A DNA stretch of 28,031 nt, from positions 1 to 28,031 of IMG/VR virus record IMGVR_UViG_3300013100_000469. One strand, given 5' to 3'. The stretch's first letter is position 1. Every line of letters starts with the position of its first letter. The notes under the pieces are model-generated. The model did not search any database and was not told where the DNA came from. It saw only the letters and a list, made by a program, of their open reading frames with translations. Below are positions 1 through 28,031 of the stretch, one piece after another. This DNA is from a virus. A program made the translations under genes and the position numbers.

Positions 1-1644
1 GAAACCTCGGACAGAATTGCCCTCCTCGACAACATCGGAGCACAGACCGAAGTGGATGCCTTGAGCGATGCCGGTCGCGGCGGTGCTTATGATGTGGTTG
101 TGTCGTATCCTGAGCTTGCGGCCATATGTGCAGTTGACCCCATATGCCCCCGCGACGGTCGCGCTGATTAGGCAATTCTCGACGGTCACATCGGAAGATG
201 TCGCGACGTACACCTCCCCGTTGATCGTGGTCTGATTGTTGCCGTAAATCCGGCAGTTCTGGATTTTTACCTTGCCCGAGGAGTCGTCGGAATAAACGAG
301 GGCGTAGATTTCCGATGTTTCCGGGTCGGAGGTCAGCGTGCCCGAACCGTTGCTGCTGAACGATGTGATCTGGCCGCTGGTGTTCGTCGCCCAAACGTAA
401 ATGTCGGAGCCCGTCACCGCGTAGATCATGTATCGCGTCGCGGTCAGGCCAGTCGGCAAGACGCCCGTGCCTCGCGTAGCGAGCGAAATGAGCATCCCCG
501 CGCGCAGGTTCGCGGTGCTGGAAACCGTCAGCTTCCCGACCGTCATATCGACGGCGGTGATCGCTACGATTTCATAATTGGCTCGGCGGAAGCCCGACTG
601 AAGCGCGTTGCCGCCGTTGGCGACGCCGATGCCGCCGTTGCCGTTGTTGTAAACGTCGCAGTCGATGAAGGTGATGTCGGTCCCAAATTCCACAACCGCA
701 CCCCAGTTGGTGTTGTCGTGGAACCGGCACTTCTCGAAGGTGATGCGGCGGATAATGTCGTTGAAGCTGTTGGCCTCAATGTCGCAGCCCGCGCCTGGCG
801 CCGTGCCCGCGCCCTTGAAGTCGCAACCCAGCGCGTAGAAATCGACGCAGGAGACGATGCTGAGGGTGTTGCGGCCGGCGACATCCCCGGTGCAGTTGAT
901 CAGCCTGACGCGCTCGCAGTATCCAGTGGTCGTGCCGTCTTTGTTGCCGACGTAGAACGCGTCCTTGCCCGATCCCGAGCCCTTTACGTTCAGGCCCTGG
1001 AGCCAGATGTTCGTCGCGCCCACCATGTGGCAGACGTTGGAGGTGGTTATGCTGCGGCCATCGACCGTGACATTGGGACCGGCGATGACCGAGCAGTTGG
1101 ATACCGCACTTAGCTGGAACACCCGCACCGCGCCGCTCGCGGCCTCGATGGTGCTGTTCGGCTCGATGCTGAAGTGGGTGTTGTTTTGGAAAACGACCGT
1201 CTGGGTGCGCCACGCGGCGGTGTCGCGGTTCCAGACGCCAGCTTTTCCGTTAGCCGCGAGGTAGCTGATCCAGGCATTGATGCGGGCGGACTGATCGGTC
1301 GCCCCGTCGCCTCGCGCGCCGAACATGTGGAGCGACGGGCGCTCTTCATTGAGCTTGAATCCCCGCCCCGTCGCGTCTCGGAACGACGAATAGGGATTTG
1401 CGGTGACGTAGGCGGCGTCAACCGTGGCGTCATACGCGTAGCGCGCACGACCGATCCCGACGCTACCGTGCCCGCTCGTCTGAACGAGGTCGGTTCCGGC
1501 CGGGATGGTGAATGTCGAGCCCGCCGTGAACAGGCCGACCGACAGGACGTTGCCGCCCGGATCGCCCTTGTCGCCCTGGGGTCCGGTCGGGCCGGTAAGG
1601 TCAGTGGCGGCGGTGCGCGCGGGCAAGTTGACCTGAACGCTCAT
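1..1644 (-). CDS. Tail spike/fibre, right-handed beta-helix type (partial, runs off the left edge)
   Basis: Reading leftward from ATG at 1644 the frame stays open to base 1, so at least 548 residues are present and the C-terminus is missing. Residues 18-31 form a short collagen-like stretch (GPTGPQGDKGDPGG), common near the attachment end of phage fibres. Residues about 106-130 carry the MFGARGDGATD signature that opens the pectate-lyase-3/GDSL-type beta-helix fold. After that come repeating short beta-rich coils with many Asn, Cys and Gly. The likely role is host-surface binding, perhaps polysaccharide cleavage, at the tail tip; no catalytic residues can be assigned. The start overlaps the stop of the upstream connector gene as ATGA. 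Being last of the visible late genes fits a P22 gp9-like position. Confidence 0.8.
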   Translation of the reverse strand, partial: MSVQVNLPARTAATDLTGPTGPQGDKGDPGGNVLSVGLFTAGSTFTIPAGTDLVQTSGHGSVGIGRARYAYDATVDAAYVTANPYSSFRDATGRGFKLNEERPSLHMFGARGDGATDQSARINAWISYLAANGKAGVWNRDTAAWRTQTVVFQNNTHFSIEPNSTIEAASGAVRVFQLSAVSNCSVIAGPNVTVDGRSITTSNVCHMVGATNIWLQGLNVKGSGSGKDAFYVGNKDGTTTGYCERVRLINCTGDVAGRNTLSIVSCVDFYALGCDFKGAGTAPGAGCDIEANSFNDIIRRITFEKCRFHDNTNWGAVVEFGTDITFIDCDVYNNGNGGIGVANGGNALQSGFRRANYEIVAITAVDMTVGKLTVSSTANLRAGMLISLATRGTGVLPTGLTATRYMIYAVTGSDIYVWATNTSGQITSFSSNGSGTLTSDPETSEIYALVYSDDSSGKVKIQNCRIYGNNQTTINGEVYVATSSDVTVENCLISATVAGAYGVNCTYGRKLRIRHNHIISTAATGIAQGIHFGLCSDVVEEGNSVRGF

Positions 1645-2297
1645 TGCAGGCCGCCGTATGGATTTGAGGAGGTGCGCAGCAGCGCCGTATCGACCGCGAC
1701 CCCTTGGCGCTTGCCGTAGCGGGCGCGCATCTTCTGGGTGCTTTCGGTGATCAACGCGGCCGTCAGCGGCGGAACCGGCTGGGCGTCAGCGGTGCAGAGA
1801 AGCCCCGCCAGACGCGCCGCGAGGTAAAGGTCCATGTCCGCGTTCAGGGGAATTTCGCTCGCCAGCGTCAGCGCATCGGCGCGGGTCCACTGGGCGATGT
1901 CGGAGCGATAGAAGTAGATGGCTTGGGTGTCGGACAGCTCATCCGAAACCGCGACCCTGGCCCCGTCCTTGGGGGCGCGGTCGTCATAGCCCTCGCAGGC
2001 CAGCGAGACCTGATTGCAGCAGTAGAGAACCTTCCGCGCCGAACTGACCGAGCCCGGTATGGTGACGACGGTCGGATTTGCCGAGGTGACGCGGACGCGC
2101 TCGTTCTCGCCCGCCGTGTAATCAACGGCGGTATCGACCTCCGTCCAATGCGTCATGCCCGGCAGCGACAGGACCAGCATTTGCAGGTCCGCGAGCGCGG
2201 TGGACGCATCGGTGGCGTCGAGCCCACGGCGCTGATCGCGCAGCCCTCCGGCCATGCGATAGGCGCGCGTGATGATGTCGCGACAGGTCGTGACCAT
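1641..2297 (-). CDS. Putative head-tail connector / tail accessory protein, P22 gp4-like
   Basis: This 218-residue protein opens with a helix-rich segment (TCRDIITRAYRMAGGLRD, then ADLQMLVLSL) typical of head-completion adaptors that bind below the portal ring. A beta-rich middle (residues about 60-130) and a helical C-terminus ending in KMRARYGKRQG follow. P22 gp4 is about 166 residues, so this is somewhat longer. The position, after coat and before the tail spike, is what one expects of gp4, and the call leans on that context as much as on sequence. The start has a GGAG ribosome site 8 bases upstream. The stop overlaps the spike start. It could instead be another tail adaptor such as a tail tubular protein. 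Confidence 0.5.
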   Translation of the reverse strand: MVTTCRDIITRAYRMAGGLRDQRRGLDATDASTALADLQMLVLSLPGMTHWTEVDTAVDYTAGENERVRVTSANPTVVTIPGSVSSARKVLYCCNQVSLACEGYDDRAPKDGARVAVSDELSDTQAIYFYRSDIAQWTRADALTLASEIPLNADMDLYLAARLAGLLCTADAQPVPPLTAALITESTQKMRARYGKRQGVAVDTALLRTSSNPYGGLQ

Positions 2298-2334
2298 TCA
2301 TCGCTCCGGGCAGGCTTTGATTTTCAGGAAAGGA

Positions 2335-2352
2335 CGGGGGCCGAAGCCCCCG
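2335..2352 (-). terminator. Hairpin with UUCG tetraloop, probable terminator or mRNA stabiliser
   Basis: On the minus strand a perfect 7-bp stem CGGGGGC/GCCCCCG closes a TTCG loop, just after the small post-coat gene. The tail after the stem is TCCTTTCC, which is pyrimidine-rich but not a clean U run, so termination may be partial. It may mainly protect the 3' end of the structural mRNA. Confidence 0.55.
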
Positions 2353-2357
2353 CTGAG

Positions 2358-2597
2358 TTACGAGGAGGCGATGATGCCCTTGAGCTTCAGGTGGGCATCG
2401 ACGGCGCGAATCCAGGTGACGATCGCGTCGGCTTGCGCCTGGCTGAAGCCGTAGGGGGAACTATTGGTCGCGGCCGTGGCGGCCGGGGCCGTGGTAACGG
2501 TCATCTGGGCAATGGGCGTGGCCCCGTGGAAGCCCACGACATCGGAGGCCGATTGGCCGAGACTGATGCCGTTATTCTTCGAGAGTTGGCGAGCCAT
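2358..2597 (-). CDS. Small virion-associated protein with GFHGATP motif
   Basis: This 79-residue protein lies directly after the coat gene. It has a short N-terminal segment with the VVGFHGATPIAQ motif, an Ala/Thr-rich linker, and a C-terminal helix (ADAIVTWIRAVDAHLKLKG). Small proteins with a GFFGATP-like motif are frequent in phage structural modules and are usually annotated as hypothetical, head-fibre or tail proteins. The helical end could trimerise. AAGGA lies 8 bases before the ATG. It sits between two strong hairpins, so its expression may be set separately from coat and connector. A structural role is inferred from position. Confidence 0.6.
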   Translation of the reverse strand: MARQLSKNNGISLGQSASDVVGFHGATPIAQMTVTTAPAATAATNSSPYGFSQAQADAIVTWIRAVDAHLKLKGIIASS

Positions 2598-2611
2598 GAT
2601 GGCTGTCCTTC

Positions 2612-2645
2612 AAAATGAGGCGGGCGGCCCGCTAAGACCGCCCGC
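2612..2645 (-). terminator. Terminator-like hairpin downstream of the coat gene
   Basis: Reading leftward, the stem GCGGGCGG pairs perfectly with CCGCCCGC (2638-2645 with 2620-2627) around a 10-base loop, followed by CTCATTTTG. The TTTT comes 4 bases after the stem. It sits in the 65-bp gap between coat and the next gene, where a partial terminator would make coat mRNA exceed downstream mRNA. Confidence 0.6.
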
Positions 2646-2662
2646 TAGCTGTTGGGGAAAGG

Positions 2663-3904
2663 TTAGGCGGTGCCGCTGAGGCGCGTGCCACGGCGAGGAT
2701 CGACCATCTTCACGCCGTACAGGATGTCGAACCTGTGCATGTGCGTGTCGTTGGTCGAGTCGGACGAGCGCCAGTAGCGGACGGTCAGGCCGGTGTCGGG
2801 ATCGGTCGAGTAATCGGCCTCTCCGGTGAACGGCATGGTCAGCTTGGCCGACACCAGCGCGATGGCTTCCTTGCGGAAGATCGTGCCGTACTTGTAGGTC
2901 GTGGCGTCGGTGTTGGTCGCCGTCGCATCGCCCATCCACACCAGAGCCGCCGAGTCGGCCGGGGCCGAATCCACGTTCTGGAACGCCCCCGAAGCGATGA
3001 TCGGCGGCGAGATCGTCGCCGTCAGAGCGCCACCGCTGGTGGAGGTGTCCGAGTTGATGATCGTGAACTGCTGAAGGCGGCCCGTCGAAACCTTGGAGCG
3101 CGGGTTGACCTCATAGACGTTGGCGATGGTGAAGACCTCGCCCGCCGTCACGGTCTTCGAGGCACCGAGAGTCTTCAGGACGATGGTCTGCGTCCAGTTG
3201 CCATCCTTCGCCGAGGCGTAGGTGACGTTCTGGTTGGCGCCATCGACCGCGCCGCCCGTGCGCGTTCCGGTCGTGACCGTCCCGGCGTTCTGGGTGGAGT
3301 ACCAATCGACGTTGCCGAGCATGGGAAGCTTGGCGCGGGTCAGCGCGTCGGTGGCTTCCTTGGTTTGCGCGGTCAGGCCGGACAGTGAGCCCAGCATGGC
3401 CCACGCGTCGGACGGATGCAGAAGGCCAATTCGGCCGTCCTGCTCGACGGCCATTTCGTCCAGCCGTTGCGGGCCAGCGGTGAGGTCGGCGTAGGAGTTA
3501 ATGGCCTGCCCCGGCGTGCCCGCCCAGTTGTAGAACTTGGCGGTAAGGGCGTGCAGATCGGAATCGACTTGCTGGGCGAGCTGAGCGGCGGCGGCGTTCA
3601 TCGCCTTCGACTTCAGCAGGCTATCGACGGTGAGGGTGTCCTCAACCGAGGTGAACTCAACGTCGATGCCCTTTTGCTTGTCGATGGTGACGGCGATTTC
3701 GCCTTCGACCACGTCTTGCACCTGGGCGACCGCGCCATCGCGCACGGTGAACTCCGGCACGCGCTTGGCGTAAACGGTGTTACCGACCTTACGGAATTCG
3801 TCCTTGAACTCCGTCGTGACCAGCTTGGGCAGGACGACGCTGTTCTTCAGCAACTTCAGGAAGGTGTTGGAATACACCTTGGGGGAAAGCAGAGCATTGC
3901 TCAT
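2663..3904 (-). CDS. Major coat protein, P22 gp5-like (HK97 fold)
   Basis: At 413 residues this matches the usual length of the P22 coat family (P22 gp5 is 430). The N-terminal arm (residues 1-70) precedes a helical region ending near TVDSLLKSKAMNAAAAQLAQQVDSD at 90-115, which would be the spine helix. A segment with QDGRIGLLHPSDAWAMLG follows. The Thr/Gly-rich beta middle at about 205-300 would correspond to the inserted I-domain. The end (DILYGVKMVDPRRGTRLSG) resembles the C-terminus of this family. It would form the icosahedral shell on the scaffold encoded just upstream. The assignment rests on gene order, length and layout as well as sequence resemblance. Confidence 0.82.
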   Translation of the reverse strand: MSNALLSPKVYSNTFLKLLKNSVVLPKLVTTEFKDEFRKVGNTVYAKRVPEFTVRDGAVAQVQDVVEGEIAVTIDKQKGIDVEFTSVEDTLTVDSLLKSKAMNAAAAQLAQQVDSDLHALTAKFYNWAGTPGQAINSYADLTAGPQRLDEMAVEQDGRIGLLHPSDAWAMLGSLSGLTAQTKEATDALTRAKLPMLGNVDWYSTQNAGTVTTGTRTGGAVDGANQNVTYASAKDGNWTQTIVLKTLGASKTVTAGEVFTIANVYEVNPRSKVSTGRLQQFTIINSDTSTSGGALTATISPPIIASGAFQNVDSAPADSAALVWMGDATATNTDATTYKYGTIFRKEAIALVSAKLTMPFTGEADYSTDPDTGLTVRYWRSSDSTNDTHMHRFDILYGVKMVDPRRGTRLSGTA

Positions 3905-3958
3905 GGCTTAGGGTTCCATCTAAGGGAGGGGCGGCGTCTCGCGACGCTGCTGTGGGGA

Positions 3959-4744
3959 TCAGCCGTACTGCTTCTCGAAGGAAGCGAAGTCGGCCGTATC
4001 GGGAGCCACCTTGAACTGCCCGTTGTGGCCGCGATTGGTGGGCGGCGGCTCGGGAGCCGAGGTGACGGTTTTTGCTTTAGGGGCGCTAAGGCCCATTTCA
4101 ACTTTGGCGATCTCGCGAGCCTGGAGGGAAAGCGGCATGGCCGAGAGGCGGGCGAGTTCACCGGGTTTGGAGCCGTAGTAGTCCGCAAGTTGCGGGCCGA
4201 CTTCGGATTCCAGCAGGATTTCGTTCAGGGCCGGGGGCAGGGTCGGCAGATCGCGGAACGCAGACAGGCCATCGGGCTCGCCATCGGGGAAGGTTTGTGA
4301 AACCCGTTCCTCGAAGGTCTTGACCTTGGACTGTAGCGTCTGACGCTGGGCGGTTTCCTTCGTCCGCTTCTCGACAGCCTGCTCAACCTTCCAGTCGGTC
4401 AGGTCGTCGATGTAATCGGGGTCGTAAACGCCGCCCGGATACTTCTCGGGATCGGGCCTGCCATCGGTTTGCGGCTCTTTGGCCGGTTGTTGCAGTTCCG
4501 CGAGCCGCGCTTCGGCGGCGGCGGCCCTGCGTTCGGCTTCCCGCTGTTTGGCGGTCAGCTCATTGATGCGTTCTTGCGCCGATTTCTTGGGCTTGGGCGC
4601 GGGAGCGTCCTCGCCTTCTTCGGTCGCGGCGGCTGCATCTTCGCCGGGTTGCTCCTCATTTTCCGACGTGTCGTCGGCCACCTGAGAGTCAAGGGTGGTG
4701 TCTTCGGCGGCGGCTTCAGCCGCCCCGGTTTCGGTGTCTGTCAT
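3959..4744 (-). CDS. Capsid scaffolding protein
   Basis: This 261-residue, highly charged protein lies between portal and coat, the standard place for a P22 gp8-like scaffold. The first 50 residues are acidic and low in complexity. A coiled-coil segment rich in Ala, Glu and Arg covers residues about 52-90, and a helical middle follows. The C-terminus has a basic patch (NRGHNGQFKV) before a short amphipathic end. In P22 the C-terminal basic helix-turn-helix of the scaffold binds coat. The exact coat-binding element here is inferred. It should be present only in procapsids and leave during packaging. No protease signature is seen. Confidence 0.78.
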   Translation of the reverse strand: MTDTETGAAEAAAEDTTLDSQVADDTSENEEQPGEDAAAATEEGEDAPAPKPKKSAQERINELTAKQREAERRAAAAEARLAELQQPAKEPQTDGRPDPEKYPGGVYDPDYIDDLTDWKVEQAVEKRTKETAQRQTLQSKVKTFEERVSQTFPDGEPDGLSAFRDLPTLPPALNEILLESEVGPQLADYYGSKPGELARLSAMPLSLQAREIAKVEMGLSAPKAKTVTSAPEPPPTNRGHNGQFKVAPDTADFASFEKQYG

Positions 4745-4765
4745 GTGCGCCTGAAGCGTCGGCTG

Positions 4766-6763
4766 TTACGCGGCCGTCGCGCCCGTTGCGGGTTGTCCAG
4801 GGGTTGGGGAGCCCTGCCCGAATTTCGCGGCGTTCTGGGCTTCGCGCTCAGCCGCCTTACCGAAAGTGTGGTCGCCAGCAATGCCGTGCATCTGCATCGC
4901 GGTCAGCTCGAGTTCGGCCTTCTGGGCTTCGAACTCGGCCTTCGCCGCATTGGCCTGAGCCTGCTTGACCGCAGCCTCCTTCTCCTGAAGCTCCAGGGTC
5001 GCACCCTGCATCTGCATCTGCTGGGCTTGCTGCGCAGCGGGATCGGGCGGGGGCGGCGGTTGCGCGCCCTCCTCGCCCTGTAGAACCTGCGGCGGGATCG
5101 TCTTCTTCAGCCGTTCGGCCAGAACGTCAGCCATCGGCCAGTCCATCGCCTTGGCGATCAGGTCGCCCGCGAACTGCGCGGCGGCTGGGACCGACTGAAT
5201 GAACTGCATCATCGACTCGGCGGCCTCGACGCGCTTGGTCGAATAGGACGGGCCGGCCTCCACAACGATGTCGTATTTGCCCTTGTTGATGTCGATGCTT
5301 TGCGGGTTGTTCGGGTCGTTGATCTTCTGGACTTTGGTCGCGTCGTCTTCGCCCACAACGCGGATCGTGCGGGCCGTGTCGTACACAACCGGGATCAGTT
5401 GATTGATGACCCGTCCGCCCTCGGCGATCCCCGCCTGAAGGTTGTCGTGATAGACGTAGGTGGCGACATCGCCTTCCTTCTGGCGGGCGAGGATGGCCTT
5501 GCCGGAGGTTTCGTTGGACCGGGCGCCAAGGCTTGCGTCGTGCAGGCCGGTGACATCCTTCATGTCCTGCGAGTTCAGCGCCGCTTCCTGAAGCACGGCG
5601 GCGGGCATTTGCGGCGGCGCGGTGCGGGTCGGCGGATTGCCGGGCTGGCCTTCGTAGATCAGCAGCGGGTCGTCGGACTTGGCAGCGTTCCTGAAATCGT
5701 CCTCGCGATCCTCCGGGAGCTGCGACGAATGGGCGAGCCACTTTTCCTTCGGCGCCAGCGCCAGCATCTCGGCCGACACCGAGCGCCAGTAGTTCATCAG
5801 CCGTTGCGGGTCCTTCGCGAACCGGACCAGGCCAAAGCGAACCTTCTTCTCCCCGACGTTGATCTCCCAGCCGGGCACGCGGATGATCGGAACCCGGTCG
5901 ATGGGAAGCTCGAACGGCCCCTCAAGGATCGCGTGGCCGGTGATAAGGTACATGCAGGCCGTCTTGCGCCGTGCCGTGCGGGTCTGAACCGGCTTCACGC
6001 CCTTGGGCAGCTTGTCCTCGGGAACGACAACGCCGCCCTCCAGCAGCGCCAGCTTCAACGGCTGGGTCTTGATGACCCAGTATTCCGTCACCTTCACCGT
6101 GTCGGTCGTCATCCACCCCTGCGTTTGCAGGAGCGGCACGTCGAGCTCCGAAGGCTTGTCGTCCGGATACTGCGCCTCGAACGCCTTGCGGGGCCAATCG
6201 TCCTGCACGAAGCAGTAGCGCGCGTCCCTGCCCGTGGGCTCGATCAGGAACGGGTCCCAGACAACCGCGAACGGGTTGGGGATGCGCTCGACGGCGATGT
6301 CACGGTCGAAGCCGTCTTCCGAGGCATAGCGAAGGCTGACGCGGTAGTTGCCGATCCCACAGCCCACCTGCGACTGACCGGCGGAAGCATAGACGCCCTG
6401 CGCATCCGAGCTGCGCTCAATGGCGCGGATCAGGCCCTCGCGGATTTCGGCAAGGTCTTTGTCGGCGTCTTCGGCCGGGCGAACGCGAATGGCAGGCCGG
6501 TTGATGCGAATGTCGCCGACGACCTGCGCCACGAACTGCGGCAGGCGGTTGATGGTCAGACAGGGGCGGCCCTTGCGGCTGGTGAGCGCGCTGTCATCCC
6601 ATTGCTTGCCGGCCAGGAACTCCAGGTCTTCAAGCGCCGCGTCACGGTTCTCGCGGTCAGCGTCAACGGCCTCCTGAAAGCGCTCGCGGGCCTCCTTGAG
6701 GAAGGCGGCTTCGTCTTCGTAGCCTTCGGGGATTTTGCGGGCGGGCGACTTCGTATCGGCCAT
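4766..6763 (-). CDS. Portal protein, P22 gp1-like
   Basis: This large protein of about 665 residues forms the dodecameric ring through which DNA enters the head. The P22-portal signature is clear: an N-terminal helical region with FLAGKQWDD and GRPCLTINRLPQFVAQV, then PNPFAVVWDPFLIEPTGRDA, then a tunnel and crown region. The C-terminus (about 560-650) is a long Gln/Ala-rich coiled coil, like the barrel of P22-type portals. I chose ATG at 6763, overlapping the previous stop as TGATG. GTG at 6766 is also possible and would add one residue. The P22 portal is 725 residues. Terminase upstream and scaffold and coat downstream support the call. Confidence 0.92.
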   Translation of the reverse strand: MADTKSPARKIPEGYEDEAAFLKEARERFQEAVDADRENRDAALEDLEFLAGKQWDDSALTSRKGRPCLTINRLPQFVAQVVGDIRINRPAIRVRPAEDADKDLAEIREGLIRAIERSSDAQGVYASAGQSQVGCGIGNYRVSLRYASEDGFDRDIAVERIPNPFAVVWDPFLIEPTGRDARYCFVQDDWPRKAFEAQYPDDKPSELDVPLLQTQGWMTTDTVKVTEYWVIKTQPLKLALLEGGVVVPEDKLPKGVKPVQTRTARRKTACMYLITGHAILEGPFELPIDRVPIIRVPGWEINVGEKKVRFGLVRFAKDPQRLMNYWRSVSAEMLALAPKEKWLAHSSQLPEDREDDFRNAAKSDDPLLIYEGQPGNPPTRTAPPQMPAAVLQEAALNSQDMKDVTGLHDASLGARSNETSGKAILARQKEGDVATYVYHDNLQAGIAEGGRVINQLIPVVYDTARTIRVVGEDDATKVQKINDPNNPQSIDINKGKYDIVVEAGPSYSTKRVEAAESMMQFIQSVPAAAQFAGDLIAKAMDWPMADVLAERLKKTIPPQVLQGEEGAQPPPPPDPAAQQAQQMQMQGATLELQEKEAAVKQAQANAAKAEFEAQKAELELTAMQMHGIAGDHTFGKAAEREAQNAAKFGQGSPTPGQPATGATAA

Positions 6764-6963
6764 CACATCCCCACCGACGCTAACTCTTCACGCGTCGCGT
6801 CTGCGGGCGGCACATACTCGAAATGGCCCATGTTCAAGAACCAGCTCTGGGTTTTGCTATTGAACGCCATCCACTCGCGCGGCGGCACGTAACGGACCGA
6901 GCCAACGGCCCAATCCATGACGCGGCCATCAGGTAACCGGACTTGTCTGACGATGCCCTTCAT
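6763..6963 (-). CDS. Small conserved phage protein between terminase and portal
   Basis: This 66-residue protein starts with no gap after the terminase stop (TGA then ATG) and its stop overlaps the portal start. It contains YVPPREWMAF and FEYVPP, two short repeats of a YVPP motif, and is otherwise soluble and mixed in charge. No family is recognised. Its place in the packaging operon suggests a packaging or assembly accessory role, which is inference only. Confidence 0.65.
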   Translation of the reverse strand: MKGIVRQVRLPDGRVMDWAVGSVRYVPPREWMAFNSKTQSWFLNMGHFEYVPPADATREELASVGM

Positions 6964-8250
6964 TCACATCCCCATCCATGAACCGGCTTGCTGCGGTCGG
7001 CGCGCTTCCCGCTTCTGGCGGGGCTCTTCGTAGGCGACGCACATCAATCCGAAGGCGTCAGCGCCGTGCGATGACCAATCGTGGTTTGGTCCAAGGCCAA
7101 TCTGGCGCTTGTCGTCCTTGCGCTCGTGGTAAGCACCCAGCGCCCCACGTCCCGCTTCCGTGGTCGTTTCGTTGAACCAGATGCGGGGAAACAGACGGCG
7201 GCCTGCGTCAATGCGGAGCATGGCCGCGCCCGCCCCTTGGTTCAGAACGACCTCGACATCAAATCCAGCATCCCGAGCCTGATCCTCGTAGGATCGGCCG
7301 GTGCTGTTCTCCGGTCCAACACGCGACCCGTCGTGAGGCAGGCACACCATGCAGCCGCGATAGCCGCGCTCGCGTAGTTGGTCGAAGTAGAATGCGGGCG
7401 GCTGGCCGCTGCCCTCGATGTAGTCGATCACACGGATTTCACGCCCGACGAACTGAGCAACCCAGATGGCGGTGTGATCCTTACGTCCAAGGTCCCAGAA
7501 CGTGCGGACTTGCATGTTCGGGTCGCGGGCCACGTTCCCGATACGGCCCTCCTTCTTGGCGAGGACCAAGCTAGCTGCGTAGTAAGCTCCCTGGGTGACG
7601 GTCACGTAGCCACCTTCCCAGATGTGGTCGTAGTCATCCGGCGTCATGCGCAGGCAGTCTTGGCGCTCCTGCTCAAGCTCTGCGGTAAACCACGGGTTCT
7701 CTCGCCAATTGGCGTTTACGACGACGGCGCCAGTCGGGACCTCTGGTCCGCGCAGCATCAGGTCAACCGGATCAACCTTCCGGCGCGCGTTCCACGAGAA
7801 CCACAACTCCGATCCGGGAGCCCGTATGGTCGGGCGCAGCAGTTTCAGGCTGTTGGCCGAAAGCGATTGCGCCTCCTCGGCCCACGAGCGCATGAAGCCC
7901 TCAAGCGACTTGATGCTTTCGGCGGTGTGGTCTTGCATCCCCTGGAAGATGATCGCACCGTCTCCGGGTGTCTGGATCACCTCTTTGAAGACCTTGAAAC
8001 CGTCAGCCTCGCCAAGCCCGAAGTCACTCAGCTTGCTTTCGATCAGGCGTTTTGACGACTCCTTGAGGCTCTTTTGAACCTCGCGGATGCAAACAGACAG
8101 CAGGCCCTTCTCGTAGAGACTGTCGTCGATCAGCTTGCCCGCGAAGAAGTGCGACTTGCCGGAGCCCCGACCACCCCAAGCGCCTTTATAGCGAGCGGGC
8201 GCGAGTAGCGGGGTGAATGCCCTAGCTGTCGGTATGTCGAGGGTCGACAA
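6964..8250 (-). CDS. Terminase large subunit (ATPase-nuclease)
   Basis: This 428-residue motor protein pumps DNA through the portal and cuts it. Walker A is GGRGSGKS at residues 26-33, and the Walker B with catalytic acidic pair is in SWAEEAQ at 122-128. The RNase H-like nuclease half starts at FWDLGRKDHTAIW (D253), continues through LPHDGS (D307), and ends with DWSSHGADAFG (D398). The pattern fits the PBSX/Terminase_3-type large subunits that accompany P22-like capsids. It overlaps the small subunit by 29 bp in another frame. The C-terminal 25 residues are basic and may contact the portal. Confidence 0.93.
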   Translation of the reverse strand: MSTLDIPTARAFTPLLAPARYKGAWGGRGSGKSHFFAGKLIDDSLYEKGLLSVCIREVQKSLKESSKRLIESKLSDFGLGEADGFKVFKEVIQTPGDGAIIFQGMQDHTAESIKSLEGFMRSWAEEAQSLSANSLKLLRPTIRAPGSELWFSWNARRKVDPVDLMLRGPEVPTGAVVVNANWRENPWFTAELEQERQDCLRMTPDDYDHIWEGGYVTVTQGAYYAASLVLAKKEGRIGNVARDPNMQVRTFWDLGRKDHTAIWVAQFVGREIRVIDYIEGSGQPPAFYFDQLRERGYRGCMVCLPHDGSRVGPENSTGRSYEDQARDAGFDVEVVLNQGAGAAMLRIDAGRRLFPRIWFNETTTEAGRGALGAYHERKDDKRQIGLGPNHDWSSHGADAFGLMCVAYEEPRQKREARRPQQAGSWMGM

Positions 8251-8512
8251 TGGTTCGCCTCACCTCTTGGACCGTGGCGCTGACGTTCGCGTCCAACTCA
8301 ATGCTCTGGCCGGGCTTGCCGTGCGCCCTGTCAAGAACGCTGTTGGCCGCCGCGACCTTGGCTGCGTCGCTGTCGCTGTTGCGGGCCACGCTGATCAGGA
8401 TTTGCAGCGCCTCTTGGCTGTATTCCTGAGCCGCCTCGCGAATATCCGCAGTGACCTTGTTCACCGCGCCCTTTGGCCTTCCGGCTCCTTCGCGCTTTCC
8501 GCCTCGGGCCAT
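8222..8512 (-). CDS. Probable terminase small subunit
   Basis: This 96-residue protein begins MARGGKREGAGRPKGAVNKVT, the GRPKG-type basic N-terminus common in phage small terminases. A helix-rich middle (IREAAQEYSQEALQILISVA, then DAAKVAAANSVLDRAHGKPGQ) follows and would oligomerise and recognise packaging DNA. It lies directly before the large subunit with a 29-bp overlap. Similar proteins are annotated either as small terminase or as DUF5681-like, so the name is likely rather than certain. Confidence 0.7.
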   Translation of the reverse strand: MARGGKREGAGRPKGAVNKVTADIREAAQEYSQEALQILISVARNSDSDAAKVAAANSVLDRAHGKPGQSIELDANVSATVQEVRRTIVDPRHTDS

Positions 8513-8538
8513 GTTTGATTTCTCTGATAAAAGATCAG

Positions 8539-8598
8539 CTATTCACTCACCCAGCGCATGAGGATTGCCCATGCGAGGAGGAGAAGGGTTGTGGTCAC
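8539..8598 (-). CDS. 19-residue hydrophobic microprotein
   Basis: A GTG at 8598 overlaps the stop of the 100-residue gene as GTGA, with AAGG 8 bases upstream. The frame reads a short polar start, the hydrophobic run TTTLLLLAWAILM, then RWVSE and a TAG stop. That run is just long enough to insert in a membrane. Every neighbour uses the same overlap style, which argues that it is translated. A holin-like or regulatory peptide role cannot be told from sequence. Confidence 0.45.
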   Translation of the reverse strand: MTTTLLLLAWAILMRWVSE

Positions 8599-8897
8599 TT
8601 GGTGCCCTTGAGCGTCAGATTCGGGCGCCAATCGTCCTTGATTTCCGACTGCACGATGTCCGTGCGCAGGACGTGCGCGACGGTATCGGCGAAGGCCCAC
8701 ATCGGCAGAACCGCGCCGGTGTCCCAAAGTGCGTAAGCGCCGCCATCCGAACCAATGCCGACGACCGCGTAAGCCCGGATGTCTTCATCTCGCACCATCT
8801 TGCCGACACGGCGGACCAGATCATTCGCCAGCGTGCGTTTGCGCCTGGCCTCGACCTTGTTGCGGTGTGAGCTGAGGCTGACCGGCTTGGCGCTCAC
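8595..8897 (-). CDS. Hypothetical protein at the head of the late operon
   Basis: This 100-residue protein starts at GTG, overlapping the stop of a 49-codon gene as GTGA. The N-terminus is basic (NKVEARRKRTLANDLVRRV). The rest alternates strands and helices, with DIRAYAVVGIGSDGGAYALWDTG in the middle and AFADTVAHVLRTDIVQSEI near the end. I do not recognise the family. It and its short neighbours lie just upstream of the terminase genes, where lysis or packaging helpers are often found. No transmembrane segment is evident in this one. Confidence 0.7.
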   Translation of the reverse strand: MSAKPVSLSSHRNKVEARRKRTLANDLVRRVGKMVRDEDIRAYAVVGIGSDGGAYALWDTGAVLPMWAFADTVAHVLRTDIVQSEIKDDWRPNLTLKGTK

Positions 8898-9043
8898 TGC
8901 GGCGTCCCGTGTTCGGCGTGGATGACGGGTTCGTCTTCGTCTTCCGGTTCAGACGCGATGAAAATGCCGACGATCACTGAGAGGGCGTCGGCTATCCGCT
9001 CAAGTGCAAGGACAGCACGTTCGGCGAAGTCGTCTTCGCGCAT
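8894..9043 (-). CDS. Small protein, 49 residues, acidic tail
   Basis: ATG at 9043 follows GGAAG by a few bases, and the TGA stop overlaps the next GTG start. The protein has a charged start (MREDDFAERAVLALERIAD), a moderately hydrophobic run (ALSVIVGIFIAS) and an acidic tail (EPEDEDEPVIH). It is the first gene of the leftward late block, just beside the opposite-facing gene at 9097. The hydrophobic run could be membrane-associated or an amphipathic helix. The function is unknown. Confidence 0.6.
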   Translation of the reverse strand: MREDDFAERAVLALERIADALSVIVGIFIASEPEDEDEPVIHAEHGTPQ

Positions 9044-9096
9044 GGGCTTCCACACTTCTGTTGAGTTGGCCCGCCGACCGATGGTAAAAGTCGCGG

Positions 9097-9441
9097 ATGA
9101 AAACGCACATCGACTACTTGAACGACACCGTGACCTTCGATCTCAACGACGGGCGCTGCATCAAGTTTTCACACAGGATGGTTCAAAAGGTCGGGATCGC
9201 TGAGGCGTTGCGGCGAGCTGGCCTGGCCGATCAAATCCCGACAGGCCGTGTCCCCGTTACTCAGCACGGCCAAGTCGTCGGAACCCTACCGGCCCACTTC
9301 GACCCGGCTTTCGCGCGCAGCTCCTCGTTTTTCTACGACGTTCGCCCCGGCGACTTTGAACGCGAGGGTAGCGGTTGGCGAGCAAGCCGCACCCTGTGTC
9401 CGGGCGACCTTGAGGCCCTGATCGGCTTTTCCCCGGCCTGA
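9097..9441 (+). CDS. Hypothetical phage protein, opposite strand to the late genes
   Basis: This 114-residue protein is divergent from the late operon. The N-terminal part (MKTHIDYLNDTVTFDLNDGR) looks beta-rich. A helical segment (QKVGIAEALRRAGLADQI) follows, then VTQHGQVVGTLPAHFDPAF, and FFYDVRPGDFEREGSGW and CPGDLEALIGF near the end. The conserved feel of PAHFDP and RPGDF suggests a real family, but I cannot name a function. Only a weak candidate promoter is seen in the 53-bp divergent gap. No clear ribosome site is present. Confidence 0.65.
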   Translation: MKTHIDYLNDTVTFDLNDGRCIKFSHRMVQKVGIAEALRRAGLADQIPTGRVPVTQHGQVVGTLPAHFDPAFARSSSFFYDVRPGDFEREGSGWRASRTLCPGDLEALIGFSPA

Positions 9442-9469
9442 TTGGCCCGCAATGACCGTCAGGTCTTTC

Positions 9470-9487
9470 CCCATGCGGGGTGGGGTA
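9470..9487 (+). repeat. Left copy of an 18-bp near-identical direct repeat
   Basis: CCCATGCGGGGTGGGGTA here matches CCCACGTGGGGTGGGGTA at 10086-10103 in 16 of 18 positions, same orientation, 616 bp apart. Both copies have an inverted CCC/GGG core. They flank the two-gene cassette with its own promoter. They could be operators for the HTH protein inside, or boundaries of an inserted cassette. Confidence 0.6.
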
Positions 9488-9531
9488 CGGATAGAATGGT
9501 CACTAATTCCGTATACCGTGCGGATTTCGTG

Positions 9532-9559
9532 TTGACCATCAGCTCGACTGGCGTATGGT
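9532..9559 (+). promoter_or_regulatory. Candidate promoter of the plus-strand cassette
   Basis: TTGACC (9532-9537), a 16-bp spacer and TATGGT (9554-9559) stand 36 bp before the GTG start at 9596. That start has the strong ribosome site AGAGGAGG. Nothing upstream on this strand needs to read into it, so it is probably an independent unit. Confidence 0.5.
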
Positions 9560-9595
9560 GTCCTTATCGGGGCAACGCCCAGAGGAGGAAAACAA

Positions 9596-9856
9596 GTGTC
9601 AGACCGCGTTTTGTCAGACCGCATGAATGGCTTTCGGGCGGCCGTAGACGGAGAACCACGGGACCCGCGCCAATCCGCCGAATGGCTCGACGCCTACGAC
9701 GGCACGACCTCGGCCCTGCAACAGAAGGCGGCCGAAGAAGCCGAAATCCAGGCTTGGCGAAATACGCCCAGCGCCATCTCCCACGCGCGCCGGCACAAGG
9801 CGAAGATGCGCCGCAACAACCCCAATCGCCTCGGCTGCGCGCCTCGCTCCCTATGA
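9596..9856 (+). CDS. Hypothetical protein of the plus-strand cassette
   Basis: This 86-residue protein starts at GTG 8 bases after AGAGGAGG, one of the best ribosome sites in the window. The N-terminus reads MSDRVLSDRMNGFRAAVDGE. A segment rich in Ala and Glu (ALQQKAAEEAEIQAWRNTP) and a very basic C-terminus (HARRHKAKMRRNNPNRL) follow. The basic tail could contact nucleic acid. The stop overlaps the start of the following HTH gene as ATGA, so the two are translationally coupled. The family is not recognised. Confidence 0.65.
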   Translation: MSDRVLSDRMNGFRAAVDGEPRDPRQSAEWLDAYDGTTSALQQKAAEEAEIQAWRNTPSAISHARRHKAKMRRNNPNRLGCAPRSL

Positions 9857-10083
9857 TGACGCCAGACGAACTTCACGAGGCCCGCCGTACTCTCGGCGAG
9901 CTATGGGGCAAGGGCCGCCCTCTGAAGGCCTCCGAACTTGGTAGGGCCTTGCGTTTGGGGGGCAAGGAGCCTGGTCAATCCATCAGAGACTACGAGCGCG
10001 GCGTCACCAGGATCAGCGGGCCTATCTCCGTCGCCGTTCAGATGATGCTGAACGGGGCGCTTCCTCCTGATGGGATACCGTAG
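9853..10083 (+). CDS. Small XRE-like helix-turn-helix regulator
   Basis: The true start is ATG at 9853, inside a longer open frame, because it overlaps the preceding stop as ATGA. The 76-residue product begins MTPDELHEARRTLGELWG and continues with KASELGRALRLG, GQSIRDYERGVTRISGP and VAVQMMLNGALP. This is the layout of small one-domain XRE-type proteins, with a first helix, a recognition helix around SIRDYERG and a closing helix. It would bind DNA, possibly the 18-bp repeats that flank it. Whether it controls the neighbouring late genes is unknown. Confidence 0.65.
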   Translation: MMTPDELHEARRTLGELWGKGRPLKASELGRALRLGGKEPGQSIRDYERGVTRISGPISVAVQMMLNGALPPDGIP

Positions 10084-10085
10084 CG

Positions 10086-10103
10086 CCCACGTGGGGTGGG
10101 GTA
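10086..10103 (+). repeat. Right copy of the 18-bp direct repeat
   Basis: CCCACGTGGGGTGGGGTA begins 2 bases after the HTH gene stop and contains the perfect palindrome CCCACGTGGG. See the copy at 9470-9487 for the comparison. Confidence 0.6.
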
Positions 10104-10473
10104 TTGCAGCAGGCCGGGCTTGATACCGGCTGTCCGTAAAGCGGGGTGCTAGTCGGGATTCTCTTCGCCGCAACCCGCTTGTGCATGGCAGCTAGGATGT
10201 CGTCCGAACTTGCTCTCAGCCTTCCACTGTGACGGGGACCGTAGCCGCGTGTCCATCCACGCCGCTGCTGCAATGGAGTCTCGCGCCACGAACCTCTAGC
10301 CGCTCTTTTGCGATGGGAGGTGTGTCGGCTGGGTAAGGGCGCGATTTCTGGAAAGGCGATTGGCGTCTGGTGGTTTTGTCCGCCGGGGCGGGGTTGTCCG
10401 GTCCAGCGGCGCGAACTCGCCGCGCCGACCCTCATCAGGTGCTTCTGTGGGCGCAATACGCCCGTTAGGGATA

Positions 10474-10502
10474 TGCGTACCTTACGGAATACTCGGCGTC
10501 AA
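10474..10502 (-). promoter_or_regulatory. Candidate leftward promoter
   Basis: On the minus strand TTGACG (10502-10497), a 17-bp spacer and TACGCA (10479-10474) would start RNA near 10467. The first 60 bases of that RNA would fold into the two GC-rich hairpins noted in this gap. It could serve a small RNA or the late genes. Confidence 0.35.
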
Positions 10503-10538
10503 GGGGTTGGGGGCACGAAAAGTGAACCACGCTAGATG

Positions 10539-10615
10539 TGGCGCAGCGGGGGAGATTCGAACTCCCAACCAACGGGTTCGAAGCCCGTTGCTCTATCCTG
10601 TTGAGCTACCGCTGC
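10539..10615 (-). tRNA. tRNA-Arg (anticodon UCG), CCA encoded
   Basis: The minus strand folds into a full cloverleaf. The 7-bp acceptor stem GCAGCGG/CCGCTGC is perfect, with discriminator G and an encoded CCA (10541-10539). The D-arm is GCTC/GAGC. The anticodon stem ACGGG/CCCGT holds loop CTTCGAA, so the anticodon is TCG (10581-10579). The T-arm is GGGAG-TTCGAAT-CTCCC. It should read CGA and perhaps CGG. It lies far from the integrase, so it is a phage-borne tRNA rather than an attachment remnant. Its 5' end overlaps the stop codon of the upstream gene. Confidence 0.95.
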
Positions 10616-10800
10616 GGGCTTGGGCGCCATGCGTTTGCCACGGCCAAGGCAAATGGGATGATCGACACTGCCACGATGATCAGCGTTGAGGCCCACATCG
10701 GCACGGCGCGCAGCAACGCGACGGTGCCCGTAATCAAGAGGGTCACGGCGGTCACTAGGCAAATCCACACCAATGCCGCCCTCGCAAGGAACCTAGTCAC
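10606..10800 (-). CDS. Small membrane protein with two transmembrane segments
   Basis: This 64-residue protein starts at GTG, overlapping the previous stop as GTGA. Two hydrophobic stretches are clear: ARAALVWICLVTAVTLLITG (about 6-25) and TLIIVAVSIIPFALAVANAW (about 39-58), with a basic end. A two-span small protein could be a class II holin, but no endolysin lies next to it, so that is speculation. Its TAG stop is formed by the GGTAGC at the 5' side of the tRNA, so gene and tRNA overlap by 10 bases. The mRNA and tRNA must be separated by processing. Confidence 0.7.
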   Translation of the reverse strand: MTRFLARAALVWICLVTAVTLLITGTVALLRAVPMWASTLIIVAVSIIPFALAVANAWRPSPQR

Positions 10801-11405
10801 GCCGCCCTCCTCGATCTATTGTCCCACGCCACCAGCGCCAGCCGCAGGTTCTCACACGCGGCCCTGACCAGCGCGACCTGGCCGTGCGGGAACGGCTCTC
10901 CGGCGTAGTCCTTGACCGCCGCTCGCCAGTTGATCACCTGCCCTGTCCTGACCTGGGGCTCAAGAATGGCCAGCAGCAGGCCCATCGAATGTTGGCCGGT
11001 CCCGTGGCCGATGTCTTCGATGTCTGTCAAGGCTTGCATGCTGGCGTCGGTGATCGGGGTTGGGGATACTGCCGAACGGTCCACACGCTCGTCTGAGGCC
11101 CGCGCACGGTCCACGCGGTATCGGATAGCCACCAGCTCCTCCAAGCGCCTCACAGCGGCTTCCTGAGGGGCGGTGATGGCGTCCCGGCTGAGCAACAGCG
11201 CGAACCCGTCATACCGGTGAACGCGGCGGGTCTTGGTCCGCGTTTCGGCCTCCGAGCGGATCGAGCTGTTGGCCGGCAGGGTCAGGGATGCGTCGTTGAC
11301 GCCCCAGAGCTTGGGGTCAATGCGCCCTCGCCGCTCGTTTTCAGCCCTCAACCTTGCGATCTCGGCGGGGTCAGTAGGGCCCCTGCGGCGGTTCTTCTTT
11401 CCCAT
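10797..11405 (-). CDS. Conserved phage protein at the end of the replication operon
   Basis: This 202-residue protein has a basic N-terminus (MGKKNRRRGPTDPAEIARLRAENERRGR), then LTLPANSSI and a conserved-looking block KTRRVHRYDGFALLLSRDAI followed by AVRRLEELVAIRY. The C-terminal half (residues about 125-195) has GHGTGQHSMGLLLAILEP and QVALVRAACENLRLAL. I believe similar proteins occur in alphaproteobacterial phages without a known role. Its place, after the replication genes and before the late genes, is where lambdoid phages carry the late antiterminator Q, so a late regulator is a reasonable but unproven guess. The start follows AAGG. The 53 bp before it hold no clear promoter. Confidence 0.65.
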   Translation of the reverse strand: MGKKNRRRGPTDPAEIARLRAENERRGRIDPKLWGVNDASLTLPANSSIRSEAETRTKTRRVHRYDGFALLLSRDAITAPQEAAVRRLEELVAIRYRVDRARASDERVDRSAVSPTPITDASMQALTDIEDIGHGTGQHSMGLLLAILEPQVRTGQVINWRAAVKDYAGEPFPHGQVALVRAACENLRLALVAWDNRSRRAA

Positions 11406-11458
11406 TGGCCTTCCCCGACCTGATGTTGTTGAATCGTATCGTGATTTGGGCTAAAGTT

Positions 11459-11617
11459 CTATTGGTTTTCGGCCTCAATAACGCCCTTGGCCCAGCGCAT
11501 AGAAGCGCGGTCTATTTTACCGAAACTCATCGGCAACCGCCGCTCGATGTTTCGCAGGAAGCGTCGGACCCAATTGTAAATCGCGAGGTCAAGTTCATCC
11601 CTCCAAGTCCAACTCAC
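11459..11617 (-). CDS. Small hypothetical protein, 52 residues
   Basis: This gene starts at GTG 11617, overlapping the previous stop as GTGA, with GGAGGGTGGG directly upstream as ribosome site. The product begins MSWTWRDELDLAIYNWVRRF and continues with RNIERRLPM and MRWAKGVIEAENQ. It is rich in Trp and Arg and probably helical. It ends at TAG. The family is unknown, but start context and composition are convincing. Confidence 0.6.
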   Translation of the reverse strand: MSWTWRDELDLAIYNWVRRFLRNIERRLPMSFGKIDRASMRWAKGVIEAENQ

Positions 11618-11790
11618 CCCACCCTCCATTCCCCGGCACGGGCCTTTGCAATGGCCTGATTAAGCAAAACCGGGATGCGGTTGATGATGATCGCCGCGCC
11701 GCCGAAACCCGTGACGTGGCCATCCGCCCAGATTTTAAAAACTCTTCCGTCCGCCCTGACCTCAAAGGCTGGCTTGTCTTCAGCGCTCAT
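11614..11790 (-). CDS. Small hypothetical protein, 58 residues
   Basis: The start is ATG 11790 (MSAEDKPAFEV), overlapping the upstream stop as TGATG and preceded by GGAGGG. The body reads FEVRADGRVFKIWADGHVTGF, a beta-hairpin-like pair with repeated ADG, then a helix. It ends AGEWRVG, the same closing motif as the previous gene (AGEWRVV). That motif also encodes the ribosome site of the next gene. The function is unknown. Confidence 0.65.
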   Translation of the reverse strand: MSAEDKPAFEVRADGRVFKIWADGHVTGFGGAAIIINRIPVLLNQAIAKARAGEWRVG

Positions 11791-11993
11791 CAAACTACCC
11801 TCCATTCCCCGGCCTCATACCGGGCGTTGACTGTGTCGCCTCGTTTCAGATCATCTTTGGGATGATCGCCGAGAACCAAAATCACCCCGCCGCTGCGTTG
11901 GCCTTCGAGGATGACACCCGCTGCAACTCGCCAGCATTTGTCCTCAACCGTCTGGAACGGATCTGAAACAAGGGTGGCTCGGGTGGGTTTCAT
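11790..11993 (-). CDS. Small hypothetical protein, 67 residues
   Basis: ATG 11993 overlaps the primase stop as ATGA. The protein has a beta-rich look (CWRVAAGVILEGQRSGGVILVLGDHPKDDLKRGDTV) and ends YEAGEWRVV. The KRGDTVNARYEAGEW end resembles small SH3-like barrels, but that is only an impression. It is coupled to both neighbours. Confidence 0.65.
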   Translation of the reverse strand: MKPTRATLVSDPFQTVEDKCWRVAAGVILEGQRSGGVILVLGDHPKDDLKRGDTVNARYEAGEWRVV

Positions 11994-12868
11994 GCGGCGC
12001 GTCCTTGCCGTTGTGCGCGAAGTTGTGGCGAAACGTCGGAGCGGGGGCCGCGCGGATTGTCCAAGCCGCGCCGAAGCCCGCTTGCTATTGTGGCCGCGAT
12101 CCCAGGAAAGCCGCCATCGTCGGTGTGAAGCCCGCAGGCGACCGCCGCCGCCTCAAGGGACGCCTCAATTGCCTCCCTCCTCAACAGGCCGGCGGCAAAA
12201 AGCTCGCCCAGCCTGGCGGCCGCCTGAAAGAGCCGCTGGTTACGCCCGCTCTTGGTCAACGCGACTTCGCGGCACTCGCCGTCCAGTGCGGCTTGCGCAT
12301 ATCGGTCACTAGTTGGAGGCGAACTCCGGGGAACGTAACGCGGCGCGGGCGGTGGGGGAGCGATGAGCCTGAGCAACCACGAAGGCGCGTCGGCCATCGG
12401 CCCGCTCTCCGGTTCCACGCGCCAGCGGTATCCACCGTTGCTCTTTCGCGAGGGGGGCAACGCAACCGATCCCCCCGTCGTTCGAATGTCCAGGCCGGGC
12501 GCAAAGCCTACGCGATTGCGCAGTTCAATGTCTGGCTGGCGGAAGAACAGATGACGGCCGCCCGATGGCGTTTCCGACTCCCACGTCGTCGGTAGGCCCC
12601 CGAATTCATCTTCGAGCGCCGCGAGCGTTTCGAGACCGTCATCCCCCTTCACATCCACGTCCAGCGCGAACACTCTTGAAGCCTTACCCGTGGCGAGGGC
12701 AAGGTTGGCGGGGCGTGACCAGTGCTGTCGGATTGTTCGCTCGTCTGTCGAGGCGGAATGACACCCTCCGGCGACGAGCGGCCTCCGACAATCTTCCCCC
12801 ACCGGGAAAACTGCCCAGCCCATGCGGGCGTAGGCGAGCGCTGCCTCAAGCATCGAGGGCGAGGTCAT
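11990..12868 (-). CDS. Prim-Pol-type primase (bifunctional DNA primase/polymerase N-terminal family)
   Basis: The true start is ATG 12868 (MTSPSMLEAALAYARMGWAVFPV), overlapping a short upstream gene as ATGA. The longer frame to 13021 is an artefact. In the 292-residue product the first metal-binding motif is FALDVDVKG (D70, D72). The second is SGGRHLFF (S102, H106). A third acidic residue lies in GLDIRTTGGSVALPPS (D127), and the GGYRW segment typical of the family follows. These are the catalytic elements of archaeo-eukaryotic-type primases in phages. No helicase domain is fused. It would make primers for phage DNA replication alongside the DnaA-like and organizer proteins upstream. Confidence 0.85.
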   Translation of the reverse strand: MTSPSMLEAALAYARMGWAVFPVGEDCRRPLVAGGCHSASTDERTIRQHWSRPANLALATGKASRVFALDVDVKGDDGLETLAALEDEFGGLPTTWESETPSGGRHLFFRQPDIELRNRVGFAPGLDIRTTGGSVALPPSRKSNGGYRWRVEPESGPMADAPSWLLRLIAPPPPAPRYVPRSSPPTSDRYAQAALDGECREVALTKSGRNQRLFQAAARLGELFAAGLLRREAIEASLEAAAVACGLHTDDGGFPGIAATIASGLRRGLDNPRGPRSDVSPQLRAQRQGRAA

Positions 12869-13011
12869 GCGGCGCGCTCCTTCGTCAACAGTTCGGCGAG
12901 ATCGATGATCAGCTCCAGCGCCAGCCGAGCGAGCTGTTCTCCGTCTGCGTCGGTGTCCTTGAGCGCCCGCCTCGCTGCGGTCTCGATTTCTTGTGGGGTG
13001 TCGTAGATCAT
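12865..13011 (-). CDS. Small hypothetical protein between helicase-loader-like and primase genes
   Basis: This 48-residue helical protein (MIYDTPQEIETAARRALKD, then QLARLALELIIDLAELLTKERAA) is recovered from overlaps at both ends: its ATG overlaps the upstream stop as ATGA and its TGA overlaps the primase start. AAGGAG for the primase lies inside its 3' end. The amphipathic, Leu/Ala-rich helices suggest a binding partner of a replication protein, which is inference only. Confidence 0.65.
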   Translation of the reverse strand: MIYDTPQEIETAARRALKDTDADGEQLARLALELIIDLAELLTKERAA

Positions 13012-13706
13012 GCGGCGTCATCCTCTGCTCGGCGTTCCATGACCGCCCGCAGCTCCGGCGTAATTCCCGTCTCGTCCACCTTGGCCTTGCACTTGAACGG
13101 GCTCTCCACGGGCTTCTTGCGGGTTTCGATGTGGGCGGCGAAGTCGGCGAACATCTGGCGGACCCGCTGTTTGTCCTCCGGCGGCGGCTCCTGCCGCATA
13201 ACTCGGGGCGTTATGGAAACCGGCGTGGGGTCGTAGGTCTTAGGGGGTTGCCATTCGAGGGCCGCCCTCGCCCGCTCAAACGCCTTCACGGCCGGGTTAA
13301 CGGTCGTCAGCGCCAGGTTGCGCAGCTCGCCGGGCTTGGGCATGAACGCTGCCCCGGAGCGGATATGCGCCCGCATCCCGGCCTCAAGGGCGGCTTCGGG
13401 AAGGTCCGCCAAGCAATCGAGATAATCGCTCCACCAGGCCGCGCTGGCCTCTGGCGTCAGGTTCACGCCGAACAGGGCCAGCCGCTTGCCGACCACCCGC
13501 CCAACGCCCTCGTCCCCAGCCGGGGCTTTGGCTTGGGCCTCCAGCGTCGGGAGCGCCGCCCTCGCCTCGGCCAGAAGCTTGGCGGACTGGGCGATCTCCC
13601 TAACCGCCCGCTCGTTCGAGTGCTCGCTGTCGAGTAGCAGCCTCAAAGCCGGAGAAGGCGTTGTCGAGCTGATCGCGTTTGCGTTGGAGGGGGTCAGATC
13701 GTTCAT
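13008..13706 (-). CDS. Putative replication protein, helicase-loader-like
   Basis: This 232-residue protein has a flexible N-terminus, an Ala/Leu-rich helix around 40-60 and a conserved-looking core (VVGKRLALFGVNL, then AAWWSDYLDCLADLPEAALEAGMRAHIRSGAAFMPKPGELR). That core, with a short helix pair followed by FxPxPGELR, resembles phage proteins of the lambda P/DnaC-partner kind that bring helicase to the origin. No ATPase motif is present. The start at 13706 has AAGG upstream and overlaps the preceding gene by 107 bp in another frame. The neighbours (organizer-like upstream, primase downstream) support a replication role. Confidence 0.55.
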   Translation of the reverse strand: MNDLTPSNANAISSTTPSPALRLLLDSEHSNERAVREIAQSAKLLAEARAALPTLEAQAKAPAGDEGVGRVVGKRLALFGVNLTPEASAAWWSDYLDCLADLPEAALEAGMRAHIRSGAAFMPKPGELRNLALTTVNPAVKAFERARAALEWQPPKTYDPTPVSITPRVMRQEPPPEDKQRVRQMFADFAAHIETRKKPVESPFKCKAKVDETGITPELRAVMERRAEDDAA

Positions 13707-14232
13707 GGATTAGCCTTGGTCGGATGGGTTCGAGCTCATCAAGCCAGCGTTCCTGCTGGAGCCAGGTGGCGGCGTGGGGGGTGAACTGAGGGTCCAACCC
13801 GAAACCCAACGCCTTTGCCGCGACGAGGGCGGCGCTGAGCGTCGGCGGATCGGCGCCTGTTTTTCGGATGGCGGCGAAATAGGCTTTCCGGGCCGCCCCC
13901 TTTCCGACCTTTCGGGGATAGGCCGCCCAGAACGCCGAAAAATCAGCCTCGCGTGTAGTTATATATCCCTCGTCAGAGGGATTAGTTTTAGAAGGGGGTG
14001 TGGGGGAAACCTTTTGGTCACGCTCTGTCACGTTAGTCACGTCGCCTAACGTTATGTCACGTGACGCTTCCGCCTTCTTCGCTCTATGCTTGGCTTGACG
14101 AGCGCGGTCCTTCGACTTGCGGAAGTCGAGCACGATCTCAATTTCCTGCTCGAATGCCTTAGCGGCGAGAAGCGCCATATCCATCGGCATTCCCGCTTCA
14201 AGGCAGCGTTGGATAAAGTTGACCGCACTCAC
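13600..14232 (-). CDS. Putative replisome organizer protein
   Basis: I place the start at GTG 14232, which overlaps the HNH gene stop as GTGA and has GAGGA upstream, instead of the longer frame to 14292. The 210-residue protein has an N-terminal helix pair, a basic stretch (KSKDRARQAKHRAKKAEASRD), a Ser/Thr-rich linker, and a C-terminal domain starting FSAFWAAYPRKVGKGAARKA and ending PHAATWLQQERWLDE. That C-terminal block is the hallmark of many phage replication O-like proteins, and it may bind origin DNA or single strands. The last 35 residues overlap the next gene. Confidence 0.65.
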   Translation of the reverse strand: MSAVNFIQRCLEAGMPMDMALLAAKAFEQEIEIVLDFRKSKDRARQAKHRAKKAEASRDITLGDVTNVTERDQKVSPTPPSKTNPSDEGYITTREADFSAFWAAYPRKVGKGAARKAYFAAIRKTGADPPTLSAALVAAKALGFGLDPQFTPHAATWLQQERWLDELEPIRPRLIHERSDPLQRKRDQLDNAFSGFEAATRQRALERAGG

Positions 14233-14594
14233 CCAAGCCATTCCTCGGGCGTGCGGTCGCCCTTCGCTGAATTGCAATTGCGGCACGCCCAAACGAGGTT
14301 GCCTGGTTCGTTGTCGCCGCCGCGCGAGCGTGGCGTGACGTGGTCGCGGGTCAGCTCGTAGGGGGAGCCGCAGTAGGCGCAGCTGTCCTTCTCGGGTCGC
14401 GCCTTCCTGGACCGCCTCAGCAGCGGCGTCGCGTTCTTGGCGATTAGCTCGACGACATCAGTCGATACGGTCAATTCGCGGGCTATCCAAGCCTTGGAAA
14501 TTCCCATGTTCAGAAAGACGCAGACGGCCACGCAGGTTCGCCGTTCAACCCCGATCCGGTCGGCTAGGTGAAGCCATGTGTGCTGACGCCTCAC
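14229..14594 (-). CDS. HNH endonuclease with N-terminal HTH-like segment
   Basis: This 121-residue protein starts at GTG, GTGA-coupled to the DnaA-like gene. Residues 30-55 (GISKAWIARELTVSTDVVELI) look like a helix-turn-helix. The nuclease half has a zinc knuckle with C72, C75, C104 and C107. The HNH core is DHVTPRSRGGDNEPGNL (D84, H85), then NCNSAKGDRTPEEWL. This is a complete, apparently active HNH fold. In a replication operon it could be a resolving or packaging nuclease, or a homing-type gene. Tight coupling to its neighbours argues against a recent free-standing homing insertion. Confidence 0.85.
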   Translation of the reverse strand: MRRQHTWLHLADRIGVERRTCVAVCVFLNMGISKAWIARELTVSTDVVELIAKNATPLLRRSRKARPEKDSCAYCGSPYELTRDHVTPRSRGGDNEPGNLVWACRNCNSAKGDRTPEEWLG

Positions 14595-14848
14595 GCGCCC
14601 GCCCTCCGCTCATGGGCGCGGACGCCGTGGTGGACGGTTGAGTGGTCGCGGTTGAGCAGCCTTCCAACGGCGGGGTAGGAATAGCGGCCCGTCGAGATCA
14701 GGGCGTGCATGATGTGCTGGCGAGGCCACGCATGGCGCGGGCCGGACTTCGGAGATCGGATGTCGTCCAGCGTGAGTCCGTGGAGGGCGGCCAAGGCGCT
14801 GGCGAGTTTCCGGGCCTCGGACCCGCATTGTTTGCCCCATCCGCTCAC
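14591..14848 (-). CDS. Stand-alone DnaA domain IV-like DNA-binding protein
   Basis: The start is GTG 14848, GTGA-coupled to the short gene upstream and 6 bases after GGAGGG; the frame extending to 14884 is not needed. The 85-residue product carries the DnaA C-terminal signature: HAWPRQHIMHALI, then GRYSYPAVGRLL and NRDHSTVHHGVRAHE at about 38-80. In DnaA this helix-turn-helix with the RDHSTV motif reads the DnaA box. The AAA+ ATPase and helicase-binding domains are absent, so it cannot act as a full initiator. It could mark the phage origin, recruit the organizer protein, or compete with host DnaA. Confidence 0.8.
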   Translation of the reverse strand: MSGWGKQCGSEARKLASALAALHGLTLDDIRSPKSGPRHAWPRQHIMHALISTGRYSYPAVGRLLNRDHSTVHHGVRAHERRAGA

Positions 14849-15015
14849 GCCGCACCCTCCCGCTTGGAGCCGATCTCGCGCCATTTCTGGAGATCGACGT
14901 TGGCCTCGTGGTCATTGCCGGCCACGATTTCGACGGCCCGAGCAACGCCGTATCGCTCAACGAGCTTGCGGTAGATGTCTTTGCGCTCTTGTTCTGAAAT
15001 GGCGGCGTAGCTCAT
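14845..15015 (-). CDS. Small hypothetical protein, 56 residues
   Basis: ATG 15015 overlaps the DUF1064 stop as ATGA and the TGA overlaps the DnaA-like start. The product reads MSYAAISEQERKDIYRKLVE, then RYGVARAVEIVAGNDHEANV and LQKWREIGSKREGAA. It is charged and helical, and may be a small DNA-binding or partner protein. The family is not recognised. Confidence 0.65.
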   Translation of the reverse strand: MSYAAISEQERKDIYRKLVERYGVARAVEIVAGNDHEANVDLQKWREIGSKREGAA

Positions 15016-15371
15016 ACCTCCACCACCTCAATCCCCCTCACGGCCTTCAGGAGCTTGATCTTGAGGCGATAGACGGGGTTCTTGCGGGTGACGGGGGACT
15101 TCACGTCCTCGACCGTCAGGGCGGCTTGTCCGGCCTTGCGATAAGCGAAGTCCCCGACATAGGCGCAGATCGGCTGGCCGTTCACGTCGAGAGGGAAACG
15201 GGGCTGGACTTGGAGGTCGAATATCTCCCCTGCCCTATGAAGCAGCTTCAGTTCACCATAGCGTCGGGCCTCCTTCTTCGATGAGAAGGTGACGCCATCG
15301 ACCTCAGTGGGCTTGTTGCCGTATTTGGAGCGGCGGGTTTCGGCCATGATCTGGCGGGCAGGGCTAGACAC
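15012..15371 (-). CDS. DUF1064 family protein, predicted nuclease-like
   Basis: This 119-residue protein has the DUF1064 pattern: KYGNKPTEVDGVTFSSKKEARRYGELKLL, then IFDLQVQPRFPL, YVGDFAYRKAG, TVEDVKSP and VYRLKIKLLKAVRGIEV. The order E (in KKEARRY), Q-P-R, D (GDF) and EDVK is reminiscent of PD-(D/E)xK nucleases, and I infer a Holliday-junction or endonuclease role. This is common for phage recombination and replication loci. The start is GTG 15371 after GGGGGTGG and overlaps the upstream stop by 8 bases. ATG 15347 is a weaker alternative. Confidence 0.75.
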   Translation of the reverse strand: MSSPARQIMAETRRSKYGNKPTEVDGVTFSSKKEARRYGELKLLHRAGEIFDLQVQPRFPLDVNGQPICAYVGDFAYRKAGQAALTVEDVKSPVTRKNPVYRLKIKLLKAVRGIEVVEV

Positions 15372-15543
15372 GAACCCACCCCCATCTGCGTTCTGCTTCC
15401 AGAAGTTGGGCGGTTGCCTGACCGAGCTGCTGTTGGGCTGTGTGTATCCGACGGCTATCCCGACGCTCCCAAGCGCGCCTCAGTTCCGCATAGGCCGCGT
15501 CTCTGGCCTTACGGGGGCTGGAGAGGAGGAGGTTGCGGATCAT
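15364..15543 (-). CDS. Small basic hypothetical protein, 59 residues
   Basis: ATG 15543 shares a base with the TAA of the upstream gene (TAATG). The product is very basic and helical: MIRNLLLSSPRKARDAAYAE, then LRRAWERRDSRRIHTAQQQLGQATAQLLEAERRWGW. It may be a coiled-coil or nucleic-acid-binding protein. The stop lies inside the first codons of the DUF1064 gene. Confidence 0.6.
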   Translation of the reverse strand: MIRNLLLSSPRKARDAAYAELRRAWERRDSRRIHTAQQQLGQATAQLLEAERRWGWVRV

Positions 15544-15839
15544 TACTTGGCCGCCTTCTCCAACTCGCGGGCTCGCTTGTTGGCGTATTTGGCAAGGCGG
15601 CGGAATTGCGTGGCGTTCTGATCCAGGTCGAAAATCAGCATCCGCTGCATGTCGATGTCGAGCCAGCGCACACCATCAGGAAGCGCGTTCTCGCGTAGCC
15701 ATATCCGGTCATAGATGGGGTCCATCCAGAAGTGGCAATCCATGAAGCGGGCGCGCCACTTGCCATCCACAAAAGGGCGCAAGTCGGCATCGTCTGGAAA
15801 TGGCGGCCCTTTGTCTTTGGTGTTGCCGCGAGCGCTCAT
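15543..15839 (-). CDS. Hypothetical protein, 98 residues
   Basis: ATG 15839 has GGGGTAGGGG just upstream. The product includes PDDADLRPFVDGKWRARFMDCHFWMDPIYDRIWLRENALP, rich in Trp, Phe and Asp, then LDIDMQRMLIFDLDQNATQFRRLAKYANKRARELEKAAK, a helical end. The family is not recognised. A hairpin with a short U run lies just before the gene, so its expression may be attenuated. Confidence 0.65.
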   Translation of the reverse strand: MSARGNTKDKGPPFPDDADLRPFVDGKWRARFMDCHFWMDPIYDRIWLRENALPDGVRWLDIDMQRMLIFDLDQNATQFRRLAKYANKRARELEKAAK

Positions 15840-15856
15840 CGCCCCTACCCCGTCAT

Positions 15857-15886
15857 AAAACCCCGTCGCCGGTTAAGGGTGGCGAC
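15857..15886 (-). terminator. Weak terminator-like hairpin (possible attenuator)
   Basis: On the minus strand GTCGCC pairs with GGCGAC (15886-15881 with 15870-15865) around a 10-base loop and is followed by GGGGTTTT. The stem is only 6 bp, so read-through to the 98-residue gene is likely. Confidence 0.35.
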
Positions 15887-15899
15887 TTGCCCCGTTAGT

Positions 15900-16070
15900 T
15901 CAGCGGTTTCGTGTCAACTTGCGCATCGCCCGGTCGAGCACGCGCTCGCCGAGATTGAACAGGCGATATCCGAGCAGGCTAAAGAGCTGACCGGCTCGGT
16001 ATTCCGTCCAACTGGTCGGCGCGCTCAGCCAAAGCCGCACGCCGCGCACGAAGGCGCACAAGGTTTTCAC
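15900..16070 (-). CDS. Small protein overlapping the HTH gene
   Basis: From GTG 16070 a frame reads MKTLCAFVRGVRLWLSAPTS, WTEYRAGQLFSLLGYRLFNL, then GERVLDRAMRKLTRNR and stops at TGA. It overlaps the 3' end of the HTH gene by 92 bases in another frame. The part beyond the overlap is clearly amphipathic and basic, like a small membrane-associated protein. No strong ribosome site is seen, so the start is uncertain and the gene is only moderately supported. Confidence 0.45.
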   Translation of the reverse strand: MKTLCAFVRGVRLWLSAPTSWTEYRAGQLFSLLGYRLFNLGERVLDRAMRKLTRNR

Positions 16071-16383
16071 GGGCGTTTTCCGCTTGTTCGATGATGGATT
16101 GGAGTTTTCGCTCTTCGTATTGTTCGTAGGTCTCGCCGGTCAGTGTCGTGCCGAGCGCTTCCCATAGCCCCCAGCCTTCAGCCGCCACGGCTTTCGCAAG
16201 TGTTGGGGCCGACAAATGCCCCTTGAACACGTTCGCGGCCGTCGTCGGGTCAATCCCCCAGGCGCGGGCCAGCTGCTTGGCGCTCGTGTATTTTTGCCGC
16301 GCGATCTCGGCCAACGCCTCACCGGGCGCCAGACCGAAAAGTTGCCTACCAGCGGGCATGAAGTCCGTCTCCACTGCTGTCAT
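15979..16383 (-). CDS. HTH protein heading the leftward replication operon
   Basis: This 134-residue protein has an HTH-like region at about 24-58 (LAEIARQKYTSAKQLARAWGIDPTTAANVFKG), where KQLARAWG and TTAANVFKG would be the two helices. A long charged coiled coil follows (YEQYEERKLQSIIEQAENARENLVRL). ATG 16383 has AGGTG 8 bases before it. It stands between the cro-like unit and the replication genes, where lambda has cII, so an activator or replication-control role is possible. The sequence itself shows no CII similarity that I can recognise. Confidence 0.65.
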   Translation of the reverse strand: MTAVETDFMPAGRQLFGLAPGEALAEIARQKYTSAKQLARAWGIDPTTAANVFKGHLSAPTLAKAVAAEGWGLWEALGTTLTGETYEQYEERKLQSIIEQAENARENLVRLRARRAALAERADQLDGIPSRSAL

Positions 16384-16430
16384 GGTTGTTCACCTAAGCA
16401 GTGGGAACGAATTGGGACGGGAGAGACGAA

Positions 16431-16619
16431 GTGGACCGGGCGGCGAGCCCCTACATTGAACCGAGCGAATACATTGAGGCCGCGCGGCGTCTGGACAACG
16501 CGGCGGCCGAGTATGGACTTACGGATGAAGTTACAGCCGGTCGTTTGCGGCGACTGGCGACGGCCTTTCGGAAGCGGGCCTTCGGGGTCCGAATGGTGAG
16601 CTTGGGGTTGGCCGGTTAA
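16431..16619 (+). CDS. Small hypothetical protein, divergent from the HTH gene
   Basis: I choose GTG 16431, 8 bases after GGGAG, instead of GTG 16401. The 62-residue product begins with YIEPSEYIEAARRLDNAAAEYG and continues TDEVTAGRLRRLATAFRKRA, a helical, charged protein with a Gly/Leu end. It lies on the plus strand within the leftward early region, so leftward transcripts from the cro promoter would be antisense to it. The function is unknown. Confidence 0.5.
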   Translation: MDRAASPYIEPSEYIEAARRLDNAAAEYGLTDEVTAGRLRRLATAFRKRAFGVRMVSLGLAG

Positions 16620-16629
16620 GACCAACCCC
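16604..16629. other. Perfect hairpin at the end of the plus-strand gene
   Basis: GGGGTTGG (16604-16611) pairs with CCAACCCC (16622-16629) around a 10-base loop that contains the TAA stop. It lies between two converging genes and has no U run on either side, so it is a possible bidirectional transcript end but not a proven terminator. Confidence 0.4.
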
Positions 16630-16669
16630 TGCTCCACGGGGCGCCGAGGGGGGAGTAGCGCGCCGGAGG

Positions 16670-16792
16670 TCATGGCAGGCACCAGAGGATAAGCGCGATG
16701 ACGAGCGCCCACGCGAGAAGGGCCGCGCCGAAGATCGTCGCGAACTTCGTCCCGCGTGACAGCTCGGAATGATCAGACGCCCCCGGCTGCAT
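16670..16792 (-). CDS. Single-span membrane microprotein, 40 residues
   Basis: ATG 16792 starts one base after the stop of the preceding membrane protein. A polar head (MQPGASDHSELSRGTK) precedes a strong hydrophobic segment (FATIFGAALLAWALVIALIL) ending WCLP. It is co-transcribed with the cro-like gene. A superinfection-exclusion or lysis-control role is possible but not shown. Confidence 0.6.
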   Translation of the reverse strand: MQPGASDHSELSRGTKFATIFGAALLAWALVIALILWCLP

Positions 16793-16793
16793 G

Positions 16794-16940
16794 TCAGGGG
16801 GCCTTTGGTGTTTGGGTGAAGCGACGAGCGACGCGACGGCGGCCTTCGAAGTGTTCAAGCGCACGAAGGCCAAGCCACCAGACGCCGAACATCACGCCGT
16901 AGCCGACCGCGAGATAGCCGAGGATGAACCAGATGCTCAT
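16794..16940 (-). CDS. Single-span membrane microprotein, 48 residues
   Basis: ATG 16940 overlaps the cro-like stop as ATGA, with AGAGG 6 bases upstream. The N-terminal half is a transmembrane helix (IWFILGYLAVGYGVMFGVWW) and the C-terminal half is basic (HFEGRRRVARRF). By the positive-inside rule the tail should face the cytoplasm. It sits between cro and a second membrane microprotein and should be made early in lytic growth. Confidence 0.65.
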   Translation of the reverse strand: MSIWFILGYLAVGYGVMFGVWWLGLRALEHFEGRRRVARRFTQTPKAP

Positions 16941-17137
16941 GCGGCGGCCTCTTGTGCCGCTGCCGCTGCCAACTCATCGAGCGAGGCAAGCCCGCTCTCG
17001 CTGATGCGCTTCCATTCGGTCGGAGGTATGCTTTTGCGCCGTTCCCAGAAGCGCACGCGATCCGGTGGCAGGCCCAATGTGCGCGCCACCTCCCGGTAGC
17101 CCCCCGCATCTTGAACAATTTGAAGATGGCTTCTCAT
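16937..17137 (-). CDS. Cro-like repressor
   Basis: This 66-residue protein is divergent from cI. It reads MRSHLQIVQDAGGYREVART, then LGLPPDRVRFWERRKSIPPTEWKRISE, the layout of small YdaS/Cro-type HTH proteins in which RVRFWERRKSIP is the recognition region. ATG 17137 is chosen; the GTG at 17161 lies within operator O1 and has no ribosome site. The -10 element ends only about 13 bases before the ATG, so the mRNA would have almost no leader. It probably competes with the CI-like protein at the TGTGC operators and drives two membrane microproteins. Confidence 0.72.
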   Translation of the reverse strand: MRSHLQIVQDAGGYREVARTLGLPPDRVRFWERRKSIPPTEWKRISESGLASLDELAAAAAQEAAA

Positions 17138-17147
17138 CGGCCGTGAG

Positions 17148-17162
17148 TGTGCATAACGCACA
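17148..17162. promoter_or_regulatory. Operator O1 (TGTGC-N5-GCACA), over the cro -10
   Basis: TGTGCATAACGCACA is a 15-bp site with perfect 5-bp arms. Read on the minus strand it is identical to the operator at 18998-19012 and covers the -10 of the cro promoter. Binding would block cro. Confidence 0.8.
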
Positions 17163-17174
17163 GCGCTCCGTCAA
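17150..17174 (-). promoter_or_regulatory. Leftward early (cro) promoter
   Basis: On the minus strand TTGACG (17174-17169), 11 bases, then GTTATGCA (17157-17150). This spacing resembles the Caulobacter housekeeping consensus TTGACG-N10-14-GCTA rather than the 17-bp E. coli spacing. Operator O2 ends 7 bp upstream of the TTGACG box and O1 covers the -10. Confidence 0.65.
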
Positions 17175-17181
17175 GTCAGAA

Positions 17182-17196
17182 TGTGCCCTACGCACA
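17182..17196. promoter_or_regulatory. Operator O2 (TGTGC-N5-GCACA)
   Basis: TGTGCCCTACGCACA has perfect arms, is centred 34 bp from O1 and 33 bp from O3, and lies upstream of the cro TTGACG box. As the middle of three sites spaced about three helical turns apart, it allows cooperative binding on one face. Confidence 0.8.
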
Positions 17197-17208
17197 GCGC
17201 CGCTGGGC

Positions 17209-17214
17209 CACAAT
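17209..17214 (+). promoter_or_regulatory. Candidate -10 of the cI promoter (leaderless start)
   Basis: CACAAT ends 6 bases before the A of the cI ATG at 17221, so transcription could start at the start codon itself, as for lambda cI. No good -35 is visible, which would fit a promoter that needs activation by repressor at O2. Confidence 0.35.
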
Positions 17215-17229
17215 TGTGCGATGGGCACA
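17215..17229. promoter_or_regulatory. Operator O3, overlapping the cI start codon
   Basis: TGTGCGATGGGCACA contains the cI ATG in its centre. A repressor bound here would shut off its own gene, a built-in negative feedback. Confidence 0.8.
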
Positions 17230-17808
17230 GTCCGCGACGAAAAGGGTTCAAAGGCGCAGGGCGAGCGGCTTCGGCACGCCCGCGAGCACTGGCGCATACC
17301 CAATGCGGCAGAGGCTGTCCGGCGCTTAAAGCTCCCGGTCAAGGAAACGACCTATCAGCACCACGAGAACGGTACGCGCGGGATCACGCGACAGGCGCGC
17401 ATGTATGCCGAAAAGTTTGGTGTCCCGGTCGAGTGGCTGCTGGACGGAAAGAATCCGCCCGACTGGGCTCGCGGTGAGATGGATCTCACGCCAGAGGAGT
17501 ATCGCGGCGGTGCGGACCACTTTCTCCGCGCATGGCGCTTGTTCCGGAACATGACCGTCATCGAGTTGGCCGAGCGGATTGGCTTTCCAGCGCACGTCGT
17601 GGACGACTGGGAGGCCGGAACCCTCGATGTGTCGGGTAAAATGCTCGCAAAGCTCGGCGCCGCCTTGGATACTACGGCAGGAAGCATCTTGGATGTTGAT
17701 CCCGCCGCTGTGCCCCCTGCCCTGTTGGAAATGTGGCGTGACCACACCCGACAACAGGGGCCGATGCGAAGGCGTATAGAGGCGGCGCGCACGGGCACGA
17801 ACGGGTGA
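17221..17808 (+). CDS. CI-like prophage repressor with two HTH domains
   Basis: The start is ATG 17221, since the longer frame upstream crosses the operators and the cro gene. The 195-residue protein has a first XRE-type HTH at about 13-77 (GERLRHAREHWRI, ETTYQHHENGTRGI, YAEKFGVPVEWLLDGK) and a second at about 101-160 (LRAWRLFRNMTVIELAERIG, VDDWEAGTLDV, MLAKLGAALDT). No LexA/CI-type peptidase domain with Ser-Lys dyad follows, so RecA-stimulated self-cleavage is not expected. Induction probably works through an antirepressor or another signal. Divergence from cro and the three operators support the role. It may bind as a multi-headed protein across adjacent sites. Confidence 0.8.
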   Translation: MGTVRDEKGSKAQGERLRHAREHWRIPNAAEAVRRLKLPVKETTYQHHENGTRGITRQARMYAEKFGVPVEWLLDGKNPPDWARGEMDLTPEEYRGGADHFLRAWRLFRNMTVIELAERIGFPAHVVDDWEAGTLDVSGKMLAKLGAALDTTAGSILDVDPAAVPPALLEMWRDHTRQQGPMRRRIEAARTGTNG

Positions 17809-17836
17809 CCATCCACTATCTTCCAAGAGGGGCATC

Positions 17837-18265
17837 ATGAGGCAAGCGGCTATCGCGACTTGTGCCGTGCTGTTAGCAACGCCGGCCGTCGCCCAGACCA
17901 CCAACACCAATTGCTATACGAGCTACGGGCAGACCTATTGCCGCAGCACGACACAACCCGACCCGTGGACAAGCGCGCCAGCGCCGTGGACCGCCTATAA
18001 CAACGCCTATCAGAACGGCTGGAACCAGAGCCAGCAGATGCTCGACTCCTTGAACCGCGCGCGGCAGCAACGGGCGATGGCCGAACAACAGCGTCAGGCG
18101 CAGGCGGCAGAGGCCGAACGCGCCGAGCGCGAACGGCAGGCCGGGGCAATGATCGCTGCGGGCAACTGTGAGGATGCGCGGAACTACGCGCTGAAGGCCG
18201 GCGACTTCGACCTGGCCCAGAAGGTTGACGCGGCCTGTAAGGCCCCCGCCCTTCCTGTTCAGTGA
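17837..18265 (+). CDS. Secreted/periplasmic protein, lysogenic-conversion candidate
   Basis: This 142-residue protein starts after GAGGGGCATC. It has a clear signal peptide (MRQAAIATCAVLLATPAVA, cleavage likely after residue 19). A Cys-containing stretch follows (NCYTSYGQTYCRSTT), then a Trp/Tyr-rich region. A Gln/Ala/Glu coiled coil spans about 75-105. A C-terminal helix pair has two more cysteines (GNCEDARNYALKAGDFDLAQKVDAAC). The four cysteines could form disulfides in the periplasm. It lies 28 bp after cI on the same strand, so it should be expressed in the lysogen, as morons are. Its function is unknown. Confidence 0.72.
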   Translation: MRQAAIATCAVLLATPAVAQTTNTNCYTSYGQTYCRSTTQPDPWTSAPAPWTAYNNAYQNGWNQSQQMLDSLNRARQQRAMAEQQRQAQAAEAERAERERQAGAMIAAGNCEDARNYALKAGDFDLAQKVDAACKAPALPVQ

Positions 18266-18271
18266 GGGTGG

Positions 18272-18469
18272 CTAGTGCAAGTCACCGTGGCGCTGGCGAA
18301 GCAGCAGGACTACCTCAGCCCTGTCGTCTGGCTCTAGCTTCTCGGGGTCGGCCACGTGTGTGGCCTGCCCCTCTTTGGTGGTGCAGATGTAATCGAGGTC
18401 TGGGCTACCCCGAGTTGGGTTTCTAAGCCCAAGGGCCCTCACGGCCGCCCAGAAGTCCTCGACAGTCAC
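18272..18469 (-). CDS. Small partner of the HicB-like gene
   Basis: This 65-residue protein starts at GTG, coupled to the HicB-like stop as GTGA. It reads MTVEDFWAAVRALGLRNPTR, GSPDLDYICTTKEGQATHV, then DPEKLEPDDRAEVVLLLRQRHG. The order helix, RGS, two strands, helix loosely resembles HicA toxins (about 60 residues), but the catalytic His of the GSHH motif is not there. It may be a diverged or inactive partner, or unrelated. It converges with the secreted gene. Confidence 0.5.
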   Translation of the reverse strand: MTVEDFWAAVRALGLRNPTRGSPDLDYICTTKEGQATHVADPEKLEPDDRAEVVLLLRQRHGDLH

Positions 18470-18726
18470 GCAGCATGAAGCTCCAGGATGCGCGGCTCGC
18501 CGAGCGAGAAGAAGCCCTCGTCATCGCCGTCCACCAGCTCGACTTCAACGTCGGCGTCGTATTGCGCCTTGATGAGCTGAGAGATCGCGGCCGGCAGCCG
18601 CTCCTCGATGTCCTCGATGGTCTTGCCGACCGTCATCAGCCCGGGAAGGTCATCGCTGACGGCGGCGATAAGGCCTGTCTTTCGGCTCCGCAGCAGGCCA
18701 ACGCGGATCGTGGTCGGATAGGACAT
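18466..18726 (-). CDS. HicB-like / DUF1902-type antitoxin-family protein
   Basis: This 86-residue protein has the HicB partial RNase H-like fold pattern: IRVGLLRSRKTGLIAAVSDDLPGLMTVGKTIEDIEERLPAAISQLI, where SDDLPGL followed by G-x-T-x-E-D is the family core. ATG 18726 has GAGGGG upstream. A well-formed promoter precedes it on the minus strand. HicB-type proteins are antitoxins in HicAB modules, and DUF1902 members are often solitary. No C-terminal HTH or ribbon-helix-helix domain is seen, so self-regulation is unclear. Confidence 0.65.
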   Translation of the reverse strand: MSYPTTIRVGLLRSRKTGLIAAVSDDLPGLMTVGKTIEDIEERLPAAISQLIKAQYDADVEVELVDGDDEGFFSLGEPRILELHAA

Positions 18727-18747
18727 GTCACCCCTCTAGGGTTGCAC

Positions 18748-18774
18748 CATTAAGCCACATATAAGGCATGTCAA
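18748..18774 (-). promoter_or_regulatory. Promoter of the HicB-like pair
   Basis: On the minus strand TTGACA (18774-18769), 13 bases, then GCTTAATG (18755-18748), again the Caulobacter-like spacing. No TGTGC operator overlaps it, so the pair should be expressed in the lysogen. Confidence 0.5.
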
Positions 18775-18963
18775 CGAGACGTTAATAAGTCCCGAACACG
18801 CCGCTCTTGTGGCTGGCTCCAATTGTAACACGTTCCGTAGCGGTATGTTGCGACTAATCGCGCAACTGCGGGTCGTGCGGATAACCGACATTATTTGTTA
18901 GCCATAAAAGTACGCGGGGGAATCACCCTTGGTTCGCGGTTTGGACGCGGCACGTGACAGAGT

Positions 18964-18978
18964 TGTGCATTATGCACA
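18964..18978. promoter_or_regulatory. Operator OR1 (TGTGC-N5-GCACA)
   Basis: TGTGCATTATGCACA, 7 bp upstream of the TTGACA box of the rightward promoter. Centred 34 bp from OR2, the same spacing as O1-O2. It contains TTATGCACA, a DnaA-box match. Confidence 0.8.
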
Positions 18979-18985
18979 TTTCTGA

Positions 18986-19010
18986 TTGACACCATGCTGT
19001 GCGTTATGCA
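18986..19010 (+). promoter_or_regulatory. Rightward early promoter
   Basis: TTGACA (18986-18991), 11 bases, then GTTATGCA (19003-19010). Box, spacer length and flanking operators copy the cro promoter to the base. The transcript would start near 19017 and meet the ribosome site GAGGAGGA before the ATG at 19042. Confidence 0.65.
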
Positions 19011-19012
19011 CA
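18998..19012. promoter_or_regulatory. Operator OR2 (TGTGC-N5-GCACA), over the rightward -10
   Basis: TGTGCGTTATGCACA is identical to O1 read on the other strand. It covers the -10 element, so the repressor would block the whole rightward early operon. Confidence 0.8.
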
Positions 19013-19041
19013 CTCCTCTCAACACCTGAGGAGGACGGCAG

Positions 19042-19263
19042 ATGGCCGACGCAACCGAAACCAAGCGCATTCCCGCCTTCAAGCTGCGCGTGGACTTGGG
19101 CGGCGGGTGGGTGACGGAGCGATTTAATGATCGCGCCGCGCTTATCAGCGCCCGCCGTGATTATGCGGGCGCCTGCACGTTGCGCGGGCTCCAGGCGCTG
19201 TCCCTGGTCGATGGCGAATGGCGCCGCATCCGCGAGGGCCTTCTCCTGAAGGCGGCTGCGTGA
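19042..19263 (+). CDS. First gene of the rightward early operon, hypothetical
   Basis: This 73-residue protein starts after GAGGAGGA. It reads KRIPAFKLRVDLGGGWVTERFNDRAALISARRDYAGACTL, then QALSLVDGEWRRIREGLLLKA, and looks like a small alpha/beta protein. Being first after the operator-controlled promoter it should be the earliest and most abundant product of this arm. Such positions often hold host-takeover or anti-defence proteins, but nothing in the sequence shows this. Confidence 0.65.
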   Translation: MADATETKRIPAFKLRVDLGGGWVTERFNDRAALISARRDYAGACTLRGLQALSLVDGEWRRIREGLLLKAAA

Positions 19264-19568
19264 TGACCGCCAATTCAACCCCGGGGCCATGGCACGTTGA
19301 GAGCATTGATGGCGTGGTGCGCATTTGGGCTACTCGGGACGGCGGCAACGATAAGCTCATAGCCGGCCTAGGATTTGGACCGCTGGATGTCCGCGAAGCG
19401 GATGCGCGCTTGGTGGCTACCGCGCCTGACGCCATCAGGGCCTGCAAGGCTCACGACGAATACCTGAGCAAGCACTACGACGGCCCTGACAGCGACGCGC
19501 TCAGCCCGGAGGCGGCAAACGCATGGAGGCTATGTAAAGCCGCCATCGCCAAGCTGGAGGCCGCGTAA
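19263..19568 (+). CDS. Phage protein of the TPGPW / ADARLVA(T/A)AP family
   Basis: The start is ATG 19263, sharing a base with the preceding TGA. The 101-residue product begins TPGPWHVESIDGVVRIWATRDG and has ADARLVATAPDAIRACKAHDE in the middle. Proteins with a TPGPW start and an A(N/D)ARL(I/V)A-AP motif are widespread small phage proteins of unknown role. A second member lies at 24169. It ends in a helix (AWRLCKAAIAKLEAA). Confidence 0.7.
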   Translation: MTANSTPGPWHVESIDGVVRIWATRDGGNDKLIAGLGFGPLDVREADARLVATAPDAIRACKAHDEYLSKHYDGPDSDALSPEAANAWRLCKAAIAKLEAA

Positions 19569-19813
19569 TGGCCGACGGATCAACCTACCCCGCCCGCAAG
19601 GTGGAGCGCTCGCACGAGCTGCTGTCCAGCCGCTCACCCCATGACGCTTCCCTGATGAACGTCGAGCAGACGGCGGAAGACCACTTCGAACTCATCGCCT
19701 ACCCGCGTGGATGGTTCACGATCAACAGCCCTGAGGGGTCGGTGGATTTGAACCCTCAGACAGCAAAGCTGATGGCGCTGGAAATCCTCAAGACGCTGGC
19801 GGTGGGGGCATGA
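19568..19813 (+). CDS. Hypothetical protein, 81 residues
   Basis: ATG shares its first base with the TAA of the previous gene (TAATG). The product has a polar N-terminus, then a compact segment (HFELIAYPRGWFTINSPEGSVDLNPQTAKLMALEILKTL) with alternating strands and a closing helix. The family is not recognised. It is tightly coupled in the early operon. Confidence 0.65.
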   Translation: MADGSTYPARKVERSHELLSSRSPHDASLMNVEQTAEDHFELIAYPRGWFTINSPEGSVDLNPQTAKLMALEILKTLAVGA

Positions 19814-20118
19814 ACGTATCAGATATCAGGCTGGGCGACATCTACACAGCGCTTGAGAGCGGACTGGCGTCGGTAGAGTCCCTCAAGACGTGGGTCAGAA
19901 CGAGCGAAGCGCAACGCACCTGCGACCTGAGGGAGCGGGACATCCGAGCCGGGCGAACAGCCCTCGCCAAACTCCAAGAAGCATGGCCTCGCATCAAGGC
20001 GCTGGCTGCCGAGGCTGAGCGCTCCTACGACCGGTACGTCACGCGAGACCGATTGGCGGACGCTTGCTCGTGCCACCTCAGCGCTCCTTGCAGCTTCTGC
20101 ATCGAGGGCCAGCAATGA
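19810..20118 (+). CDS. Hypothetical protein with C-terminal cysteine cluster
   Basis: This 102-residue protein is ATGA-coupled. It is mostly helical (IRLGDIYTALESGLASVESLKTW, then ALAKLQEAWPRIKALAAEAERSY) and ends with ACSCHLSAPCSFCIEGQQ, where four Cys and one His could bind zinc. The function is unknown. A small regulator or partner protein is possible. Confidence 0.65.
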   Translation: MNVSDIRLGDIYTALESGLASVESLKTWVRTSEAQRTCDLRERDIRAGRTALAKLQEAWPRIKALAAEAERSYDRYVTRDRLADACSCHLSAPCSFCIEGQQ

Positions 20119-20288
20119 ACGACAACATGAGCCCCTTCAGCACGATGCTGTTTGAGATGTTCGCGCCGACGCCCCGCTGCATCCGGGAAATGGAAAGCAA
20201 CGTCCTGAAAAGGATGCGCGGGGAAATCACAGATGAAGACCTTGAAGCTCTCCTTGCTTCTAGGGGAATGGAGGATGGGAATGTCTAG
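20115..20288 (+). CDS. Hypothetical protein, 57 residues
   Basis: The start is ATG 20115, coupled as ATGA. The product (MNDNMSPFSTMLFEMFAPTP, then REMESNVLKRMRGEITDEDLEALLASRG) is Met-rich at the start, then helical and acidic. Its 3' end carries the GGAGG used by the next gene. The family is unknown. Confidence 0.6.
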   Translation: MNDNMSPFSTMLFEMFAPTPRCIREMESNVLKRMRGEITDEDLEALLASRGMEDGNV

Positions 20289-20718
20289 TAGTGCATCCGT
20301 TGTTTCTCGCGATGCGGCGGAAGACGCCGCCCCGATACCCGGCACTCCGCTGGAATGGGAAGCGGTAGCCGACGAAGCCATGGCCGCCATCGCCGCCCGC
20401 GTCGAGCCCTTCGCCCGCAAGGCCGCCGACGAGTTCTACGCACGCGTTCTAGAAACCGCGCAGGATTACCTCTGCGACAACGCGAGGTTCAACATCGCCG
20501 AACGCATCCACTCTAGTGAGCGGGCCGCGCAGCTAGCCCGTCAGGAGGCGAACGCACTTCGCGCCGATCTCGGGGAACTCGCCACTGCGATCAACCTCAT
20601 CCTGCCCTTGGCAAAAGGCTACCGCCCGGAGGACCAAACCGCTTCGGCGCGCGTGACGTGCCAGTCGTGGATTACAGCCGCCGAGGCCGCCATCGCCAAA
20701 GTGGAGGCCCCCAAATGA
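20281..20718 (+). CDS. Hypothetical helical protein, 145 residues
   Basis: I choose ATG 20281 (MSSSASVVSRD), 8 bases after GGAGG, instead of the frame opening at 20233. The protein is Ala-rich and helical: EWEAVADEAMAAIAARVEPFARKAADEFYARVLETAQDY, then SERAAQLARQEANALRADLGELATAINLILPLAKG and a final AAIAKVEAP. It has the look of small phage proteins built from long helices, perhaps oligomeric. No catalytic motif is seen. Confidence 0.6.
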   Translation: MSSSASVVSRDAAEDAAPIPGTPLEWEAVADEAMAAIAARVEPFARKAADEFYARVLETAQDYLCDNARFNIAERIHSSERAAQLARQEANALRADLGELATAINLILPLAKGYRPEDQTASARVTCQSWITAAEAAIAKVEAPK

Positions 20719-20951
20719 CCCTAACCCACAACAGCCCCACACCCCGAAAGATGGACTGTGCTGCAACAGACTATCACGTCGTCACGTCCACCGGGATCAC
20801 AGTCTATACCTCTCCCGATCTCGACATTGCCAAGCGTGAAGCAGCAAGACGCGCTCACCACGGCTGTCTCGTAGAGGTTCGGGAGGTCCAGCACCTCACC
20901 ACCAGCAGGCGGGTCTATCGGCCTCGTCAGGTTCAGCAGGTGGCGGCGTGA
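20715..20951 (+). CDS. Hypothetical protein, 78 residues
   Basis: The start is ATG 20715, ATGA-coupled. The core reads DYHVVTSTGITVYTSPDLDIAKREAARRAHHGCLVEVREVQ and ends with a basic tail (TTSRRVYRPRQVQQ). This strand-helix-strand pattern with A-x-x-A-A-R-R-A resembles small phage domains of unknown role. Confidence 0.6.
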   Translation: MTLTHNSPTPRKMDCAATDYHVVTSTGITVYTSPDLDIAKREAARRAHHGCLVEVREVQHLTTSRRVYRPRQVQQVAA

Positions 20952-21133
20952 CGGAAGAAGAACTCAAGCGCGAGAATGAAAAGCTCTGGCGCGTTATCCG
21001 CCGCCTGTGGCGCGCCTATTGGGTCGAAGCCTCAAACGGCGAGCTGATCGACGACGCGTTTCTCCCCGCCCTGAAGCGGGAAGGGCTCGCGTCATCAAAG
21101 GGTGGCGGGTGGAAGCTGCGGGGTCAACCATGA
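20948..21133 (+). CDS. Hypothetical protein, 61 residues
   Basis: This gene starts at GTG, overlapping the previous stop as GTGA. It reads MTEEELKRENEKLWRVIRRL, then WRAYWVEASNGELIDDAFLPALKREGLAS. It begins with a charged coiled-coil-like helix. The function is unknown. Confidence 0.6.
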   Translation: MTEEELKRENEKLWRVIRRLWRAYWVEASNGELIDDAFLPALKREGLASSKGGGWKLRGQP

Positions 21134-21201
21134 TCCCCCGCCTCTACTTCCTAACAACCCTCGCCTTTTTCGCCTTTACCTTGATGGAGATACCGGGATG
21201 A
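21130..21201 (+). CDS. 23-residue hydrophobic microprotein
   Basis: ATG 21130 overlaps the previous stop and its TGA overlaps the start of the ERF gene, both as ATGA. The product begins MIPRLYFLTTLAFFAFTLM and ends EIPG, mostly one hydrophobic helix. Two exact coupling junctions argue for translation. It may serve mainly to couple the ERF gene to upstream translation. Confidence 0.5.
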   Translation: MIPRLYFLTTLAFFAFTLMEIPG

Positions 21202-21866
21202 ACGCCATAGTCAGTGAGCCCTCAACGATCCTGAACGGCGTCGAATTCATCGGCGACCCGAAGGTTCTGTTCCCCGCCTTCCTGAAGGCTCAGAAGGCCA
21301 TGGGCGACGTGCTCAAGACCGCCACCAATCCGGCGTTCAAGAGCAAGTATGCCGACCTGGCCGCCGTGGTGGAAGCGGTTCTTCCCGCCCTGCACAAGAA
21401 CGGCTTTGGCCTGATGCAGCCGCCGCACTCGGATGGCGGTCTGGTCGAGGTTGAGACGGTCCTGCTGCACGAAAGCGGTGGATTCATCCGCTCGGTGCTG
21501 GGCCTGCGCCCGTCCAAAAGTGACCCCCAGGGCGTCGGCTCGGCGATCACATACGCTCGCCGCTACGCCCTTCAGGGGCTCGCCGGGATCGCGCCCGAGG
21601 ATGACGACGGCAACGCCGCCTCCGGGCCGCGCCAGACCGCCCAGAAGCCCGCACAGCAATCCGAGCAACCCAAGGGGCCGCCGACGCTCAGCGAGCGCGC
21701 TGACCGGCTGGAGATCACGCTCAAGGAGGTCAAGACCCGCGCCGATCTGGACAAGGCTTTCAAGCTGGCTTCCGGCCTGCTGGCGGACCTTGACGCCAAA
21801 GACCCGGAGCGGCTGGCCGACATCGAAGGGCTTCGCGCGGCCCGCGAACTGGAGCTGACCCAATGA
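21198..21866 (+). CDS. erf: ERF-family single-strand annealing protein
   Basis: The start is ATG 21198. The 222-residue protein has the ERF pattern: FLKAQKAMGDVLKTATNPAF at 28-47, KSKYADLAAVVEAVLPALHKNGFGLMQ at 48-74, and VGSAITYARRYALQGLAGIAPEDDDGN at 113-139. A Gln/Pro-rich linker and a C-terminal helical domain follow. ERF (as in P22) anneals complementary single strands and circularises or repairs incoming phage DNA, working with the exonuclease encoded next. The coupling to that exonuclease (ATGA) fits a two-part recombination machine. Confidence 0.9.
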   Translation: MNAIVSEPSTILNGVEFIGDPKVLFPAFLKAQKAMGDVLKTATNPAFKSKYADLAAVVEAVLPALHKNGFGLMQPPHSDGGLVEVETVLLHESGGFIRSVLGLRPSKSDPQGVGSAITYARRYALQGLAGIAPEDDDGNAASGPRQTAQKPAQQSEQPKGPPTLSERADRLEITLKEVKTRADLDKAFKLASGLLADLDAKDPERLADIEGLRAARELELTQ

Positions 21867-22483
21867 TCCAGGGCTCCGAAGAATGGTTCGCGGCGCGCTG
21901 CGGCAAGGTCACCGCCTCCCGTGTCGCCGATGTGATCGCCAGGACCAAGACCGGCTACAGCGCCTCTCGCGCCAACTACGCCGCTGAACTCATCGCCGAA
22001 CGGCTGACCGGCTGCACGGCCCCCAGCTTCACCAACGCCGCCATGCAGCACGGGACACTGTGCGAGCCTGTCGCCCGGCAAGCATACCAGAACCGGCATG
22101 GGGTTCTGGTTACGGAGGTCGCATTCATCGACCATCCGGAGATCGCCATGACGGGCGCCAGTCCTGATGGGCTGGTCGGGAATGTGGGGCTGATCGAGAT
22201 CAAGTGCCCGAACACCGCGACGCACCTGGACACCCTCCTCGGCGAGCCCATCGCCCAGAAATACGTCACGCAGATGATGTGGCAAATGGCATGCACCGGC
22301 CGCGAGTGGTGCGACTTCGTCAGCTTCGACCCTCGCCTGCCGGAGAACATGCAGATGTTCGTCCAGCGGGTGCCGCGCGACCTCAGCCTGATCCTCGACC
22401 TTGAACAGCAAGTCTCCGACTTCCTCGCCGAGATCGACGCCAAGGTAGAGGCCCTGACCGCCAAGTTTGCGAAGGCGGCCTGA
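21863..22483 (+). CDS. YqaJ/lambda-type exonuclease
   Basis: This 206-residue protein has the YqaJ pattern: GSEEWFAARCGKVTASRVADV at the N-terminus, QHGTLCEPVARQAYQ (E68), MTGASPDGLVG (D102), and LIEIKCPN (E112, K114). MMWQMACTGREWCDFVSFDP follows. These are the metal-binding residues of the lambda-exonuclease-type PD-(D/E)xK fold. It resects one strand of double-stranded DNA to feed the ERF annealing protein. All key residues are present, so it should be active. Confidence 0.92.
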   Translation: MIQGSEEWFAARCGKVTASRVADVIARTKTGYSASRANYAAELIAERLTGCTAPSFTNAAMQHGTLCEPVARQAYQNRHGVLVTEVAFIDHPEIAMTGASPDGLVGNVGLIEIKCPNTATHLDTLLGEPIAQKYVTQMMWQMACTGREWCDFVSFDPRLPENMQMFVQRVPRDLSLILDLEQQVSDFLAEIDAKVEALTAKFAKAA

Positions 22484-22812
22484 TGATCCGGATTCCAGAC
22501 GCCCACGTCGAACACGCCTTTGAGGTGCTGAAGTCGCAGAAGCACGCGGCCTCGCGCGCCGCCTACGAGTTCGCCGAAAAGCACCTGAAGGTGATCCTCG
22601 CCAAAGCCGAGTTGGCCGCTAACGGGAAGACCGTGGGCGAACGTCAGGCGAGCGCGCTGGCGTCCCCGGAATATGAGCGCGCGCTGGCTGACTTCCGGTT
22701 GGTCGCCGAGTCCTACCACTCCGAACGCGACCGACGTGAGGCGTCCGTCGCCATCATCGACGCATGGCGCACCCAGCAGAGCGACATGCGGGCGATGGGG
22801 AGGGTGGGCTGA
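22483..22812 (+). CDS. Hypothetical protein after the recombination pair
   Basis: This 109-residue helical protein shares a base with the exonuclease stop (TGATG). It reads HVEHAFEVLKSQKHAASRAAYEFAEKHLKVILAKAELAANG, then ASPEYERALADFRLVAESYHSERDRREASVAIIDAWRTQQ. Such proteins often follow phage exonuclease genes and may be a partner of the recombinase, which is inference from position. Confidence 0.65.
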   Translation: MIRIPDAHVEHAFEVLKSQKHAASRAAYEFAEKHLKVILAKAELAANGKTVGERQASALASPEYERALADFRLVAESYHSERDRREASVAIIDAWRTQQSDMRAMGRVG

Positions 22813-22925
22813 TGCGCCCTGACCTATCGGGTGGCGCCTCTTGGGGGCGTCCAACTGGGCAACTCCGGGATGAACTATTTTCCGTCTCTGAACCAACCCG
22901 TGAACCAGGGATGGCGGGGGGATGA
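22812..22925 (+). CDS. Small hypothetical protein, 37 residues
   Basis: ATG 22812 shares a base with the preceding TGA, and its TGA overlaps the next ATG. The product reads MRPDLSGGASWGRPTGQLRD, then ELFSVSEPTREPGMAGG. It is hydrophilic and low in structure. The coupling at both ends is the main evidence. Confidence 0.4.
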   Translation: MRPDLSGGASWGRPTGQLRDELFSVSEPTREPGMAGG

Positions 22926-23158
22926 AAAACAAACTCTCAGACCTGAACAATCACCTGTTCGCCCAGCTTGAGCGGCTTTCCGAGGAAGACCTCACCGCCG
23001 ACCAGATCGAGCAGGAGGTCAAGCGCACTGAAGCGGTTGTCGCGGTCGCCGAGCAGATCGTGCGCAACGCCGACCTTCAGCTCAAGGCGGTGACGTTGCT
23101 GGCGAACCACGAACGGATGCGCCCGCACCTTCCGATGATCGAGGGGGCGAGGGAATGA
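22922..23158 (+). CDS. Conserved small phage protein (MKNKLSDLNNHLFAQLERL type)
   Basis: This 78-residue helical protein begins MKNKLSDLNNHLFAQLERL, then EEDLTADQIEQEVKRTEAVVAVAEQIVRNADLQLKAV. I recognise this as a common small phage family next to HNH genes, of unknown function. It is ATGA-coupled on both sides. Confidence 0.7.
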   Translation: MKNKLSDLNNHLFAQLERLSEEDLTADQIEQEVKRTEAVVAVAEQIVRNADLQLKAVTLLANHERMRPHLPMIEGARE

Positions 23159-23817
23159 AGGGTCGCTGGATAAGCTACGCCGCCGAGGAAATGGCATGGC
23201 TCGAAGCCAACCGCCAACTTCCCATCGCTGATTACCATATCGCCTTCAGCGCCCGGTTCGGGCGCCAGGACGTGTCCGCCGCTAATCTCCACGCGCTCCG
23301 CAAACGCAAGGGGTGGAAGACCGGACGCACGGGCCAGTTCGCCAAGGGCCAGGAGCCTGCCAACAAGGGAAAGACCTGCCCCGAGGGGGTCGGCGGTCGC
23401 CACCCGAACGCCCGCAAGACGCAGTTCGTCAAAGGGGTCCGTCGGGGTGTTGCCGTTAAGCTCTACAAGCCAATAGGCTCGGAGCGCGTCAGCAAAGACG
23501 GTTACCTGGAGCGCAAGATACACGACGGTCTGCCGCTGCAAAGCCGCTGGCGGGCAGTGCACCTGATCGAGTGGGAGGCGGTGAACGGGCCGCTTCCCGA
23601 GGGTCATTGCCTGAAGGCACTGGACGGCGACCGCAACAATACCGACCCGGCTAACTGGCGCCCCATCTCCCGCGCGCTCCTACCGGCGCTGAATGGTGGA
23701 CGACACAAGCGGCGCCCGGCCTACGACGATGCGACGCCAGACATGAAGCCCGCTCTGCTCACGCTGGCCGAGGTCGAGGCGCAGGCTCGCAAGCTCCGCA
23801 AGCGAGCCGCCGCATGA
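23155..23817 (+). CDS. HNH endonuclease (zinc-less type) with N-terminal DNA-binding part
   Basis: In this 220-residue protein the N-terminal 60 residues (EMAWLEANRQLPIADYHIAFSARFGRQDVSAANLHALRKRKGW) look like an HTH used by phage proteins to bind DNA. A basic GQF/KG-rich linker (TGRTGQFAKGQEPANKGK) follows, as in many phage HNH proteins. The HNH part is RWRAVHLIEWEAVNGPLPEGHCLKALDGDRNNTDPANWRPI at about 142-182, with H148, H163 and N178 in the expected order. It could be a homing-like or recombination nuclease. Coupling with neighbours favours an integrated phage gene. Confidence 0.85.
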   Translation: MKGRWISYAAEEMAWLEANRQLPIADYHIAFSARFGRQDVSAANLHALRKRKGWKTGRTGQFAKGQEPANKGKTCPEGVGGRHPNARKTQFVKGVRRGVAVKLYKPIGSERVSKDGYLERKIHDGLPLQSRWRAVHLIEWEAVNGPLPEGHCLKALDGDRNNTDPANWRPISRALLPALNGGRHKRRPAYDDATPDMKPALLTLAEVEAQARKLRKRAAA

Positions 23818-24182
23818 CCCGCAGCGTCCCGCTCTGGATCGGCAAGACCGACGACACGGCGATCCCGCCACGGGTGCGATTGCGCGTCTTCGAGGCCCAC
23901 AAGGGCATCTGCGCGCTCACCGGCCGCAAGATCATGCCCGGCGATAAATGGGACCTGGATCACCGCATCCCGCTGGTAATGGGCGGCCGGCACTCGGAAG
24001 ACAACCTGCAGCCTGTCCTTCGTCAGGCCCACCGGGAGAAAACCCGCGAGGACGTGAGCGCGAAGGCCAAGGCCAACCGCATCCGGGCAAAGCATCTCGG
24101 AATTTTCCCGCCTAGCAACCGCCCCCTGAAGGGCCGGGGGTTCGAGCCCTCGCGGAAGGTATCCCACCATGGAAGTGAATGA
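23814..24182 (+). CDS. Small HNH endonuclease
   Basis: This 122-residue protein is ATGA-coupled. It has RVFEAHKGICALTGRKI, then WDLDHRIPLVMGGRHSEDNLQPVLRQAHREKTREDV, with the HNH residues DH, N and H in order. A basic C-terminus follows. The usual zinc-binding cysteines are reduced to one. It is the third HNH-type gene of the window and the second in a row. A role in processing branched DNA is possible. Confidence 0.85.
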   Translation: MTRSVPLWIGKTDDTAIPPRVRLRVFEAHKGICALTGRKIMPGDKWDLDHRIPLVMGGRHSEDNLQPVLRQAHREKTREDVSAKAKANRIRAKHLGIFPPSNRPLKGRGFEPSRKVSHHGSE

Positions 24183-24444
24183 AGAGGTGAAGCATACGGC
24201 TGGGCCTTGGTCTGTGCAGTTCGCCCGGCGCGACACCATGCACACCATCTATGGAGCCTCCGGCACGGGCGAAGCCATCGGCACGGTCAATGGCTGGCGC
24301 GCTGACGCTCTCGCCAATGCCCGCCTGATAGCCGCCGCGCCTGATCTGCTGGAGGCCGGTCAGGCCAAGAGTACGCGGAGCTACGCGCAGTTCAAGGCCG
24401 CCATTTCAAAAGCCACCCAAACCCCAGAGAACCCCCATGGCTGA
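24169..24444 (+). CDS. Phage protein of the AGPW / ANARLIAAAPDLL family
   Basis: This 91-residue protein overlaps the HNH gene by 14 bases. It has HTAGPWSVQFARRDTMHTIYGASG and ANARLIAAAPDLLEAGQAK, the same frame of motifs as the gene at 19263, so the two are distant paralogs. The role is unknown. Confidence 0.7.
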   Translation: MEVNEEVKHTAGPWSVQFARRDTMHTIYGASGTGEAIGTVNGWRADALANARLIAAAPDLLEAGQAKSTRSYAQFKAAISKATQTPENPHG

Positions 24445-25426
24445 AGATGTCTCAGAAGTGTTGGAGCATGCGGGGAAGCTTGCCGCGCAGTTCGAGGAGG
24501 CGGGCAATCGGTTTGCCGGTTATCATCGGACCTGCGTTGCGAACTGCGAATACTCGGTGTGGGATAAACGAGCGGCCGAAGAATTGGCTAGCGCAGCAAC
24601 TATCCGCGCCCTCCTCAACCACATCACCCCTCAGGGGGGAGTAGAAGATAAGTATTCGATCCCGGAGTTGCCGTGCGCGGAGACGGGAACCCATATCCCG
24701 TCCTCGCCCCAACTCAGCGCTTTACTGGAGAGGGTGCGGGTCAAAGGACCGTACGCTGCCGAGTGGATCGAAGAAACCTCTGATTGGGTGGTGAGTGCGG
24801 CGAAGCAGCCGGAGGGTTGGCAACCGTTTCTCCTAAGCGACGCTTGCGGCCAGGCCGAGGCCGAATTGATTGCCGGGGCACTGAACGCTCTGCCGTCGCT
24901 GCTTACGCTGCTTGACGAGGCGCGCGCCATAACCTGTGGCGCGACGGGCGATTGGTCCGACTGGGACCAGAGCGTCAGAGATCGGATCACGCGGTGGGCG
25001 CTGGCCTACGAGGCAGCACGGGATATGGGCTCCCGTGCGCCGCAGGGTGCTGATGAAGGTTCCGGGATAGACCCTAATACCCCCACCCCTCAGGGTAACA
25101 GACCTTCACGAGAAGAGGTGGCGAGGGCCTTGGCGCGCTACCGCCTTGTGCGCGGCCTGGATGCTTGGCGCCTATACGAGGGCGATCAGCGTGTTGACGG
25201 CCCTTGGGGCGACACTGACGTGCCCACGCTGATGTGGAACATGGCGGAAATCCAACAACTCGTGGAAGCCGCCCTCGCCTCCCGCCCAGCAGGAGAGGAG
25301 AAGCTGGTGGAGGCGTTGAGGTTTTATTCTAACCCCGGAAATCACAAATGCGGCGACGTGTTTACAGACTTCGGGAAAAAGGCCCGCGCCGCTCTCAAGG
25401 CTCATGGAGTAAAAGGAGATGAGTAA
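24437..25426 (+). CDS. Mosaic phage protein, 329 residues
   Basis: This protein looks assembled from modules. An N-terminal helical part is followed by LERVRVKGPYAAEWIEETSDWVVSA and LSDACGQAEAELIAGALNALPSLL, then a linker (GSGIDPNTPTPQGNRPSREEV). The middle has ALARYRLVRGLDAWRLYEGD. The end, EALRFYSNPGNHKCGDVFTDFGKKARAALKAHG, is a tail shared by many phage early proteins of Ea22-like type. Such genes vary in length among phages by exchange of modules. The start overlaps the previous gene by 8 bases. The function is unknown. Confidence 0.65.
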   Translation: MAEDVSEVLEHAGKLAAQFEEAGNRFAGYHRTCVANCEYSVWDKRAAEELASAATIRALLNHITPQGGVEDKYSIPELPCAETGTHIPSSPQLSALLERVRVKGPYAAEWIEETSDWVVSAAKQPEGWQPFLLSDACGQAEAELIAGALNALPSLLTLLDEARAITCGATGDWSDWDQSVRDRITRWALAYEAARDMGSRAPQGADEGSGIDPNTPTPQGNRPSREEVARALARYRLVRGLDAWRLYEGDQRVDGPWGDTDVPTLMWNMAEIQQLVEAALASRPAGEEKLVEALRFYSNPGNHKCGDVFTDFGKKARAALKAHGVKGDE

Positions 25427-25676
25427 TACGTCCGTTGAAAGAGCGGAGGCACGGCCTTCGGCCCGACTGCAAAGCAGCGCTCCGCTGGAAAGCTTGCGCT
25501 ACGGCAAATGGCGCATCGAACCGACCGACCCCCTGCCGCCGATAAGCAACTGGCAGAAATTCGCGTGGTCCTACGTCCACGACGACTACGACGGTCCCGA
25601 GGATAACCGCTGCGGCTACGCGGACTCGCCGATGGCCTGCATCGCAGAAATTGAGGAGCGAGAGGATGGCGAGTGA
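25419..25676 (+). CDS. Hypothetical protein, 85 residues
   Basis: ATG 25419 overlaps the previous gene by 8 bases, with AAAGGAG before it. The protein has a polar Ala/Ser-rich start, then WRIEPTDPLPPISNWQKFAWSYVHDDYDGPEDNRCGYADS, rich in Trp, Tyr and Asp, and an acidic end. The pattern YVHDDYDGPEDNR looks conserved but I cannot place it. Confidence 0.6.
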   Translation: MSNTSVERAEARPSARLQSSAPLESLRYGKWRIEPTDPLPPISNWQKFAWSYVHDDYDGPEDNRCGYADSPMACIAEIEEREDGE

Positions 25677-25854
25677 AATCCCGGCCAGCGTCCAGAACAT
25701 CACCCCGCAATGCCGCGCCAATCGTACGCCGCTCGGCGCGCTGGAGGAGGCGCTAGGGCGAATAAGGCAAGCGTATGCCGCTTACCATGATGCTCCCGAC
25801 AACGCCGAAGTGACATGGCGTGTCTCGCTCGTCCGCGTTGAGGCCGACACATGA
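25666..25854 (+). CDS. Hypothetical protein, 62 residues
   Basis: The start is ATG 25666 (MASEIPAS), preceded by GAGGAGCGAGAGG. The product is helical near GALEEALGRIRQAYAAYHDAPDNAE and ends with a strand (WRVSLVRVEADT). The start overlaps the previous gene by 11 bases. The family is unknown. Confidence 0.55.
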   Translation: MASEIPASVQNITPQCRANRTPLGALEEALGRIRQAYAAYHDAPDNAEVTWRVSLVRVEADT

Positions 25855-26099
25855 GCGCGATCGAGCGTCTCTGCCAGGACTACGACGCGCCACGGGCTAT
25901 GCGCTGTCACTCCAACGTCTGCGCGGCGGATGGCTCGTGCCTCCATTGCGGAGCCGCGTCAGGACAATCCTGCATCGTCTTCACCGCGCCCTTTTCCAGC
26001 GAAGCGCAGCCTAGCAGTCCGAGCGAAGCGAGTGCCGGCAATCTGGCAACGGATGAACCCGATTCTTCCCCGCCCCCACCTCAGCAGGAGGAAGGGTGA
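25851..26099 (+). CDS. Cysteine-rich small protein, possible zinc binder
   Basis: This 82-residue protein is ATGA-coupled. It has five cysteines and two histidines between residues 8 and 41 (CQDYDAP, CHSNVC, CLHCGAASGQSC), a plausible zinc site, then a Ser/Pro/Glu-rich unstructured tail. It is of the kind often annotated as a zinc-finger phage protein. Confidence 0.6.
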   Translation: MSAIERLCQDYDAPRAMRCHSNVCAADGSCLHCGAASGQSCIVFTAPFSSEAQPSSPSEASAGNLATDEPDSSPPPPQQEEG

Positions 26100-26329
26100 T
26101 GCCGACTAACCCATCCTTCCGACAGAATGGAGAGGGGGTGACTGTTCCCCGAATCCTCCTTTGGGCCGGCTGCGCGACGATATTCTTGGGGGCCGCAATC
26201 GGCAGGCCGATCCTCGGCATCGTGCCGGGCGTCGCACTGATCATCGCCGCGTTCTGCCTTCACGCTTATCGCGCGGTCTCTGACAAGGCTCGTGAGCCCA
26301 CCCTCCGACAAGGGGATAGCGATGAGTAG
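26096..26329 (+). CDS. Small membrane protein, two transmembrane segments
   Basis: GTG 26096 overlaps the previous stop; ATG 26099 is an alternative. In the 77-residue product two hydrophobic stretches (ILLWAGCATIFLGAAIG and ILGIVPGVALIIAAFCLHAY) span the membrane. The N-terminus is polar and the C-terminus charged. A superinfection-exclusion or holin-like role is possible but not shown. Confidence 0.6.
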   Translation: MMPTNPSFRQNGEGVTVPRILLWAGCATIFLGAAIGRPILGIVPGVALIIAAFCLHAYRAVSDKAREPTLRQGDSDE

Positions 26330-26600
26330 GGTGGAGACCTCGATTCCCGAGCTGAAGCCGCTGCAGAACGTGACGGGCAAGTTCAGCGCCTACTGCGGCG
26401 TCTGCTGGCTGGACGTGTACCGGCTCTGGGTGGACAAGGCGTCGCCGGACTACTCGCGCTGTCCCATGGGAGATTATACCGCCCAGACCTGTCCCAATGC
26501 CATCGCGCACGCCCGCAACACGGCGATGATCGCAAAGCTCAAGGCTGACGGTCTGTGGCCGGACCCCCGCCCCTCTCCCAAGGAGACAGGGGATGTCTAA
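26322..26600 (+). CDS. Hypothetical protein, 92 residues, with cysteines
   Basis: The start is ATG 26322, after AGGGG, overlapping the previous gene by 8 bases. The product (KFSAYCGVCWLDVYRLW, then YSRCPMGDYTAQTCPNAIAHARN) has four cysteines (CGVC, CPMGDYTAQTC) that could bind zinc. The role is unknown. Confidence 0.6.
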   Translation: MSRVETSIPELKPLQNVTGKFSAYCGVCWLDVYRLWVDKASPDYSRCPMGDYTAQTCPNAIAHARNTAMIAKLKADGLWPDPRPSPKETGDV

Positions 26601-26910
26601 AAGTGTCGCGCCGTCCCCTACCCAAGAACACCGGGGTCAGCGGCTAGACCAACTGCCGAACTGGCCCGCACTGATGGATTCGGACATGGCGGCCGCCTAC
26701 TGCTCGGTGTGCCCCGTCACCTTTCAGGCGCTTGCCGGCCGTTATGGCGTGGCGCCCGTGGACATGGGGGCCCGCGTCACCCGCTGGCGCAAGCGCGATC
26801 TCGACACCCTGGTTGACAGACTCCCCGCGCGGGGCGACCCAAAGGACACCGCGCCCGTTGTCGATCTCGCTCAAGCCGCCCTTGAGAAAGCCGAACGGCG
26901 CGCGCGATGA
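26593..26910 (+). CDS. Excisionase-like HTH protein
   Basis: This 105-residue protein lies directly before the integrase and is ATGA-coupled to it. The region WPALMDSDMAAAYCSVCPVTFQALAGRYGVAP, then GARVTRWRKRDLDTLVDRLP, has the form of an Xis/AlpA-type winged helix: helix, turn, recognition helix, and the wing with RWRKRDLD. Such proteins often bend attachment-site DNA with integrase, or set its direction. An AlpA-type activator of the integrase is an alternative. Confidence 0.65.
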   Translation: MSKSVAPSPTQEHRGQRLDQLPNWPALMDSDMAAAYCSVCPVTFQALAGRYGVAPVDMGARVTRWRKRDLDTLVDRLPARGDPKDTAPVVDLAQAALEKAERRAR

Positions 26911-28031
26911 GCGGGGACATCATGCGCAACGTCAACCGGGTGGTCGGCAAGGATGGGGTCGAACGGCTCTACTTCCGAAAGCGAGGCCAGCCCGCCGTGC
27001 GCCTGCAAAGCCCGTGGGGCTCGCCTGAGCTGACGCGGGAGGTCGAGGCCATCCTGTCCGCCGCCAAGCCCAGAGCGCTACCGGGGACGCTGCGCGGGGC
27101 CTTGCGGGAGTATGAGCTGCACAATCCCGACTTCACCGGCCTCGCGGCCTCCACGAAGTACGAATACCGCCTGATCCTGAAGGAGCTGGAGGAGGACTTC
27201 GGCTCGGTCCCCGTCGCCACTTTCGAGAGCGACTACATCTACAAGCTCAGGAACGCATGGGCCAAGCGCGGCCACCGCGCGGCGAACGTCCGCCTGCAAA
27301 TCCTCAAGAACGTGCTGAAGGCCTGCATCATCGCCCGTCAGATCGAAGGCGGTGACCCGTTCTCGCTGATCCCACAGGTCCGCAGGCCGCACGACGCCGC
27401 CGAGCCTCACCTGATCTGGCCTGAGAGCGTCGTCACCGCTGTGATCGAGGCGGCTGTAACGGAGAAGCGGTTTGGGCTGGCGCGCGGGGTCGCTATTGGC
27501 CGCTACGCCGGAGCGCGGCGCGGGGACATCGTGAAGCTGACGCAGGGCGCGCGCAGGAATGGGCGGTTCTGTTGGCTATCGGGCAAGCGCAAGGTGCCGG
27601 TCGATATGCCCGAGGACCCGGCCCTGAAGGCATGGTTGGACGGCACACCGAAGAACGGCCTGATCCTGGCCTACAACATGGACGGCCTGAAATACTCCGA
27701 GGACGGCTTTGCGCTGGAGCTGCGCAAACTCGTCACCCGGCTCTACAGGGCAGAGAAGATCGACAGTGCGGGATATGGGGTCCACGGCCTGCGCCACACC
27801 TTCGGCGTCGAAGGGGCCTTGGCCGGTTGGACGGATGCGCAGGGGGCGGCGATGCTGGGCCACGCGAGCCCGCATTCCTTCGCCACATACCGCCGTCAGG
27901 CCGACAGAATCAGGATGGCCGACGACGGGGCCGACAAGGTGGTCCGTCTGCGCGAACGGACCCCGAACGGCGATGTGCAAAATGGGGTGCAAAATAGTTG
28001 CAAAACCGATCCGGCTTCTGTGGCCGGGTAG
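26907..28031 (+). CDS. int: Tyrosine recombinase (phage integrase)
   Basis: This is a complete 374-residue integrase. The N-terminal part covers arm and core binding (residues 1-160, with a helix-rich SAM-like domain around 55-150). The catalytic half has the first Arg in YAGARRGDIV (R204), a Lys in SGKRKV (227-229), HGLRH (H293, R296), LGHAS (H319) and the nucleophile Tyr in ATYRRQ (Y328). All key residues are present. The end (GDVQNGVQNSCKT) is encoded by three repeats of TGCAAAA. The window ends on its stop codon, so the attachment site is expected just beyond. Confidence 0.95.
   Translation: MSGDIMRNVNRVVGKDGVERLYFRKRGQPAVRLQSPWGSPELTREVEAILSAAKPRALPGTLRGALREYELHNPDFTGLAASTKYEYRLILKELEEDFGSVPVATFESDYIYKLRNAWAKRGHRAANVRLQILKNVLKACIIARQIEGGDPFSLIPQVRRPHDAAEPHLIWPESVVTAVIEAAVTEKRFGLARGVAIGRYAGARRGDIVKLTQGARRNGRFCWLSGKRKVPVDMPEDPALKAWLDGTPKNGLILAYNMDGLKYSEDGFALELRKLVTRLYRAEKIDSAGYGVHGLRHTFGVEGALAGWTDAQGAAMLGHASPHSFATYRRQADRIRMADDGADKVVRLRERTPNGDVQNGVQNSCKTDPASVAG
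27976..28006 (+). repeat. Three TGCAAAA direct repeats at the integrase 3' end
   Basis: TGCAAAAT (27976-27983), TGCAAAAT (27988-27995) and TGCAAAAC (27999-28006) are spaced 12 and 11 bp, about one helical turn each. Their position next to the expected attP suggests integrase arm sites, but they also encode the protein end, so chance is possible. Confidence 0.5.

Follow-up and report, generated by a model that had tools for sequence, protein, structure and literature searches.

The window analysed here is the whole 28,031-bp record of an IMG/VR virus, and consists of two gene arms that run in opposite directions from a central immunity region. The leftward arm codes for a replication initiation protein, a primase, a Holliday junction resolvase, a terminase, a portal protein and a major head protein. 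The rightward arm includes the genes of an ERF annealing protein and a YqaJ exonuclease (21189–22483, plus strand; Pfam ERF, 2e-25, and YqaJ, 8e-30, with PHROG matches), and ends with an integrase (26907–28031, plus strand; PHROG integrase, 3e-21). The immunity region between the arms contains a cro-like gene on the minus strand, a cI-like gene and the gene of an exported-looking protein on the plus strand, and two small genes on the minus strand. The divergent arrangement of cI and cro, with replication on one arm and recombination and integration on the other, is that of a lambda-type bipartite immunity region. The cro-like gene (16937–17137, minus strand) encodes a protein of 66 aa with a YdaS/MerR/P22-Cro-like HTH, identified by weak Pfam matches (YdaS, 2.8e-04, and P22_Cro, 0.08, are both below the curated cut-offs, and MerR_1 passes its own); a homologue is present in locus L008.

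The cI-like gene (17221–17808, plus strand) encodes a repressor of 195 aa, assigned from Pfam matches, PHROG transcriptional repressor families and an alignment with two homologues, which share 48–49% identity with it. The protein has an N-terminal HTH of the XRE type (HTH_19, E-value 7.8e-06) and a second HTH (HTH_3/HTH_31). The latter occupies the place of the S24 peptidase of lambda CI and LexA-like proteins, which is absent according to Pfam, and resembles stand-alone XRE proteins encoded on Caulobacterales chromosomes. The AlphaFold model is confident for the N-terminal HTH only (mean pLDDT 72), and a Foldseek search of this model against the PDB gave nothing below 1e-3; no fold-based claim is, therefore, made for the C-terminal half.

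Five palindromes of the form TGTGC-N5-GCACA, all with perfect arms, start at positions 17148, 17182, 17215, 18964 and 18998, in agreement with the initial annotation. Exact matches to this motif had a mean of 0.08 and a maximum of 1 in 100 dinucleotide shuffles, none of which reached the five observed. The genome scan that had been suggested as a check revealed no further exact copy in the 28-kb record, and the sole site with a single mismatch (6800–6814) is located inside a small ORF distant from the immunity region. The left set is formed by O1 (17148–17162, minus strand), the inner operator of the leftward, or cro, promoter; by O2 (17182–17196), the outer operator of this promoter, which is kept in L055, L013 and L005; and by a third operator, O3 (17215–17229), with the sequence TGTGCG-ATG-GGCACA. 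O3 had been listed earlier with no interpretation, and the ATG of cI at 17221 falls inside it. The right set comprises the outer (18964–18978) and inner (18998–19012, plus strand) operators of the rightward promoter. Operator centres are 34 bp apart at both promoters, as had been stated, with distances of 34 and 33 bp in the left set and 34 bp in the right set. The inner operators have the same sequence when read in the direction of their promoters (TGTGCGTTATGCACA), and this identity runs three bases further (CTC) than previously reported. The presence of the same operator sequence in two sets on either side of the repressor gene, observed also in L013 and L055, is a further feature of lambda-type bipartite regions.

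Both lytic promoters share the order operator, 7 bp, TTGAC, operator, as originally described; the second gap, given as 6 bp, measures 7 bp unless the sixth base of the box is counted. The −35 box of the leftward promoter is TTGACG (17169–17174, minus strand), with TTGAC preceding the inner operator by exactly 7 bp, and that of the rightward promoter, taken from the aligned promoters, is TTGACA (18986–18991, plus strand). The window contains exactly two copies of the combination TTGAC-N7-TGTGCN5GCACA, one at each lytic promoter, compared with 0.0 per shuffled window when up to two mismatches are allowed. Among the 24 aligned promoters, 20 have TTGAC exactly 7 bp 5' of their inner operator.

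The −10 boxes are proposed to be CACACT at both promoters, with a spacer of 17 bp (17146–17151, minus strand, for the leftward promoter; 19009–19014, plus strand, for the rightward one). Most of the aligned promoters display a CACANT-type hexamer, or a similar one, 17 bp after TTGACN that consists of the right arm of the operator and two more bases; the right arm of O1 overlaps the proposed leftward −10. Another box, GTTATGCA, had been put forward as −10 at 11 bases from TTGAC. It begins 12 bases after TTGAC, and 11 is obtained when the count is made from the hexamer. Because a spacing of 11–12 bases would be needed, GTTATGCA is the less likely −10; CACACT, 17 bp after TTGAC, is more likely and fits the relatives and the leftward start codons better. 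A T at the sixth −10 position (17/24) was rejected as proof of a −10 box since T is frequent at the equivalent position after the outer operators as well (14/24), and by itself proves little. No sigma-70 match was found here by an E. coli-type promoter scan, because the −10 boxes are weak. The −10 of sigma-70 promoters is poorly conserved in Sinorhizobium meliloti (PMC3616915). The operators frame or overlap the TTGAC and the proposed −10 of the predicted early promoters, as in other lambda-type bipartite regions.

The rightward transcript is proposed to start at about 19021 and has an ordinary leader, with GAGGAG ahead of the ATG at 19042. In the cI-side promoters, an ATG is located 8–11 nt past the inner operator in all loci except L078. 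This puts the ATG at the predicted start or only a few bases away from it, which points to leaderless or near-leaderless mRNAs; such an mRNA is expected for cro, with its ATG 10 nt past the inner operator. In Caulobacter, many mRNAs are leaderless (PMC4117421).

The cI promoter was compared in four phages, namely the window, L055, L013 and L005, the last being a partial locus. An A/T-rich hexamer (CACAAT, CAAAAT, CATATT and CATAAT) abuts the third operator in all of them and is separated by 6 nt from the ATG of cI, which starts at the seventh base of this operator in 4/4 phages with a tandem-HTH CI. The hexamer of the window, CACAAT (17209–17214, plus strand), is the proposed −10, and the cI mRNA is predicted to be leaderless. 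The expected −35 region of cI lies in O2 and contains no TTGACA.

A search of viral contigs with the single CI protein of the window gave no match, and an alignment had to be used as query; known phages gave nothing beyond distant and partial matches. Tandem-HTH homologues are rare, the copy of Caulobacter S45 being the sole full-length one among 299 order-level and 385 class-level genomes. The 3+2 layout with 33/34-bp spacings recurs in L013, the prophage of Caulobacter sp. S45, and in the viral contig L055, with about 2.0 and 1.8 kb, respectively, between the operator sets. Conservation was further analysed in a motif-blind set that consisted of the window and 24 viral loci with CI relatives, retrieved by protein with no use of the motif. 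TGTGC-N5-GCACA ranks first in this set among 11,264 combinations of half-site and gap, with 28 exact sites in 12 loci. The runner-up is a sister palindrome, AATGC-N5-GCATT (20 sites in seven loci), that forms 3+2 sets in L058–L060. A motif search gave a corresponding result: a CI-like gene with the shared N-terminal HTH is present in 5/5 viral contigs that contain a pair at 34-bp spacing and in some of the genome matches. Seven of the eight sites in the 4.9 Mb of Caulobacter sp. S45 lie inside one 7.2-kb stretch that holds the immunity region, and the three sites in the 5.1 Mb of Rhizobium daejeonense are all in the cI region.

Several other features of these loci were observed. The sister operators of L058–L060 have a lambda-like spacing of 22–24 bp, and their −35 is partly formed by the end of the operator (GCATTGAC); the same palindrome was noted for L056, L057 and L061. 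Lone extra operators are located far from cI in L013 (7089–7103 and 7622–7636) and in L005 (1429–1443), with partly similar downstream sequences, the L005 copy having TTGAAA 7 bp upstream and being located in front of a terminase-like gene. They possibly mark an additional late promoter, the third to be controlled by CI in these relatives; no distant operator of this type is present in the window. Exact TGTGC-N5-GCACA pairs with a 35-bp spacing were encountered in many Bradyrhizobium genomes and also in Paenibacillus, Sporomusa and Victivallales (L012, L014–L017, L019, L020, L022 and L026–L030 among these loci). No CI-like gene lies near these pairs, which represent a different tandem palindrome and were excluded as unrelated.

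The full-length tandem-HTH phages also carry, between their operator sets, a gene whose product has a signal-peptide-like or lipoprotein-like start (17837–18265 in the window; 936–1670 in L013; downstream of cI in L055). The three proteins are dissimilar to each other by eye, and are candidates for superinfection exclusion or lysogenic conversion. The gene of the window lies 3' of cI on the plus strand, and a Pfam search with its product gave no match. The two small genes that follow (18272–18726, minus strand) are a DUF1902/HicB-like gene (18466–18726; Pfam DUF1902, 3.3e-05) and a 65-aa ORF with no family assignment (18272–18469) that overlaps it by a few bases; they possibly form a toxin–antitoxin pair.

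The best explanation for the five palindromes is that they are very probably operators to which the CI-type repressor encoded by the phage binds through its N-terminal HTH. The use of one operator design at the promoters of both lytic arms, proposed in the initial annotation, is corroborated by its conservation in relatives and its concentration in immunity regions, and the association of this HTH family with the motif argues strongly for CI as the binder. Three CI relatives (L063, L065 and L073) have neither operator set near cI, which counts against this explanation. At each lytic promoter, a CI dimer bound to the inner operator would cover the −10 and the spacer and thereby exclude RNA polymerase, and the outer operator, just upstream of the −35, would frame this box together with the inner one. 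With the inner operators of both promoters covered, the same repressor would silence cro and the replication, packaging and head genes on the leftward arm, together with ERF, the exonuclease and the integrase on the rightward one, in the manner of lambda CI at OR and OL.

With respect to the order of filling, we infer that O1 fills first and, in the simplest idea, suffices alone to hold the cro promoter. The filling of O2 and O3 should then shut cI, because O2 contains the −35 region of cI, and O3 contains both the start point and the start codon. Such negative autoregulation, like the −10 boxes and the leaderless mRNAs, is reasoned from the sequence. A repressor bound at O2, whose centre is at −32 relative to the start proposed for cI, would block this gene, so that the upkeep of cI in the lysogen is not accounted for; this counts against the preferred explanation.

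The main alternative is that CI and Cro share the sites and compete for them as in lambda, with Cro preferring O3 and CI preferring O1. Such competition is classical for lambdoid phages, and the cro-like gene of the window occupies the expected position, but we consider the sharing unlikely. The sites persist in L013 and L005, which have no recognisable Cro HTH, and in L006 and L007, in which Cro is an unrelated HTH_3 protein that is not YdaS-like; their presence follows the N-terminal HTH of CI. Because relatives with no recognisable Cro or with an unrelated one keep the sites, Cro is not needed to explain them, although it could still bind. The binding of Cro envisaged earlier is, in consequence, not supported.

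The region read as CI operators is most likely a lambda-type, two-ended immunity region. The operator sets of lambda flank cI–rex; those of the window likewise flank cI and accessory genes, with three operators adjoining cI, and one side drives cro and replication while the other drives recombination and integration. The region of the window is the mirror image of lambda's. The PRM mRNA of lambda is leaderless, and the coincidence of the cI start codon with the transcript start is also predicted here. By contrast, the operators of the window are 33–34 bp apart, compared with about 24 in lambda, with the −35 between them, and the distal set has two sites instead of three. The centre of O2 lies at about −32 relative to the proposed start of cI, whereas that of lambda OR2 lies at about −42, which makes a lambda-type activation of cI unlikely. 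The repressor differs as well, as CI of the window has a second HTH and no S24-type domain. The separation of the two sets by 1.8 kb had been presented as a departure from lambda; this was wrong, since the two operator sets of lambda are themselves separated by about 2.3 kb (PMC5880393).

A related proposal is that CI bound to both sets loops the DNA across 1.8 kb and so strengthens repression, as in lambda. Two sets with 3+2 sites, 0.7–2.0 kb apart across relatives, are compatible with it, and CI could oligomerise through the second HTH and a helix predicted at its C-terminus. However, looping in lambda depends on the C-terminal domain of CI, which is missing from the protein of the window. 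The spacing of the two sets varies by a factor of three, and no looping signature was seen. With nothing positive found, looping, which had been considered possible, is improbable and has a poorer standing than the sharing of sites with Cro.

Far less plausible is the recognition of the palindromes by a host regulator whose control the phage has borrowed. The likeness of the second HTH to chromosomal XRE proteins is in its favour, but these stand-alone proteins match the second HTH only and have no TGTGC sites nearby, and just one of the eight sites in Caulobacter S45 and none of the three in R. daejeonense lie outside the prophage. A repeat or hairpin element, acting as terminator or RNA structure, is the least credible reading: 18964–18978 followed by TTT scores terminator-like and the 35-bp-spaced copies in Bradyrhizobium loci lack a CI-like gene, but the offset of the sites to TTGAC and to the start codons is fixed at both promoters, and the sites come first among the palindromes of CI loci collected blind to the motif.

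Among other known systems, the S24-type CI phages of Alphaproteobacteria (L006, L007, L009, L069, L072, L075 and L077) are similar in their N-terminal HTH, in the TGTGC-N5-GCACA sites and, in most cases, in the geometry of the distal promoter. The DNA-reading HTH (TYxQHENGTRGI) is common to CI of the window and these relatives. They differ in that CI contains an S24 peptidase (L006 and L009, which were tested, match PF00717, and the rest probably have it too), in that a spacing of 47 bp separates the clear cI-side sites in most, and in that Cro belongs to another HTH family where tested. Wmk of phage WO of Wolbachia is described as a tandem-HTH XRE regulator (PMC6736233), and is similar in having two HTH domains in one phage protein. 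In the open papers searched, no system matching the motif or the two-HTH phage repressors is described.

The unusual part of the region is the repressor, in which the N-terminal HTH common to S24 CI proteins appears to be kept and the peptidase half to be swapped for a second HTH. From this domain content, neither SOS cleavage nor lambda-type looping is expected. Induction should not use RecA-stimulated cleavage in a CI devoid of the self-cleaving S24 domain, and more likely follows from the action of an antirepressor, from Cro competing with CI or from CI no longer being supplied. Tentatively, and with somewhat less than an even chance of being correct, a few alphaproteobacterial phages may have kept the operators and the DNA-reading domain of an SOS-inducible CI while exchanging its self-cleaving half for a host-XRE-like HTH. 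If true, this would be a lambda-type switch that is deaf to SOS, controlled by some other signal and autorepressed via an operator that holds its own start codon.

These results provide a clear operator code, TGTGC-N5-GCACA with its sister AATGC-N5-GCATT, and a promoter grammar for a family of temperate phages of Alphaproteobacteria. The rule that relates operators to promoters could serve for the sequence-based prediction of immunity groups and lytic promoters. In this family, one DNA-reading domain appears combined with either of two effector halves, on operator sets that resemble each other, and the two halves would allow a direct test of whether a lambda-type switch needs a self-cleaving, loop-forming domain at all.
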